NCBI GenBank assembly: GCA_021784595.1
Contig: JAJYHT010000073.1
Span: 1-60,525, forward strand
Length of the DNA: 60,525 nt
Direction of reading: 5' to 3'
Source of the DNA: Bacillota bacterium
GTDB lineage: Bacteria > Bacillota > Sulfobacillia > Sulfobacillales > Sulfobacillaceae
Shown here: piece by piece, positions 1 through 60,525 of the stretch
How positions within the stretch are numbered: the stretch's first letter is position 1
Layout of the letters: every line of letters starts with the position of its first letter
The notes under the pieces: model-generated
Told to the model about the DNA's origin: nothing
Database searches by the model: none
What the model saw: only the letters and a program-made list of their open reading frames with translations
Program-made: the position numbers and the translations under genes

Positions 1-72
1 GTCCTTGACACGCGCCAGTATTTACAGACGTCGCGGCGCTCGGTCGCTGCGGTGCAGGCATGGGCAGCCTAG
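1..72 (+). other. possible 3' end of a truncated reading frame
   Basis: Frame 1 is open from the first base to a TAG at 70-72 (23 sense codons). It could be the end of a gene that starts before the window, but I recognise nothing in it. From 73 to about 205 I see no gene. An AAAGGAGGTGG ribosome-binding site precedes the ATG at 221. Confidence 0.15.
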
Positions 73-220
73 CCGTCGGCGAGTTGCGGTTCATCGAAAA
101 TATGTGGAACCCCGGCAATGCCCACGGATGCGTACCCGAATACGTAACCTTGGTAAAAGAGGATCGTTAGGATAGAACTCATACCAAGGCATTCCCAAAA
201 CGAAAAAAGGAGGTGGCCCT

Positions 221-643
221 ATGGTGCAACCCGCCGTCCGCTCAAACGCGAGCCATGTGTTGGATACATTGATCGAATGGGGAGCTGGCCTCCTTTATGG
301 TCTGTCGGTTCTCTTCGTATTTGGACTCGGCATCCGGGCCACAGCCTATCTTGGATACCATCTGATTAACGCTAAGACCTATTCCGGCATTCTCACCCTG
401 CTCGATCCGGTGATGTTCCTCATGATGCTCGCGGAACTTTTACACACCTTGGCGCTCACCATCCGCACGCACCATCTGCCGTTACGTCCATTACTGGCAT
501 TGATCTTCATGGCCCTGGTCCGGCACGCGGTGGTGCTTACCTCCACGGCCTCGTTGGCAACCATGGGTGCCGCCGCAACCGCGCTCGGACTTGCATTGCT
601 GACCGTGCTCTTAATCAAAATTCCGACCCACGATGCCGATTAA
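221..643 (+). CDS. PsiE-like membrane protein
   Basis: A 140-residue integral membrane protein with about four hydrophobic segments: residues 18-45, 55-78, 88-108 and 113-133. The segment ELLHTL...RTHHLPLRPLLAL...LVRHAVV resembles the conserved core of the phosphate-starvation-inducible PsiE family, whose biochemical role is unknown. A strong AAAGGAGGTGG site sits 5 bases before the ATG. The gene stands alone, upstream of decayed or unrecognised reading frames, and no phosphate regulon genes are nearby. The PsiE assignment is from remembered motif resemblance only; an unrelated four-helix protein is possible. Confidence 0.6.
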   Translation: MVQPAVRSNASHVLDTLIEWGAGLLYGLSVLFVFGLGIRATAYLGYHLINAKTYSGILTLLDPVMFLMMLAELLHTLALTIRTHHLPLRPLLALIFMALVRHAVVLTSTASLATMGAAATALGLALLTVLLIKIPTHDAD

Positions 644-1097
644 CTACCGCATTCTCGCGTCATGTGGTTTAGAGCGTAAAGTCGTGTCATCCTCACGGCG
701 CGACGCCCTGGATAGACTTCATTATAGCCTCCTGGATGAGTTTAGGGCTTGGACCTTGCACACACTCATCGTGCGGAAGAAGGCGCTTTTGCGAAGAATT
801 AACCGTCAGAGCTCGCGTGGACTTGGGCCGCTACGAGTAGACCGGCCACGAATAAATCACCGCCTCTTCCAGAAGTTGAATGGGGGCGTCGGGCATTCAT
901 CGTTCGGTTTGGCCACCCCTGAAGTGCCTTGGGTCACGCTATTGCATGCCGCGCAATGGCGGGCCATTGATCCGGCACTCCGGGCGGAGCTGATGGCATC
1001 TCAAATTCGGTACGGGCGGGGGAATGTCTATGATGCAGACTGGTTCGGGAACTCTGACTGCCCGGTGAACAACACGGTTACTGTGGATGGGCTCTGA
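633..1097 (+). CDS. unrecognised reading frame, possibly decayed
   Basis: A 154-codon frame overlapping the end of the PsiE-like gene, with no convincing ribosome-binding site at its ATG. It is basic in the first half and I recognise no domain. After the TGA at 1095-1097 the same frame stays open for 63 more codons (TTG 1104 to 1295), and then the next recognisable protein begins in another frame. That pattern suggests one older gene broken by an internal stop and a frameshift. It may also be non-coding. Confidence 0.28.
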   Translation: MPINYRILASCGLERKVVSSSRRDALDRLHYSLLDEFRAWTLHTLIVRKKALLRRINRQSSRGLGPLRVDRPRINHRLFQKLNGGVGHSSFGLATPEVPWVTLLHAAQWRAIDPALRAELMASQIRYGRGNVYDADWFGNSDCPVNNTVTVDGL

Positions 1098-1279
1098 TTC
1101 TATTTGCTCACCGCCGAGGATTGGCAGGTCAAGGGCCTCGATGAACGGAAGTTGTGGGTCGTGAAGTGGTTACAGGAATGGCACAAGGATGACGGCCCGT
1201 CGGTGAACAAGCAGAAGACAGTGTTGTACTGTTCTGCGAGTACATTCCCCCGAGCCGCGCTAAACGGGGCTGCGAGCGT

Positions 1280-1711
1280 GTGCCGTATGGTCTGATCCAC
1301 GAGTACGCCGGGAGATTTGCGGATCATAGCGGTCCTAATTGTTTTGCGGCGGCGATCGGCATGGTTCTCGGAGCAACCGGCGTCGCTTCGTATCCCCAAA
1401 GCCGGCACGTCATAACTCAGTGGCTGCACCAAGGACCTTTTTTTCGCTTGCTCGACGCGCAACGGTATCAACGATGGGCCGAGATCCAAACAATTGAGCG
1501 CACATCGCCCGTTCAGCCCGCCGATGTCTTAGTATGGTGCGCAAGCGATGGGACGGCTCAGCACGCGGCATTTGCGGTCAGCCAAGACACCGTGTTTCAG
1601 AAAGAAGGGCAAGGTTGGGAAAGCCCGTGGCAGCTCGTCCGACTGGAAGACGTGTGGTACAATGAGTCTCTGCAATCGGGGGGATACATCGCCCTATACC
1701 GCCGGCAATGA
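1280..1711 (+). CDS. NlpC/P60- or CHAP-like cysteine hydrolase fragment
   Basis: A 143-residue protein with a layout typical of papain-fold amidases: a Cys near residue 24 in PNCFAAAIGM, a His near residue 96 in TAQHAAFAVS, and a small beta-rich C-terminal half ending YIALYRR. NlpC/P60 and CHAP enzymes cut peptidoglycan stem peptides or amide bonds. No signal peptide is visible. The ATG lacks a clear ribosome-binding site and overlaps the end of the preceding open frame, so this may be the 3' part of a longer broken gene. The family call is inferred from the Cys/His spacing only. Confidence 0.42.
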   Translation: MPYGLIHEYAGRFADHSGPNCFAAAIGMVLGATGVASYPQSRHVITQWLHQGPFFRLLDAQRYQRWAEIQTIERTSPVQPADVLVWCASDGTAQHAAFAVSQDTVFQKEGQGWESPWQLVRLEDVWYNESLQSGGYIALYRRQ

Positions 1712-2220
1712 ACCGTGCCGGAGGAACGAATCGTGCTCTACGGTACGAACCGTACGCCTGTGGAAGCGAGCACTGACGACGAAGGCAGCGCAGTGTAATC
1801 ATAGGCCGTTTTTGGACGCGACAGAAGCCCAGATGGTCGTGCGAGACGACGACCAGTGACCGAGGTCGTCTGGTGCCAGCAAGGACTTCTTGCACCACAT
1901 CGTTGACATAGCATACCGGGGATGCAGGTCCGTCTTACGGGACCAACGGGGCGAGAGTGCCCTCCAAAATCCCGCCCCCAGACGCCGCCCATGCACACAC
2001 CTGACCCTGTCTTGCAGTCACGCTCACGGCCGAGACCTGTGCCCCGATCCGCAGACGGTGGTTTAAAGCCTGCCCCCTGCCAGGTCGCTTCGAGGAGCAC
2101 CCTGATCTCGTTCATCGTTCGGCTTCGGCATATCACACAGGCCGTAAACCTTCGCAATGCACCAAAAACCAGGCCAGAAGATATCGCAACTTCAAGATTC
2201 GCAGAACAGTCCGCGATAGA
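1712..2220. other. gene-poor stretch before guaA
   Basis: Short open frames exist on both strands, but none has a recognisable protein, a good ribosome-binding site or sensible composition. I see no RNA gene, and no hairpin with a T-tract for guaA termination. Confidence 0.4.
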
Positions 2221-3738
2221 TCATTCCCATTCGATGGTGCCCGGTGGTTTTGACGTAATGTCATAAACGACACGATTGACGCCCGGGACTTCTCCCACAA
2301 TGCGGCTGGCCATCTTATCTAACAGTTCCGATGGCAATCGTACCCAATCAGCGGTCATTCCGTCTTGACTCTCTACAGCGCGAATGACCACCGGCTGACC
2401 ATAAGTGCGGCCATCGCCCATGACCCCTACCGAGCGAATATCCAAAAGCACAGCGAAAGCCTGCCAAATCTGACGCTCCAGTCCAGCTTCGCGCACCTCC
2501 TGACGCACGATGGCGTCAGCCTGTCTGACCATCGCAATTGCCTCAGGGGTGACTTCGCCCACAATACGTACTGCTAGTCCCGGTCCGGGAAATGGCTGGC
2601 GCCAGACGATGCTGTCAGGCAGACCTAATGCGGCCCCTAAGCGTCGAACCTCATCTTTAAAAAGCCAGCGCAAGGGCTCTACAATCGTAAATTCTTGATC
2701 TTCCGGTAATCCGCCGACATTGTGATGAGACTTAATGGTTTGAGCATGTTTTCCGCCAGATTCAATCACATCAGGATATACCGTACCTTGAATTAGAGAG
2801 TCTACGATCCCTATCTGATCCCGAGCCCGTTCAAATGCCCGAATAAATTCGCGTCCAATAATCTTGCGTTTAGCCTCTGGGTCAGTGACGCCCTGCAAGG
2901 CGGCCAAGAATTCGCTTTGGGCGCGCTCCACCCGTAGATCCACATCAGGAAACGCCGCCACGACTTCTTCTACCTCGCCCGCCCTCATCAGTCCATGGTC
3001 GATTAGTACGGCGCTAAGGCGCGATCCCAGCGCCCGATGCGCAAGGGCCGCAGCCACGGCTGAATCAACACCGCCAGATAGCGCGACCAAAGCTCGCCCA
3101 TCGCCGACCTGATCCCGAATTTGTTGAATACCGCGTTCCACCATGTCATCTGGACGCCAATCGGGGGCAATCTGAGCAATGTGATACAGAAAATTTTTCA
3201 GCAACTGAAACCCTTGCGGGGTATGGTGCACCTCAGGATGATATTGCACGGCCCATAAATTACGGCGCAAGTCGGCCATCGCGGCAATTGGGGTGGTGGG
3301 TGTAGAGGCCAGCACTTCAAACCCTGGTGGAGCTGAGCCTACGATGTCGCCGTGGCTCATCCATACTTGGGACGAGGAAGGAATTCCCTCCCAGAGCGGA
3401 CTATGTGCCACCTGAGTCATCGCCGTACGCCCATATTCCCTTTCCTGGCTGGGCCGGACATCCCCATGAAGAATGCGGGTCATCAACTGCATGCCGTAGC
3501 AGATACCCAACACCGGAATGCCATGCGTCAACAAACTGGCGTCCATGGTAGGAGCGCCGGGCTCAAAGACACTCGCCGGACCCCCGGACAATATGATCGC
3601 ATCAGGATGTTTGGCCAGGATCTCACTAGCCGGGGTATCCCCTGGCAAAACTTCGCAAAACACTTCGGCTTCGCGCACACGCCGAGCAATTAATTGATTG
3701 TATTGAGCGCCGAAGTCCAGCACAATTACGTAGCTCAT
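2221..3738 (-). CDS. guaA: GMP synthase (glutamine-hydrolysing)
   Basis: Converts XMP to GMP using glutamine and ATP, the last step of guanine nucleotide synthesis. The 505 residues have the usual two-part build. A class I glutamine amidotransferase has its nucleophile in GICYGM (Cys80) and its His/Glu in QYHPEVHH. The ATP pyrophosphatase part has the P-loop SGGVDSA near residue 221 and the dimerisation domain ending in GTIEWE. Length is normal for the family. It lies 3 bases after hpt and is very likely co-transcribed with it and the MerR gene, so purine salvage and GMP synthesis are coupled. The ATG overlaps nothing. Confidence 0.97.
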
Positions 3739-3741
3739 CGA

Positions 3742-4278
3742 TTACTCCTGAACGAGACGGCACACGTCGGGCAAGTTCCGATAGCGCTCATCTACGTCTA
3801 GTCCATACCCGACGACAAACTCATCGGGTATTTCGAATCCTTTGTAATGCAACGGGACGGCGACTTGTCGCCGGCTTGGTTTGTCCAGCAAAGAACAGAT
3901 TTTGACGCTGGCTGCCCCGCGCGATCTCATGTGACCGTATATGTAATTAAGGGTTAATCCGGTATCTACGATGTCCTCGACAATCACTACATGACGGCCA
4001 TCGACACCGTGATCCAAATCCTTTAATATTCGTACGACGCCTGACGATTTGGTGGCAGCCCCATAAGAAGACATCGCCATAAAGTCCACCGCCACAGGCA
4101 AGTCGATGCTCCTCACCAAATCCGCCATAAAGACAAAAGATCCTTTGAGGATCCCTACCAGCAACAGTGCCTTGCCATCATAATCCATCGTAATCCGCTT
4201 ACCAATGCTTTCCACTCGGTGCTTTATTTCCGAATGCGCTAGCAACACTTCTAACCGTTCTCCCGGGAAGGTTTGCAC
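3742..4278 (-). CDS. hpt: hypoxanthine-guanine phosphoribosyltransferase
   Basis: Salvages hypoxanthine and guanine to IMP and GMP with PRPP. The PRPP-binding signature VVIVEDIVDTG is at residues 97-107. The flexible-loop motif SSYG is near 70, and the C-terminal base-binding region contains DEFVVGYGLD. At 178 residues it matches the bacterial Hpt length. It sits between a MerR-type regulator (22 bases upstream) and guaA (3 bases downstream), all on the minus strand, making a purine salvage and interconversion operon. Confidence 0.95.
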   Translation of the reverse strand: MQTFPGERLEVLLAHSEIKHRVESIGKRITMDYDGKALLLVGILKGSFVFMADLVRSIDLPVAVDFMAMSSYGAATKSSGVVRILKDLDHGVDGRHVVIVEDIVDTGLTLNYIYGHMRSRGAASVKICSLLDKPSRRQVAVPLHYKGFEIPDEFVVGYGLDVDERYRNLPDVCRLVQE

Positions 4279-4300
4279 CCATCGAGCCCCCTTTATAGAT

Positions 4301-4714
4301 TCAGTATGACTTTTCGTCTTCGCGATCTAGACGGCGGATAATTTCCGCACGATTGGTCAGCGGATATAATGACTCTCTGGCCACACTGTCTTTTCGCGCC
4401 AAGCGCTTACCCTGGAAATAGCTTTCAGCATCCCGTTCCACGTCTTCCATAACGCCTCGGCCCGCAGCCTCGTCCTCTTGTTGAAGATATTGGCGAACCT
4501 CTTTCAATGAAATTCCATTGTCCAACATTTGTTTTATCCGCTTCAAACGCTCGATATCCTGCTGGCTGTACAGACGCTGATTTCCCGCAGTTCGCTGCGG
4601 TTGAAGCAATTCGAGCGTTTCATAGTAACGAATTCGGCGATCTGTTAATCCCGTCGCTTCCTTGACCACTCGAATGGAATGAAGGGGTTGGTTCGGTTCT
4701 CGCAAGTCTTTCAT
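4301..4714 (-). CDS. MerR-family transcriptional regulator
   Basis: A 137-residue DNA-binding protein. Residues 14-80 form a MerR winged helix-turn-helix (DRRIRYYETLELLQPQRT...NQRLYSQQDIERLKRI). A charged helical region and a basic C-terminus with PLTNRAEIIRRLDR follow. There are no metal-binding cysteines, so it is not a metal sensor; the fold and size recall GlnR/TnrA, but I cannot show nitrogen control. An AAGGAG site precedes the ATG. It is first in the operon with hpt and guaA and may regulate itself through the dyad at 4745-4763. Confidence 0.85.
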   Translation of the reverse strand: MKDLREPNQPLHSIRVVKEATGLTDRRIRYYETLELLQPQRTAGNQRLYSQQDIERLKRIKQMLDNGISLKEVRQYLQQEDEAAGRGVMEDVERDAESYFQGKRLARKDSVARESLYPLTNRAEIIRRLDREDEKSY

Positions 4715-4744
4715 ATTCGACTCCTTCTTAAGGACTGAACCACC

Positions 4745-4763
4745 AAGATATTGACATTATCTT
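4745..4763. promoter_or_regulatory. 19-bp dyad upstream of merR, possible operator
   Basis: AAGATA-TTGACAT-TATCTT is a 6-7-6 inverted repeat 31-49 bases before the merR start. Read on the minus strand it overlaps a TAAGAT that could serve as a -10. MerR proteins bind dyads inside their promoters, so autoregulation is a reasonable inference. Confidence 0.4.
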
Positions 4764-4889
4764 ACCGGATTTCAGACATAAACTAAACCTGGTGGATAGA
4801 ATTGCTCCAGGACTCGCGTCTTACCTGACAACACGCATCTAGCCTGTCTTGTCATTTTACCAGAAACCGGTTAACGAAAGGACGCCATA

Positions 4890-4922
4890 AAATAAGGTCC
4901 CAGGTTTTAAGGGACCTTATTT
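4890..4922 (-). terminator. intrinsic terminator of the DUF1540 gene
   Basis: An 11-bp perfect stem (AATAAGGTCCC / GGGACCTTATT) with a 9-base loop. On the minus strand it runs into TTATTTTAT. The stop codon of the DUF1540 gene (4917-4919) lies inside the upstream arm, so translation ends within the terminator. Confidence 0.75.
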
Positions 4923-5093
4923 CGGATCATAGGAGCCGCAAGAAGTTTCAAACACGGTCTGCGTGATTTGTGTCATGATCGCCGGTTCTGCCGTCATTTG
5001 CGGCTGAACCACAATGTGGTCCAGACTGCAGGCTTCTCCTCGCTCGTTGTAACGACAATACGATACGGAACAATGTATTTGCTGATTGGACAC
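4917..5093 (-). CDS. DUF1540 cysteine-rich small protein
   Basis: A 58-residue protein with the DUF1540 signature: CSVSYCRYN near the N-terminus, a second cysteine in EACSLDHI, and a C-terminal TSCGSYDPK. The four cysteines suggest metal or disulfide stabilisation; the family's function is unknown. The start chosen is GTG at 5093, six bases after GGGGGG, rather than the TTG at 5108 inside that ribosome-binding site. A protein with two DUF1540 domains lies at 44253-44642. It follows the gene at 5146-5646 on the same strand. Confidence 0.75.
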   Translation of the reverse strand: MSNQQIHCSVSYCRYNERGEACSLDHIVVQPQMTAEPAIMTQITQTVFETSCGSYDPK

Positions 5094-5145
5094 CCGGATC
5101 CCCCCCAACTGCTAGTCCCGTTAGTATGGCCGGTCCCCGCCGCTA

Positions 5146-5646
5146 TTACGCTTGTTCCTGACTGCGCCCCACGCGCTCGCCCAGCATACGTTCCAACCGC
5201 TCTGCTTTTTGATGGGCTTGCCCTAATTTATAGGACAGTTCTTGCATCTCACGCCCTTGTCGGTCGTATCGTTCATGGCTTTGTTGCATTTCGTGCAAAA
5301 ACACGTTGATCATCTGTTGCAACATGCCATGTTGGGACTCCAACATTTTCATCAGAGGTTGCCACACTTCATCCCCATTGCCCCGAACACCGACATAAGA
5401 TTCAGAACGCGACTGACTTGCCCGCCGCACTGGCAGACGGTCCGGGTTTTTAAGAATTTTTTGCGCCAATGCACGATAAGACTCGTGTTCAGACTGTGCC
5501 AATACCTCACTGTCAATAACATATGGTCTTCCTGCCACTCCGGTTTTGCGCATAGCCGCCAGTTTTCCATGACGAATATCAGAACGCAGCATCATGGCCA
5601 ATTCGGGCGCAGCGTCGATAAGTTGATTAAGCGTGATTTCCATCAT
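5146..5646 (-). CDS. hypothetical coiled-coil protein
   Basis: A 166-residue protein of unknown function. Residues 1-45 look like a small helical DNA-binding-type domain ending in GRPYVID. The middle is polar and Arg/Ser rich. Residues 95-160 form a long amphipathic helix rich in Gln, Glu and Met (MLESQHGMLQQM, MQELSYKLGQ), predicted coiled coil. This head-plus-coil layout resembles chromosome-anchoring or RacA-like proteins, but nothing specific is recognised. GGAGG precedes two tandem ATG codons at 5646 and 5643, either of which could be used. Confidence 0.7.
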   Translation of the reverse strand: MMEITLNQLIDAAPELAMMLRSDIRHGKLAAMRKTGVAGRPYVIDSEVLAQSEHESYRALAQKILKNPDRLPVRRASQSRSESYVGVRGNGDEVWQPLMKMLESQHGMLQQMINVFLHEMQQSHERYDRQGREMQELSYKLGQAHQKAERLERMLGERVGRSQEQA

Positions 5647-5732
5647 GATCCTCCTTCAGGGTTCAACCCAATCAATCTATGGATATCTTTCCCATTCGAA
5701 GGCAATTAATAACCTAACACAAAAATTTTTCT

Positions 5733-6341
5733 CTAAGATTTGCTAAATCGGGGCTCCTCTCCTTTGATAAGCCTACCCCAATTTTTTCTATGGGCCCAAA
5801 TCGTCAACAACACCGCAGGCACCGCAAATCCCCAAACGTACGCGAAAGACGCAAAAAACATCATCCAAACCATGACGCCTATAATTCCTCCCAGAGAGCC
5901 CACCGATACGATGCGAGTAGTTCCCGCAATCAAGGCGAATGCCAGCACTGCCACAATGGCCGCGCCAGGGCTCAACATGGCGACGCCGCCCAATCCCGTC
6001 GCAATGCCTTTGCCGCCGCGAAAGCGCAAGAAAGGCGAGAAAACATGCCCTAAAATTGCGAGAAAACCGGATATCCCAATAATCCACATTTGATGAGGGT
6101 AAAATACTTGGGCAAGTCCCACCGCGGCCACCCCTTTTAGCGCATCGAGCGCTAAAACCGCTAATCCCGCTTTGATGCCCAAGGTGCGAGCCACATTCGT
6201 AGCCCCTATATTTTGACTGCCATGCTCGCGAATATCTGTGTGAAATCTCAAATGGGCTACAATATAGCCCCATGGGACAGCTCCCATCATAAAGACTCCG
6301 AATAACCACAATAGCAGCATGGCTTGTCCCTTCTTCCTCAT
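5733..6341 (-). CDS. plsY: acyl-phosphate:glycerol-3-phosphate acyltransferase PlsY
   Basis: Membrane enzyme that transfers acyl groups from acyl-phosphate to glycerol-3-phosphate, the first step of phospholipid synthesis in most Gram-positives. The 202 residues carry the PlsY signatures GSQNIGATNVAR near residue 42 and RFRGGKGIATGLG near residue 107, within about five to six membrane helices. Two starts are plausible: the ATG at 6341 and one at 6320 behind GAAGAAGGGA. It stands alone between groEL and the coiled-coil gene. Confidence 0.93.
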   Translation of the reverse strand: MRKKGQAMLLLWLFGVFMMGAVPWGYIVAHLRFHTDIREHGSQNIGATNVARTLGIKAGLAVLALDALKGVAAVGLAQVFYPHQMWIIGISGFLAILGHVFSPFLRFRGGKGIATGLGGVAMLSPGAAIVAVLAFALIAGTTRIVSVGSLGGIIGVMVWMMFFASFAYVWGFAVPAVLLTIWAHRKNWGRLIKGEEPRFSKS

Positions 6342-6426
6342 GGCTCTTTCCCAATTATTATGATCTAAGAGAAAAAAGAAAAGCTGAAATTTATATGAAA
6401 ACTAAAAACCATCCATGGCAACAGGA

Positions 6427-6452
6427 AGGGGATGCGGATATCCGCATCCCCT
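6427..6452 (-). terminator. 26-bp perfect palindrome after groEL
   Basis: AGGGGATGCGGAT and its exact complement form a perfect palindrome 22 bases past the groEL stop. The hairpin is very stable, but no T-tract follows directly on the minus strand (TTCCTG). It may act as an end-of-operon mRNA-stabilising hairpin or an imperfect terminator. Confidence 0.6.
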
Positions 6453-6474
6453 GCAAGCGTCTCCATGAGGAGAA

Positions 6475-8109
<1,635 letters not shown>

Positions 8110-8147
8110 CTATCCACAACCTCCTGAAAATAATGCTGTATCCTCAG

Positions 8148-8450
8148 CTATACCAATGCTGGCGCTGGGATTAACACAGCCAGTATGTCGGACTCCGAGA
8201 CCAATCGGTACTCATGGTTCTCCACACGAACTTTGGTGGCGAGCTTTTCATCAAACAACACGACATCTTGCACACTGACCTCCAAGGGTGCCCGGGAACC
8301 GTCATCCAGTAGTCGGCCGCTACCCACCGCTACCACGCGGCCCCGCTGCGGGTTCTCCTTAGCCGTGTCCGGCAACACAATGCCTGACGCCGTGGCTTCT
8401 TCAGTCAATAGTTCAATCACCACATGGTCTGCTAATGGACGAATATCCAC
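8148..8450 (-). CDS. groES: co-chaperonin GroES
   Basis: Heptameric lid of the GroEL chamber. The 100 residues match the family: DHVVIELLTEE near the N-terminus, a GIVLPDTAKENPQRGRVVAVG mobile loop, and EYRLVSESDILAVL at the end. The GTG start at 8450 has AGGAGG eight bases upstream. First gene of the operon, controlled by the promoter at 8521-8549 and the CIRCE operator. Confidence 0.98.
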   Translation of the reverse strand: MDIRPLADHVVIELLTEEATASGIVLPDTAKENPQRGRVVAVGSGRLLDDGSRAPLEVSVQDVVLFDEKLATKVRVENHEYRLVSESDILAVLIPAPALV

Positions 8451-8480
8451 AGGTGTTTCCTCCTACTTTATGTTGCTTTG

Positions 8481-8507
8481 TTAGCACTCTCATCAGTTGA
8501 GTGCTAA
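8481..8507. promoter_or_regulatory. CIRCE operator (HrcA site)
   Basis: TTAGCACTC-N9-GAGTGCTAA is a perfect match to the CIRCE consensus, 31 bases upstream of the groES start. In Firmicutes the HrcA repressor binds here and releases on heat shock. hrcA itself is not in the window. Confidence 0.97.
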
Positions 8508-8520
8508 TCGTTCCATACAG

Positions 8521-8549
8521 AGTTTACCTAAAACGCTCGCAAGCGTCAA
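8521..8549 (-). promoter_or_regulatory. groESL promoter
   Basis: On the minus strand TTGACG, a 17-base spacer and TAAACT form a vegetative sigma-A-type promoter. CIRCE begins 13 bases after the -10, so a bound repressor would cover the start site. The same -35/-10 pair recurs before guaB. Confidence 0.8.
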
Positions 8550-8640
8550 ATCATCCTATACCCCCATTGCCAGCGGATTTTTCTCCATCAATACCGATTA
8601 TCTACATTTATCCCCGTCAAATTCGCTCTCTAGCCAATTT

Positions 8641-9171
8641 TTATCGATTTTGTTCCTCTCCCATGATCGGGTTCGCGTGCTGGGTTCTTCCCGCTAGTAA
8701 ATCGAGCGCATGCAACAGGACAGGCTCAATCACAGGCAGCAACTGAGTCACCGCTTTAGGCGAGCCGGGCAAGTTAATAATCAGGGTTTGGCCCGACACC
8801 CCCGTCAACCCGCGAGACAGCATCCCCAGTGGTGTGTGTTTCAAAGATTCCTGACGCATGGCTTCGGCCATGCCGGGCACTGCACGGTCAATGACCGCCG
8901 AAGTTGCCTCAGGCATCACATCGCGAGGCCCAAGGCCTGTCCCTCCAGTCGTAATCACCAACTGAACGCCGCTTGCAACCCATTTTCTCAATTGCGTTTC
9001 CAGCAACTCAACATCGTCAGGAAGCACTAGGCGGTCGACAATCTCGCCCCATTGGCTTAATTTCTCAAATAACAAACGCCCTGACTCATCTTCTCGGAGC
9101 CCTTTTGCTCCGGCATCGCTACTGGTCAAGATCGCTACGGTCGGCCTCTGATTCATGGGTTGGAAAGACAT
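8641..9171 (-). CDS. mog: molybdopterin adenylyltransferase, MogA/MoaB family
   Basis: Adenylylates molybdopterin before molybdate insertion. The 176-residue protein has the MoCF-domain motifs [11 protein letters not shown] near residue 94 and [20 protein letters not shown] near residue 138. Its 5' end overlaps moaC by 53 bases in a different frame, so the two are probably translationally coupled. The cofactor would serve enzymes such as the molybdopterin oxidoreductase at 48963-50960. MogA and MoaB cannot be told apart from sequence alone here. Confidence 0.92.
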
Positions 9172-9637
9172 AATCTCCCGTTTTCCCTCCTGTCTTTTTC
9201 ACTAAACGAATATCGTCCAAAACAAGTCCGCGATTCTGCGCTTTCAACATGTCGTATAGTGTCAAAAGTGCCGCCGAAACACCGGTTATGGCTTCCATCT
9301 CGACCCCGGTGGCTGATCTGGTTTCGGTTTGGACAATTACTAAAAACGCCTCGTCTTCAACCGTGATCACCACTTCGACCGCAGTCAGCGCTATCGGATG
9401 GCACAACGGAATCCATTCGTGGGTTTTCTTAGCTGCCATTATGGCAGCCACCCGCGCTACCGCCAATACATCCCCCTTAGCCACAGTACCGTCGCGCACC
9501 GATTGGCAAACCGACCTAGGCGCCCTTAACCTTCCTTGGGCTGTCGCACGCCGCAAGGTTTCGTCCTTGCCGCTGACCGATACCATATGAACTTCCCCAG
9601 CCGCATTAAGATGCGGCAGCATCCTGTCTTGCGCCAC
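9119..9637 (-). CDS. moaC: cyclic pyranopterin monophosphate synthase MoaC
   Basis: Forms cyclic pyranopterin monophosphate from the MoaA product in molybdenum cofactor synthesis. It shows [19 protein letters not shown], the active-site IPLCHPI, and [19 protein letters not shown], all standard for MoaC, in 172 residues. The GTG at 9637 has AGGAAAGAAGG nine bases upstream; an ATG five codons later is the alternative. Operon order is M20 amidohydrolase, moaC, mog. moaA, moaE and moeA are not in this window. Confidence 0.95.
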
Positions 9638-9658
9638 CTGATACCTTCTTTCCTGCAG

Positions 9659-10840
9659 TTAGTCCACCGCCGCCAACAAAGCAATCGCGGCCAACGCGCG
9701 TGCCCCGGTCCCAATTGCGGTTTCGTTTAGAATAAAATTAGGAGAATGCAGACCACTTTGTGACCCTTCCCCCACCACGCCCACATGAAGATTGGTGGCA
9801 GGCACACGTTCCGCAATATAAGCAAAATCCTCGCCGCCCATGGAAGGATGCCCCAACCAGGCAACGTGTCCAGAACCTAGAGCTGCCTCTAAAATATTGC
9901 CGACTTGGCGTGTAAAGGTCTCGTCGGCTACCAACGGCGGATATCCTCGATGGATATTGATATCCACTTGTGCGCGGTATGCTGCCGCAATCGTGGTTAC
10001 CAGCTCCCGGAACCGACTGAGTATGGCTTCTCGCCGCATGGGCTCTAAAATTCTGATAGTGCCTGTCATAGTGACACGATCAGCCAAAACATTTTCTCGA
10101 TATCCTCCAGCAATGGTGCCAAAAGTCACAACTAAGGGATCAATGGGATCCTGCTCCCGACTCACTAAAGTTTGACAAGCCTGAATAATGGCAGAGGAGG
10201 CAACGATGGCGTCCACTCCTTTGTCGGGATGAGCGCCATGCCCTCCCCGGCCAGACACGATAATACGAAAATCATTGGGAGATGCCATGGCTGCCCCCAC
10301 CTTCAACCCAATCACTCCAGCTGGCAAATCGCTATCCACGTGGACCATTACCGCGTGTGCCACCTCGGGATTCTGAAGAATCCCGGCCTCTATCATGGGC
10401 AACGCTCCCCCCGGTCCCTCTTCGGCTGGTTGAAACATCAGCACTACCGGCCGATTAAGCTCGGCCTCATGTTGCTTAAGATAGCGAGCAGCGCCTAACA
10501 GCATTGCCGTATGGGCATCGTGGCCACAGGCATGCATTCTTCCTGCAATTTCCGATGAGAAAGGCAATCCGGTGGCTTCCTCTACGGGAAGCCCATCCAT
10601 ATCCGCACGCAACAATATGGCTGGCCCCGTGTCAGGTCCTATAACACCCGTTACCCCATACGTGATCGGGCGTTTATGTTCAATCCCCAGTTCGTCCAAC
10701 GTGCTTTCGACCAAAACCGAGGTTTTTTCGGTTTCCAATCCCAACTCGGGATGACGATGAATCTGACGCCGAAGCAAAATGGCCCAGGGATCAATCGCTC
10801 CCCAAGCCGAGTCTTGGGCCACCTCCGTATATCTAGCCAC
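9659..10840 (-). CDS. M20-family amidohydrolase (N-acyl-amino-acid or hippurate hydrolase type)
   Basis: A 393-residue dinuclear metallopeptidase, M20D subfamily. Metal-binding motifs are ADMDGLPVEE near 80, HACGHDAHTAML near 103, PAEEGPGG near 137 and, at the C-terminus, HPSMGGEDFAY. The dimerisation domain contains GRGGHGAHPDKG. Relatives cleave N-acyl-amino acids or indole-amino-acid conjugates; the substrate here is unknown. GTG start with AAGGGGTGA upstream. It faces the polysaccharide deacetylase across a 180-base divergent region and leads the moaC-mog genes. Confidence 0.9.
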   Translation of the reverse strand: MARYTEVAQDSAWGAIDPWAILLRRQIHRHPELGLETEKTSVLVESTLDELGIEHKRPITYGVTGVIGPDTGPAILLRADMDGLPVEEATGLPFSSEIAGRMHACGHDAHTAMLLGAARYLKQHEAELNRPVVLMFQPAEEGPGGALPMIEAGILQNPEVAHAVMVHVDSDLPAGVIGLKVGAAMASPNDFRIIVSGRGGHGAHPDKGVDAIVASSAIIQACQTLVSREQDPIDPLVVTFGTIAGGYRENVLADRVTMTGTIRILEPMRREAILSRFRELVTTIAAAYRAQVDINIHRGYPPLVADETFTRQVGNILEAALGSGHVAWLGHPSMGGEDFAYIAERVPATNLHVGVVGEGSQSGLHSPNFILNETAIGTGARALAAIALLAAVD

Positions 10841-11020
10841 CCACTCACCCCTTATCTAATTTCTTTTATCCTCACGCCATAGACTCTTACGCTATTTAAA
10901 AAATATTGTATCAGAAGGCTTGCCCATCGGTGCTGGCTAGACGCTTTAATCCGCTTTTCATATTGTCCCCGCCAGTTGCGTAGGATTCACCAGACAAACA
11001 TCTCTTGGGAGGATATAAAA

Positions 11021-11728
11021 ATGCGGCCACGCTGGTTCATACTGTCCCCGGTTCTGTTATTAGCCTTATCCTTCTGGATAGTTTTGGCAGAGCCCTTAGT
11101 TCCTGCCTTGAGCCGGGTTCAAACTGATAAGCGTATCGTGGCACTAACATTTGACGATGGTCCTTCTCCACGCTTTACCCCACAAATCTTGAGCCTCTTG
11201 TCACGTTACCATGCCCAGGCGACCTTCTTTGTGTTAGGCAGCGAGGCCGAGCGCTATCCCCAATTGGTAAAAGCGATCGTGATCCAGGGATCCCAAGTCG
11301 CCAACCACGGGTGGAGCCATTTGAATCTGCGACAAGTGGGGGCCCAGCGCATGTGGCAAGATGCCGCCCGGACAACCACACTCTTAAGATCATTAGGCGT
11401 CCCCCCCGCCCCTTACTATCGGCCGCCTTACGGTATGATGAGTCCGGGCCTAATTCAACGATTTGAGGGCCATGGATATGAAATCGTACTCTGGTCGGTA
11501 GACACCCGCGATTGGGCTACACCAGGCGTGGGATCGATTAGAGCTACCATTGAACGCCTAATAAATCCCGGAGCCATTATTCTGATGCATGACGGAGGCG
11601 GCAACCGCCAACAAACGGTTGCCGCCCTCAACTGGTTATTGTCCACATATTCCCGCCAGGGATGGCGCTTCGTTACTCTGACGCAGTTAACCCATCCCGA
11701 CGCCCAACCCGTCTCTAGCCGTAAATGA
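11021..11728 (+). CDS. polysaccharide deacetylase (NodB/CE4 family), secreted or anchored
   Basis: A 235-residue CE4 deacetylase. An N-terminal hydrophobic segment (residues 6-23) acts as signal or anchor, followed by the NodB domain: TFDDGPS (catalytic Asp and first metal Asp), HGWSHLNL (metal His pair), RPPYG, DTRDWATPG and IILMHDGGG. All motifs are intact, so it is probably active on peptidoglycan or another N-acetylated glycan outside the cell. The ATG at 11021 behind GGGAGG is chosen over an in-frame start 15 codons earlier that lacks a ribosome-binding site. Its 3' end overlaps the facing S9 peptidase gene by 14 bases. Confidence 0.93.
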   Translation: MRPRWFILSPVLLLALSFWIVLAEPLVPALSRVQTDKRIVALTFDDGPSPRFTPQILSLLSRYHAQATFFVLGSEAERYPQLVKAIVIQGSQVANHGWSHLNLRQVGAQRMWQDAARTTTLLRSLGVPPAPYYRPPYGMMSPGLIQRFEGHGYEIVLWSVDTRDWATPGVGSIRATIERLINPGAIILMHDGGGNRQQTVAALNWLLSTYSRQGWRFVTLTQLTHPDAQPVSSRK

Positions 11729-13589
11729 CGTATTGCACTAAAAAATGGTATAAGCTCGTGTAGAACCGCTCAATGGTCTCGGCGCCACGCCAGCCATGGC
11801 CTTCACCGGGGTATACTTCATAAATGTGAGGCACCCCATTCTGCTGTAAAATCTCTACTAGGGTATCCGCTTGATTACGGGGAACCACAACATCCTCATC
11901 CCCTTGAAAAACCGCTAAGGCATCCCTAATGGCCTTGGCATGAAAAATCGGCGAGCGATCATGATATATGGTGCGCGCTTGGGGCAACGGCCCCAGCATA
12001 GAGTCAAGATAGCGGGATTCAAATTTGTGGGTCTCGGCCGCTAAAGTGAACAGATTAGATACACCGAACAAGCACACGCCTGCCTTGAAAACACCGGGGT
12101 GATCCACCAATGTTTTCAACACCGTGTAGCCGCCCGCACTGCCGCCCATGATGACTAATTGACTGCCGTTGACCCATCCCTGTTCCACACAAAATTGCGC
12201 GCCCGACACGGCATCTTCCACGTCAAAAATTCCCCAGCGTGCTTCTAAAGCCTTGCGATATTCGCGCCCGTATCCCGTGCTGCCCCGGTAATTTACGGCA
12301 AGCACAGCATAGCCACGACTAGTGAAAAATTGAGCCTGCCCACTGTAGGCGGCCGGAACGTGGCCAGTAGGACCTCCATGCACCAAAACCACCAATGGCG
12401 GTAGACCGTCGGACACGTATTGGGGATTCACCGGCGCATAATATAGGCCATAAACCGTAGTCCCTTGGCTAGTCCAGACAACCGATTTCGAACGTGACAT
12501 ATATTGGGTGGCAATGTCATTGGTGCTGGTATAGCCTAGTACGCGTGATGCACCGTCCGGCGTGGTCACAATGGCGCGCGGAGTCAAGACATCGCCAGAC
12601 ACTATGGCCGCGATTAGATGCTCAGTGGGGGAAGCATCCACCTGCTCCCAATATGTAGCTTCGGGATAAGACACATCGTGCGCGGTGCCAGAAGTCATAT
12701 TGAGCACCTGGCACTTGGCGACCCCTTCTTGACTTCGAATAACCGCCAACGATTGGCTGTCTGCCATCCAAGCCAAACTTCTCTCCCCTTGAGCCCAGGC
12801 GGGCGGCGCATATTCGGCCTCATCGCTAGTCATCTGCCGAATGTTCAAAGTGGCCCGGTCTTGGACCATCACTTGACTCCAGTTGCCCACTTCGTGCACA
12901 AACGCCAAATAACGGCCATCCGGCGAATAGGTAGGTTGAAAGACCAAGCCGTCTCCCCCAGCAATTTTCACCAGAGTGCCCACTTTTAGGTGATCTTCCT
13001 GGGCGACAATAGGTACGGTGAGTAGTTCGGTATTGTCCCAGGGCATATTGGGATGGTTCCACGCCACAAACGCGAGTTCCTGGCCGCTAGGATCAAATGT
13101 TGGCTGCATGAAGAAATCGTACTCTGCAGTCAATTTTTGGGGCCACAAATCTCCATTGCTGTCTACGGCGGCCAAGCCGTCTTCTTGTCCATTGGAATAC
13201 ACATATACGATCCACCGTTCATCAGGAGACAGTGTCGGCGAAGATATCGCCCAGTCCGACTTCTCGGTAATCGGAACCGGAACCCCGGGACCTAAAGGCT
13301 TTTTCCATAACCTAGCCTCCGAAACAAAAAAGACTGCGTCGCTACCCACGGTAAAGTCTCCGCCTCCGTAGCCCACGCGAGCACGCACCGAATGTTCGGC
13401 GGTCAGATCCATAGGCGCCCCTCCGCCCGTTGGCGCGGCTACCAGCACCCCCTGACTGGATCGGTTTTCCAGCCACACGGCATACGCTCCCGAACGAGAA
13501 ATTTGAATGTCGCTCAAACGCAGTTGCCGTGCCATTCGCTTGGGGGTCAGAGGACTGTCCCACACACCAAAGGGCCGTTTAAATGCCAC
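11715..13589 (-). CDS. S9-family serine peptidase (acylaminoacyl-peptidase/prolyl oligopeptidase type)
   Basis: A 624-residue cytoplasmic peptidase. Residues 20-370 form a beta-propeller with repeated LSPDERWIVYV, FDPSGQELAFVAW and YSPDGRYLAFVHE blades. The C-terminal alpha/beta hydrolase has VHGGPTGH near 403, the nucleophile Ser484 in GGSAGGY, the acid in GDEDVVVP near 566 and His598 in GEGHGW. Such enzymes remove short or acylated N-terminal peptides. There is no signal peptide. GTG start with AGGAGGC seven bases upstream. A single gene that converges on the deacetylase. Confidence 0.93.
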   Translation of the reverse strand: MAFKRPFGVWDSPLTPKRMARQLRLSDIQISRSGAYAVWLENRSSQGVLVAAPTGGGAPMDLTAEHSVRARVGYGGGDFTVGSDAVFFVSEARLWKKPLGPGVPVPITEKSDWAISSPTLSPDERWIVYVYSNGQEDGLAAVDSNGDLWPQKLTAEYDFFMQPTFDPSGQELAFVAWNHPNMPWDNTELLTVPIVAQEDHLKVGTLVKIAGGDGLVFQPTYSPDGRYLAFVHEVGNWSQVMVQDRATLNIRQMTSDEAEYAPPAWAQGERSLAWMADSQSLAVIRSQEGVAKCQVLNMTSGTAHDVSYPEATYWEQVDASPTEHLIAAIVSGDVLTPRAIVTTPDGASRVLGYTSTNDIATQYMSRSKSVVWTSQGTTVYGLYYAPVNPQYVSDGLPPLVVLVHGGPTGHVPAAYSGQAQFFTSRGYAVLAVNYRGSTGYGREYRKALEARWGIFDVEDAVSGAQFCVEQGWVNGSQLVIMGGSAGGYTVLKTLVDHPGVFKAGVCLFGVSNLFTLAAETHKFESRYLDSMLGPLPQARTIYHDRSPIFHAKAIRDALAVFQGDEDVVVPRNQADTLVEILQQNGVPHIYEVYPGEGHGWRGAETIERFYTSLYHFLVQYVIYG

Positions 13590-13785
13590 AAAAATGCCTC
13601 CTAACGCTGCTGTGATGAAAGCTCTGGGTCAATCTGCCATCACATATTCGCGCGTCAGAAGGCATTTTCCTGCCGGGTCTTCATAATATTACATACATCA
13701 TAAGATAAGTCAGGTAGTCCCCTGTAAGTGGAGAGACCATGGTATCATTTAGGTAAAATGAGTACCCGAGTGGGGGTAGTCGAAG

Positions 13786-14736
13786 ATGACATGGCCTGAA
13801 TGGATTAAAAAATTTGGCACAGATGCGTGCCATGAATATCTCTTTGCCCAATGATGGCCTGGAGGCTTTGCCTGTGACCGCTGTCACGGTAGTCGGTATT
13901 GGAAGATCCAGCGGTCCGATCGGACCGCTCCCCTCTTACGAATGCGCCACGTGTCACTACCAGGCGCCTGTCACGGTCGGCACCATCTTTCATCGGACGA
14001 AAGTGCCCTGGCGTTGTGGTTTTTGGCTATTTTCCTAATTGCGGTCGATAAAGGCGGGATTTCTGCCCTCGCGCTGAGTCGGGAATTAGGGTTGTCGTAT
14101 CCGACGGCCTGGCTGATGCATCACAAGATCCAACAAGCTATGGCTGAGCGGAATGGGCAGTATCAAATCGGCGGACTCGTGGAACTTGATGACACCTACT
14201 TCGGAGAAAAAAGTCAGGGCCCTGGCAAACGGGGGCGGGGTACCGACCAAGATCCGGTGGTGATCGGCATCAGCTTCACCGCACAAGGGCATCCTCACTA
14301 TGCCTTTTTAGAGGCTGTGTCCGACCTGGGCGAGACGACGGTCAAGGAAGTATTGCGGCGGGTCGAAGATCTCGGGGTCTGGAAGAGCGATGGGGCAGCC
14401 GTCTATGCAAGCGCCGCGCAGGAGCATCACGCCGACCATCAGGTGCCGTTGAGCACCGATCCCACCGCACACGAGGTCTTTTCAGTAGGTCGATGGGGTG
14501 ATTGCAATGCGACGGTCTTTATTGATGGGACGTATCACGGGCGCACCCGGCGGCAGCTCTATCTAGAAGAATTTGCGTACCGGTTTAATCGTGGATTTTG
14601 GGCACCCAGATTGCGGAGCGGCTCCTCATTACCGGTACGCCCCATCCATAGGCGATCTGAAGTGGATGACTTGTCCCACGCAACCCGGAGCAGGGACTTT
14701 CGGCCACACGCCCTGTCAGAGCCATTATGGCTCTGA
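13786..14736 (+). pseudogene. decayed IS1595-family transposase
   Basis: The ancestral protein can be followed through several breaks. It starts at ATG 13786 (MTWPEWIKKFGTD), hits a TGA after LFAQ, continues with a zinc-ribbon half FACDRCHGSRYW, and shifts frame near the palindrome at 13910-13929. It then shows YECATCHYQAPVTVGTIFHRTK and loses a base near 14010. From there to 14736 it reads WFLAIFLIAVDKGGISALALSRELG and the DDE-type core VELDDTYFGEK. After LEEFAYRFNR (about 14592) the C-terminus is again out of frame. At least four lesions make it inactive. Terminal inverted repeats could not be assigned. Confidence 0.85.
13910..13929. repeat. 20-bp perfect palindrome inside the IS1595 remnant
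   Basis: AGCGGTCCGATCGGACCGCT equals its own reverse complement. It lies where the transposase reading frame first shifts, between the two halves of the zinc ribbon. Confidence 0.85.
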
Positions 14737-14744
14737 CAGGGCGT
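14708..14744. repeat. 16-bp perfect inverted repeat, hairpin
   Basis: ACGCCCTGTCAGAGCC and its exact complement flank the loop ATTAT. The repeat straddles the end of the last open transposase frame. It may be the element's terminal structure or a terminator, though no T-tract follows on either strand. From 14745 to 14873 I see no gene. Confidence 0.8.
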
Positions 14745-14873
14745 CAATCGTGACGCGAAATCGCCATGTGATCGCCGCCACATAGCCCTCGGATGACCCT
14801 TTGCCATCTTCCTGTCAGCAACCTAGTGGATCGCTGTCCCACAAACCTGGGGTATCTTCCCATGTATGGAATA

Positions 14874-15719
14874 TTAATAGGTGTAAAAACCCCTCTTGGT
14901 TTTACGGCCCAAAAGGCCTGCATCTACCATTTTCCGCAACAACGGGGCTGCCCGATATTTAGGATCGCCAAATCCTTCATACAGCACGTCCATGATGTAA
15001 AGGCACGTGTCCAGCCCGATGAAATCAGCCAAGGTCAACGGTCCCATAGGATGATTCATCCCCAACTTCATCACCGTGTCTATGCCTTCTTTAGTGCCCA
15101 CGCCCTCTTGCAAAGCAAAAATCGCCTCGTTTATCATCGGCATTAAAATTCGATTGGCCAAAAAGCCTGGGTAGTCATCCGATTCCACAGGAGTTTTTCC
15201 CATGGCTCGAGCCGTGTCCAATACCGTTTGCAATGTTGGAACGCTGGTCAAGGCTCCGCGAATGACTTCTACCAACACCATCACAGGAACCGGATTCATA
15301 AAATGCATGCCGATGAATCGATCAGGGCGCTTGGTTGCGCTGGCCAGCCGTGTAATGGCAATCGACGACGTGTTCGAGGCAAATATGGTTTCAGGGCCAA
15401 ACCATTGATCGGCATCCTGAAATAAAGCCCGTTTGACATGCTCCTGCTCCACAATGGCTTCGATCAACAGGTCGGCCTGCACAACCGATCGCATGCTGTC
15501 CACTGCGGTTAGCCGTTGCAAGGCCTGATCCTTGTCGCTGGCAGTCAATTGCCTTTTGTCGACCAACCTAGCCAAGCGATTGTTGATCCCTTCTCGGCCT
15601 CGGGCAATCTGTGATTCATCGGCATCGGTCAAATATACCGAAAAACCATGGACAATGGCGGTCTGAGCAATTCCAGCGCCCATCTGGCCCGCCCCCACCA
15701 CAACAATCTTCTGTACCAT
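14874..15719 (-). CDS. hbd: 3-hydroxybutyryl-CoA dehydrogenase
   Basis: A 281-residue NAD(P)-dependent 3-hydroxyacyl-CoA dehydrogenase. The Rossmann motif is [13 protein letters not shown] at residues 6-18. The catalytic region has [12 protein letters not shown] near 113 and [11 protein letters not shown] near 137, with the His-Glu dyad. The C-terminal dimerisation domain ends in [11 protein letters not shown]. It interconverts acetoacetyl-CoA and 3-hydroxybutyryl-CoA. It lies eight bases after the thiolase gene, so the pair handles C4 acyl-CoA chemistry (fatty acid breakdown or polyhydroxyalkanoate supply). Confidence 0.95.
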
Positions 15720-15727
15720 ATCTCCCC

Positions 15728-16906
15728 CTAGTCCACCCGAATTAAGGTGGCTTCACCTTGTCCGCCACCACTGCAAATGGTGGCTACGCCCACACCGCCC
15801 CCGCGCTGCTGAAGTTCCAAAATGAGGGTGAGTAAAATACGGCCCCCGGACGCCCCGATGGGGTGTCCTAGAGCCACGGCGCCGCCATTGACGTTGACAA
15901 TTTCAGGATCGAATTCAGCCAGCTTCATGCTGGTCAAGGTGACCGCGGCAAATGCTTCGTTAATTTCTACCAAATTTACATCGCGCGTACTCAAGTGAGC
16001 CTTTTTCAGCGCCGATTGCGCTGCATACGCAGGCACCGTGTGCAAATAACGCGGTTCGCTAGAATATTGTCCCGAGCTTAAGATAGTGGCCAAAATCGGC
16101 AACCCTAACGCCTTTGCCTGCTCTTTGTCCATGAGAACCAGTGCTGAAGCCCCATCTGTCAGACCCGGGGCATTGCCAGCGGTCACGGTGCCATCCGCTA
16201 AAAACACCGGCTTCAAAGATTGCAGCTTTTGAAGCGAGGTGTCGCGGCGAGGTCCTAAATCTTGGGCCACTACTTCGCTCTGACCCTTCTTTCCCGGTAC
16301 TGCAACCGGCACAATCTCTTTGGCAAAACGGCCACTGTCAATAGCCTGCAACGCGCGAACTTGGCTGCGGTAGGCCCATTCATCCTGCTCTTCTCGGGTA
16401 ATGCCAAACTCTTTGGCGACTTCACTCCCATACACGCCCATGTGGCACTGACCGAAACTGCACCATAGGCCGTCATGCACCACCGAGTCAACCATCGGCG
16501 CATCGCCCATGCGCAGTCCCCACCGCGCTCCTGTCACGAGATACGGCGCACGGCTCATGGATTCCATTCCACCAGCCACCGCCGAACGAATCTCCCCTAG
16601 ACGAATGGCCATATCCGCTAAATTAACCGCGCGCAAACTGGACGCGCAAACCTTGTTAATGGTGTCCGAAGGCACCGTATTGGGCAATCCAGCTTTAATC
16701 GACGCCTGCCGGGATGGAATCTGACCTTCTCCAGCCTGCACCACTTGGCCCATAAACACATAATCTATCGCCTCGCCAATACCTGCCCTGTCCAATGCAC
16801 CCCGAATAGCCACTGCACCTAGATCCGAAGCCGGAACCTCTCTTAAGGCTCCCCCAAATGGGACAAACGGTGTTCGAGCCAGGCCAACCACCACGGTCTG
16901 TGGCAT
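15728..16906 (-). CDS. acetyl-CoA C-acetyltransferase (thiolase)
   Basis: Condenses two acetyl-CoA or cleaves acetoacetyl-CoA. The 392-residue protein has both catalytic cysteines ([10 protein letters not shown] near 88 and [11 protein letters not shown] at the C-terminus) and the His in [12 protein letters not shown]. The ATG at 16906 follows AAGGCGGGGGG, so I prefer it to the GTG at 16924 that overlaps the murA stop. The gene directly follows murA and precedes hbd. Cotranscription with murA is suggested by spacing, though the pathways are unrelated. Confidence 0.93.
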
Positions 16907-16920
16907 GTTCCCCCCGCCTT

Positions 16921-18180
16921 TCACGATTCGCGATGTATAACCGCGCCGAGTTTTGCCAATTTCCGTTCAATGGCATGATAGCCGCGGTCAATATATTCTA
17001 CTCGATCCACAATCGTGGTGCCCACTGCGCCGAGCGCAGCCAAAACCAAAGCAGCACCACCACGAATATCCTGCGCTTCCACCGGTGCCCCTGTCAACTG
17101 ATCAACGCCACGCACTATAGCGGTTTCCCGTTCCACTTTAATATTGGCTCCCAGTCGAACTAAATCATGCGTATAGCCAAACCGATTTTCAAAGACCGTT
17201 TCCTCAACCACCGCTACCCCATCCGCCAAGCCTAAAAGCGATACCATCTGAGGATGCAAGTCAGTCGGAAAGCCTGGATAAGGCAGCGTCTCGATATCTA
17301 CAGATACGGGCCGCTTGGTCATGGTCAGCCGGATCCAGTCCATGTCTTCCTCGATCTCGGCGCCGGTCTGTTCCAACTTCAAAAGCACAGTGCGCAGATG
17401 TTCTGGGATGACATTGGTTACGGTAACCACACCGCCGGTAATCGCCGCTGCCAACAAATAAGTGCCCGCTTCCAACCGGTCCGGAATGATTTCGTGATGC
17501 GCACCGTGCAACGAAGACACTCCCTCAATACGAATCAAATTGGTGCCGGCGCCGCGCACCCTAGAACCCATGGCATTAAGAAAATTGGCCATGTCAACAA
17601 TTTCCGGCTCCATCGCCGCATTTTCCAAAGTCGTCATGCCCTGAGCCAAACTGGCGGCTATCATCAGATTGATGGTGGTCCCAAACGACGCGCGTTCGAT
17701 GTAAATTCGGGCGCCTTTAAGCCGCCCGTCTACGCGGCCCAGGATCGATCCGTGCTCCAATCCCATCGTCGCTCCCAACGCCTCAAATCCCCGCACATGG
17801 AAGTTGACTGGGCGTGAGCCGATCTGGCATCCGCCCGGAAATGCCACATCAGCTTGTCCCAAACGAGCCAGCAGCAGCCCAATGACATAAGTAGAACCCC
17901 TAAGTTTGCTAGCCAATTCATAAGGCGCCGTATGTCCCTGCAATCGAGAGGCATCGATCCGCAACCGAGAATCACTGTCCCAGTTAACAGTTGCTCCGAG
18001 CTTTCGGAGAATTTCACACAAATCCAAGATATCCGTATATCGAGGAACATTTTCTAAAACGGTAGTCCCTTCTGATGCCAGCGCCGCTGCCGTGATTATC
18101 GGCAGCGCACTGTTTTTCGATCCTTCAATGCTGACCTCGCCCGCTAGCGAATGCTGCCCTTCAATGACCAACCGTGCCAC
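16921..18180 (-). CDS. murA: UDP-N-acetylglucosamine 1-carboxyvinyltransferase
   Basis: First committed step of peptidoglycan synthesis: transfers enolpyruvate from PEP to UDP-GlcNAc. The 419 residues include GSKNSALPI near 20 (catalytic Lys-Asn) and the active-site loop FPGGCQIGSRPVN near 115, whose Cys is the fosfomycin target. They also include LPYPGFPTDLHPQM and the ending DRGYHAIERKLAKLGA. GTG start behind GGAGGGA, 17 bases after guaB. Full length. Confidence 0.96.
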   Translation of the reverse strand: MARLVIEGQHSLAGEVSIEGSKNSALPIITAAALASEGTTVLENVPRYTDILDLCEILRKLGATVNWDSDSRLRIDASRLQGHTAPYELASKLRGSTYVIGLLLARLGQADVAFPGGCQIGSRPVNFHVRGFEALGATMGLEHGSILGRVDGRLKGARIYIERASFGTTINLMIAASLAQGMTTLENAAMEPEIVDMANFLNAMGSRVRGAGTNLIRIEGVSSLHGAHHEIIPDRLEAGTYLLAAAITGGVVTVTNVIPEHLRTVLLKLEQTGAEIEEDMDWIRLTMTKRPVSVDIETLPYPGFPTDLHPQMVSLLGLADGVAVVEETVFENRFGYTHDLVRLGANIKVERETAIVRGVDQLTGAPVEAQDIRGGAALVLAALGAVGTTIVDRVEYIDRGYHAIERKLAKLGAVIHRES

Positions 18181-18197
18181 AATATGTCCCTCCGCAG

Positions 18198-19679
<1,482 letters not shown>

Positions 19680-19684
19680 CTAGA

Positions 19685-19712
19685 AGTTTAACCAAGTCTA
19701 CCACACCGTCAA
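19685..19712 (-). promoter_or_regulatory. guaB promoter
   Basis: Minus strand TTGACG, a 16-base spacer and TAAACT, the same hexamers as the groESL promoter. The start site would fall about 14 bases before the GTG, leaving room only for the ribosome-binding site. Confidence 0.65.
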
Positions 19713-19724
19713 AAAGAGGAGCAA

Positions 19725-21089
19725 TCACTGAGCACGGATTTGATCAACAATTCTTTGAGCGACAAGATAGACGTTGCCGGCACCCATCGTGATAAAAGTG
19801 TCACCGGCCGTGAGGTCCCTGAAAATTGGTTCGATGGCCTCCTCCAACTGGGAGTAAAAACGCACAGAACGTCCGTGGCGACGAGCAATAGCCTCGGCCA
19901 ATGATGCGCCGTTGATGCCGGCAATAGGAGATTCTCCGGGCGGTGCATAGATATCAGTTAGATATAGCTGATCCGCATCTTGAAAACTGTCGATAAACTG
20001 GTCCCACAAATTTTGGGTTCTCACATAGCGCTGCGGTTGAAATAGCGCTACCACGCGTCCATTGCTCACTTGCCTCGCCGCTTTCAGCGTCGAACGGATT
20101 TCGGTCGGGTGGTGCGCATAATCGTCCACGACTCGGATGGGGCCCTCTAACAACACTTGAAACCTACGTGCCGCATTGGTAAATTGCCTCAAGTGTTCCA
20201 TTGCCTGACTCCAGTCGACGCCCACATGATGCGATGCGGCCATGGCTCCCAGAGCATTCACCACATTGTGGAGGCCGGGCACCGTAAGCTCTGCCTGTCC
20301 CACACGCGCGCCGTTCACCTGCACAAAAAATCTCGTGCAACTAGACTTGGACTCAATATCCACAGCACGCACCATGGCTTCATCGGACACCCCGTAGGTG
20401 CATATGGGCACGCTAAGTCTCTTCGCCAGGTCGCGCAACACGGCATTATCAACGCCTAAAACGGCCAAACCATCGGAAGGCACCGACGAGGCATAACGTT
20501 CAAATGCCGCTTTCAGATTTTCAAAGTTCCCTTGGTAATGATCCAAGTGCTCAGGTTCTACATTGGTGGCGACCGCCACGAACGGATTGTATCGCAAAAA
20601 CGTACCGTCGCTTTCATCGGCCTCCGCCACCGCGTAGGGCCCCTTCCCCACGCGCAGGTTGCCATCAAATTGCGGCACTTCGCCCCCCACTAAAATGGTG
20701 GGATCCAGTTGAGCTTGTTGCAAAATAGTTCCAATCATGGAAGTGGTAGTTGTTTTCCCATGGGTTCCGCTGACCGTAACGGCGCGATAGGGAGCCAAAG
20801 CCTCGGCTAGAACCTCTGACCGGTGGATGACGCGAATATGATGATCATCCGCAGCTTGCCGCTCTGGATTGTCTATCGGCACGTCGGTGTTGTATACAAC
20901 CAGGTCCGCCCCGAAAACCAGTTCGGCCTGGTGTGCATATGACACTTCAATACCGGCCGCTTCCAACCGTTCAGTGCGAGTTGAACGCTTCATATCCGAG
21001 CCCGTTACCTTATAGCCCTGACGATGTAGCAATAGCGCTAGACCACTCATGCTATATCCCCCCACACCAATAAAATGCACATGCTGCAT
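19725..21089 (-). CDS. murC: UDP-N-acetylmuramate-L-alanine ligase
   Basis: Adds L-alanine to UDP-MurNAc using ATP. The 454-residue protein starts with the Rossmann-like HFIGVGGYSMSGLA, followed by the P-loop VSGTHGKTTTTS near 110. DYAHHPTEI and the C-terminal FQPQRYVRT and TDIYAPPGESP motifs come next. The ATG at 21089 behind GGAGGGGGC is preferred; an open frame continues 48 codons upstream without family similarity. The frame ends 60 bases before the guaB start. Confidence 0.96.
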   Translation of the reverse strand: MQHVHFIGVGGYSMSGLALLLHRQGYKVTGSDMKRSTRTERLEAAGIEVSYAHQAELVFGADLVVYNTDVPIDNPERQAADDHHIRVIHRSEVLAEALAPYRAVTVSGTHGKTTTTSMIGTILQQAQLDPTILVGGEVPQFDGNLRVGKGPYAVAEADESDGTFLRYNPFVAVATNVEPEHLDHYQGNFENLKAAFERYASSVPSDGLAVLGVDNAVLRDLAKRLSVPICTYGVSDEAMVRAVDIESKSSCTRFFVQVNGARVGQAELTVPGLHNVVNALGAMAASHHVGVDWSQAMEHLRQFTNAARRFQVLLEGPIRVVDDYAHHPTEIRSTLKAARQVSNGRVVALFQPQRYVRTQNLWDQFIDSFQDADQLYLTDIYAPPGESPIAGINGASLAEAIARRHGRSVRFYSQLEEAIEPIFRDLTAGDTFITMGAGNVYLVAQRIVDQIRAQ

Positions 21090-21171
21090 CCGGCCGCCCC
21101 CTCCATAGCTCATGACTTGCAAATACGGAATAAGATTTTTCCCACCCCAGGGCCGAGCTTCTGCCAAGCCC

Positions 21172-21684
21172 TCAATGAAATTGCCATCCTTGATTAAGCC
21201 ACAACTCCACATAATGCTGCGATGACTGTGCAATTCGGGTTCCTTCGTCCGGCGTTAGAGCACGCACGATCCGTCCGGGTACACCCATCACCAGATGGCC
21301 TGGCGGAATTTCCATTCCCTGCGCGACCACTGTGCCAGCTCCAATAATGGAGTGATGGCCAATATGTGCGCCATTCATGATAATGGCTCCCATGCCGATC
21401 AACACGGAATCGTCCACCCTCGCCCCATGAACCACGGCACGGTGTCCTATGGTCACCCTTGCGCCAATTTCACAGGGGAAACCGGGGTCCGCATGCAATA
21501 CCGCTCCATCCTGCACGTTGCTCTCTGGCCCCACCACAATCCGAGCAGCGTCTGCACGCACCACTGCGTTAAACCATATGGAAACCTTCTCGAAAAGACG
21601 AACCTGTCCAATAATATACGACCCGGGCGCAATAAAGACCGGATGGTCAACTACTGGTTCAAATTCGCCAAATTTTAATAACAT
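21172..21684 (-). CDS. gamma-class carbonic anhydrase-like hexapeptide protein
   Basis: A 170-residue left-handed beta-helix protein of the YrdA/PaaY/CamH group. Hexapeptide repeats run from about residue 20 to 125. The metal-binding histidines are in AVLHADPG, TIGHRAVVHGA and GHHSIIG, and QDGAVLH matches the gamma-CA pattern. A C-terminal helix completes the fold. It could hydrate CO2, which would help bicarbonate supply in an acidophile, but many relatives act on acyl-CoA or have unknown substrates. No ribosome-binding site stronger than TAGGAG precedes the ATG. The upstream gap contains the DnaA-box cluster. Confidence 0.85.
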   Translation of the reverse strand: MLLKFGEFEPVVDHPVFIAPGSYIIGQVRLFEKVSIWFNAVVRADAARIVVGPESNVQDGAVLHADPGFPCEIGARVTIGHRAVVHGARVDDSVLIGMGAIIMNGAHIGHHSIIGAGTVVAQGMEIPPGHLVMGVPGRIVRALTPDEGTRIAQSSQHYVELWLNQGWQFH

Positions 21685-21713
21685 CTCCTATATTCCCCCT
21701 ATACATGACATAA

Positions 21714-21766
21714 TTATCCACGCTATCCACATGTTATTCACAGCTTCTCATGTCCCCAGTGGATAA
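21714..21766. promoter_or_regulatory. cluster of four DnaA-box-like 9-mers
   Basis: TTATCCACG (21714-21722), CTATCCACA (21723-21731) and TTATTCACA (21734-21742) lie in tandem. TTATCCACT is on the opposite strand (21758-21766), inside the tsaD 3' end. Each differs from TTATCCACA at one base, and the third matches the broader TTATNCACA. Such clusters bind DnaA for gene control or titration. Binding here is inferred. Confidence 0.55.
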
Positions 21767-22737
21767 TTCACTCGCGGAGAGGCATTATACGGCAATCGTA
21801 CCCCTTTGATTAATTTGTAGTACCCCAACGATGCCACCATGGCAGCGTTATCCGTACAATACTGACGAGGAGGAAAATGGACTGCAACGCCTTTTTCGAG
21901 TGCGATTTGCTGCATGCGCTCCCTCAAGCACTGGTTGGCAGTCACCCCGCCAGCCAAGTACAGATCGTGCGCTGGGTATTGATCTAAAGCCCGCCCTACA
22001 TTCCTAGCCAACGCCGTGACGACCGCAATCTGGAGCGCCTTGGCAATCTCCGCCTTCCGATGCGGTTCCCTGCGCGCCAATTCTACGGTCGCGGTCTTAA
22101 CTCCACTAAAGCTAAAATCCAGCGTCTGCGATCCCAGATGCGCCACCGGCAAACTGAGAGCAGTTTGGGGCACACTAGACGCTAAACGTTCAATCTCCGG
22201 CCCCCCCGGGTAACAAAGCCCCAATGCACGCGCTCCCTTGTCAAAAGCTTCCCCGGCGGCATCATCCCGCGTTTCACCCAACACCTTCAGCTGGCCGTGA
22301 TCTTCCCATAGCACCAAGGTGGTATGGCCGCCCGAAACCAATAGTCCGAGTGCCGGAAAACGCAACGGCTCCACTAAGGCGTTGGCGTAAAGGTGCGCTT
22401 CCAGATGGTGCACTCCAACTATCGGAATGTTCAGACCTAGTGCCAAGGCCTTGCCAAAGGTGACGCCGACCAGCAAGGCCCCCAAAAGGCCGGGCCCCTC
22501 GGTCACAGCCACCGCATCAATATCTTGCATGGCGAGGTGGGCTTGTGCTAGCACCCCTTTTACCACCGGCAATATGGCCATGGTATGCTCACGCGCGGCC
22601 ACCTCGGGCACCACGCCGCCATATTGGGCGTGAATCGCGGCAGAAGAGGCTAACATCGTAGACAGCAGACGATCTCCGTTTTCCACAACCGCTGCTGCAG
22701 TCTCGTCGCAGGAGGATTCTATGCCTAAAACCCGCAC
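21748..22737 (-). CDS. tsaD: tRNA N6-threonylcarbamoyltransferase TsaD
   Basis: Catalytic subunit for t6A37 modification of ANN-decoding tRNAs, working with TsaB, TsaE and TsaC. The 329 residues carry GIESSCDETAAA, the metal-binding HHLEAH near 112, LLVSGGHTTL, and DKGARALGLCYPGGP. The C-terminal TDNAAMVASLGY is also present. The GTG at 22737 lies six bases after GGAGGTG and is preferred to the GTG at 22746, which is part of that site. tsaB and tsaE are 1.1 kb upstream, separated by rimI and a plus-strand gene. Confidence 0.95.
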   Translation of the reverse strand: MRVLGIESSCDETAAAVVENGDRLLSTMLASSAAIHAQYGGVVPEVAAREHTMAILPVVKGVLAQAHLAMQDIDAVAVTEGPGLLGALLVGVTFGKALALGLNIPIVGVHHLEAHLYANALVEPLRFPALGLLVSGGHTTLVLWEDHGQLKVLGETRDDAAGEAFDKGARALGLCYPGGPEIERLASSVPQTALSLPVAHLGSQTLDFSFSGVKTATVELARREPHRKAEIAKALQIAVVTALARNVGRALDQYPAHDLYLAGGVTANQCLRERMQQIALEKGVAVHFPPRQYCTDNAAMVASLGYYKLIKGVRLPYNASPRVNYPLGT

Positions 22738-22913
22738 TGTAAGCACCTCCTCGATCTGTTTGTATTAATTTTACCGATTTTACCCATGCTACATCCGCTG
22801 AATTTACTCATATAATGGCATAAAGTGACAGAGATTCTAGAATTTTGGGCTTTGTGTCCGCCAGTGAGCACCCACATAAACCACTTTTCAATTGACCTGG
22901 AGGTGACAAACAA

Positions 22914-23381
22914 TTGCTGTTGGTATATGCAATGCTGATGTTCATAATATTCTCCATACCCAGTGCCCTGGTGTTTTCTCCCCTCACCTATCGGTTTTTA
23001 ACTTTAGCACACTTTTTTACGTTTCTCCTAAGTGTTATTGTTTTCGTTCTACTGGGCCGAAGTTTGGCCAAAAGACACCGACCCATGGTTCTGCCAGCCA
23101 TTGCCGCAGGTTTTCTCACCGCCTTTGCAGCAGCCCTGCTGAATCAATATTTGATGCGTTTGCCGTCGCCGCAACAAGCTTTCATCAGTCAGTTGCACGG
23201 AGTCCCCCCTCAAGCCGCGATCACTATGCTGCACTTGCACATGGTTACCAGCGCGTTATTAATTAGTGCCATGGGGGGATTTTTCTATGCTACTTTGGGA
23301 TTGTTTGCCGCCTGGTGGGGAGGGCGTATCGTCCGCACTTCGCCTGACGACGTGAAGTCTAAAGAGGATCCTTCCACATGA
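22914..23381 (+). CDS. hypothetical four-helix membrane protein
   Basis: A 155-residue membrane protein with about four hydrophobic segments: residues 3-22, 28-46, 58-75 and 105-135. The C-terminal tail is charged and cytoplasmic-looking. It starts at a TTG eight bases after CTGGAGGTG. I recognise no family. It is alone on the plus strand between tsaD and rimI, and its last 23 bases overlap the end of rimI tail-to-tail, so transcription from either side may interfere. Confidence 0.65.
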   Translation: MLLVYAMLMFIIFSIPSALVFSPLTYRFLTLAHFFTFLLSVIVFVLLGRSLAKRHRPMVLPAIAAGFLTAFAAALLNQYLMRLPSPQQAFISQLHGVPPQAAITMLHLHMVTSALLISAMGGFFYATLGLFAAWWGGRIVRTSPDDVKSKEDPST

Positions 23382-23841
23382 TAAAGGCATCTTCACGGGT
23401 ATCGGTGTAATAGTTGCGGCGTACGCCCAATTGGACAAATCCCAACTTGTTGTACAAGTTTTGAGCTACCGAATTTCCGCGCCGAACCTCAAGCGTCATG
23501 CGTCGAACATTTAGGGCCCGGGCTCGGTCCATGAGTCCTTCCATCATTTTCTGACCCAAATGGTGCCCTCGATAATCGGGATGCACAGCCACGTTAGTAA
23601 TATGCGCTTCATCAAGTATAATCCACATGCCACCATAGGAAACCACACGGCCGTGAAAATCCAGCACCAAATAAATGGCAAAAGTATTTTCCAGCAATTC
23701 GGTCTGAAACGCATTGCGAGACCACGGTGTGGGAAAAGAATGCGCCTCTATTCCCATCACGGCGTCTAAATCCGCTAAATACATGTCCCTCACCGTTACC
23801 TGCGACGGTGCGCTCTCCGAAACATCATCGCTTACAGCCAT
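23359..23841 (-). CDS. rimI: ribosomal-protein-alanine N-acetyltransferase RimI
   Basis: A GNAT acetyltransferase of 160 residues. The acetyl-CoA motif A is VHPDYRGHHLGQKMM near 88. The RimI pattern is VRDMYLADLDAVMGIEAHSFPTPWS at the N-terminus and LEVRRGNSVAQNLYNKLGFVQLGVRRNYY at the C-terminus. It N-acetylates ribosomal protein S18 in characterised bacteria. It sits 11 bases after tsaB, the usual tsaE-tsaB-rimI neighbourhood of Firmicutes. Confidence 0.92.
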   Translation of the reverse strand: MAVSDDVSESAPSQVTVRDMYLADLDAVMGIEAHSFPTPWSRNAFQTELLENTFAIYLVLDFHGRVVSYGGMWIILDEAHITNVAVHPDYRGHHLGQKMMEGLMDRARALNVRRMTLEVRRGNSVAQNLYNKLGFVQLGVRRNYYTDTREDAFIMWKDPL

Positions 23842-23852
23842 TATTTCGCCTT

Positions 23853-24515
23853 CTACTCCGTTCCCGGGGTTGCCACGGTAATTGCCGGCGGTCTGCCATA
23901 AAATGGCGCCAACGTTTCCGCCGTATCCGAGTGTCCCTCGATCAATGCCGTTTGAGCTAATAATGCCACGGACGAACCCAAAAGCGCAATCGTTAAGGGC
24001 CTCGCCAATGGCCCCGCCATGCCCAGACCCGCACTGGTCTCCGATAAGGGCCCTACCACATAGAGCGCGGTGTCACTAGGAAACGCATCCGGCAAAGAGC
24101 CGTTGACCGCCATATCCGGCATCAAAGGGGTGGGCTGAGGGCGCGCCGCTTGATAATATCCCGCATAAAAAGCCGATCCTCTAAGTTCAGTGGTTATCAA
24201 TGCACGGTGTCCCAGAGGAATCTGCATGGCCCATGCCTGAAGAGAGGAAACACCCTTAACCGGTATGTTCCAGGCGTAGGCTAACGCTTTGGCCGCCGTG
24301 ACCGCAATGCGCACTCCGGTAAACGATCCCGGGCCGATACCGCATGCTATCGCGTCGGGTCTGCCAAACTCATTGACAATTTGTTCAATCCAAGGGACAA
24401 GGTGGCTTCCCGCAGTGCGGGGCCGAATCCACATAAAATCCGCAGCGACCATCTGATCTAAAACTAAACCCACCGCCAACATAGGCCCTGAAGCATCAAT
24501 TCCTAGGATTTTCAA
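23853..24515 (-). CDS. tsaB: tRNA threonylcarbamoyladenosine biosynthesis protein TsaB
   Basis: Inactive ASKHA-fold partner of TsaD in t6A synthesis. Signatures are LGIDASGP at the N-terminus, GIGPGSFTGVRIAVTAAKALAY near 75, and a degraded C-terminal half. I chose the TTG at 24515: AAAGGAG lies seven bases upstream, and the codon overlaps the tsaE stop as TTGA, implying coupled translation. This gives 220 residues, normal for the family. The longer frame to 24608 has no family similarity in its extra 31 residues. Confidence 0.92.
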   Translation of the reverse strand: MKILGIDASGPMLAVGLVLDQMVAADFMWIRPRTAGSHLVPWIEQIVNEFGRPDAIACGIGPGSFTGVRIAVTAAKALAYAWNIPVKGVSSLQAWAMQIPLGHRALITTELRGSAFYAGYYQAARPQPTPLMPDMAVNGSLPDAFPSDTALYVVGPLSETSAGLGMAGPLARPLTIALLGSSVALLAQTALIEGHSDTAETLAPFYGRPPAITVATPGTE

Positions 24516-24976
24516 CGCCCGACTCCTTTCAAACGCTTCAATGGTTCCTGACCAAATGCTGTGATGACCATGTGCCGCGCATCGTCTACTTGGCGTGTCA
24601 ACTGACACTCAAAACGCTCCGGATAGCCATCCCGCAGCCAATGTCCCCACTCCACCAACAACACCTCAAGGGTGACTGGAGATGGCAAATCCAGCACCAT
24701 GAGTTCGCTTGCTTCCGCAATCCGGTACAAATCGACGTGATAGATGGTGGTATGCATTATTTGGTAAATATGCACCAAATCAAACGTGGGTGACTTGATG
24801 CGATCTTGAATTCCCCACTTCTTGAGCACCGCCTGCACCAAGGTTGTCTTGCCCGCCCCTAAGTCTCCCTCCAGCAGTACCACCGCTGGAGGTTGCCACA
24901 AAACCGAGCAGGTGGCAGCAATCTCGTCCATCTGCGCTAGACTAGTCCATCGCAAAGTGATTGAAGCCGTATCCAT
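24512..24976 (-). CDS. tsaE: tRNA threonylcarbamoyladenosine biosynthesis ATPase TsaE
   Basis: P-loop ATPase that resets the TsaBD complex. The Walker A is LEGDLGAGKTTLVQ near 35. The switch region KSPTFDLVHIY, the YHVDLYRI motif and VEWGHWL are typical. At 154 residues it is full length. It overlaps thiL by 35 bases and tsaB by 4, so thiL-tsaE-tsaB-rimI is one tightly packed operon. Confidence 0.94.
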   Translation of the reverse strand: MDTASITLRWTSLAQMDEIAATCSVLWQPPAVVLLEGDLGAGKTTLVQAVLKKWGIQDRIKSPTFDLVHIYQIMHTTIYHVDLYRIAEASELMVLDLPSPVTLEVLLVEWGHWLRDGYPERFECQLTRQVDDARHMVITAFGQEPLKRLKGVGR

Positions 24977-25943
24977 GTATTATCTCCTCTTGTCCGCCAA
25001 AGGGCGCGATGCGGATGCCAGCGGTCTCCGTAACCATGCCGATTTCTGTCATTGCCACCCCGCACTCTTTGCTGACCTCCTGCACTTCCGCCACTCGTGA
25101 GGGGGGCACCGCCGCCAACAGCTCATAATCTTCACCGCCGTACAAAGCAAAATCCACGGGACTCGCGGAAAAGCGCTTGGCAATAGTCAAGGTAGCCTCG
25201 TCGATGGGCAGTTTGTCAGTCCAAATGGTAGCGCCAATTCCTCCAAAACGAGTGAATTCCTCTAACTCCAGGGCTAGACCATCACTAATATCCGTTAGAG
25301 CATGCGTAAAAGAAGCCATTGCTTGTCCCACCCCTACGCGTGCTATGGGAGTCAATTGAGCCATGAGCACACTGCGTTCCGCCACTACCGTGCTCGGCCA
25401 ACTGACCCCTTGCGACAACAGCAAGTATCCAGCATAAGCCGCTCCCAAACGCCCCGACACAAAGAGCCGATCCCCCGGGCGGGCACCTGTGCGCAGAACG
25501 GGACCTGCAGCCGAAGGACGTCCAATGACGGTCACATCCAGTACGATGCGATCGGGCGATCCAACGGTATCTCCGCCAACCAATACCGCTCCGTAGCGAT
25601 CGAGCGCCTTGGCGATCCCACGATACAGCTCCTCTACCCACAGCACATCCAGGTTGCCCGGTACGCTAAGGCTAGTCAACAGAGCTACCGGTGTGCCGCC
25701 CATGGCGGCAATGTCGCTGATATTCACCGCCACCGCCTTTTCTCCCAACTGCTCCGGTGTAATCCAGTCAGATCGAAAATGTACATTCTCGACCAGCATG
25801 TCCTGACTAACTAAAAGCCCTTGGTCACTGGGCGGAAGATAGGCGGCATCATCGCCGATGCCTAAATATCCTAAAGGCGGTCGGGCTTGCAGACGATGAA
25901 TCATGGATATTAGTTCTTGTTCCCCGACGTCTCTTATCCTCAC
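24942..25943 (-). CDS. thiL: thiamine-monophosphate kinase
   Basis: Phosphorylates thiamine monophosphate to thiamine diphosphate. The 333 residues show GIGDDAAYL near 28 and KAVAVNISDIAAMGGTP near 69. GGDTVGSPDRIVLDVTVIG, ALTDISDGLALELEEF and YGGEDYELL are also present, all standard PurM-like ATP and Mg sites. GTG start behind GGGGTGAT. It is first in the operon with tsaE-tsaB-rimI, a common arrangement, and is divergent from the 26038 gene. No TPP riboswitch is visible upstream. Confidence 0.95.
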   Translation of the reverse strand: MRIRDVGEQELISMIHRLQARPPLGYLGIGDDAAYLPPSDQGLLVSQDMLVENVHFRSDWITPEQLGEKAVAVNISDIAAMGGTPVALLTSLSVPGNLDVLWVEELYRGIAKALDRYGAVLVGGDTVGSPDRIVLDVTVIGRPSAAGPVLRTGARPGDRLFVSGRLGAAYAGYLLLSQGVSWPSTVVAERSVLMAQLTPIARVGVGQAMASFTHALTDISDGLALELEEFTRFGGIGATIWTDKLPIDEATLTIAKRFSASPVDFALYGGEDYELLAAVPPSRVAEVQEVSKECGVAMTEIGMVTETAGIRIAPFGGQEEIIHGYGFNHFAMD

Positions 25944-26037
25944 ACCATCACCCCATTATGTTGGTTTTGCGAGAGTTTTTTGGCTGGGTATTGATGGGCA
26001 TACTATGGTGACATAGCCTCCTAAAGGAGATCACGAC

Positions 26038-26244
26038 ATGAACTCAGCTGAGGTTCCCTCGATTAGCCCGGTGCCGGAAGACGACGATTATCGCTGGATA
26101 CTTTATCAGCACGGTCTCAGTTTAGCCGTCTTATTTGATTTGTTGGTCACTAAAGGCATATTAACAGAAGCTGAAATCCAACAACATGCTCAATCTTTGA
26201 ATCGTGAGCTAGTTTACCCGGAATCTGATGATTTCTCACGGTAA
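26038..26244 (+). CDS. small hypothetical helical protein
   Basis: A 68-residue acidic protein, unrecognised. Residues 24-60 (HGLSLAVLFDLLVTKGILTEAEIQQHAQSL) look like a compact three-helix unit. This layout is seen in small regulators and in short domains attached to nitrile-hydratase-type subunits. AAAGGAG lies 7 bases before the ATG, so it is very likely translated. It precedes the alpha/beta hydrolase by 81 bases on the same strand, with a small hairpin between (CCTGT/ACAGG, 26275-26293). Confidence 0.6.
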   Translation: MNSAEVPSISPVPEDDDYRWILYQHGLSLAVLFDLLVTKGILTEAEIQQHAQSLNRELVYPESDDFSR

Positions 26245-26325
26245 CTTGTTGTCCCTCTAATCGCAGAGATTGCCTGTCGGCTACGAACAGGTTTAGAATG
26301 ATAGCGATTTGAGAGGTGGTAGGCA

Positions 26326-27114
26326 ATGGCCGATTTGGAACGAAAACATGGTGTTTGGCGTGGTCAAAAATGGAGTTGGTTTGAAGAAGGAAGCGGGCCA
26401 GCCCTATGCCTTCTCCATGGTGGCGGCGGCACCGGAAAAGCCTGGTTGCATCAAATGCAATATTTTCAAGATCGATACCGCGTGATTTGTCCAGACATGC
26501 CGGGGTTTGGACAATCGGAATGGGTTGATGGCATTGATACCGTCGACGCCTTGGGTACGGTGATTCTGGAATGGATGGGGAGCATAGGAGTGGACCACTT
26601 GATTTTAGGTGGCAATTCGATGGGTGGTCGCGTCGCTTTGGCGGCCGCCATGAAAGACCCCGGAAGAATCCGAGCGCTGTTGTTGTTGGATGCCGTAGGT
26701 GTCGTGGTTCCTGACATTCCTATCGTCAATCCGTTGAGCTTGCCTCCTCAGCAATTTATGTCCGGGCTCGTGTACGACCCCGCTACATACAAAAGAAACA
26801 CCCCGTATCGTACTCTGGAGGATGCGCAAGAACTAAATCATGGACGCACCATCTTCGCCAAATATTTAGAAAGAGCTCCCATAGGTCCTGACCCTAGCTG
26901 GGACTTAAATCGGGTCGCCATGCCCACCCTGCTCTTATGGGGGCGGGAGGATCGCATTATCCCTTTAGCGTTGGGCCGTGTGATGGAAAATACTCTAGCG
27001 GATGCTGAGCTGGTAGTCATTGAAAATTGCGGGCATTTGCCCCATATTGAAGAACCCGCCGTTACCAACCAAACTATTGACGAATTTCTGACTCGCCGAC
27101 TAGGCAATGCATAG
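26326..27114 (+). CDS. alpha/beta-fold hydrolase
   Basis: A 262-residue cytoplasmic alpha/beta hydrolase. The oxyanion motif is LLHGGGGTGKAW near 28. The nucleophile elbow GNSMGGR is near 97, the acid is in LLWGREDRIIP near 210 and the catalytic His is in NCGHLPHIE near 236. A short cap lies between. Best resemblance is to meta-cleavage-product hydrolases and related esterases; the substrate is unknown. GAGAGGTGG precedes the ATG. It ends at the bidirectional terminator shared with yceI. Confidence 0.88.
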   Translation: MADLERKHGVWRGQKWSWFEEGSGPALCLLHGGGGTGKAWLHQMQYFQDRYRVICPDMPGFGQSEWVDGIDTVDALGTVILEWMGSIGVDHLILGGNSMGGRVALAAAMKDPGRIRALLLLDAVGVVVPDIPIVNPLSLPPQQFMSGLVYDPATYKRNTPYRTLEDAQELNHGRTIFAKYLERAPIGPDPSWDLNRVAMPTLLLWGREDRIIPLALGRVMENTLADAELVVIENCGHLPHIEEPAVTNQTIDEFLTRRLGNA

Positions 27115-27122
27115 ACAAGCTG

Positions 27123-27156
27123 AAAACGGGGCCTCGGTTCGTGGCCCCGTTTTTTG
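27123..27156. terminator. bidirectional intrinsic terminator
   Basis: An 11-bp stem (AAAACGGGGCC / GGCCCCGTTTT) with a 9-base loop. T-tracts follow on both strands (TTTTTTT on plus, TTTT on minus). It sits between the convergent hydrolase and YceI genes. Confidence 0.9.
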
Positions 27157-27158
27157 GA

Positions 27159-27689
27159 TTAATCGTCTTGGCGTACTGCTTCAATTTCCACATTAATCTT
27201 CACTTGATCTCCTACCATAACACCGCCAGCTTCCAGTGCCACATTCCACTGCAAACCATAATCCTTGCGGTTAATACTGGTATGCCCGCTGAAGCCGGCC
27301 CGCTCCCCACCCCAAGGGTCCTTGGCGCGTCCTTCGAATGACACATCGAATGTCTCACTACGAGTGACACCATGGATGGTCAAGTCCCCGACGATCTGGT
27401 AACGATTATCTCCCACCAGGGAAATTTGTTGGCTCTTAAAAGTCATCTTAGGAAATTTTTCTACATCGAAAAAATCTGCTGATCGTAAATGAGCGTCCCG
27501 CTCGGCCTGGCGGGTATCCACTGTCGCGATATCTAAAGTGACGTCCACATTGCCAGTTTGCAGATGCTCCGGCTCTCCTTCAAAATATCCTTCAATTCCG
27601 CTGAAACGGCCCTTAACGGTCGAAATCATAAGATGCCTAATAGAAAATTCCGCAGTGCTATGAGCAACATCAATGTTCCATCGTGGCAT
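27159..27689 (-). CDS. YceI-family lipocalin-like protein
   Basis: A 176-residue YceI domain protein without a signal peptide. Typical motifs are WNIDVAHSTAEFSIRHLM at the start, GRFSGIEGYFEG, the HLRSADFFDVEKFPKMTFKS segment, and GDLTIHGVTRSETFDV. YceI proteins bind isoprenoid or other lipids in a beta barrel; cytoplasmic versions are common and of unknown role. The ATG at 27689 lies eight bases after AAGGAG; the GTG three codons earlier overlaps that site. It shares a divergent upstream region with the acyl-CoA operon. Confidence 0.9.
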   Translation of the reverse strand: MPRWNIDVAHSTAEFSIRHLMISTVKGRFSGIEGYFEGEPEHLQTGNVDVTLDIATVDTRQAERDAHLRSADFFDVEKFPKMTFKSQQISLVGDNRYQIVGDLTIHGVTRSETFDVSFEGRAKDPWGGERAGFSGHTSINRKDYGLQWNVALEAGGVMVGDQVKINVEIEAVRQDD

Positions 27690-27849
27690 TGGCTCCACTC
27701 CTTATAGTTCCTTTTTGGAAGTACCTATATTAAATATACCATTGCGCCAAGATTTGACAAGCCCGTAGGGAAAATTTTCTCGATCCAGATTTCAGATTAT
27801 GTTACGGTAAATTGGAATATCACTCTAAATATACTTAAGGAGGAATACC

Positions 27850-28650
27850 TTGGTGTCTGATGAACCCTTGGTCCTTACCGAGGCAGATCATGGCGTCATG
27901 ACGATCCGCCTCAATCGCCCTCAAGCCCTCAACGCACTAACCCATCCGATGCGGGATGCTTTTTTATCGGCGCTGGGACAGGCCGATCGCGATCCCCAGG
28001 TCCGGTGCGTCCTCTTGACCGGGGCCGGACGAGCTTTTTCTGTCGGCCAGGATGTGCGGGAAATGCAGGACATGTACGCGGAGCGCGGTCCACATTTAGG
28101 CGAGTTGGTCACTGACCAATATAATCCCATGGTCAGTGCGTTGTTTGAAATGCCTAAACCCGTGATTGCGTTGGTCAATGGTCCAGCCGCTGGCGGCGGT
28201 TTGTCGCTCGCGCTGGCTTGCGATGTGCGCATCATTACGGATCAGACCACGTTTATCCCAGCTTTTGTAAAAGTAGGGTTAGCCCCGGATACCGGCGCCA
28301 GCTATCTGTTGCCGCGAATGCTGGGTTGGTCGCGCGCCCTGGCACTGTCTATATCCGGCCAAAGCGTGGGGCCCGATCAGGCTATGGACTGGGGATTGGC
28401 CCACTATCGGTTTGCCACGCTGGAAGAAGCAACGACTAAAGCGCTGGAATTAGCTCATGAATTTGCCAAAGGCCCTACCCGTGCCATGGCGGAAATTCGC
28501 CAACTTCTGCTGCAATCCCAAACTCTTTCGTGGGACCAAGCCCTATCTTTGGAAGCCAAAGTCCAGGACGCCTTGGGGCGAGGCGATGATCATCAGGAAG
28601 CTGTCCGTGCATTTGTTGAACGGCGGACCCCAAACTTTCACGGCCAATGA
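27850..28650 (+). CDS. enoyl-CoA isomerase of the crotonase superfamily (PaaG type)
   Basis: A 266-residue crotonase-fold protein. Oxyanion-hole segments are GRAFSVGQDVRE near 60-71 and GPAAGGGLSLALACDV near 111-126. The two glutamates needed by hydratases are replaced by Ser119 and Phe139. An aspartate (Asp147 in GLAPDTGASYLLPR) sits where PaaG-type isomerases keep theirs. I therefore expect double-bond or ring isomerisation of an acyl-CoA rather than hydration. AGGAGG lies before both the TTG at 27850 and the GTG at 27853. It is first in the SDR operon. Confidence 0.88.
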   Translation: MVSDEPLVLTEADHGVMTIRLNRPQALNALTHPMRDAFLSALGQADRDPQVRCVLLTGAGRAFSVGQDVREMQDMYAERGPHLGELVTDQYNPMVSALFEMPKPVIALVNGPAAGGGLSLALACDVRIITDQTTFIPAFVKVGLAPDTGASYLLPRMLGWSRALALSISGQSVGPDQAMDWGLAHYRFATLEEATTKALELAHEFAKGPTRAMAEIRQLLLQSQTLSWDQALSLEAKVQDALGRGDDHQEAVRAFVERRTPNFHGQ

Positions 28651-28769
28651 CCCGGCGAAATCCCATAAATCTCTAAGTGCTCTGCATCTTAAGGGATAGC
28701 CATCTTTCGTATTGTGCCTTTGGGGAATTGTTGCCGGATCGAAAATCATTTTCAAGGGAGGATTAACCG

Positions 28770-29561
28770 ATGAGCGCGTCACCCATGCTGCCGAGCGGCA
28801 TTTTGCAAGGACAGACCGCCGTAATAACGGGCGGAGGTTCTGGAATTGGGTTTGGCATCGCCCAAGAATTGGGGCGCCTAGGAGCTCGTCTGGCATTAGC
28901 TGGACGTACCCCTCAGAAATTGGAAGAAGCCGGTCAAATACTGACCCAACTGGGGTATCCGGTGCTGGTTGTTCCCACTGACATCCGGCAGCCAGATCAA
29001 GTCCAGCAGCTGATGAACACCGTCGTGGAACAATGGGGACAAATCGACGTCTTAGTGAACAGCGCTGCGGGCAATTTCTTGGTAGATACAGAAAAACTTT
29101 CCGTCAACGGATGGAATGCCGTGGTTAACACGGTGTTGAACGGCACCTTTTATTGCACGCGGGCGGCTGGGTTGCAAATGATCAAACAGAAGCGCGGTAA
29201 AATTTTATCCATTGTAGCCAGCTATGCCTGGACTGGAGGTCCGCGCACGGTGCATTCGGCAGCTGCCAAAGCGGGGGTACTGACATTGACCAGGACTCTT
29301 GCAGTCGAGTGGGCTGCCCATGGAATTCGGGTCAATGCGCTATGCCCAGGCCCTACGGACACCGAAGGAGCGCGCCCCTTATGGGCTAACCCGGAGGACA
29401 AAGCGCGCATGCTGGAAAAAATTCCGGTCGGTCGTTTTGGTACTGTGCAAGAAGTCGCGCAAGCCGCCAGTTATTTATTATCGCCCTTTGCCGACTTCAT
29501 CAATGGAGAGGTTCTGGTGATGGATGGCGGGGAATGGCTGGGGAAAGGACTGAACAGCTAA
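28770..29561 (+). CDS. SDR oxidoreductase, 2,4-dienoyl-CoA reductase-like
   Basis: A 263-residue short-chain dehydrogenase. The cofactor motif is TGGGSGIG near 20, and GRTPQKL suggests NADP(H). NSAAGNFLVDTEKLSVNGWNAV matches the AAGNF signature of 2,4-dienoyl-CoA reductases. The active site follows that subfamily: a Tyr in SYAWTGG and, further on, SAAAKAGV with the Lys, instead of a simple YxxxK. It would reduce a conjugated dienoyl-CoA with NADPH. AAGGGAGG precedes the ATG. The next gene starts right after its stop. Confidence 0.87.
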   Translation: MSASPMLPSGILQGQTAVITGGGSGIGFGIAQELGRLGARLALAGRTPQKLEEAGQILTQLGYPVLVVPTDIRQPDQVQQLMNTVVEQWGQIDVLVNSAAGNFLVDTEKLSVNGWNAVVNTVLNGTFYCTRAAGLQMIKQKRGKILSIVASYAWTGGPRTVHSAAAKAGVLTLTRTLAVEWAAHGIRVNALCPGPTDTEGARPLWANPEDKARMLEKIPVGRFGTVQEVAQAASYLLSPFADFINGEVLVMDGGEWLGKGLNS

Positions 29562-30356
29562 ATGGGCTTGCTGCAAGAGAAAATCGCACTGGTGACCGGC
29601 AGCTCGCGAGGGATTGGGCGGGCCACCGCGGAACTTTTTGCCAGCCAAGGGGCGACTTTGGTGGTCCACTACCACAAATCGGAGCACCAAGCAAAAGATG
29701 TGGTATCGCGCATTCGTCAATCCGGGGGCAAAGCGATCTCGATCGGCGCCAATCTTGAGGAACCCGATGCCATTGACGCACTCTTTGACCGCATTCAAAG
29801 CGAGCTGGGCGGACTCGACATTTTAATGGCCAATGCGGCAGCTACCGCATTTAAGAGCATTATGGATCTAAAACCCCACCATGTTAACCGCACCTTCAAC
29901 CTGGTGTTTAGCGGATTGATTCATGCCGTGCAACGTGCGGCACCGCTCATGGAGGCGCGAGGATCGGGCCGGATTATTACCGTATCCGGCCACGGTACCC
30001 CTTTTACATTACCGGGCTATGCGGCAATCGGCTCAGCAAAGGGCGCGGTAGAAACGCTCACCCGTTATTTGGCCTACGAACTAGGACCAAAGGGCATTAC
30101 TTGCAACAGCATCGCTCCCGGGGTGATTGCTACCGATTCCGCCCGTTACTACATGGGAGAACGGTATGACCGGTTTGATCGGGAAGTGCGGCTGCAAACA
30201 CCGTTGGGCAGAATCGGGCAACCAGAGGACGTAGCCCGGGTCGCGCTCTTTTTAGCATCACCACTATCAGACTTTGTTACCGGCCAAGTGCTGCGCGTCG
30301 ATGGGGGCCTCACATTATCCTCTGGTCCTTTTGAAAACATGACGCATGTGGAGTAA
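29562..30356 (+). CDS. SDR enoyl reductase, FabL-like
   Basis: A 264-residue SDR. The N-terminus has VTGSSRGIGRATAE and the structural NAAATAFKSIMDL. The catalytic region reads TVSGHGTPFTLPGYAAIGSAKGAVETLTRY. Tyr and Lys are separated by six residues, the pattern of enoyl-ACP reductases (FabI/FabL) rather than ketoreductases. With RYLAYELGPKGITCNSIAPG it closely recalls Bacillus FabL. It probably reduces an enoyl-CoA or enoyl-ACP with NAD(P)H. The ATG directly abuts the upstream stop (TAAATG), so translation is likely coupled. Confidence 0.85.
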   Translation: MGLLQEKIALVTGSSRGIGRATAELFASQGATLVVHYHKSEHQAKDVVSRIRQSGGKAISIGANLEEPDAIDALFDRIQSELGGLDILMANAAATAFKSIMDLKPHHVNRTFNLVFSGLIHAVQRAAPLMEARGSGRIITVSGHGTPFTLPGYAAIGSAKGAVETLTRYLAYELGPKGITCNSIAPGVIATDSARYYMGERYDRFDREVRLQTPLGRIGQPEDVARVALFLASPLSDFVTGQVLRVDGGLTLSSGPFENMTHVE

Positions 30357-30382
30357 GCAACATGCAAGGAGGTGACCTGGCT

Positions 30383-31129
30383 ATGCCCCGTAAAGTGTTA
30401 ATCACGGGAGGCTCGCGCGGCATTGGCCTTTCCTGCGCCCGTCAGTTTTTGTCTCAAGGCGACCAGGTGACAATTTGGGCACTGCACCCGGATAGTGTGG
30501 ATAAAGCCTTGGAGGAATTGCGCACACTGTCGCCTCATGTCCAGGGGCAGGCGCTGGATATCGGAGATTTGGGCGCCGTAACAAAGGCAGTCTGCCAGGT
30601 CAACGCGCAACATCCCATTGACGTGCTAGTTAACAATGCCGGCTGGACGCTCACCCAACCATTTCTCAGTGAGAGCCCAGAATACTGGCAAAGAGTGATG
30701 GCCACCAATTTATGGGGGCCCTTGTATCTGTGCCATGCATTTTTGCCTTCCATGGTGGAACGCAGGGGGGGCGCTATCGTCAACGTGGTGTCAGATGCGG
30801 CACGGGTTGGCATGTCGGGAGAAGCGGTATATTCCGCAGCCAAGGGCGGCATCATCTCTTTGACGAAGTCGCTGGCGCAAGAAATGGCACGCCATCAAGT
30901 GCGCTTAAATGCCGTGTCGCCAGGCCCGATTGCCACTGGGATGTTAGACGAGAATTCAACTTTGGACCCCGCTCGCCACCTTATCGAAAAGATGGTGCAA
31001 CGCGTGCCGCTGCGCCGCGCAGGCCAACCTGACGAGGTAGCTGCAGCCGTAGTGTTTTTGGCCAGTGACGCGGCCCGCTACATTACCGGTCAAGTACTAT
31101 CCGTGTCCGGAGGGCTTACCATGGTTTGA
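30383..31129 (+). CDS. SDR oxidoreductase, FabG-like 3-oxoacyl reductase
   Basis: A 248-residue classical SDR: TGGSRGIGLSCA near 8, NNAGWTLTQPF near 88, VVSDAARVGMSGEAVYSAAKGGI with Ser, Tyr and Lys in the usual YxxxK spacing, and LNAVSPGPIATGM. FabG-type enzymes reduce 3-oxoacyl-ACP/CoA. The ATG at 30383 follows AAGGAGGTGA by seven bases; the ATG at 30362 is before that site and is rejected. It is last in the four-gene operon and its end overlaps the facing LysR gene by 33 bases. Confidence 0.87.
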   Translation: MPRKVLITGGSRGIGLSCARQFLSQGDQVTIWALHPDSVDKALEELRTLSPHVQGQALDIGDLGAVTKAVCQVNAQHPIDVLVNNAGWTLTQPFLSESPEYWQRVMATNLWGPLYLCHAFLPSMVERRGGAIVNVVSDAARVGMSGEAVYSAAKGGIISLTKSLAQEMARHQVRLNAVSPGPIATGMLDENSTLDPARHLIEKMVQRVPLRRAGQPDEVAAAVVFLASDAARYITGQVLSVSGGLTMV

Positions 31130-31996
31130 ATGGCGGGCAATGCGCTGCCCCCAACGCCCTATCCAAGAAGACTCGGAAAATCCCGTGGGAGACAAAATGG
31201 CTACCGTACGGCTGGGCCACACCACCCCAGCCACGGCTGCTTCCACTAGCCGCCCGTCACGCATTTGATCTGCCACCAGAAAATAGGGTAACACCGCAAC
31301 TCCTCTGCCCAAGACAACCAATCCCAGGGCTGATTCTAACGCATCAACGACAAATTCCGTAACTCTTTGCATCCCGATTTCAGCGAACACGCGGTCCACT
31401 GTCCGGCCATGGCCTAACCCATGGCTGAAACCAATCCAGGGCCAGCGATCTATCGCATCGGGCAACCTTTTCGCCAAATCGGGCGTAGCAACCGCCAGCA
31501 AAGGATCCTGGCTCAACACTCGCCAATGAACGCCAGGAAATCCGTGATCAGTCCGCACAATGCCCGCCTCAATACGGCCACGCCGGACCTTGTCCGCTAT
31601 ATCCTCTGAGGTTCCGGTTTGAATAGCCCATCGCACCGAGTGGCCATTTTCTTCGATGGGAAGAAAATTTTCAGCCCATCCGGCCAAAATGCGGGCAATC
31701 CCCACAACGTGGGCCGTTCCTTCGGGCTCTCGCATGACCGCGTCCGCCAAGGCCAAATTTTCCCATCCTGCTTTTAAAAACGGAACAGCGCGCAACATCC
31801 GATCCGTCAGTTGCACTCTGCGTCCTTCGATTTCGGTCACCGGAAAACCCAATCGCTGAGACAAGCGGGACAGACGATGCGACAATGCGGAGGGCGACAA
31901 ACCCACTTGGCGTCCCACTGAGGTCAATGTGTCGCCTTCAGCCAGCATAACGATGATGTTTAAATCCAGTCTGTCCAAGTCGGAAGTCTGACTCAC
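31097..31996 (-). CDS. LysR-family transcriptional regulator
   Basis: A 299-residue LysR-type regulator. The winged helix is at residues 8-65 (LTSVGRQVGLSPSALSHRLSRLSQRLGFPV). The effector-binding domain follows, with GIVRTDHGFPGVHW near 165 and ALGLVVLGRGVAVLPYFLV near 245. It converges on the SDR operon and diverges from the methyltransferase gene, so the 105-base gap at 31997-32101 is its most likely binding region. Effector and targets are unknown. Confidence 0.88.
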   Translation of the reverse strand: MSQTSDLDRLDLNIIVMLAEGDTLTSVGRQVGLSPSALSHRLSRLSQRLGFPVTEIEGRRVQLTDRMLRAVPFLKAGWENLALADAVMREPEGTAHVVGIARILAGWAENFLPIEENGHSVRWAIQTGTSEDIADKVRRGRIEAGIVRTDHGFPGVHWRVLSQDPLLAVATPDLAKRLPDAIDRWPWIGFSHGLGHGRTVDRVFAEIGMQRVTEFVVDALESALGLVVLGRGVAVLPYFLVADQMRDGRLVEAAVAGVVWPSRTVAILSPTGFSESSWIGRWGQRIARHSNHGKPSGHG

Positions 31997-32062
31997 ATAT
32001 GCACATCCTGCAGTTTATTGGAGACATTCTATCATATATTCCGATCATCTCGTGCTTTATGC

Positions 32063-32077
32063 TATGTAGTGTACATA
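32063..32077. promoter_or_regulatory. perfect dyad TATGTA-GTG-TACATA
   Basis: A 6-3-6 inverted repeat in the divergent region between the LysR gene and the methyltransferase, 25 bases before the methyltransferase start. Possible operator, perhaps for the LysR protein, although LysR sites are usually T-N11-A. Confidence 0.4.
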
Positions 32078-32101
32078 TTAAAGCAATCCAGGAGGGGCAC
32101 C

Positions 32102-32842
32102 ATGGACACATCGGATGAAAAGATTACCGAATACTTTGGTCGGTACCACGCCGCCTATCGGGACAGCGCCAGGCATGCCCAGGGACAAGACCTGAGCCAT
32201 CTTATTGAGGCATTAGACTTGGCCCCCCAAAGCCAAGTTCTCGACGCTGCTTGCGGCACGGGCCATACCTCTCTAGCTCTCGCGCAACAGGGCCATCGCG
32301 TCACGGGCATGGATTTAACGCCCGAAATGTTAAACGAAGCGAAATTGTTAGCTGGACAGAAAAAATTGTCCGTCACATGGGAAACTGGCGATGTGCACCA
32401 GCTGCCATGGCCTGACCAGACATTTGACGCTGTGACATGTCGACGAGCCGCTCACCATTTCCGCGACTTGCCGAAGTTTTTAGCTCAAGTCTATCGGGTT
32501 TTGAAACCAGCAGGACTGCTTGGAATCTCGGACATGACCGCACCGTCCGTTGCCGTTGACGATCTCAACCAACTTGAACGGCTGCGCGACTCCTCGCACC
32601 AAAGAGCTCGCTCTGCCAATCAGTGGGCGGCTCTGGTCGGCCAAGCCGGATTGGACCTTCGTTATTTGCAGGTGTCAGTCGAGCCTATGCTGCCGACTGA
32701 ATGGCTCTCGCCGGTAGCCGCCGAGTCTTCTGAGGGCATCCAGGCCATGGATTACCTGCACTCAACCAACGTGGCGCCCGGCCTTTTGGTTAACGGCAAT
32801 TTCCATAAATATCGAATCATTTTGGTGGCGCTCAAGCCCTAA
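32102..32842 (+). CDS. class I SAM-dependent methyltransferase
   Basis: A 246-residue methyltransferase of the UbiE/COQ5-like group. The SAM-binding motif is VLDAACGTGHTSLALAQ near 46, the acidic loop GMDLTPEML near 68 and the post-motif FDAVTCRRAAHHFRDL near 108. The substrate is unknown. The ATG at 32102 follows CAGGAGGGG; the open frame extends 28 codons upstream without similarity. Its end overlaps the facing UDG gene by four bases. Confidence 0.86.
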   Translation: MDTSDEKITEYFGRYHAAYRDSARHAQGQDLSHLIEALDLAPQSQVLDAACGTGHTSLALAQQGHRVTGMDLTPEMLNEAKLLAGQKKLSVTWETGDVHQLPWPDQTFDAVTCRRAAHHFRDLPKFLAQVYRVLKPAGLLGISDMTAPSVAVDDLNQLERLRDSSHQRARSANQWAALVGQAGLDLRYLQVSVEPMLPTEWLSPVAAESSEGIQAMDYLHSTNVAPGLLVNGNFHKYRIILVALKP

Positions 32843-33426
32843 GAGGAAAATCGCGACGGCCGAGGCGGATTGAGCGGGATGTTCCAAGTCGTCAAAAGGT
32901 CGCGCAGTTGGTCAAGGTCGTCACGATATGCCCCCAAGGCAGCCCGCCGATAAATTAGATAAGCTGGGTGTGCTAGCGGAAACACGGGAGGATCTGCCGG
33001 GTACAATCGTCCACGGTATTGTGCGAAGTCAGGTTCTCCAGTAACCGCATAAAATGCGGTTTTACCCAATGTCACCATGATCACAGGTCTTACCCGCGCC
33101 AAATCGGCCATCAGCCATGGACGACACGCTTCAACCTCTATGGGCAACGGTGTTCTGTTTTTTTGGCCAGTTTCAGTTGGCCGACACCGCACCGCATTGT
33201 TCAACCAAATGTCATCGCGGGTAAGGCCCAGATACGCCAACACTTCATCAAAGATTTTTCCCGAGCTGCCCTGAAATCCCACCCCGGTAAGATCCTCTTG
33301 TTTTCCAGGTGCCTCGCCCGTAAACATAAGGCGGGCACTAGCCGATCCGGTCCCCGTCACGACTTGGGTGCGCATCGGCGCTAATCCGCAGCGGCGGCAG
33401 CTTTGAAGCTCAGTCATACGCAACAT
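32839..33426 (-). CDS. uracil-DNA glycosylase, family 4
   Basis: A 195-residue 4Fe-4S uracil-DNA glycosylase. Cluster cysteines are CRRCG near 10-13, one in NAVRCRPTE and one in VEACRPWL. The catalytic motif GEAPGKQEDLTGVGFQGSSG is near 37 and the C-terminal HPAYLIYRR carries the conserved His. It removes uracil from DNA, a frequent lesion in hot acidic habitats. It is a single gene; 121 bases separate it from the DUF3501 gene on the same strand. Confidence 0.92.
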   Translation of the reverse strand: MLRMTELQSCRRCGLAPMRTQVVTGTGSASARLMFTGEAPGKQEDLTGVGFQGSSGKIFDEVLAYLGLTRDDIWLNNAVRCRPTETGQKNRTPLPIEVEACRPWLMADLARVRPVIMVTLGKTAFYAVTGEPDFAQYRGRLYPADPPVFPLAHPAYLIYRRAALGAYRDDLDQLRDLLTTWNIPLNPPRPSRFSS

Positions 33427-33547
33427 TCCCCTGATAAAGAGGACAACTTCCTCTTAGTACTTCCGGGCCCGGTTTGTGCCTCCCGCAACCAGGGCACCAT
33501 CCCTCGGGCGGACATTTTTTTATAAGTACGTGGGATAAAAGATCTCC

Positions 33548-34135
33548 CTATTCTTTAGATGTAAGCAAGTCGCCAATTAAGAGACTGACAGTCTCTGGCG
33601 GCACGCTGGTCTCATAAACATAGCCTGGATGATCTATCCGGAGAATTACGTGCTCAGGATGATCCATAAGCGACTGCAACACCTGATCAGTAAAAGGAAA
33701 CGTCAGGTAATGCACCGCACTCGTTTTCTCCTCAGTAGAACGCCCCGGTTCAGCGAGAGCGGGTACCATATGGTTTCCAACCACTAATGCTACATGCTCT
33801 TCGACACCCGATAGTTGATGTAATATTTCGGGCATGTCGTCGGACTGGGACAATTCAATGAGCAGTGTAGCGCCAATCGCCAACCCAGGAGGCAACAAGT
33901 CATTATAGACATCAATTTCCTGGCGAATTTTTTGAGGATCCTCGATATGTTCTATGCGCATCATTTCTTGTACTTGAAAACGCATGGTGTCCGTGTTCTC
34001 AAACACCAGAGAAATTCTCGGACCAATCACTAAACGACGCAACTTTTTCAGATTAATGATGCGCTGGCGAAAATCCGCTCGCATAACCTCATATTCGCTG
34101 TTCTGAACAATGTCATCCATCGTTAGTTGATTCAT
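33548..34135 (-). CDS. DUF3501 family protein
   Basis: A 195-residue protein matching DUF3501: MDDIVQNSEYEVMRADFRQRIINLKKLRRLVIGP at the start, the acidic LVFENTDTMRFQVQEMMRIE, and NDLLPPG. Function is unknown. The family usually sits beside a rubrerythrin and a GlpC-like Fe-S protein, exactly as here: rubrerythrin, Fe-S protein, DUF3501, in that order on the minus strand, 11 bases after the Fe-S gene. A role in peroxide or iron homeostasis is inferred from this linkage only. Confidence 0.85.
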   Translation of the reverse strand: MNQLTMDDIVQNSEYEVMRADFRQRIINLKKLRRLVIGPRISLVFENTDTMRFQVQEMMRIEHIEDPQKIRQEIDVYNDLLPPGLAIGATLLIELSQSDDMPEILHQLSGVEEHVALVVGNHMVPALAEPGRSTEEKTSAVHYLTFPFTDQVLQSLMDHPEHVILRIDHPGYVYETSVPPETVSLLIGDLLTSKE

Positions 34136-34146
34136 AGAAGCCTCCC

Positions 34147-35406
34147 TCAGCTATCCAAACCATAAGCCGCCCACAAAATTTCTACCGGATGCCGGGGCGG
34201 TTTGTCGGATGCCACTTCGATTTGAAGCCCAGCCAACGCACAATCGGAACAAGCGTGAGTATCATGGGCCAATTGAAATGCCTCTGTCAATTTCCGGGAT
34301 ACTTTTTGCGACTCATCATAATAGCGGGCTTTTAGGCCCCAGGTGCCATCAATGCCCGCACAGCGGTCAACCACGTTGACGGTGGTTCCTTCAATCCCGC
34401 CTAACAAGTCGGAAGCCGCTTTTTTCAGTCCCTGCGCCTTGGAATGACATGATAAGTGATAGGTTATCGTACCCGGAGATTGCGAAAAGTCCCGCTTTAG
34501 CTTACCCGATTTCATGAGTGAAGCGAGGTATTCCGTAATGTCCATCGTGGCACGAGCTACCAGCTGCGCTTCTTCAGTGCCCACCAACACCGGGTATTCC
34601 TGCTTTAACACGTAGGCGCAAGTAGGTTGCAAGGCCAAGATTTTCTTGCCTGCTTTGGCATAGTCAACCAAACGAGCGATGTTATGACGCGCTCGTTCCG
34701 TCGCACCACTGATATCGCCTCCATCCAACGCCGGCATTCCACAGCACCGCAGGTCGGACAACACCGCAGCCTGGATTCCGTTATGACCCAGTACCTTCAA
34801 AGCAGCCTGACCAATGCCCGCCTCGTGGTATTCCACAGTGCAAGTAGAAAACAAAGCAACGTCCGCCTCAGATATTTGGGGATGGTGCTTCTTCGCCCAT
34901 CGGGAGAATCGCGTCAAGGCAAATTTTGGCAAGTGTCGACGGTGATCGATACCAAACCGTTGTTCCATTTGCCGGCGCATAAAGGATTGCGTCAAACTCC
35001 AATTGGCCAAGGACGGCATGATAGTCCCGAGTCGGCCTGAACGTTCGGGATCTCCTAAAAACTTGTCGCTGGCGCTTAAACCAGATTTACGCGTGCGAAT
35101 GGCCTTTGAGCGCAGCATCAAGCGCGGGAAGTCCAAATCAAAACGGTGAGGCGGCACATAGGGACATTTCAGAAAACATAGTTTGCATTGATAGCAGAGA
35201 TCGGCTACCTCGGTCATTTCGTCCGGTGTCAAAGCCTCCACGTCATCATCGTGATTTTCAACCGCCTTGAACAACACGGGAAATGATGGACAGAGATTGT
35301 GGCACAAGCGACAGCCGTTGCAGACGTCAAAAGCCAACTTCATATCTGCAGCCAAACGAGACTCGTCCCAATATTGGGGTTCTCGAGGATTATAATCCAC
35401 GGTCAA
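34147..35406 (-). CDS. GlpC/heterodisulfide-reductase-like Fe-S protein
   Basis: A 419-residue electron-transfer protein. Two ferredoxin-type 4Fe-4S motifs are at the N-terminus: CNGCRLCHNLCPSFP near 29 and CYQCKLCFLKCPYVP near 71. Cysteine-rich CCG-like segments follow: STCTVEYHEAGIG, LRCCGMPALDGG, THACSDCALAG. This is the build of GlpC and HdrD-like subunits that pass electrons to or from quinones or thiols. It is the middle gene of the rubrerythrin-DUF3501 cluster. It may supply reducing power to the rubrerythrin, which has no rubredoxin domain of its own. Confidence 0.88.
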   Translation of the reverse strand: MTVDYNPREPQYWDESRLAADMKLAFDVCNGCRLCHNLCPSFPVLFKAVENHDDDVEALTPDEMTEVADLCYQCKLCFLKCPYVPPHRFDLDFPRLMLRSKAIRTRKSGLSASDKFLGDPERSGRLGTIMPSLANWSLTQSFMRRQMEQRFGIDHRRHLPKFALTRFSRWAKKHHPQISEADVALFSTCTVEYHEAGIGQAALKVLGHNGIQAAVLSDLRCCGMPALDGGDISGATERARHNIARLVDYAKAGKKILALQPTCAYVLKQEYPVLVGTEEAQLVARATMDITEYLASLMKSGKLKRDFSQSPGTITYHLSCHSKAQGLKKAASDLLGGIEGTTVNVVDRCAGIDGTWGLKARYYDESQKVSRKLTEAFQLAHDTHACSDCALAGLQIEVASDKPPRHPVEILWAAYGLDS

Positions 35407-35441
35407 ATGTCCTCCTCATGCAGAGATGCTCGCCAAGCAAA

Positions 35442-35462
35442 ATGGGGCCATAGCGGCCCCTT
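35442..35462 (-). terminator. short hairpin after the rubrerythrin gene
   Basis: GGGGCC-ATAGC-GGCCCC, just past the rubrerythrin stop. On the minus strand it runs into ATTTTG, so it is a weak terminator. It could reduce read-through into the Fe-S gene and make rubrerythrin the most abundant product. Confidence 0.5.
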
Positions 35463-35463
35463 A

Positions 35464-35886
35464 TTAGTCGCTGTCCAGCGTGTTCAATCCTTTGGTAAAC
35501 CGTCCAGCATGGCTTTTTTCAGCCCGGGCCAGGGTCTCGAACCATTCCGCGATTTCTTCAAACCCTTCTTCGCGAGCTACTTTGGCAAAACCCGGGTACA
35601 TCTGAGTATATTCGTAGGTTTCGCCCTCAATGGCACTTTTCAAGTTTTGCTCAGTGGAACCCACTGGCACTCCAGTGACCGGATCGCCAACTTCTTCCAA
35701 AAATTCAAAGTGCCCAAACGCATGGCCAGTTTCACCATCCGCCACGTCGCGGAACAAACCAGCCACGTCGGGCCGGCCCTCAATATCAGCTTTTTGAGCG
35801 AAATATAAATAACGGCGGTTGGCTTGTGACTCGCCGGCAAAAGCTTCTTTAAGGTTTGCGTGGGTCTTGCTGTCTACTAATCCCAT
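35464..35886 (-). CDS. rubrerythrin, short type without rubredoxin domain
   Basis: A 140-residue ferritin-like diiron protein that detoxifies peroxide. Iron ligands are in [15 protein letters not shown] near 12, [16 protein letters not shown] near 48, GETYEY and the C-terminal [11 protein letters not shown]. The rubredoxin domain is absent; such short forms (sulerythrin type) occur in aerobic acidophiles and are not truncations. The ATG at 35886 follows CAAGGAGG; an upstream in-frame start is rejected. First gene of the Fe-S/DUF3501 cluster. Confidence 0.92.
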
Positions 35887-35936
35887 GGAATTGCCTCCTT
35901 GCACTAATTTATTATTTAGACTATCTAGGAATAATT

Positions 35937-36233
35937 CTAATCTAGCCAAGCAACAGAAGCAAGCCCATCATAACAAAATATTTGATGGACATTCCCATTA
36001 GAGTGATGGAAATGGAAGAGGACGTAGCATTTTCTTTTGGCCAGAAACGGCAGGCCTGCCGAGAGCCGCGCATCCCGCGTCAGCCGTCCCGCCTCTACGA
36101 GTTGATTAATGGCCATCGCGGTCAAGAGCTTGGCATCCGAGGCAATCCCAAAGCACCGTGGAAAACGGTTGCAGCGCATCCATGATGCTTGGAGATCTCC
36201 CCGTTCTGATCGCCTTACCCACCGTCTGGTCAT
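35937..36233 (-). pseudogene. fragment of a serine hydrolase (beta-lactamase family)
   Basis: Minus-strand codons here read FGIASDAKLLTAMAINQLVEAGRLTRDARLS. This matches the region around the SxxK nucleophile motif of class C beta-lactamase-like hydrolases. Similarity stops abruptly on both sides: the downstream part reads as unrelated sequence and the upstream part is out of frame. There is no start signal. I take it as a gene remnant in the 409-base gap between rubrerythrin and the amidohydrolase; nothing else is seen there. Confidence 0.5.
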
Positions 36234-36295
36234 TGATGGCCAAATCTGTCGCCGCCTTCCTGCTTTCTCGCGTCACGACAATTCGCGAAGATTTC

Positions 36296-37441
36296 CTACC
36301 GTTGATAGACCGTCTTCCCCGTAATCCATACCTCTTTGGCTTGGGCCTGAATTGAAAGCAGCGGATTCCCCTCAAAAAGTGCCATATCCGCTTCGAATCC
36401 AACCGAAAAGGAGCCTAGTCTGTCTCCTACCCCGACTATCTGCGCTGGAGCAAGAGTAATGGAAGCCAAGGCTTGGCTCAGATCTATTCCATGTCGCATC
36501 GCCATCCCGGCGTACAGCGCCAAGTATTCAGCCGGCACTACCGGATGATCGGAGGCTATCGCGGTGACGATACCGGCTTGGATGAGGCGAGCCGGGGTCC
36601 AAAATCCCTTATGACGCAATTCGGCTTTGCCCCGGGTTGAAAATGAAGGGCCGGTGACTACCGGCACCCCCCAAGAACGAATTTGATCGGCCAGTAGATC
36701 CGCTTCGGTGCCGTGGTCTATCACTATCCGCACTCCAAACTCTGAGGCCACTCGATAGGCGGTGGCGATATCGTCGCTGCGATGGGAATGAATGCGCAAT
36801 GGAATGTCCCGGCGAATCACCATGCTGAGGGCTTCCAAGCGCGGGTCCCAGTCTTTGGCTTTTTGGGGCGTCTCCAATTGATAGCGCCGTGCTTTTTCCA
36901 ACCATTCCCGCAACACTGCAGCGACCGCCGGGCGGCTCGAAGGCCGGCGCTTTTGTCCACCGTGCACTCGAATCGGATTTTCTCCCATGGCCACTTTCAT
37001 GCCTGCTGCCGGAATTATCACCATTTCTTCTACCGTATTTCCCGTCAGATGGATCGTGGAGCCAATGCCACTAATGACATTGGCCGAACCCATAGTAACG
37101 TATGCGGTGGTAATACCTGCTTTTAACGCTTCTCGGATGGCGGGATCATAGGGATATATTCCATCCATGGCCCGTAAGTCCGCAGTCACGGGGTCGCTGG
37201 TCTCGTTGACATCCTGCGAACCCAATGTTTCTCCGCTGGTGGACAATCCGATATGGCTGTGGGCATCAATAAATCCAGGCAAACATAAAAGACCTTCGCC
37301 ATCGATGGTGACGGTCCCGGCAGGCGGCGAGTAATTCGCCGCGATTGCCCGAATAATGCCCTCGTCATCTATCAAAAGGCCACCCCGTTCAATGTGCAGG
37401 CCCCGCCCATCCATCAATTCCACATTGGTCAATGCCCACAT
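36296..37441 (-). CDS. metal-dependent amidohydrolase
   Basis: A 381-residue amidohydrolase. The signature metal motif is PGFIDAHSHIGL near 57, further ligands are in RIHSHRSDD near 217 and VIDHGTEAD near 240, and the Asp is in AIASDHPVVP near 295. The C-terminal TLAPAQIVGVGDRLGSFSVGFEADMALFEGNPL rebuilds the small beta-sandwich. It resembles imidazolonepropionase-like and isoaspartyl-dipeptidase-like enzymes. Its ATG overlaps the asparaginase stop (TAATG), so the two are translationally coupled and may act on related amides. Confidence 0.87.
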   Translation of the reverse strand: MWALTNVELMDGRGLHIERGGLLIDDEGIIRAIAANYSPPAGTVTIDGEGLLCLPGFIDAHSHIGLSTSGETLGSQDVNETSDPVTADLRAMDGIYPYDPAIREALKAGITTAYVTMGSANVISGIGSTIHLTGNTVEEMVIIPAAGMKVAMGENPIRVHGGQKRRPSSRPAVAAVLREWLEKARRYQLETPQKAKDWDPRLEALSMVIRRDIPLRIHSHRSDDIATAYRVASEFGVRIVIDHGTEADLLADQIRSWGVPVVTGPSFSTRGKAELRHKGFWTPARLIQAGIVTAIASDHPVVPAEYLALYAGMAMRHGIDLSQALASITLAPAQIVGVGDRLGSFSVGFEADMALFEGNPLLSIQAQAKEVWITGKTVYQR

Positions 37442-38457
37442 TAGAGTTTGCCCCGGTGCAGGCGAAAGACAGGTCGCATTGCACCCACTTCGCGACCCGC
37501 ATGGTTTTTAATCACAGGATGCATCACCGCCGCAAGTTTCTGAATTTCTTCGTCGGTCAGCACCCCCATTTCAGCCAACACTGCAGTGACCAATGAGCCA
37601 ATGGTTCGCGACATGCCATCTGCAAGTTTTACCGCCAGACCCAATCCGCGGTCGGGGATACCGAGACAAAACACTGCTTCGGCTCCTCCCTTGGAAACCA
37701 GTCGGTAACCTGTTGCTTGTGCCAGCGTCACTTCGAGTCGGCCAGTACCCGAAATCAGTTCTGGATATGACCGCATGGCTTCGGAGATGATCATGGCGGC
37801 GCCCGCCGGAGTCGAGTCAAGACCTCGTGGATCTACTAAACGAGCATAGGCGTACGCCATTTTAGCCAGTGGCAAATAAAACGTTGGCACCCCACAGCCA
37901 TCCACACCGGTGTAGATGCTGCGGGGAGTTTTCACTCCAGTCATGAGGGCCACCTGTTCCAATATTGCTCTTTGCACCGGATGGTCAGGCAATTGGTAGC
38001 CTTCCAAGGGTGCTTTCAACATCCGTGCTAAGGCCAGCATGCCCGTATGTTTGCCACTGCAGTTGTTATGTACCACGCTCGCAAGCTGGCCCGAAGCCAA
38101 CAGTCGATCAGCGGTTTCTCGATGACTGGGCAGATGCACTCCACAGACTAAATCCTCAGGCCGGGCATTAATTTTCTCCAAGAGCCCCTGCACCAATTCC
38201 ACATGTTGTTCTTCACCGCCATGAGAAGCACAGGTGATGGCCACTTCGCGCGGACTCATATGAAACACATCCACCGCTCCTGACTCGATCAACGGCATGG
38301 CTTGAAACGGCTTGGCGGAAGACCGCCAAAACGTTTCGCGCAGAGGGTCGCCCAACCAATATTGAATTTGGCCCAAACTATCAACCACCGCCACATCCGC
38401 GTACGCCTCGCTCTCAACCTTTTCCCCACGGAGAATCTCAATGGCTCGCTCTGCCAT
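37441..38457 (-). CDS. L-asparaginase II-type (AnsA-like) amidohydrolase
   Basis: A 338-residue member of the thermolabile-asparaginase group known from Rhizobium, unrelated to the classical E. coli fold. Conserved parts are WRSSAKPFQAMPLIESGA near 45, ITCASHGGEEQH near 73, HNNCSGKHTGMLALAR near 129 and TGVDGCGVPTFYLPL near 183. It hydrolyses asparagine to aspartate and ammonia in characterised members. It overlaps the C26 hydrolase by 20 bases upstream and the amidohydrolase downstream, forming a three-gene operon. Confidence 0.88.
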   Translation of the reverse strand: MAERAIEILRGEKVESEAYADVAVVDSLGQIQYWLGDPLRETFWRSSAKPFQAMPLIESGAVDVFHMSPREVAITCASHGGEEQHVELVQGLLEKINARPEDLVCGVHLPSHRETADRLLASGQLASVVHNNCSGKHTGMLALARMLKAPLEGYQLPDHPVQRAILEQVALMTGVKTPRSIYTGVDGCGVPTFYLPLAKMAYAYARLVDPRGLDSTPAGAAMIISEAMRSYPELISGTGRLEVTLAQATGYRLVSKGGAEAVFCLGIPDRGLGLAVKLADGMSRTIGSLVTAVLAEMGVLTDEEIQKLAAVMHPVIKNHAGREVGAMRPVFRLHRGKL

Positions 38458-39193
38458 AATTCTGTCCCCTTTCCCGATATTGCTGGGCTGCTTTTACAAA
38501 TCCGCGGAAAAGATTTTGCGCCTCTGAGTGATGGCCCACCAAGTCTTCCGGATGCCATTGAACCCCCAACTTAAACGCAGCCGAAGGATCCTCGATAGCT
38601 TCGATAATTCCGTCCTCAGCTCGGGCTGTGACCACATACCCCGATGGTATCCGGTCAATGGCCTGATGATGAAACGAATTCACCAACACCTCGGTAAGTC
38701 CTAGCAAATCGGCCACTTTGCTGCCAGGATCTACCTCCACAGAATGCGTGGTTTCCTGACGAGGTTGGGCTTGGCTATGAGCTAGTGGTGTGTCGGGCCT
38801 CGTCTGGGGAATATCCTGTATCAAGGTGCCTCCCCCTGCAACCGTCAGCGCCTGTATTCCTCGACAGATCCCAAAAATAGGCATTTGCAACTGCTCGGCC
38901 GCCTTGATCAATTGTAATTCGGTGTTGTCGCGTGCCACTGAAACTCCTGAATAATCTGTACCCTTATCCTCTGCTCCAAATGCCTCGGGGTCAAAATCTC
39001 CTCCACCGGTGAGCAGCAAGCCGTCGCAATACTCCAACAACTCCAGCGCAGAGAGTTCATTATACAACAGCAAGGGGAGCCCTCCCGCTCCAATCACCGC
39101 CGTGACATAAGTGCGTCGTATCCAATCCCGCGGTGACGCCGGGGGCGAGGATTCATCACGAGACATTGAAACCCCAATCACTGGCTTATCCAC
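38438..39193 (-). CDS. gamma-glutamyl-gamma-aminobutyrate hydrolase-like peptidase (C26)
   Basis: A 251-residue class I glutamine-amidotransferase-fold hydrolase. The nucleophile is in IFGICRGIQAL, the His-Glu pair is in GVQWHPEDL, and LLLTGGGDFDPE is typical of the PuuD group. PuuD-like enzymes release glutamate from gamma-glutamyl amines. I prefer the GTG at 39193, just after GGGAGGGG, to the GTG at 39223, which gives ten extra residues without similarity. First gene of the operon with asparaginase and amidohydrolase. Confidence 0.9.
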   Translation of the reverse strand: MDKPVIGVSMSRDESSPPASPRDWIRRTYVTAVIGAGGLPLLLYNELSALELLEYCDGLLLTGGGDFDPEAFGAEDKGTDYSGVSVARDNTELQLIKAAEQLQMPIFGICRGIQALTVAGGGTLIQDIPQTRPDTPLAHSQAQPRQETTHSVEVDPGSKVADLLGLTEVLVNSFHHQAIDRIPSGYVVTARAEDGIIEAIEDPSAAFKLGVQWHPEDLVGHHSEAQNLFRGFVKAAQQYRERGQNYGRASH

Positions 39194-39235
39194 GTTTCCC
39201 CTCCCATATGAAAAGCGAGCCACTCCGGGCTCACT

Positions 39236-39601
39236 CTATAATTCGGTCAAGCCTAAACTAATCACAATCGCCTGGTTGACGCGCACCATGACCTCGGAAT
39301 TTAGATGCGCAATGCGTTCTTTCAGGCGACGTTTGTCAATCGTCCTCACCTGTTCCAGCAAAATCACCGAATCCCGATCCAACTGCGATTCTGCGGCCTT
39401 AATTTCCACATGAATGGGGAGTTTTGTTTTCAACACCTGGGAAGTTACCGCGCAAACAATGGTAGTCGGGCTATACCGATTGCCAATGTCGTTTTGAAGA
39501 ATAAGCACTGGCCTTATTCCCCCTTGCTCGGAACCTACCACAGGCGACAGATCCGCAAAAAAAATGTCGCCACGGCGCACTACCACATCGGCCCCTGCCA
39601 C
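39236..39601 (-). CDS. ndoA: EndoA/MazF-type mRNA interferase toxin
   Basis: A 121-residue PemK/MazF endoribonuclease. It starts VVRRGDIFFADLSPVVGSEQGGIRPVLILQND and contains the conserved SPTTIVCAVTSQ, LPIHVEIK and SVILLEQVRTIDKRRL motifs, as in Bacillus EndoA, which cuts mRNA at UACAU. It follows its antitoxin by two bases, the normal order. The pair lies downstream of alr, as in Bacillus. Confidence 0.93.
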   Translation of the reverse strand: MAGADVVVRRGDIFFADLSPVVGSEQGGIRPVLILQNDIGNRYSPTTIVCAVTSQVLKTKLPIHVEIKAAESQLDRDSVILLEQVRTIDKRRLKERIAHLNSEVMVRVNQAIVISLGLTEL

Positions 39602-39603
39602 GA

Positions 39604-39858
39604 CTACTCCCTAGAAAAAGTCACAAGGTCCCATGGTGCTTCGGCGATTTCGGCATTGAGGTGACTCATTTCTTGGTATCCCTGAATGAGTTCTTGTCGA
39701 ATTTGCTGTCGTCGCTGTTCGGCCAAATAAAATTCCACACTTTCTCTAATCACTTCACTGCGTCGACGACCTTCGTCATCGGCGACCCGATCCAGAGCGT
39801 CGACTAGATGATGCGGCAACCGAACCTGTACTCGGCGGTTTTCTTCCAATCTGCCCAC
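39604..39858 (-). CDS. EndoAI-type ribbon-helix-helix antitoxin
   Basis: An 84-residue antitoxin. Residues 8-45 form a ribbon-helix-helix (VQVRLPHHLVDALDRVADDEGRRRSEVIRESVEFYL). A C-terminal helix (SHLNAEIAEAPWDL) should block the EndoA active site. It probably also represses the pair's promoter in the 61-base gap after alr. Start ATG at 39858. Confidence 0.88.
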   Translation of the reverse strand: MGRLEENRRVQVRLPHHLVDALDRVADDEGRRRSEVIRESVEFYLAEQRRQQIRQELIQGYQEMSHLNAEIAEAPWDLVTFSRE

Positions 39859-39919
39859 CTCTTTCCCTCACAGGGAATATTATATCGTTCGCAAAAATAG
39901 CGGTCAATGCAAAGAACTT

Positions 39920-41023
39920 TCAAAACGGTGGATCCCACTGCCGCAAAACACGTGAGCCGATGCCGACGAGCACCTCATAGGAAATCGTGTGAGCGAGTTC
40001 GGCCAGATCCATGGCTGTCATCGCACACGCGCCCTGCTCACCCATCAGCAAGACCCGGTCTCCCACTCTGACCGGCGCCGTCAAAGGCAATCCTACCGTG
40101 ATCTGGTCCATCGATACACGCCCTACCACTGGATAGCACTGCCGATTTATGATGACGGATGCGCGATTGGACCAATCCCGGCGATAGCCATCGGCATATC
40201 CCACTGGAATCGTTGCAATTTGCATGGATTTGGGAGTTCGATAGGTCCGCCCGTATCCGATGGGCGTCCCGGCGGCAACTTTCTTGAGATAAACTATCTG
40301 CGATTGCCAAGTTAAGCCGGGTTTCAATTGGGGGTGAACGATACCTCCATAGAGCGCGATGCCGACCCGCACTAGATTGAAATGGGTCCCCGGATAGCGC
40401 AATGCGGCAGCTGAATTGGCCGCATGAAGATATGGCGGCAACTCGCCTGCCATTCGGGTGCGTTCAATGACATCTAAAAACTGACTTAATTGGTAGCGTG
40501 TAAATTCCGCATCCGGTGCGTCACTTTCCGCAAAATGCGTCATCAAACCCCGCCATCTCAACCACTGGCTGTTATGCAACGCATCGAGCCAGTCTTTGTT
40601 CCATTGACTAGGCACCATGCCCACGCGGCCCATCCCGGTATCAATTTTGACATGGACAGACGCAGGCATTTCTCGAGCTTTGGCGTGCGTTTCAACTAAG
40701 CGCAGCGTGTCCAGATCGAACACCGTGAGATCGAGACCATGTTCCACGGCTAGCGCAATCTGCCCATCCCAACTTTGTCCCAAAATTAAAACAGGAGCCG
40801 TTATCCCTGCTTGGCGAAGTTGCACGCCTTCTTCAGCTAACGCGACTCCCAACCAGCTGGCCCCCGCTTTGAGCGCGGCTTGTGCCACCGGCACTGCTCC
40901 ATGTCCATAACCGTTAGCCTTAACCACGGCCATCATTTCTGTACCAACGCTTAGATTTTGACGAATGATGCGAACATTTTCCGCGATGTTGTCTAAATGT
41001 ACAATGGCTTTAGTTGGGCGCAC
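39920..41023 (-). CDS. alr: alanine racemase
   Basis: PLP enzyme making D-alanine for peptidoglycan. AVVKANGYGHGAV carries the PLP lysine (about residue 35). KIDTGMGRVG, the catalytic Tyr region IGYGRTY and GRVSMDQI are all present. I choose the GTG at 41023, which has GGAGGT seven bases upstream (367 residues). The frame opens at 41041, overlapping the nnrDE stop. It sits between nnrDE and the EndoA pair, consistent with a wall and growth-control operon. Confidence 0.94.
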   Translation of the reverse strand: MRPTKAIVHLDNIAENVRIIRQNLSVGTEMMAVVKANGYGHGAVPVAQAALKAGASWLGVALAEEGVQLRQAGITAPVLILGQSWDGQIALAVEHGLDLTVFDLDTLRLVETHAKAREMPASVHVKIDTGMGRVGMVPSQWNKDWLDALHNSQWLRWRGLMTHFAESDAPDAEFTRYQLSQFLDVIERTRMAGELPPYLHAANSAAALRYPGTHFNLVRVGIALYGGIVHPQLKPGLTWQSQIVYLKKVAAGTPIGYGRTYRTPKSMQIATIPVGYADGYRRDWSNRASVIINRQCYPVVGRVSMDQITVGLPLTAPVRVGDRVLLMGEQGACAMTAMDLAELAHTISYEVLVGIGSRVLRQWDPPF

Positions 41024-41037
41024 CCCACTTACCTCCA

Positions 41038-42543
41038 TCACATGTCAATCGGTGCTCCGGGTGGGCGAACTCCTTGATGCACCCGCACGCGAGCCGTGGC
41101 AATGCTGTCAATAATATCCGTTGCAATGAGCGACTCCCCATACTTTTCACTTCCAACTAAACCGGCCCATCCGTGCCAGTAGGCTCCCAGACTCGCGGCC
41201 ATGCCAGCCTCCATGCCTTGAGCCATAAGACTTCCCACCATCCCGGCCAGCACGTCGCCACTGCCTGGTGTAGCCATTTCCTTAGTACCGACAGGATTCA
41301 CCCGCAGTTGGTCTACATCTCCCACAATGCTGTAGGCTCCCTTCAAGATGACCCGAGCGTGATATCTTTGCATTAATTCCCGGGTGGCGGCTGGTCTGTC
41401 ATCATCAATATCGGCGCGCCCCAACAAAGCTGCCGCTTCCCCTGAATGCGGTGTAATCACCAGCGGGGCTAAAAATATTAAGCGAGGCATCTTAGCCAGC
41501 AGTCTTAAGCCGTCAGCATCCACCACCATCGGTTTACCTAGTGCCGCAATGACCTCCAACACCTCAGGCAACACCGCGCCCCCCACCCCAGGACCAAACA
41601 CTATGGCATCCGCCCGAGCACACGCGGCGGACTCTTTGTCACTCCACCTAAGGCTGCCGTGGGCTGCGGGGGCTTCGTGCACCAAGAGCGTAGACGGTAC
41701 CTTAACGCGAGAGGCAACCGTTCTGGGCACGATGAGGGTCACCAGACCAGCCCCACTGCGCAGCGCGGCCATGCCCGCCAACACGGGAGCGCCTCCCATG
41801 CCCGCACTTCCACCAATCACGACGACCCGTCCACGGCTATATTTGTGGCCCAAGACATTCAAAGAAGGTAGCCATTGTGTGGCCAGCGCAGGATCAAGCC
41901 AATGATCGACCGCCTCGTTAAAGAGTCCCAATCCGATGTCGGCCACGATGAGATCGCCTCGCATGGCAGCTCCAGGATAACCCCAGTGCGCCCACTTTGA
42001 TGCACCGAATGCAATTGTAGCCAGCGCCTTTGTGGGTGGGCCCATATAGGCGCCAGAGTTGGCTGCTACTCCCGAAAGCATATCGAGCGCGATCAGCGGA
42101 ATCCCACGGTGAGCAATAATCTGGTAAATATCTAACATCGCCTTATGATCCAATGTGCCATGGAACCCCGTGCCAAACACGCCATCTACCACCAAGTCGG
42201 CATCTAAGGTACCAGACCAGCCAGTTTGGATTGCCGCTCCAAACTTCTGAGCCGCATCAACCATGGCCCGAGCTCCATAAAACCCTGGCTCCCCATCCAA
42301 CATTTTGACCACAACCGCATAATATGGAGCCAAGTGTCGGGCCAGCACCAATCCATCGCCGCCGTTGGCTCCTTTCCCCACCAATACCACTACGCGGTTG
42401 ATGGATTGGTTAAATCGTTGGCGGATATATTGAGCAGCTTTAGCTCCGGCCACTTCCATCAAACTTAAAAAAGGCACGCCAGCTTCTACTGCGCGCCGGT
42501 CTTGTATACTAGCCTGGCTTTTAGTCCAAATTTCGGTCGTCAT
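41038..42543 (-). CDS. nnrDE: bifunctional NAD(P)HX epimerase/dehydratase
   Basis: Repairs damaged hydrated NAD(P)H. The N-terminal half is the YjeF/NnrE epimerase (VLVGKGANGGDGLVLARHL near 52, DLVVDGVFGTGF near 117). The C-terminal half is the NnrD dehydratase (GRVVVIGGSAGMGGAPVLAGMAALRSGAGLV near 240, VITPHSGEAAALLG near 375, and GSGDVLAGMVGSLMAQG near 435). 501 residues, as expected for the fusion. It overlaps acpS by 23 bases. Confidence 0.94.
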   Translation of the reverse strand: MTTEIWTKSQASIQDRRAVEAGVPFLSLMEVAGAKAAQYIRQRFNQSINRVVVLVGKGANGGDGLVLARHLAPYYAVVVKMLDGEPGFYGARAMVDAAQKFGAAIQTGWSGTLDADLVVDGVFGTGFHGTLDHKAMLDIYQIIAHRGIPLIALDMLSGVAANSGAYMGPPTKALATIAFGASKWAHWGYPGAAMRGDLIVADIGLGLFNEAVDHWLDPALATQWLPSLNVLGHKYSRGRVVVIGGSAGMGGAPVLAGMAALRSGAGLVTLIVPRTVASRVKVPSTLLVHEAPAAHGSLRWSDKESAACARADAIVFGPGVGGAVLPEVLEVIAALGKPMVVDADGLRLLAKMPRLIFLAPLVITPHSGEAAALLGRADIDDDRPAATRELMQRYHARVILKGAYSIVGDVDQLRVNPVGTKEMATPGSGDVLAGMVGSLMAQGMEAGMAASLGAYWHGWAGLVGSEKYGESLIATDIIDSIATARVRVHQGVRPPGAPIDM

Positions 42544-42907
42544 TTGTCTCTAGCACCACCATTGCAACCGAAAACTGCCGTTCATGCGTCATAGAAAGCC
42601 AAATATAGGCTCCTCGCTCGACTAGCCAGTCATTTAATCCACCCTTGACCTCGATCCGAGGTTTTTGGTAAGGACGCCGTATAACTTCGATGTCCACCCA
42701 GCGGCTGCCGTGTATGCCGCCACAAGCCTTGATCAAAGCTTCTTTCGCTGCGAATCGCGCGGCCCACCGTTGCACAGTCAAAGGCCCCGTGCCCACGCTT
42801 TGTTGTTCCCGTTCTGAAAATAAGCGCCCGATGGCACGGGGCGTCCTTTTCAACAAACGCGCCATCCGGGCGTTTTCCGTTGCATCCACGCCAATCCCTA
42901 AAATCAC
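42521..42907 (-). CDS. acpS: holo-[acyl-carrier-protein] synthase
   Basis: Attaches 4'-phosphopantetheine to ACP. It shows ILGIGVDATENARMARLL at the N-terminus (Mg-binding Asp), RWAARFAAKEALIKACG near 58 with the Glu, and WLSMTHERQFSVAMVVLE. The GTG at 42907 overlaps the methyltransferase stop as GTGA, giving 128 residues. The longer frame to 42931 adds only RCRGKP-type residues. Order methyltransferase, acpS, nnrDE, alr is tightly overlapped. Confidence 0.92.
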   Translation of the reverse strand: MILGIGVDATENARMARLLKRTPRAIGRLFSEREQQSVGTGPLTVQRWAARFAAKEALIKACGGIHGSRWVDIEVIRRPYQKPRIEVKGGLNDWLVERGAYIWLSMTHERQFSVAMVVLETNDDRNLD

Positions 42908-43491
42908 AGGTTTTCCACGACAACGCCCCAAGTCACCGGCCCGGGTTGAAAACGGGACACTTCTTGAAAACCTTGCTCCGCTACCTCGGCTACCACTTCA
43001 TCCACAGTAAATCGATGCTCCAGGGGCGGACCAAATTCTGTTAGTTCTTTTCTCCAATCTACAATGATCCAGAGGCCGCCGGACCGAAGAATGCGTTTCA
43101 TTTCTGCAATCGCTTGCTGACGATGCTGCACCTCATGATACATGGTGTGCCATAAGACCCGATCCACCGAATCTGAGGCCAGGTGGGTATCCTCTGCTGA
43201 CCCAGCCATCACCTCTAATTGGAACAATCCGGCAGCGTTGGCCCGATGCGTCAATTCGTCTCGGGCCGCAGGGCTGGGATCCACTGCCAGCACCAAACCG
43301 GCGCGTCCCACAGCCACTGCCAACGGCAAGCTAAAGTATCCCAAACCCGCTCCCACATCAGCCACCCGCATGCCTTCGGTGGCATCCACCGCTTCTAGGA
43401 CTGGCGCCTTAGGCATCATTTGCTCTCGTTCAGGATTATCCAACCGCAACAAATGCTCTCGATCGTGCCACATCTCATAATCGCGATGCAT
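42904..43491 (-). CDS. class I SAM-dependent methyltransferase
   Basis: A 195-residue methyltransferase. The SAM site VADVGAGLGYFSLPLA is near 43, followed by LAVDPSPAARDEL and DSVDRVLWHTMYHEVQ. ILRSGGLWIIVDWRKE is the post-motif. It resembles the small UbiE-like methyltransferases that often flank stress genes; the substrate is unknown. ATG at 43491 behind AGGGGGG. First gene of the acpS-nnrDE-alr group. Confidence 0.84.
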   Translation of the reverse strand: MHRDYEMWHDREHLLRLDNPEREQMMPKAPVLEAVDATEGMRVADVGAGLGYFSLPLAVAVGRAGLVLAVDPSPAARDELTHRANAAGLFQLEVMAGSAEDTHLASDSVDRVLWHTMYHEVQHRQQAIAEMKRILRSGGLWIIVDWRKELTEFGPPLEHRFTVDEVVAEVAEQGFQEVSRFQPGPVTWGVVVENL

Positions 43492-43780
43492 CTTATCCCC
43501 CCTGACATAGCTGTTATTATTATAGCGAATTTTTTCCAGCAACCTAGCATCGAACCATCGACTTATTTTCCGTACTTAAAGGATTCCGGTGGGACTCATC
43601 TAATATCTAGTGGATTTGTTGGTAGCCATGGCGATTGCGTCCGCGACTGGAATTCTTGCCATCTTGGAGAGGACGGTGACCAAACACGCGCTTGTTAGGT
43701 GCGCTACCCCAAGAGCTAGTTTCGCCCAATCGCGTGAGATGCTTTTTACCGTCTCGCCTAGGCTTGAGTAATCCCTGGTT
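43492..43780. other. no recognisable gene
   Basis: A 63-codon minus-strand frame (43600-43791) exists but matches nothing I know and has no ribosome-binding site. The region should hold the methyltransferase promoter on the minus strand and precedes the cytochrome c promoter. Confidence 0.4.
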
Positions 43781-43808
43781 TTGACGGTCATACTGTTAGC
43801 ACTTTACT
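43781..43808 (+). promoter_or_regulatory. putative promoter of the cytochrome c gene
   Basis: TTGACG, a 16-base spacer and TTTACT, ending 28 bases before the ATG at 43837. The -35 hexamer is the same as in the groESL and guaB promoters. Confidence 0.45.
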
Positions 43809-43836
43809 ACCCCATTCCACACCAGGACTTGCGGGA

Positions 43837-44256
43837 ATGAACCAATCGCTAGTTGCAAAAGGGAGCGTGATTTTTTTGAAGGCGATAAAGGGTCTCTTGA
43901 TCATAGTGGGCAGTTCTCTATGGCTCTGTGCCTGTGGTGCCAGCCCCAAGGCATCACAGACTCCTCACCTTTTTGCCCCAGCCGCTGCCATTGCGGCCGG
44001 CAATGCACTATATCAACACACTTGCGCCTATTGCCACGGAACAAACGGGCAAGGCGGAGTACGATTTAACGCGCCCCGCCTGTGGGGTCCCGGCAATGTC
44101 GTTCAAACAGGAGTCTTCAATTCGGAAGATGCTCTTGCCGCATTCATCAAGCGTGCTATGCCTGCTCAAGCTGTTAACGGAGTCAACCCCGGAGGATTAA
44201 CTGAAATCCAGGCCCATCAAGTTGCCCAGTACATACTTTCCAAGAATCGCGGTTAA
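43837..44256 (+). CDS. lipoprotein monohaem cytochrome c
   Basis: A 139-residue exported cytochrome c. A basic, hydrophobic signal (LLIIVGSSLWLCAC) ends in a lipobox-like Cys31/Cys33. The haem motif CAYCH is at 63-67, RLWGPGNVV follows, and Met108 in RAMPAQ is the likely axial ligand. It would be anchored outside the membrane and carry single electrons. The ATG at 43837 has only a weak ribosome-binding site. A TTG at 43876, ten bases after AGGGAG, gives a more typical lipoprotein signal. Its 3' end overlaps the facing DUF1540 gene by four bases. Confidence 0.85.
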   Translation: MNQSLVAKGSVIFLKAIKGLLIIVGSSLWLCACGASPKASQTPHLFAPAAAIAAGNALYQHTCAYCHGTNGQGGVRFNAPRLWGPGNVVQTGVFNSEDALAAFIKRAMPAQAVNGVNPGGLTEIQAHQVAQYILSKNRG

Positions 44257-44642
44257 TGCGGTCCAGCGACAAAAGTGGCACAGTTTGTATCCTGACAATC
44301 CTGGGCGTGTGAGCCCGTTATCCGTATGGCAGTGGCCGAACAACCGTCTCCATCTTCCCAGTACTTGCATGTTTCTATCACACAGGTGACGTCAGGAGTA
44401 AGCTGAGTTCCCGCAGCAAAGGGCTCGGCTACGGTCCCCCCCCAATTTACGTTGTCCAAGGAGCTTACCATATTGCTGATCGAAGCTCGACCAATAAACG
44501 TCTTGCACTCTGACTCATCGATCGATTGCGCCATTTGTCCTGCACTTTGGTTTAAAACATCAATTTTACCGGCTGCGCATAGACTTTGCGGCATCCAATG
44601 GGCACAGGTGCTTACCGAACATTCCACTTGCGGCGAGTTCAT
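44253..44642 (-). CDS. tandem DUF1540 protein
   Basis: A 129-residue protein with two DUF1540 units. Unit one has VECSVSTCAHW, SLCAAGKIDV and ESECKTFI. Unit two has VTCVIETCKYWEDGDGCSATAIRI and DTNCATFV. Each has four cysteines spaced as in the single-domain protein at 4917-5093. They are probably metal-bound or disulfide-linked; function is unknown. The ATG at 44642 is used, nine bases after GAGAGG; the frame extends 67 codons upstream without similarity. It lies on the opposite strand between two cytochrome genes. Confidence 0.75.
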   Translation of the reverse strand: MNSPQVECSVSTCAHWMPQSLCAAGKIDVLNQSAGQMAQSIDESECKTFIGRASISNMVSSLDNVNWGGTVAEPFAAGTQLTPDVTCVIETCKYWEDGDGCSATAIRITGSHAQDCQDTNCATFVAGPH

Positions 44643-44852
44643 CCTCCACATCCTCTCTGAGTACTGGTAACGGCGCATAGTGTATGAATTGTCGTCGCGT
44701 CCTATACGCCAGAGCAAGAGCCAATCCAGACTCGTATTGTTTGAACAAAAAGTCCGGGTCCAGTCACAAACCCATAAGATTTTTACCGCGTTTACCAATC
44801 GAGATACCGCAGTATCTACGACAGTTAACTCCTTTCCGTTCAACTTTCATCG
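44643..44852. other. intergenic region between divergent DUF1540 and cytochrome genes
   Basis: No gene recognised on either strand. It should contain the promoter of the tandem DUF1540 gene; I could not pick convincing hexamers. Confidence 0.4.
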
Positions 44853-44861
44853 TGCTATACT
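44853..44861 (+). promoter_or_regulatory. extended -10 promoter of the cytochrome c-sulfocyanin gene
   Basis: TGCTATACT is an extended -10 element with no good -35. Transcription would start near 44868 and give a leader of roughly 168 bases before the GTG at 45036. Confidence 0.5.
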
Positions 44862-44867
44862 GCAGAC

Positions 44868-45035
44868 AAAGTCCAGAGGGATACCTTGGTTACAAACCGA
44901 TAGGGATCTGTTCGAATATTATGATTATTCCATCGGTTTGTGGCTCCTGAGCGCAGTACATAGCCTAAGGGCAACACCGCTAGTGCGCCCTTCGCGTACC
45001 CCTCCATGACGCAAACTAATTGAGGAGGGATTATT
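44868..45035 (+). promoter_or_regulatory. structured 5' leader with Shine-Dalgarno occlusion
   Basis: ACAAACCGAT (44892-44901) and ATCGGTTTGT (44932-44941) form a 10-bp perfect stem over 30 bases. AAGGGC/GCCCTT (44967-44972 and 44987-44992) can pair next. CCCTCC (45000-45005) pairs exactly with GGAGGG (45024-45029), the ribosome-binding site of the cytochrome-sulfocyanin gene. Translational regulation is inferred; no known riboswitch class was recognised. Confidence 0.45.
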
Positions 45036-45896
45036 GTGCGATTTCGCACACGGTGGGGCGTGGTATTGGGACTGGCCGGATTTGGTTTATTCGCCGCCGG
45101 CTGTGGAGCTCAAACCACCTATACGCCGCCGACGTTTCCCCCAGGCAATGCTGTTGCTGGCGAACAGTTATATACCACCACATGTGCCGCCTGTCACGGT
45201 CCGACTGCGGAAGGAACTTCTAGTGTGGCACCACCGTTATGGCAACAAGGTGGAGTTTCCAGTCCTAATTACTCCAGTATGACTACCTTAACCGCATTCA
45301 TTTATCAAAACATGCCGAAATCGGCGCCTGGCAGTCTTAGCAAGCAACAAGCAGCAGATGTCGCGACGTTCGTTTGGGGATTGGATGGCAAACTCGGCTC
45401 CAGCACAGCTAGTCAGATGCTGGGCATGTTGACAAAAACCTCTGCGCCACCGCCTGCTACGCCAACGACCACGGTGACCTCGTCAAAATTCCTATCGGTC
45501 AACACCAGCGCCAAAACCGCGACCTTAAGCCTGATCGCTGGATACAACACGTCAAATGACGGCGGCTTTAATTTCGATGGAGGTTATGACGGAAACATGA
45601 CCGTAACCATTCCGGTGGGGTACAACGTGACCGTCAATTTCAAGAATAGTGCGCAGATTCCTCATTCGGCTGCTGTCATTGGTCCGACTGGAAATAATGC
45701 CACGGGTCCCATTATTTCCGGCGCAACCACGCCTAATCCCGTCTTGGGCACGGCTCCGGGAGGAACAGCAACGTTTAGTTTTACACCTACTAAAGCAGGA
45801 TCCTATCGCATCGCGTGTCTTTTCCCAGGCCATTTGGTGCTGGGCATGTATATTAACCTCAAGGTGGTCTCCAGCGGAACCCCCTCGATGTCTTAA
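45036..45896 (+). CDS. lipoprotein cytochrome c-sulfocyanin fusion
   Basis: A 286-residue exported electron carrier with two redox domains. The signal peptide ends in a lipobox (FAAGC, Cys23). The cytochrome c domain (about 38-120) has CAACH at 50-54 and Met93 as likely axial ligand. A Pro/Thr-rich linker (130-150) follows. The cupredoxin domain (about 151-278) matches sulfocyanin (SoxE): GGFNFDGGYDGNMTVTIP, and type 1 copper ligands His210 (IPHSAAV), Cys261, His266 (ACLFPGH) and Met271 (VLGMYI). It could pass electrons from Fe(II) or a bc-type complex to a terminal oxidase. GTG start after GAGGAGGG. Confidence 0.88.
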   Translation: MRFRTRWGVVLGLAGFGLFAAGCGAQTTYTPPTFPPGNAVAGEQLYTTTCAACHGPTAEGTSSVAPPLWQQGGVSSPNYSSMTTLTAFIYQNMPKSAPGSLSKQQAADVATFVWGLDGKLGSSTASQMLGMLTKTSAPPPATPTTTVTSSKFLSVNTSAKTATLSLIAGYNTSNDGGFNFDGGYDGNMTVTIPVGYNVTVNFKNSAQIPHSAAVIGPTGNNATGPIISGATTPNPVLGTAPGGTATFSFTPTKAGSYRIACLFPGHLVLGMYINLKVVSSGTPSMS

Positions 45897-45905
45897 GGGG
45901 GTTCC
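45876..45905 (+). promoter_or_regulatory. intercistronic hairpin covering a stop codon and the next ribosome-binding site
   Basis: A 10-bp stem GGAACCCCCT / AGGGGGTTCC with a 10-base loop that contains the end of the sulfocyanin gene. The AAGGGGG used by the next gene lies in the 3' arm. No T-tract follows, so a terminator is less likely than control of translation or mRNA stability. Confidence 0.55.
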
Positions 45906-45910
45906 CCATC

Positions 45911-46831
45911 ATGGGGTCAGGTTCTACACGAAAAATATTATGGTATGGCGTCGGCGCCTTTTGGTTGCTCGACGCCTTGTTGCAAATGCAGCCCCATATG
46001 TTTTCCTCCGATTTAGTCACCAGCATTATGATGCCCAACGCATTCAACCAACCCAAGTGGGTCACCGATTCGATTGATTGGATGCTAAATCTGCTGATTA
46101 CCCATAACCTGGCCCTTTTCAATTGGTTTATTGCCGTTATCCAGTTGGTTATTGGCGCGCTGATTCTCACCGGATATCGCCGTCGCTGGGGCACTCTCGG
46201 CTTATGGCTTTCCCTGATCTGGGGAGTGGGCGTATGGTACTTTGGAGAAGGTCTAGGCACCATCCTTACCGGCCAATCCACCTATCTTACCGGAGGACCG
46301 GGTTCTGTTGTCCTATACATGGCCATCGCCATTATCCTGCTCTTGCCCAAAAACATTTGGCATGATCGAACCGGCCAACGGCCATTGGAAATTCTTCGCA
46401 ACACCCTAGTCGGATTATGGTGCATAGGCGCAGTATTGCAAGCTCTTCCAGGATTTTGGACCCATCATGGATTGTGGACTCAAATTTATGGATCGGCGGT
46501 CATGACTCCCCAATCATGGGTGACCGCTCCCATTTATGCCGTGGCCCATCTCACCTTGTACCACACCGCTTTGTGGAATCTCTTATTTATCGTCATTATG
46601 CTATTGGAGGCCGCCGGCCTCTGGTTCCGATGGGGCCCATGGTTTTATTGGGCTAGCGGCCTATGGCTGATATTCATGTTTTGGATTGGGGAAAACTTAG
46701 GCATGATCCTAAGCGGCATTACCACCGATCTCAATACCGCTCCCTTATGGGCTTTGATGATGTGGCCCCTTTATCGAGAATCCGTGCGGCTACATCGCCC
46801 GCTGACCTCCCACATACACCTCCTTGACTAA
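45911..46831 (+). CDS. duplicated multi-helix membrane protein
   Basis: A 306-residue integral membrane protein made of two similar halves of about four helices each (roughly 10-145 and 160-295). Matching landmarks are FWLLDALLQMQP and WCIGAVLQALPG; HNLALFNWFIAVIQ and HTALWNLLFIVIM; RRRWGTLGLWLSLIWGVGVW and FRWGPWFYWASGLWLIFMFW; WYFGEGLGTIL and FWIGENLGMIL. The four-helix unit recalls DoxX/DoxD-like proteins, some of which feed electrons to quinones; this is a weak resemblance. It follows the cytochrome-sulfocyanin gene by 14 bases and is probably its partner. It overlaps hutI by 42 bases tail-to-tail. Confidence 0.75.
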   Translation: MGSGSTRKILWYGVGAFWLLDALLQMQPHMFSSDLVTSIMMPNAFNQPKWVTDSIDWMLNLLITHNLALFNWFIAVIQLVIGALILTGYRRRWGTLGLWLSLIWGVGVWYFGEGLGTILTGQSTYLTGGPGSVVLYMAIAIILLLPKNIWHDRTGQRPLEILRNTLVGLWCIGAVLQALPGFWTHHGLWTQIYGSAVMTPQSWVTAPIYAVAHLTLYHTALWNLLFIVIMLLEAAGLWFRWGPWFYWASGLWLIFMFWIGENLGMILSGITTDLNTAPLWALMMWPLYRESVRLHRPLTSHIHLLD

Positions 46832-48013
46832 ATTGACTCCATAGTGATAACAGGGGTAGCAGTAGTCGTCGGTATCCCATATTACAAAATCTGCGAGTTT
46901 GCCCGGAACCAGCGCCCCCCGGTCATCGAGCGCCAACGCTCTGGCCCCCATTATGGTCACGCCAGCCCACACCTCTTCCGGGAGCAGGTTGAGCCAGGAG
47001 GCGGCCCACGGCATCAACATCGACAGCGCCTCGGTAGGAGAAGAGCCAGGGTTGCCGTCAGATCCAATTGCCACGCTCAAATTGGCCTCGATCATTGACC
47101 GGGCGGGAGGCATTCCTCCATGGTGCAGATATCCGGCGGTCCCCGGCAGCAGAACCGCCGTAGTTCCCGCTTGGGCCATGGCCGAAATCCCTGCTTGACC
47201 CGTCATGGCGCAATGATCTGCGCTAACCGCCCCCAACCATGCCGCCAACTGGGCTCCGTGGCCATCCGCCAATTCATCGACATGTAGCTTAACTTTAAAT
47301 CCCAGGGCTTGCGCAGCTGTAAGATAGCTCCGCGACTCTTCCACACTAAATACTCCTGGCTCACAAAATATATCGACAAAGTCCGCCAAGTCACCAATCT
47401 TCGGTAGTAGTTCTTGGGCCAACCACGCAAGATATTCTGCGCTTTGCCCCCGATATTCCTCTGGTACCGCATGGGCTGCCAAACAAGTGGACACCAAGCG
47501 GGTCGGCGCTGTATTCTGCACGCTGCGCAACAGCTGCAACATCCGGTATTCACCACTGACGGTCAGATCATAACCCGTCTTGACTTCCACGGTGGTAGAA
47601 CCGTGCTGCAAGGCGCACGCCAGCCGCTGTTGCAGCAAGTAGGTCAGTTCCTCGTCTGATGCTTGTCGTGTCTTTTGCACCGTGGACAAGATCCCTCCGC
47701 CCGCATTCAAAATCTCCAAGTAGGTCTTGCCCTTGGCGCGCATGGCAACCTCGTCTGCCCGATGACCGCTGTACAATAAGTGAGTATGCGCATCCACCAA
47801 TCCGGGACTGATCAGGCACCCCCCACAATCGACCACTGGACCAGTCCATCGGGAGGGCTCTTCATGGGCAGAACCGATCGATGCCACCCGCCCCTGGTCC
47901 ACGATCAGGAAAGCTCTGGGAATCATGGCAAAAGCGTCTTTTTGATTTTGAGCCAGGGGATTCATGGTCAACAGTTGACCGATGTTGCGATATAAGGTAG
48001 CGTCTCCGATCAT
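46790..48013 (-). CDS. hutI: imidazolonepropionase
   Basis: Opens the imidazolone ring to N-formimino-glutamate, step three of histidine breakdown. The 407 residues have SPGLVDAHTHLLYSG near 75 (metal His), EVKTGYDLTVSGEYRML, CLAAHAVPEEYRG, KLHVDELADGHGAQLAAWLGAVSADH and AIGSDGNPGSSPTEAL, all HutI features. The ATG at 48013 lies ten bases after GAGGAGG and 5 bases after the ftcD stop. hutH and hutU are not in the window. Confidence 0.93.
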   Translation of the reverse strand: MIGDATLYRNIGQLLTMNPLAQNQKDAFAMIPRAFLIVDQGRVASIGSAHEEPSRWTGPVVDCGGCLISPGLVDAHTHLLYSGHRADEVAMRAKGKTYLEILNAGGGILSTVQKTRQASDEELTYLLQQRLACALQHGSTTVEVKTGYDLTVSGEYRMLQLLRSVQNTAPTRLVSTCLAAHAVPEEYRGQSAEYLAWLAQELLPKIGDLADFVDIFCEPGVFSVEESRSYLTAAQALGFKVKLHVDELADGHGAQLAAWLGAVSADHCAMTGQAGISAMAQAGTTAVLLPGTAGYLHHGGMPPARSMIEANLSVAIGSDGNPGSSPTEALSMLMPWAASWLNLLPEEVWAGVTIMGARALALDDRGALVPGKLADFVIWDTDDYCYPCYHYGVNLVKEVYVGGQRAM

Positions 48014-48017
48014 CTGT

Positions 48018-48959
48018 TTAGGCCTCCTCTGTTCGACCGCGCATCTGCGGCTGAACAGCCTTTTGGGGAGCGAATTGGTCTCCCGCCAGAGCCAACTCCA
48101 CCACATGTGCAGCGTCGAAATCCGCAAGTTGCAAATAATATTGCACGGTATCGATTACTGCCTGGGCTGGCAAAAAGCCCACCAGTTCCGAATGCGCCAC
48201 CAAAACTCCATAACGGCCCGCTTCGCGCCGAACCAATTCCAAGGCTTTAGGCAATGTCGTCTTGGGATAGTCTACTAAATTCATTGACACCTGCACCCGA
48301 CCGCGGTGAACAGTATCCATGGCCAACGCCTTGACGCCGATTAAGCCGCCGCTCGAACCGCGAACCGCTTTCGCAATTCGTTGGGCAACCGCTAATTCCT
48401 CTGTGTTCAAAAATACATTGAAGGCAATCAGCGGCCACCGTGCGCCAATAATGGCGGCTCCCGCGGTGGGATGGGGCCTGGGGGGACCGAAGTCCGGAGG
48501 GTCTTCTGCCATACGGTGCGCTAATCCTTCGAACTGTCCACGCCGCACATCTGCGAGATTTTTTCGCTCAGGTTGACGGGCAGCGTGCTCGTAAAGATAG
48601 ACTGGCAGCCCCAATTCGCTGGCCACCTGTTCTCCTAGACGCCGCGCTAAGTCAATCGCATAACTCATGGGCGTGGTGCCGAGGGGAACAAAGGGCACCA
48701 CGTCTACCGCACCCAATCGCGGATGAGTTCCGACTTGATGAGTCAAATCAATATGCTGCAAAGCGACCTTTATGGTTTCGAATATTGCCCCCAGCACTGC
48801 TTCGCCATCTCCAGCCACGGTAAGCACAGAACGGTTATGGTCCACGTCGCCCTCTAATCCGAGTACTTTGACATCGTCTTGGGAAGCTGCCTCAAGGATT
48901 TTTTGCAGCGTTACAATATTGTTTCCCTCCGAAAAGTTCGGAATCGATTCAACCCACAT
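48018..48959 (-). CDS. ftcD: glutamate formimidoyltransferase
   Basis: Transfers the formimino group of formimino-glutamate to tetrahydrofolate, using the product of HutI. The 313 residues show SIPNFSEGNN at the start, DVDHNRSVLTVAGD near 38, THPRLGAVDVVPFVPLG near 78 and PVYLYEHAA. GARWPLIAFNVFLNT, VSMNLVDYPKT and the ending AHSELVGFLPAQA are also present. The cyclodeaminase domain of the mammalian enzyme is absent, as usual in bacteria. It is coupled to hutI downstream and starts three bases after the molybdopterin gene. Confidence 0.94.
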   Translation of the reverse strand: MWVESIPNFSEGNNIVTLQKILEAASQDDVKVLGLEGDVDHNRSVLTVAGDGEAVLGAIFETIKVALQHIDLTHQVGTHPRLGAVDVVPFVPLGTTPMSYAIDLARRLGEQVASELGLPVYLYEHAARQPERKNLADVRRGQFEGLAHRMAEDPPDFGPPRPHPTAGAAIIGARWPLIAFNVFLNTEELAVAQRIAKAVRGSSGGLIGVKALAMDTVHRGRVQVSMNLVDYPKTTLPKALELVRREAGRYGVLVAHSELVGFLPAQAVIDTVQYYLQLADFDAAHVVELALAGDQFAPQKAVQPQMRGRTEEA

Positions 48960-48962
48960 CCC

Positions 48963-50960
48963 CTACCACCCCTTTTTTTCTATATCAACCCGAGTGCTGT
49001 AAAACGTTGCCCCACCGCCAAAATCGGACAGTTCCTGAGAGGTGAGTTGATTAATGTTGGCCCCCTCTCCGGCTCGATTCCAACGCACCGCATAACTGAC
49101 TACAGTTCCTGGTGCCGGCATCGAACTCATGCAGACCTTTAGGTCAGTTTCACCTCGGTCATTGTGCACCCTCACCCACTGGCCTTCCAACCATCCCTCG
49201 CGTTGGGCGTCCGCTGGATTGACCAAGAGTTCGGGAAAGGGAGAACGCTGCTCAAAACTCCTTAGATTGGCAAAACTGGATTTAATCGTTTCGCGGCGCG
49301 ACGGAGTGAGGAAATGATAGCGCCCGGGCACGTCACGGCCCACCTTAAGCTCCCCGATTGGCTCAAGGTGCAGTCGGTGGTCGGACGTCATAATCGGAGT
49401 GTCCACATAAGGCCGCAAATTCGCTGAAATCCTGAGTTTTTGCACCGGATCCCGATAGAGCGACTCCAAAGTAATGCCGTCTAGATAAGGGTGATCGGTG
49501 TCGAGCGCTGCGGCGATCAGGGTTTCGTCCGATTCACGCAATGCCGGATCCGTTAATCCCATCGCATGGGCTAATCTTCTAAAAAACTCGGTATTGGAGA
49601 CAGCCTCTCCTGCAGGATTGGTGGCTGGCATATTTAATTGCACATACCGGTGCCAATACGATACATGGAGGTCCAAAATCTCCATAGACATGGCCGCGGG
49701 CAGAACATAATCCGCATATTGCGCGGTATCCGTCATCATCTGCTCATGGACTACGACAAAGAGGCTGTCCCGGCTAAGTCCTCTTATGACTGAAGATTGG
49801 TCTGGGGCGGTCGCAGCCGGATTGGCATTGTACACCACCAGTGCCTCAATACCAAAGGTTTCAAGAGCTTGGCCCAATTGCACCATATTCACAATTCTCG
49901 GCGCGGTTTTTGCCAAATCTGGGCACGTGAGGCGATTCCAGTTGAGTCCAAAGGCGTCACCATTACTCAACAACAATCCGCCCGCCACATCACTAAATGA
50001 GCCCGTCAGCACAGACAATGCAGCTACGGCCCATACTGCCAAACCAGAATTTTGCTGGCGTTGCATCCCAAAACCCGGTCGTATCAACAACGGGCGCACA
50101 GTAGCCAGATTCAAAGCCAATTGCTCGATAAGGGCAGGGTCAACACCGCACTGTTGGGCCGCCGCTTCCAGAGACCAAGGCTTTACCGCAGCACGATATT
50201 GATCAAATCCTGATGCGTGGCGTGCTACAAAATCATGGTCATACAGCTCGTGATCAATGAGATAACGCCCCAACGCCATCGCCAGCATGGCATCTGAGTT
50301 GGGTTTCAACTGCACATGATATTGATAGCGATTGGCGGTTTCCGTTTTTAACGGATCCACCGTCCAAATCCGAGCGCCATTCTGCCTGGCCTCATCCAGC
50401 AAAGGAATTTGGTGCACGTTGGTGGCCATAGGATTAGTTCCCCATAGGAGAATCATTCGCGCCTTGGGTAGCGTTTCAGGGTCTGGCCCCATGCGTTGTC
50501 CAAACATCCGACCAAGTACCGCGCTGGCGGAAGCGGTGCAAATGGTGCGGTCTAGTTGGGACGCGCCGATGGCGTTAAAAAACCGACGATCCATGGACGC
50601 CTCGCTAAGCACTCCCATATTCCCAGCAAAGCTATAAGGCAAGATGGCTTTTGCCCCTGAGTGCGCGACGATAAACTGCAACCGGTCGGCAATATCATCG
50701 AGCGCCTGCTCCCAGGTCACCCGTACAAATTGTCCGCTGCCTTTAGGTCCGGTCCTGCGAAGGGGATACAAGACCCGGTCGGGGTGATTTATGCGCTCTA
50801 AATAGCGGTTCACTTTAAAGCACAAAAAGCCGCGCGTGATGGGATGCCCCACTTGGCCTTTGATCCGTTTGATTTGACCGTCTTCCGCCAACACTTCTAG
50901 GCTGCACGTATCATAGCAGTCATGAGGACAGACACCGTGAACCCAGATTTCTTTATGCAA
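48963..50960 (-). CDS. molybdopterin oxidoreductase, DMSO-reductase family
   Basis: A 665-residue cytoplasmic-looking oxidoreductase with an N-terminal 4Fe-4S motif (GVCPHDCYDTC...GFLCFKVNRY) and no Tat signal. The molybdopterin domain includes NPMATNVHQIPLLDEARQNGARIWTVDP and the dinucleotide-binding domain ends with ANINQLTSQELSDFGGGATFYSTRV. The family includes formate dehydrogenases, thiosulfate and polysulfide reductases and assorted anaerobic enzymes; the substrate cannot be told. No electron-transfer subunits are adjacent. Cofactor maturation genes moaC and mog lie elsewhere in the window. It is cotranscribed with ftcD-hutI. Confidence 0.9.
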   Translation of the reverse strand: MHKEIWVHGVCPHDCYDTCSLEVLAEDGQIKRIKGQVGHPITRGFLCFKVNRYLERINHPDRVLYPLRRTGPKGSGQFVRVTWEQALDDIADRLQFIVAHSGAKAILPYSFAGNMGVLSEASMDRRFFNAIGASQLDRTICTASASAVLGRMFGQRMGPDPETLPKARMILLWGTNPMATNVHQIPLLDEARQNGARIWTVDPLKTETANRYQYHVQLKPNSDAMLAMALGRYLIDHELYDHDFVARHASGFDQYRAAVKPWSLEAAAQQCGVDPALIEQLALNLATVRPLLIRPGFGMQRQQNSGLAVWAVAALSVLTGSFSDVAGGLLLSNGDAFGLNWNRLTCPDLAKTAPRIVNMVQLGQALETFGIEALVVYNANPAATAPDQSSVIRGLSRDSLFVVVHEQMMTDTAQYADYVLPAAMSMEILDLHVSYWHRYVQLNMPATNPAGEAVSNTEFFRRLAHAMGLTDPALRESDETLIAAALDTDHPYLDGITLESLYRDPVQKLRISANLRPYVDTPIMTSDHRLHLEPIGELKVGRDVPGRYHFLTPSRRETIKSSFANLRSFEQRSPFPELLVNPADAQREGWLEGQWVRVHNDRGETDLKVCMSSMPAPGTVVSYAVRWNRAGEGANINQLTSQELSDFGGGATFYSTRVDIEKKGW

Positions 50961-51023
50961 CTGTTATACTCCTGACTCGCCTGTCTGGCGGGTGTTTCCC
51001 TATGGTTGCCACGAATAACACGC

Positions 51024-52088
51024 CTATACAGTTTTTAGAACATGTCCATAGCGGTCTAAAGGAAACGCATCCAGATGATTGCCATCGCGTCCGACAACTG
51101 ATTTAGCCTCAAACAACGCGTTTAGCACGGCTTCTTCCGTGGCCTCCACTGTTGCATCAAACAACCGATTGATCAAGATCTCATGTCCGGACATTTGGCC
51201 GTCCACAACATAAGGCACGTCCATCGTCCTTGTATCTCGGGCAATTCGAGTGGCCGTACCAAAAGCTAAAAACAGTTCTCCGCTGGAATCGTTGGCCACC
51301 GACCCGGTGCGTGCTAAACCCAATCCCATCCGCTTTGCCAAACGTTTTAACTGATGCGGCAACAAAGGAGCGTCGGTCGCCACCACTCCTATGCAAGAAC
51401 CCTCCTGGCCTCTTTCCCCGGTCTGGCCAATGCCCAGGCCCACCGGGTGTCCCCTGACGATAAGTTGATGCTGTCGTCCAAAATTGGTGTTGACCAATAC
51501 GCCCAACGTAAATTGCCCCGATTCACCCACGATTCGGCGAGAAGCTGTGCCAATGCCGCCTTTATAGCCAAACAGCTGCATACCGGTTCCAGCGCCTACC
51601 GACCCCTCTGCAACAGGTCCCTCACAAGCCCCATTGAACGCATCAAAAAACGCCGACGTGGGCAACGCGGCGCCCCGATTATCATTTAAATATCCATCAT
51701 CACATTCCGCGACAACCGGAATGGCTATATCAAAATCTGCCACCCCCGGGTCCATCTGAGTCAAATATTGCATAGTCGCCTCATAGCCACTGCCCACACT
51801 GCGGGTGCCCGTCAACACGATGGGCGACCCTAAGAGCCCCCATTCATCGATGGCGGCACGTCCGGTCATCACGCCGTAGCCATTAAGCACGTCGGTTCCC
51901 GCGTACACCCTTTCCCACGCGGGATTTCCGCTATGAGGAAAAATGACCGTCACCCCGCTGCGGATCACTGTTGGCTCATTCATCACAACCGTTACCTGAC
52001 CAACTTTTATCCCCGGCACATCGGTTATGGCATTATGCCTTCCGGTCGGCAAATAACCAACGGCGAATCCATAATCCCGCAGCCTCAA
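51024..52088 (-). CDS. P1-family aminopeptidase (DmpA/BapA-like)
   Basis: A 354-residue Ntn-type hydrolase that processes itself. ITDVPGIKVGQVTV opens the family core. GSVGAGTGMQLFGYKGGIGTASR is conserved, and the Gly-Ser cleavage site is in GQEGSCIGVVATDAPLLPHQLKRLAKR, where the Ser becomes the N-terminal nucleophile. Relatives release beta- or D-amino acids from short peptides or amides. It is the first gene of a minus-strand run with the molybdopterin enzyme, ftcD and hutI, 63 bases before the former. Confidence 0.92.
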   Translation of the reverse strand: MRLRDYGFAVGYLPTGRHNAITDVPGIKVGQVTVVMNEPTVIRSGVTVIFPHSGNPAWERVYAGTDVLNGYGVMTGRAAIDEWGLLGSPIVLTGTRSVGSGYEATMQYLTQMDPGVADFDIAIPVVAECDDGYLNDNRGAALPTSAFFDAFNGACEGPVAEGSVGAGTGMQLFGYKGGIGTASRRIVGESGQFTLGVLVNTNFGRQHQLIVRGHPVGLGIGQTGERGQEGSCIGVVATDAPLLPHQLKRLAKRMGLGLARTGSVANDSSGELFLAFGTATRIARDTRTMDVPYVVDGQMSGHEILINRLFDATVEATEEAVLNALFEAKSVVGRDGNHLDAFPLDRYGHVLKTV

Positions 52089-52394
52089 ATCGGCACCCCC
52101 TTTTTGGCAGCGAAAATACTCCTGCTACTATAAAATTAACAGATCAGATCACAGAGGAGACAATATAGTCATCTACAATATGGCATTTTGTTTCATGGTG
52201 ACTCAAATGCCCCTGTCTTTGTTTAATATTGTAAACCGCCGTTCTGATGGACTTATCTAAGACTGATCATCTCTATGCCCATGATCATCCTGTCGCCACC
52301 TTCCTGGTTCATCGCGTCGCGGCTTCTTAGGGTCACAAGGACCGGTCGTCCACCGGAGGACGCTCCCCAAGCAAGTCACCGAGCAGTCCTACCG
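52089..52394 (-). other. intergenic region and presumed right end of the TnpB element
   Basis: No gene. The last 90 bases before the tnpB stop (52300-52394) are rich in short inverted segments, such as CCTACCGTCAGGCAGG and GGACCGGTCGTCCACCGGAGGACG. These fit an IS200/IS605 right end and, by family knowledge, the 3' omega-RNA scaffold. The exact end is not fixed. Confidence 0.4.
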
Positions 52395-53610
52395 TCAGGC
52401 AGGACCGGATGGGCAGCCACCACCCATCGAACTCTCGGCCACTGTCCGTAAATTGACCGCTGCATTGACGTCGCGGTCATGATGCGTCTGACACTGCGGG
52501 CATATCCATGTCCGCACACTTAAGGACATTTTCGGGACCTTGTGCCCACACGTCGAACAGGTTTTACTGCTCGGATACCAGCGGCTCACCACGACCACCG
52601 TCTTGCCACGTTGGGCCGCCTTGTATTCTAACTGGCGGCGCAATTCTCCCAAGCCCATGTCGGCAATTGCCCTAGCAAGCTTATGGTTTTTGAGCATGCC
52701 GGCGACATGCAGATCCTCGATGGCGATGACATCGAAACGATCAACGAGATAGTGGGTCAGTTGGTGCAGGGCATCGGCCCGGATATTCGCAATCCGGGCA
52801 TGGAGCCGGGCGATGCGCCGTTGGGTTTCCCGCCTATTCTCCGACCATGGGATGTGCATTCCTTTCGGAATAGGTTTGCCGGGCTTGAGCCCGGCACCGA
52901 CGTTCGCCGCTTCCATTTGACGACTGAAGTGTTGATATAACGGGCGGAGTGTCTTCAACGCAGCGGCATAGGCTTTCGGCCCTGCAATTTTCTCGCCGGT
53001 GGAGAGTGTGGCCAATGCCGAAACCCCTAAATCCACCCCGCCCACCGCTTGGTTTTCGCGCAAGATTCGGGGAGGATCGGGAATCTCCACGGTGACACTC
53101 AAAAACCAGCGGTCAGCGGTCCGGGAGATCGTGCCATCCAGCACTTTCCCGACAAAGCGTAACGATTCGTGCATCCGCACCCAGCCCAACTGGGGAATAT
53201 GCACTGTCTGCCCTTTGACCGTGAATGGGTCGTTGGTTAACGTAACACTGTCGTGTCGGCCCTTTGTCTTAAACGTCGGATACTCCGCGAGACCGGCAAA
53301 GAAATTCTGAAACGCTTGGCCCAAGTGCATGATGGCCATTTGGGGGGGCATTCTTGGTCACCTCCAACAGCCAGGGAAAGGCCTCGTGCTTGAGCGCATT
53401 GAGTGGACGGCGCAGGGCTGCCTCGGACGGTTTCGGCAATGTGGGGTCGCCTTTCCACGCAGCATATTGCTGCTGCCATTGGTCCAAGGCCCAATAGTAG
53501 GCAAAGCGGGCGACACCCGCCGCCTTGCGGAAATACGTCTCCTGCCCATCGTGGGGATCGAGGGCGATTTTATGGGCGAGTATACCGGCCCATTTTCCAT
53601 GGCCATCAGT
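52395..53610 (-). mobile_element. IS200/IS605-type tnpB, frameshifted
   Basis: RNA-guided nuclease TnpB of an IS1341-like element with no tnpA nearby. The N-terminal part reads LAHKIALDPHDGQETYF...GVARFAYYWALDQW from 53610, without a start codon. Then VTKNAP breaks at a run of seven C (53342-53348). The remaining 318 codons (from 53351) hold MAIMHLGQAFQNFFAGLAEYPTFKTKGR, RuvC Asp in GGVDLGVSALAT, Glu in AIEDLHVAGML, the zinc finger CSTCG...CPQC and the last Asp in HDRDVNAAVNL. The nuclease core is therefore intact, but the 5' part is broken twice. Confidence 0.85.
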
Positions 53611-53614
53611 TTAC

Positions 53615-54533
53615 GAAAGTCAGACCCCAGCACGCGTGAAGAGGTGACGTCGGGGCGGGGCCGCGAAATGGTGATTCGATTCATGAGGGAGTGGGTCATC
53701 ACGTCCGGGAGCACGGCATCAAATGGTTCGGCCCCATAACGCGCAGGGACTATTTTTTGGATTCCGGCGGTATACAGCATTTTCGCGCGCAACACCTCGA
53801 ATGAGTAGTCGCGGCCCATGCGTTGCAGGGCCCGAATGAGGTTGTTGGCGGATTCGGTATACGCATTCGTGATCGGATGGTCGAAGTATGCGAAGATGGG
53901 ATCATGCTAGTTATGCATAGCTGTCGTCAATGGGCCAACCGCAGCGCGTAGAATTTGTCCACGACAATCGTGGCGTGGGGCAGTGCCCGATGCACTGCAT
54001 CCGGGTAAGGACGCCACATGTCCATGGGTCACCATCGGGTTGCGGCAAGTGCGTGAGAGGGATCTGCTCATAGGTACGATGCGGCAGTACGTCCCGCAGA
54101 GTCTGCTCTTCCACATTGGTGAGAACGCATCGCGGTTGGCCCAGGACGACTTCATCAATACCCAGAATTTTCGGGGTCACTAGGGTACGAGTGCGGTCCC
54201 AGGTGCCAACGGCTTCGCAAAACACGGCCCGCACAGTCCACCTCGGTGGCGACGGCAGTAAACGGTCGGGCAAGCATTTGCTGGGCGACAAAGATTTTAA
54301 GACGCTCGGTCACCCGCCGCTGATCATCCGGACCGGGAGTGGGATCCACACCGGTACGACGACATTGATGGCACCGATAGCGCTGGCGTTGAACCAGGAG
54401 GCCCACCCGCTTGCCATGCATCGGCAAGTCGCGAAATGCGGGCGTTAAGATCCCATGCTTCGCGAGGCCGGGGTGCCCACAATGGGGACACCTGGTCGGA
54501 GGTACGAGGCTCCGGGTCGAAAACGATAGTCAT
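53615..54533 (-). pseudogene. decayed ISL3-family transposase
   Basis: Pieces of one transposase lie in order but in different frames. The zinc ribbon CPHCGHPGLAKHGILTPAFRDLPMHGKRV...YRCHQC is followed by RRVTERLKIFVAQQMLARPFTAVATEVD. Then come VTPKILGIDEVVLGQPRCVLTNVEE with the first DDE Asp, and TIVVDKFYALRLAH. After an amber stop the C-terminal HDPIFAYFDHPITNAYTESANNLIRALQRMGRDYSFEVLRAKMLYTAG appears. A large internal section between ALRLAH and HDPIF is missing. It is inactive. Its 3' end runs into the TnpB frame. Confidence 0.82.
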
Positions 54534-54675
54534 AACGATTTTCTTGCCAGACGTCGACTGCCCATCCTGGCAAATTTAACAGATTTATCATGGGCGTAAA
54601 ACCATTTCAGGATTCTCCAAAGACACCTTGTGGTCTTTCTTTCTCCGTGTTTGTCACCAACGCGCCAGAACCGAC

Positions 54676-55638
54676 TTACGCGGGATCGAATAGGGTGGCC
54701 ATACGCTGGCGGAGCCACTCTTCAGCCCCTTGCCCCATGGTCTTTACCACGTCCTCTGCGGAGCGCGTGGCGTTTACGAGACCCACGGCTTGCCCCACAT
54801 AGACGAAATCGATGTCGTAGTCGCCACGATGGCGGTGAAAGGTTTGAAAGGCCATTGACGACGGCCCAACGTCCTCCTCGCGCCCGTGCCATTGATCGGT
54901 AAAGTGATTACGTATTGCGCGGCCGGGATAGGCGTCAGGCCAGGGGAGATCTTGCACCCGATCAAACACATGCGTCAGGACGGTCTCCGTTTCGCGGGCG
55001 GACAGGATGCGTTCACGCGCCACGGGGCGATGTAGGGTTTCAGGAGAGGCTAGCAAGGCGGTGCCAATCCAGGCCCCGGCGGCTCCCGCCGCGATGACAC
55101 CGCCGACTCCGCGGGGGGACGCGATGCCGCCAGCGGCCACCACGGGCACCGTCACCGCGTCCAACACAATTTGCATCAGGGGCAGCGTGGCCACGGAGCC
55201 GGTATGGCCGCCCGCTTCGCTACCTTGAGCCACAATGAGGTCAACCCCGGCCGCTTGGGCTTGGATTGCTTCGTCGCGGCTATGGACTTGAGTGGCCACT
55301 CGGATGCTGGACGCATGGCAACGAGCGACATAGGGGGTCGGATCCCCAAATGATAATGATAAGAGCATGGGACGCGCCGTGAGCGCCGCCTCGAATAAGT
55401 CGGGACGCTCGTCGAGCGCCCAGATCATTAAGCCGATGCCAAACGGGCCCGCAGTCCGGGCGATCGCCGCTTGTTGGAGCAGAAAATCAGGGCGGGCTTG
55501 ACTGCTCATCCCTATCATGCCGAGTCCTCCGGCGCGAGACACGGCTGCGGCTAAGACGGCGTCGGCAACCCCCGCCATGGGCGCCCCAATGATGGGATAA
55601 CGCAAACCCCAGGAATCGGTAAGGAACGTATGGATCAT
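54676..55638 (-). CDS. nitronate monooxygenase (2-nitropropane dioxygenase family)
   Basis: A 320-residue FMN TIM-barrel oxidoreductase. It shows RYPIIGAPMAGVADAVLAAAVSRAGGLGMI at the start, VDLIVAQGSEAGGHTG with the catalytic His, VPVVAAGGIASPRGV, and AGAAGAWIGTALLASPE for phosphate binding. It oxidises alkyl nitronates such as propionate-3-nitronate in known members. The ATG at 55638 behind GGAGGGAT is used. It has no obvious operon partners and lies beside the IS remnants, so recent neighbourhood change is possible. Confidence 0.92.
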   Translation of the reverse strand: MIHTFLTDSWGLRYPIIGAPMAGVADAVLAAAVSRAGGLGMIGMSSQARPDFLLQQAAIARTAGPFGIGLMIWALDERPDLFEAALTARPMLLSLSFGDPTPYVARCHASSIRVATQVHSRDEAIQAQAAGVDLIVAQGSEAGGHTGSVATLPLMQIVLDAVTVPVVAAGGIASPRGVGGVIAAGAAGAWIGTALLASPETLHRPVARERILSARETETVLTHVFDRVQDLPWPDAYPGRAIRNHFTDQWHGREEDVGPSSMAFQTFHRHRGDYDIDFVYVGQAVGLVNATRSAEDVVKTMGQGAEEWLRQRMATLFDPA

Positions 55639-55720
55639 GACAGATCCCTCCATTCTTAGATCTTCAAGCACGCTTCAGAACGTGCTGAGCCCCCACGATA
55701 ACTATGCATTAGGGGCACCT

Positions 55721-56179
55721 CTAGTTCCCACGGACGGCTGATTGATAATGCGCCAATAGGGCAGGATCATCTATAGACCCATGGTGATGTATCTGTTGCC
55801 AGCGCCCCTCAATCCATTGGTATATGCGACTGGTGCGAATCGCCAATTCAATGACTTCAGAACCGATACGAAACTTGCCCCGTTCCCGACCCACCACAAA
55901 AAATATTTCTTGTGTCTCATGTAATGTGTAATCGTGGAATTCGACAGATACTTCTGCTGGCCCGTTAAATATGTGGGCGTACACTTCTCTTATTTCGGTC
56001 CAACCACGCTTAATTCCCCCGACAGGATTGTCCATGGAGATGTCTTTAGTCTGCGCCCAATTCAATGACATCGCCTCCATGTCTCTGGTGTTAAAAGCAC
56101 GATAAAAACTTATCAAGGCTTGTTGAGAGGGTGACAAGTTTTTCGTCTCCTCATAACCCGTAATCGCCTGCTTTTGCAT
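55721..56179 (-). CDS. SnoaL/NTF2-like domain protein
   Basis: A 152-residue cone-shaped NTF2-fold protein: SPSQQALISFYRAFNTRDMEAMSLNWAQTKDISMDNPVGG, the IREVYAHIFNG helix, and a C-terminal sheet with TSRIYQWIEGRWQQIHHHGSID. Members include isomerases, cyclases and binding proteins; no catalytic assignment is possible. The ATG at 56179 has AAGGAGCG further upstream than usual. It is a single gene between nitronate monooxygenase and the broken transporter. Confidence 0.75.
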   Translation of the reverse strand: MQKQAITGYEETKNLSPSQQALISFYRAFNTRDMEAMSLNWAQTKDISMDNPVGGIKRGWTEIREVYAHIFNGPAEVSVEFHDYTLHETQEIFFVVGRERGKFRIGSEVIELAIRTSRIYQWIEGRWQQIHHHGSIDDPALLAHYQSAVRGN

Positions 56180-56363
56180 CGTTATCCTACGCTCCTTATT
56201 CGTTGGGTTGGGCCAATGGATGAAAAAGATCGGGACAAATATCAAGAGACTAACAAGATAACCAACCGATCAATGGTTTCGCCTAAAATCAGCCAGTCTG
56301 ATTACCACTGCGGCTTGGTATCATGCACGATATCAATAAAAATCACATCGATCATATGCTCCT

Positions 56364-56747
56364 TCATATCGTGATTACGCGCCCACGGAGGAACGAACCG
56401 TGGGGAGCTTCACTCACGGGACACCTTCTGTTTGTTCTATATCGGAGAGGATCTTCTGCCTGACGGAGACAAAAAAGACTCAGAAAAATACATCCCATGA
56501 CGCCCGCCGTTTGAAAGAGCCCCACGGCTGCGAGGCGCAGCCAATTGGTGAGTCCGCGAGGATGGGGTCGTCTGGTGACGATGGCCCCACTGACCATCAA
56601 GAAGCCTGCTAAAACGAAACGCACCCCGGCTAGCAATAACGGTGAGACACAGGCCAACCCGATTTGGCTTATAGCAAAGGAGGAGCCCATAAGCACCGTC
56701 GTCAGGATGACCATCAACACATAGAGCCCGTGATTCCTGACCGTCAT
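56364..56747 (-). pseudogene. truncated DMT-superfamily (EamA) transporter
   Basis: Residues 1-90 from the ATG at 56747 look like the first half-domain of an EamA drug/metabolite exporter: LYVLMVILTTVLMGSSFAISQIGL, LLLAGVRFVLAGFLMV, and GLFQTAGVMGCIFLSL. Then the sequence turns into non-membrane, Arg-rich codons, pointing to a frameshift or deletion, and it ends after 127 codons instead of about 290. It is divergent from a LysR gene, the usual regulator-exporter pairing, so the pair probably once worked together. Confidence 0.7.
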
Positions 56748-56859
56748 CACCGTCGTGCGATGGCCCACGTCTTCCCATCGTCTCCATGGGACAACACCAT
56801 GATATTCACCCCCTGACAAAATTCTATAGTGACCGATAGTGCATGTAAAATGATAGAAT

Positions 56860-57765
56860 GTGAATCGTAACATCACTAAAAGTGAATGGCTGGTGAATCG
56901 CGTGAACAGTGATGACTTGTTAGTCTTTCTCGCCGTCGTGGAAGAAGGCAGTATCACCCGAGCCGCCACGCGACTGGGGTACGTCCCATCCAACGTCACC
57001 GCGAGGATTCGGCAATTGGAAGCGGAACTGCACACCACGCTGTTTGTGCGCCACAGCCGGGGGATGACGCTCACCCCTCCGGGACACATGCTCCGCCCCT
57101 ATGCGGAAAAAATGCGTCATGTCCTGAACGAGGCGGTTTTGGCATTGGAGGATTCAGCGACGCCCCAAGGCGCATTGGTCGTAGGAGCGCTGGAAACCAC
57201 CGCAGCCGTACGCCTGCCCAAACTCTTGGCGGCCTATCACCGCCAGTACCCTCAGGTGGATTTGACGTTAGTCACAGGGCCAACCTATCAACTAGTCGAA
57301 GACGTATTACAGTATAAGCTGGAGGGAGCATTCATCAGCGGCCCGGTGGCCCATCCCGACATCCACCAGGAGACGGTCTTCCATGAGCATCTCGTGCTCA
57401 TCGCGGAAATTCACGCGGGGGATCTGCAGACTCTTCAGAGCAAGCCCTTGTTGGTATTCCGTGCGGGGTGTTCCTACCGTGCCAAATTGGAACAATGGTG
57501 GGCCAGTAACGGCATTTTGCGACCGAAGATCATGGAGTTTGGCACCCTGGAGGCCATTCTTGGAGGAGTCAGTGCTGGTCTCGGCGTGTCGCTGTTGCCC
57601 CAGTCGGTTGTGCATCAATGGGAAACGGAAGAAATGCTTCGGAGTTATCCTGTCCCGCAACCTTATCAGAGGACCGAGACGGTTTTCATCCGGCACCAAA
57701 ACGCGTTTATCACGAGTGCTTTCCGACGTTTTATGGAGGAAATCCAACATTTTCGTCGAATCTAA
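56860..57765 (+). CDS. LysR-family transcriptional regulator
   Basis: A LysR regulator of up to 301 residues. The helix-turn-helix is LLVFLAVVEEGSITRAATRLGYVPSNVTARIRQLEAEL. The effector domain has GALVVGALETTAAVRLPKLLAAYHRQYPQVDLTLVTG and ends with GGVSAGLGVSLLPQSVV. The similarity to CynR/YwfK-like regulators is general. The GTG at 56902 gives a more typical N-terminus (VNSDDLLVF) than the one at 56860; neither has a good ribosome-binding site. Divergent from the broken EamA gene, its likely target. Confidence 0.85.
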   Translation: MNRNITKSEWLVNRVNSDDLLVFLAVVEEGSITRAATRLGYVPSNVTARIRQLEAELHTTLFVRHSRGMTLTPPGHMLRPYAEKMRHVLNEAVLALEDSATPQGALVVGALETTAAVRLPKLLAAYHRQYPQVDLTLVTGPTYQLVEDVLQYKLEGAFISGPVAHPDIHQETVFHEHLVLIAEIHAGDLQTLQSKPLLVFRAGCSYRAKLEQWWASNGILRPKIMEFGTLEAILGGVSAGLGVSLLPQSVVHQWETEEMLRSYPVPQPYQRTETVFIRHQNAFITSAFRRFMEEIQHFRRI

Positions 57766-58310
57766 ACATCGGATAATGGAGACGCATTGCTTGTCTTGCG
57801 CCATCACCGTCGCCTCGTAGAGGTCTACACCGCAGAGGAGGGACACGCCATCGTCTACCCCAACCCGCTTTGGTGTCTGGGCTAAGACCTCGGGCACCAC
57901 TGACGATCACATTGTTTCTCAATTCGCCTCAAGACCGGTAGTTTCACCACACTTAGCCGCTGTTGAGAGCCCTTTCATCTGCCCTTGGGGTAATGTCCTA
58001 GATTTCAGCCTGCGTAGGATCCGTGATGGTCCCCACGACAAGCGGCACAATCCTCAGAGAATATCCCGACTCGTTGTCGTATCTCATGCAAGCCTGAAGG
58101 GACGATTAACCATGGACTTCACACCATCGTCTCGCTGTCTCGAAAACGACGGAGCTCTCTCATTCCTAAGATTAGTGGGAAGCCGACCCTCGTAGGATTC
58201 CACATGATTTTCCGAAGAGACTCCCGAATTGCCGGAGCGTGCGATGTCTCGCGTTCCACATGAAAATCCGAATACCCATTATTTTTTAGGGTTCTCAATA
58301 CGCGCAGCCC
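57766..58310. other. gene-free stretch before the T-box operon
   Basis: No protein or RNA gene recognised in 545 bases. It contains a pair of imperfect 17-base direct repeats, TTCCACATGATTTTCCG (58198-58214) and TTCCACATGAAAATCCG (58254-58270), 56 bases apart and about 40-115 bases upstream of the T-box promoter. Confidence 0.45.
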
Positions 58311-58339
58311 TTTACAACGCTAACACGCCCTGATATTAT
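58311..58339 (+). promoter_or_regulatory. promoter of the serine operon
   Basis: TTTACA, a 17-base spacer and TATTAT, close to the sigma-A consensus. Transcription would begin about 58346 and enter the T-box leader. Confidence 0.75.
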
Positions 58340-58345
58340 GATGCA

Positions 58346-58566
58346 AATGTCCCATGAACGGGAAGAGCCGGGTGGTTCAACAGAAAGTCGGGAAAGATGG
58401 AAACCGACGTCCTGCCCGAGCCCGATTCCACCCGGGAGGATATCAGCGAAGAGTTGATCGCGGTCCTGCGTTACAGGCATCAAGTGGGTGGTCTAGATGT
58501 TTGACTACCAACTAGGGTGGCACCGCGGTTATTACCGTCCCTAATTTAGGGGGCGTTTTTATTTTT
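58346..58566 (+). promoter_or_regulatory. T-box leader, serine type inferred
   Basis: The T-box sequence AGGGTGGCACCGCGG (58514-58528) is a perfect family match. Stem I can form with CCGGGTGG (58368-58375) and CCACCCGG (58428-58435); GGGAAGAG lies on its 5' side. The specifier side reads GATATCAGCG, containing serine codons TCA (58443-58445) and AGC (58445-58447). UGGC in the antiterminator bulge would pair with a tRNA ending GCCA, as tRNA-Ser does. A terminator hairpin (58536-58555) with a T-tract follows. Uncharged tRNA should prevent termination and switch on the downstream genes. Confidence 0.88.
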
Positions 58567-58623
58567 GCGGAGAATTGTCCACTGTCCTATAGGCCAAAAC
58601 TTGCTAAATGGGAGGTTTACCTG

Positions 58624-59766
58624 ATGTTTTCGCCAGAAATTTTGCTTCCTGGACCCACACCGATTCCATCATCTGTTCAACAGGCGATGATGACTCCCAT
58701 GTCCGATCACCGGGGTTCACATTTTGCCCCCGTCGTGAGCCGTGTACGTGATGCTTTGGCCAACTTATTTCAGGTTGGACCAGGCGGTGCGGTAGCCGTC
58801 ATTCCCGCTAGTGGCACCGGCGCATTGGAGGCCGCCATCCAGAACTTTTTCGCGGCCGGCCAACGCGTCTTGTCCATCTCGACCGGAGCTTTCGGCGATC
58901 GTTTTGCAAAGATAGCTCAAAACCACGGATTAAGTGTGGACAAGGTCGAAGTTCCGTGGGGGCAGGCCTTTTCTCCTCTTGATGTTGTGGAACGTGTAGC
59001 GAAAGGGTTGTATGCAGGCGTACTGGTTACCCAGAACGAAACCTCAACCGGCGTCCTTAACCCCGTGCAATCACTGGCCGCCCTCTTAAACAATTTACCA
59101 AACTCGCGGCGTCCCCTATTTATTGTAGACAGCATCAGCGGAGTGCCTTCTGTCCCCATGGAGATGGTGGATTGGGGAGTTGATGTGGTGCTGGCCGCCA
59201 GTCAAAAAGGCTTTATGTGTCCACCAGGCTTAGCGTTGGTGGCAGCTACAGAACGTGCCCGGATTCATTTAAAAACCGAGGGAGCCTATGGTTATTATTT
59301 TGATTTAAACCCCTACTTTGAGGGCCAACTTCCCTACACCCCCGCGGTGTCCTTGTGGTATGGTCTGGACGCCGCATTACAGCTCCTGCAGGAAGAAGGA
59401 GTCCAAGCTCGCTATGCACGCCATCACACGTTAGCCAAGATGGCCCGTGAGTTTGCCAACGCCGGGGGTTGGCATGCTATTGTGGACGAGGACCATGCTT
59501 CCCCAACAGTCACCGCCATCGAATTGCCTCCATCCTACGACCCCGGAGATTTAAGAAAAAAAATCGCTCGTCAAGGATTGCAAATTGCCGGCGGAATGGG
59601 TGCCTGGCATCATCACGCAATTCGCATTGGCCATGTGGGCGCAGTTTTACCATCCATGCTGTTTGGTGGTCTGGGTACCATAGCCCACTTTGTGCCGCAT
59701 CCTGACCGGGCATTAAGCGCCGCTTGGGCTGCATGGCACGCATACACAATCATAGAGGAGGTTTAA
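58624..59766 (+). CDS. class V aminotransferase (serine-pyruvate/alanine-glyoxylate type), probable SerC role
   Basis: A 380-residue PLP enzyme of the SgaA/AGT group. LLPGPTPIPSSV opens the protein. IPASGTGALEAAIQNF binds PLP phosphate. VDSISGVPSVPMEMVDWGVDVVLAASQKGFMCPPGLALV has the PLP Asp and Lys. The C-terminus has GAWHHHAIRIGHVG. By family it could be serine-glyoxylate or alanine-glyoxylate transaminase. The serine T-box and serA directly downstream suggest it acts as phosphoserine aminotransferase, as class V enzymes of this type are thought to do in organisms lacking classical SerC. GGGAGG before the ATG. Confidence 0.9.
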   Translation: MFSPEILLPGPTPIPSSVQQAMMTPMSDHRGSHFAPVVSRVRDALANLFQVGPGGAVAVIPASGTGALEAAIQNFFAAGQRVLSISTGAFGDRFAKIAQNHGLSVDKVEVPWGQAFSPLDVVERVAKGLYAGVLVTQNETSTGVLNPVQSLAALLNNLPNSRRPLFIVDSISGVPSVPMEMVDWGVDVVLAASQKGFMCPPGLALVAATERARIHLKTEGAYGYYFDLNPYFEGQLPYTPAVSLWYGLDAALQLLQEEGVQARYARHHTLAKMAREFANAGGWHAIVDEDHASPTVTAIELPPSYDPGDLRKKIARQGLQIAGGMGAWHHHAIRIGHVGAVLPSMLFGGLGTIAHFVPHPDRALSAAWAAWHAYTIIEEV

Positions 59767-59769
59767 ACC

Positions 59770-60525
59770 ATGAGTCCAATGCCGAAAATCCTTGTCACGG
59801 AAGCCTTGGGTCCCGAGGGACTAGATTATTTGAGGCAAAATGCGGAAGTCGACGCCCATTATCTTCTGGATCCGGTGTTATTGCCGGAGTTGATGGATCA
59901 TTATGATGCGGTAATTATTCGCAGCGCCCATCGTTTGACACGCGAGCTCCTCACAGGGCATCCCCGACTGCGAGTGGTGGCGCGGGCGGGCGCGGGCGTC
60001 GACAACGTGGACCTGGTAGCAGCCACAGAATTAGGCATCGCGGTCATTAATGCTCCAGGGGCCAACGCCATTGCTGCCGCTGAACATACCTTCGGGCTCA
60101 TGTTAAGCGTCATTCGCAACATTCAAAAGGGCGATGACCATGTGCGCCAAGGCGGATGGGATCGCCAAGCCTTTTTAGGACGTGAACTCCACGGACGGAC
60201 CTTGGGCATTATCGGACTGGGCCGCGTGGGACGTGAAGTAGCTCGGATAGCCCGCGGTTTTGGCATGCCGATTTTAGCCTACGATCCCTATATTAGCGAC
60301 GAAATCTTCAAAACCCACGGTGCCCTCCGGGCCCAGACGCTCGAGGACCTGCTGCCCAAGAGTGAAGTGCTCACCATCCATACCCCCAAAACGGGGCCTA
60401 GACTCACCTATCCCCTACTAAAGCAACTGCCCAAGGGCGCTGTGGTCATTAATGCCGCGCGCGGGGGACTGATGGAAGAAGATGCGATGGATGCGCTTTT
60501 GGAAGAAGGACATCTCTATGGAGTG
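59770..60525 (+). CDS. serA: D-3-phosphoglycerate dehydrogenase, 5' part
   Basis: First enzyme of serine synthesis, oxidising 3-phosphoglycerate with NAD. The first 252 codons are present and the gene runs off the window. ILVTEALGPEGLDYL starts the substrate domain. RSAHRLT and ARAGAGVDNVDL follow, then the Rossmann motif TLGIIGLGRVGREVA and VVINAARGGLMEEDAM with the catalytic Arg. The His and any ACT/ASB regulatory domain would be beyond the end. It starts three bases after the aminotransferase stop, so both share the T-box. Confidence 0.95.
   Translation, partial: MSPMPKILVTEALGPEGLDYLRQNAEVDAHYLLDPVLLPELMDHYDAVIIRSAHRLTRELLTGHPRLRVVARAGAGVDNVDLVAATELGIAVINAPGANAIAAAEHTFGLMLSVIRNIQKGDDHVRQGGWDRQAFLGRELHGRTLGIIGLGRVGREVARIARGFGMPILAYDPYISDEIFKTHGALRAQTLEDLLPKSEVLTIHTPKTGPRLTYPLLKQLPKGAVVINAARGGLMEEDAMDALLEEGHLYGV

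Follow-up and report, generated by a model that had tools for sequence, protein, structure and literature searches.

A cytochrome c domain and a SoxE-type cupredoxin domain are joined in a single predicted lipoprotein encoded in the window, the whole 60,525-nt stretch of Sulfobacillales DNA that was analysed. From sequence comparison we are moderately confident that this fusion would act as a lipid-anchored two-centre electron carrier, linking the bc complex QcrABC to a caa3 oxidase that contains CuA and haem c. The part that stays constant in its gene slot is the N-terminal cytochrome c; in some relatives the slot encodes a dihaem protein, and this alternation suggests that copper and haem modules are swappable within a bacterial respiratory chain. 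The window genome assembly has 3.79 Mb in 101 contigs; the same order holds Sulfobacillus thermotolerans Kr1.

The fusion gene and its parts are as follows:
45022..45029, forward strand: Shine-Dalgarno-like GAGGAGGG, 6 nt before the GTG start of the fusion ORF (from sequence)
45036..45896, forward strand: fusion lipoprotein ORF, 286 aa, running from signal peptide/lipobox through cytochrome c and linker to SoxE-type cupredoxin
45090..45104, forward strand: lipobox FAAGC with predicted lipidation site Cys23 (from sequence; Gly22-Cys23-Gly24 invariant among fusions)
45153..45383, forward strand: cytochrome c domain, residues 40-116 (Pfam Cytochrom_C/CBB3; helices in the model)
45183..45197, forward strand: CAACH haem c site, Cys50, Cys53 and His54 (from sequence)
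45312..45314, forward strand: Met93, the candidate for distal haem ligand, unchanged across fusions and dihaem relatives
45435..45485, forward strand: Pro/Thr/Ser-rich linker, residues 134-150, differing in length between relatives
45486..45872, forward strand: SoxE-type cupredoxin domain, residues 151-279
45663..45665, forward strand: copper ligand His210, then Ser211, which aligns with rusticyanin Ser86 (rusticyanin alignment; invariant in fusions)
45816..45848, forward strand: copper ligand loop CLFPGHLVLGM with Cys261, His266 and Met271 (rusticyanin alignment; invariant in fusions)

A preliminary description of this DNA had reported one ORF with a lipobox, a CAACH site, a candidate Met ligand, a linker and four copper ligands, and all of these are seen. 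By residue count the only cysteines are 23, 50, 53 and 261 and the only histidines 54, 210 and 266. The lipoprotein assignment follows from the sequence motif LFAAG-C23. Pfam places Cytochrom_C (PF00034) on residues 40-116 at 38.3 bits (cut-off 21.3), with one CxxCH, and SoxE (PF06525) on residues 151-279 at 58 bits (gathering score 21). Met93 aligns with the NMP/KMP methionine of the thiosulfate dehydrogenase TsdA, which we take to be the TsdA haem-2 ligand. The AlphaFold2 model, of moderate confidence (mean pLDDT 65.6), has helices over residues 39-133, an unstructured stretch at 134-148 (pLDDT <50) and a beta-sandwich from 153; its best Foldseek match is rusticyanin. A promoter and terminator scan gave sites no commoner than in shuffled sequence.

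The type-1 copper site is predicted to be complete, as the preliminary description had it. In phmmer alignments His210, Cys261, His266 and Met271 pair with the rusticyanin copper ligands H85, C138, H143 and M148; CLFPGHLVLGM is set against CQIPGHAATGM and PHSA against GHSF, with the ligands and the following Ser coinciding. The proposed sulfocyanin-type identity stands at the level of the SoxE domain and falls short at the level of the sulfocyanin equivalog TIGR03094 (NCBIfam), where the fusion scores 58.3 bits, well under the cut-off of 168.4; against the rusticyanin equivalog TIGR03095 it scores 15.5 bits (cut-off 146.7). Judged by these profiles, the copper part is a SoxE-domain protein and not a sulfocyanin by the TIGR03094 standard. 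With sulfocyanin (SoxE; Sulfolobus, Ferroplasma; TIGR03094/PF06525) the fusion has in common the SoxE domain, the four type-1 copper ligands, membrane attachment and, for the fusion by co-occurrence, association with a bc-type complex and an oxidase, whereas the N-terminal cytochrome c, the lipobox and the score below the TIGR03094 cut-off set it apart. Rusticyanin (Acidithiobacillus) has the same ligand loop, C-x4-H-x4-M, and the same His-Ser pair but is a stand-alone periplasmic protein.

Searching for further proteins with this domain order, we found five other intact orthologues in Sulfobacillales MAGs (80% identity to the window protein in G038, 74% in G016, 47% in G002 and G003, 40-44% in G006) and one, in G007, with both halves present but split over two contig ends. 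Sulfobacillus benefaciens isolate AMDSBA4 is among the genomes with the fusion, as are several Bacillota MAGs. The haem and copper ligands are invariant over all fusions compared. Between the window fusion and that of G038, differences fall 46/27/158 at codon positions 1/2/3, the mark of purifying selection across the whole ORF. That two genes were run together by a sequencing error, one of the refutations named in the preliminary description, or by faulty assembly can be dismissed: the relatives bearing the fusion are MAGs, but five of them, separately deposited, have it intact, and the coding constraint spans the entire ORF. Beyond these fusions, the SoxE loci examined across 151 sampled genomes of the class gave no other joining of cytochrome c to SoxE, viral contigs held no relative, and in the plasmid records listed cytochrome c and SoxE were matched separately, always over less than 80% of the query.

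The fusion lies in a slot whose flanks are conserved among relatives:
42904..43542, reverse strand: methyltransferase-like gene, syntenic flank (synteny)
43837..44256, forward strand: mono-haem cytochrome c lipoprotein upstream of the fusion, akin to the second domain in the dihaem proteins
45911..46831, forward strand: polytopic membrane protein, probable operon partner, 14 nt downstream of the fusion and adjoining five of the seven fusions
46790..48959, reverse strand: imidazolonepropionase-like (46790-48127) and FTCD-like (48018-48959) genes, presumably hutI and ftcD, syntenic flank (homology, synteny)

Between the methyltransferase-like gene and the hutI/ftcD-like pair, four relatives (G009, G010, G008 and G001) carry a dihaem protein, cytochrome c-cytochrome c, with no SoxE. 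The two kinds of protein have the slot and the N-terminal domain in common and differ in the second domain, which is cytochrome c in one and SoxE in the other. The dihaem N-terminal domain groups with that of the fusion, and the dihaem second domain with the mono-haem gene 43837-44256, each with moderate tree support (87-88%); together these groupings indicate that the second module of the carrier alternates between haem c and copper.

The ∼780 nt from the mono-haem gene to the fusion (44257-45035) hold no convincing gene; a minus-strand ORF at 44253-44843 looks spurious. Homologues of the membrane protein 45911-46831 occur in all 42 Sulfobacillales genomes, in up to nine copies per genome. 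It has no Pfam match, even at E=5, and its model resembles the quinone-binding membrane domain of GGCX (Z 11.5) and NACHO (Z 8.8), a likeness that for a helical protein is no more than suggestive.

The fusion has likely arisen repeatedly, to judge from the trees. A single clade of the seven fusion SoxE domains is rejected by the AU test (p=0.0098 with the copper-intact set, p=0.026 with all rows), in a SoxE tree that is weakly resolved; for the N-terminal domain one fusion clade is not rejected (p=0.26). The concatenated marker tree, which includes the qcr and cox genes, has two fusion clades with dihaem genomes between them, so that two changes between fusion and dihaem are needed. The AU tests on the SoxE clade and the marker tree count against a single fusion event; fission of solo SoxE copies from a fusion, or reversion to the dihaem form, fits too.

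Co-occurrence was assessed in the 42 Sulfobacillales genomes, counting either fusion or dihaem protein as the slot gene. As encoded in the window genome, the bc complex QcrABC comprises a Rieske protein, cytochrome b and a haem c-bearing subunit IV, and the caa3 oxidase carries CuA together with CxxCH in COX2 (subunit II) and a further CxxCH in subunit IV; the fusion gene is in no operon with either. QcrC is found in 14 genomes, 13 of which have the slot gene, against none of the other 28 (Fisher p=5e-10, uncorrected for relatedness and so overstating the independence of related genomes); at the genus level the counts are 7/7 against 0/8. The genes also decay together. G005 has frame-shifts in qcrB, qcrC and the fusion; in G004 qcrB and qcrC are likewise frame-shifted and the slot gene is missing; G039 has neither qcr nor slot gene. 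By inspection, about three separate joint losses back the association. Some of the frame-shifts in G005 and G004 could be sequencing error, although the joint failure of several genes argues against this.

The association with the oxidase is looser. A caa3 subunit II 56-88% identical to that of the window genome belongs to every one of the seven fusion genomes, to G001, G009 and G010, and to no other of the 42 genomes. G015, a low-coverage MAG, has qcr without caa3 and has lost the SoxE part and the membrane gene; its slot keeps the cytochrome part, with the frame stopping at residue 150 and hutI ending 77 bp further on the opposite strand. In G008, qcr and the dihaem protein are present and caa3 is absent. 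Since G001, G009, G010 and G008 have no SoxE in the slot, and G008 no caa3, neither SoxE nor caa3 is obligatory. The preliminary description had the protein carrying electrons over two centres towards an oxidase; this gains indirect support, since the slot gene occurs and decays together with the bc complex and is tied less tightly to caa3. The first partner that these data indicate is the bc complex. In the paper on AMDSBA4 the bc complex is described as unusual, and subunits II and IV of a cytochrome c oxidase are reported to have CuA and CXXCH (PMC4378227); a search of that text found no mention of the fusion, and 'sulfocynanin' once, for another strain.

On the carrier reading, electrons would pass from Qcr to the haem, then to copper and on to caa3, the flexible linker letting the haem and copper domains dock in turn. 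The tethered SoxE copper domain would take the place and role of the second cytochrome c domain of the dihaem relatives. What the comparisons themselves show is ligand sets that are complete in sequence, a lipobox, conservation, the exchange of domains within the slot, and joint occurrence and decay with qcr; cofactor loading, redox activity, the direction and order of transfer, and the physical partners we infer from these. Plastocyanin and cytochrome c6 replace each other, and the copper/haem exchange in the slot can be likened to this.

A second case comes from another family of the class: in G248 and G390 a cytochrome b-subunit IV protein carries a complete-ligand SoxE domain at its C-terminus, and G364 has a partial copy. 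The two ORFs are:
L120:450-1997: cytochrome b-subunit IV-SoxE ORF
L185:2432-3979: cytochrome b-subunit IV-SoxE ORF, with a Rieske gene directly upstream (G390)

The subunit IV part aligns with window QcrC (30%, E=1e-12), which there continues into haem c; by this alignment, the sulfocyanin domain sits where the bc complex normally has haem c. More tentatively, and leaning slightly to the doubtful side, we suggest that haem c domains may have given way to sulfocyanin-type copper domains on more than one occasion, both in the bc-oxidase carrier and, in the other family, at the C-terminal end of the bc complex. This would be an exchange comparable, in respiration, to that of plastocyanin and cytochrome c6, and visible in domain architecture.

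The strongest competing account, which we consider unlikely, makes the fusion the entry point for electrons from Fe(II) oxidation, the source that the preliminary description had suggested: copper would take them, as proposed for Ferroplasma sulfocyanin, and pass them via the haem downhill to caa3 and uphill through the bc complex in reverse. Such input is plausible because neither the window genome nor its nearest relative, G038, has a rusticyanin match and their other SoxE copies are without copper ligands. Ser211 corresponds to rusticyanin Ser86, a position reported to tune potential (PMC10654088), and two S. thermosulfidooxidans SoxE genes have more transcript without a stronger iron oxidiser around (PMC6315122). 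In F. acidiphilum, sulfocyanin reportedly forms a complex with aa3 oxidase, and a Rieske-cytochrome b complex is proposed to take its electrons to quinone (PMC8280799). Against this, co-occurrence is with the bc complex, which serves organic or sulfur growth too, and the dihaem relatives have no copper in the slot. Other fusion genomes do carry rusticyanin-like genes. Rusticyanin was also considered as a partner of the fusion and rejected, its matches being scattered through genomes with and without the fusion.

It is quite improbable that the haem alone is active in electron transfer, with the copper domain a copper buffer or docking module. G015 retains the cytochrome part without SoxE and several SoxE paralogues of the order have lost their ligands, but in every fusion compared the four copper ligands are invariant.

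Haem c-cupredoxin fusions are already known as enzymes and oxidase subunits. Subunit II of caa3 oxidase has a cupredoxin fold and cytochrome c in a single chain, as the fusion does, but it has a CuA site and is a transmembrane oxidase subunit, and the window genome has a separate one besides the fusion. Three-domain haem-Cu nitrite reductases (e.g. of Ralstonia pickettii; PMC6278305) likewise tether cupredoxin to haem c in one chain, and the fusion model has structural matches to CuNiR cupredoxin domains; yet these enzymes have two cupredoxin domains, a type-2 catalytic copper and a C-terminal haem, whereas the fusion has a single cupredoxin domain and three histidines, all assigned to haem or type-1 copper, so that a NirK-c-like enzyme, with no type-2 site and no second cupredoxin domain, is ruled out as very improbable.

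In the open-access literature searched we found no description of a carrier joining cytochrome c to SoxE, of its exchange with a dihaem protein or of the cytochrome b-SoxE fusion. For electron flow between quinol, iron and oxygen in Gram-positive acidophiles, the fusion offers a concrete protein to study; the genome paper on Sulfobacillus thermotolerans states that the initial acceptors from Fe(II) are still to be found (PMC6803676). With a conserved haem-copper carrier following the bc complex, and dihaem proteins standing in that slot elsewhere, there is a natural comparison of what copper brings beyond haem, and the cytochrome b-SoxE fusion independently links sulfocyanin to the bc complex in bacteria.

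Other SoxE relatives were noted. In Sulfobacillus a homologue of the fusion-adjacent membrane protein is itself fused to a SoxE-like domain:
L116:7560-9284: membrane protein-SoxE-like ORF, copper ligands lost
L115:7192-8880: membrane protein-SoxE-like ORF, copper ligands lost

The second SoxE copy of the window genome (L048:9729-10469) has a degraded ligand loop (SLVPNDLSHGL), and G423 encodes a 534-aa protein (L184:2036-3640) with a C-terminal SoxE domain without the usual ligand pattern. Elsewhere in the window, a minus-strand ORF at 52395-53351 resembles TnpB/IS605-type transposon proteins, judged by eye from its CSTCGH...CPQC zinc motif.
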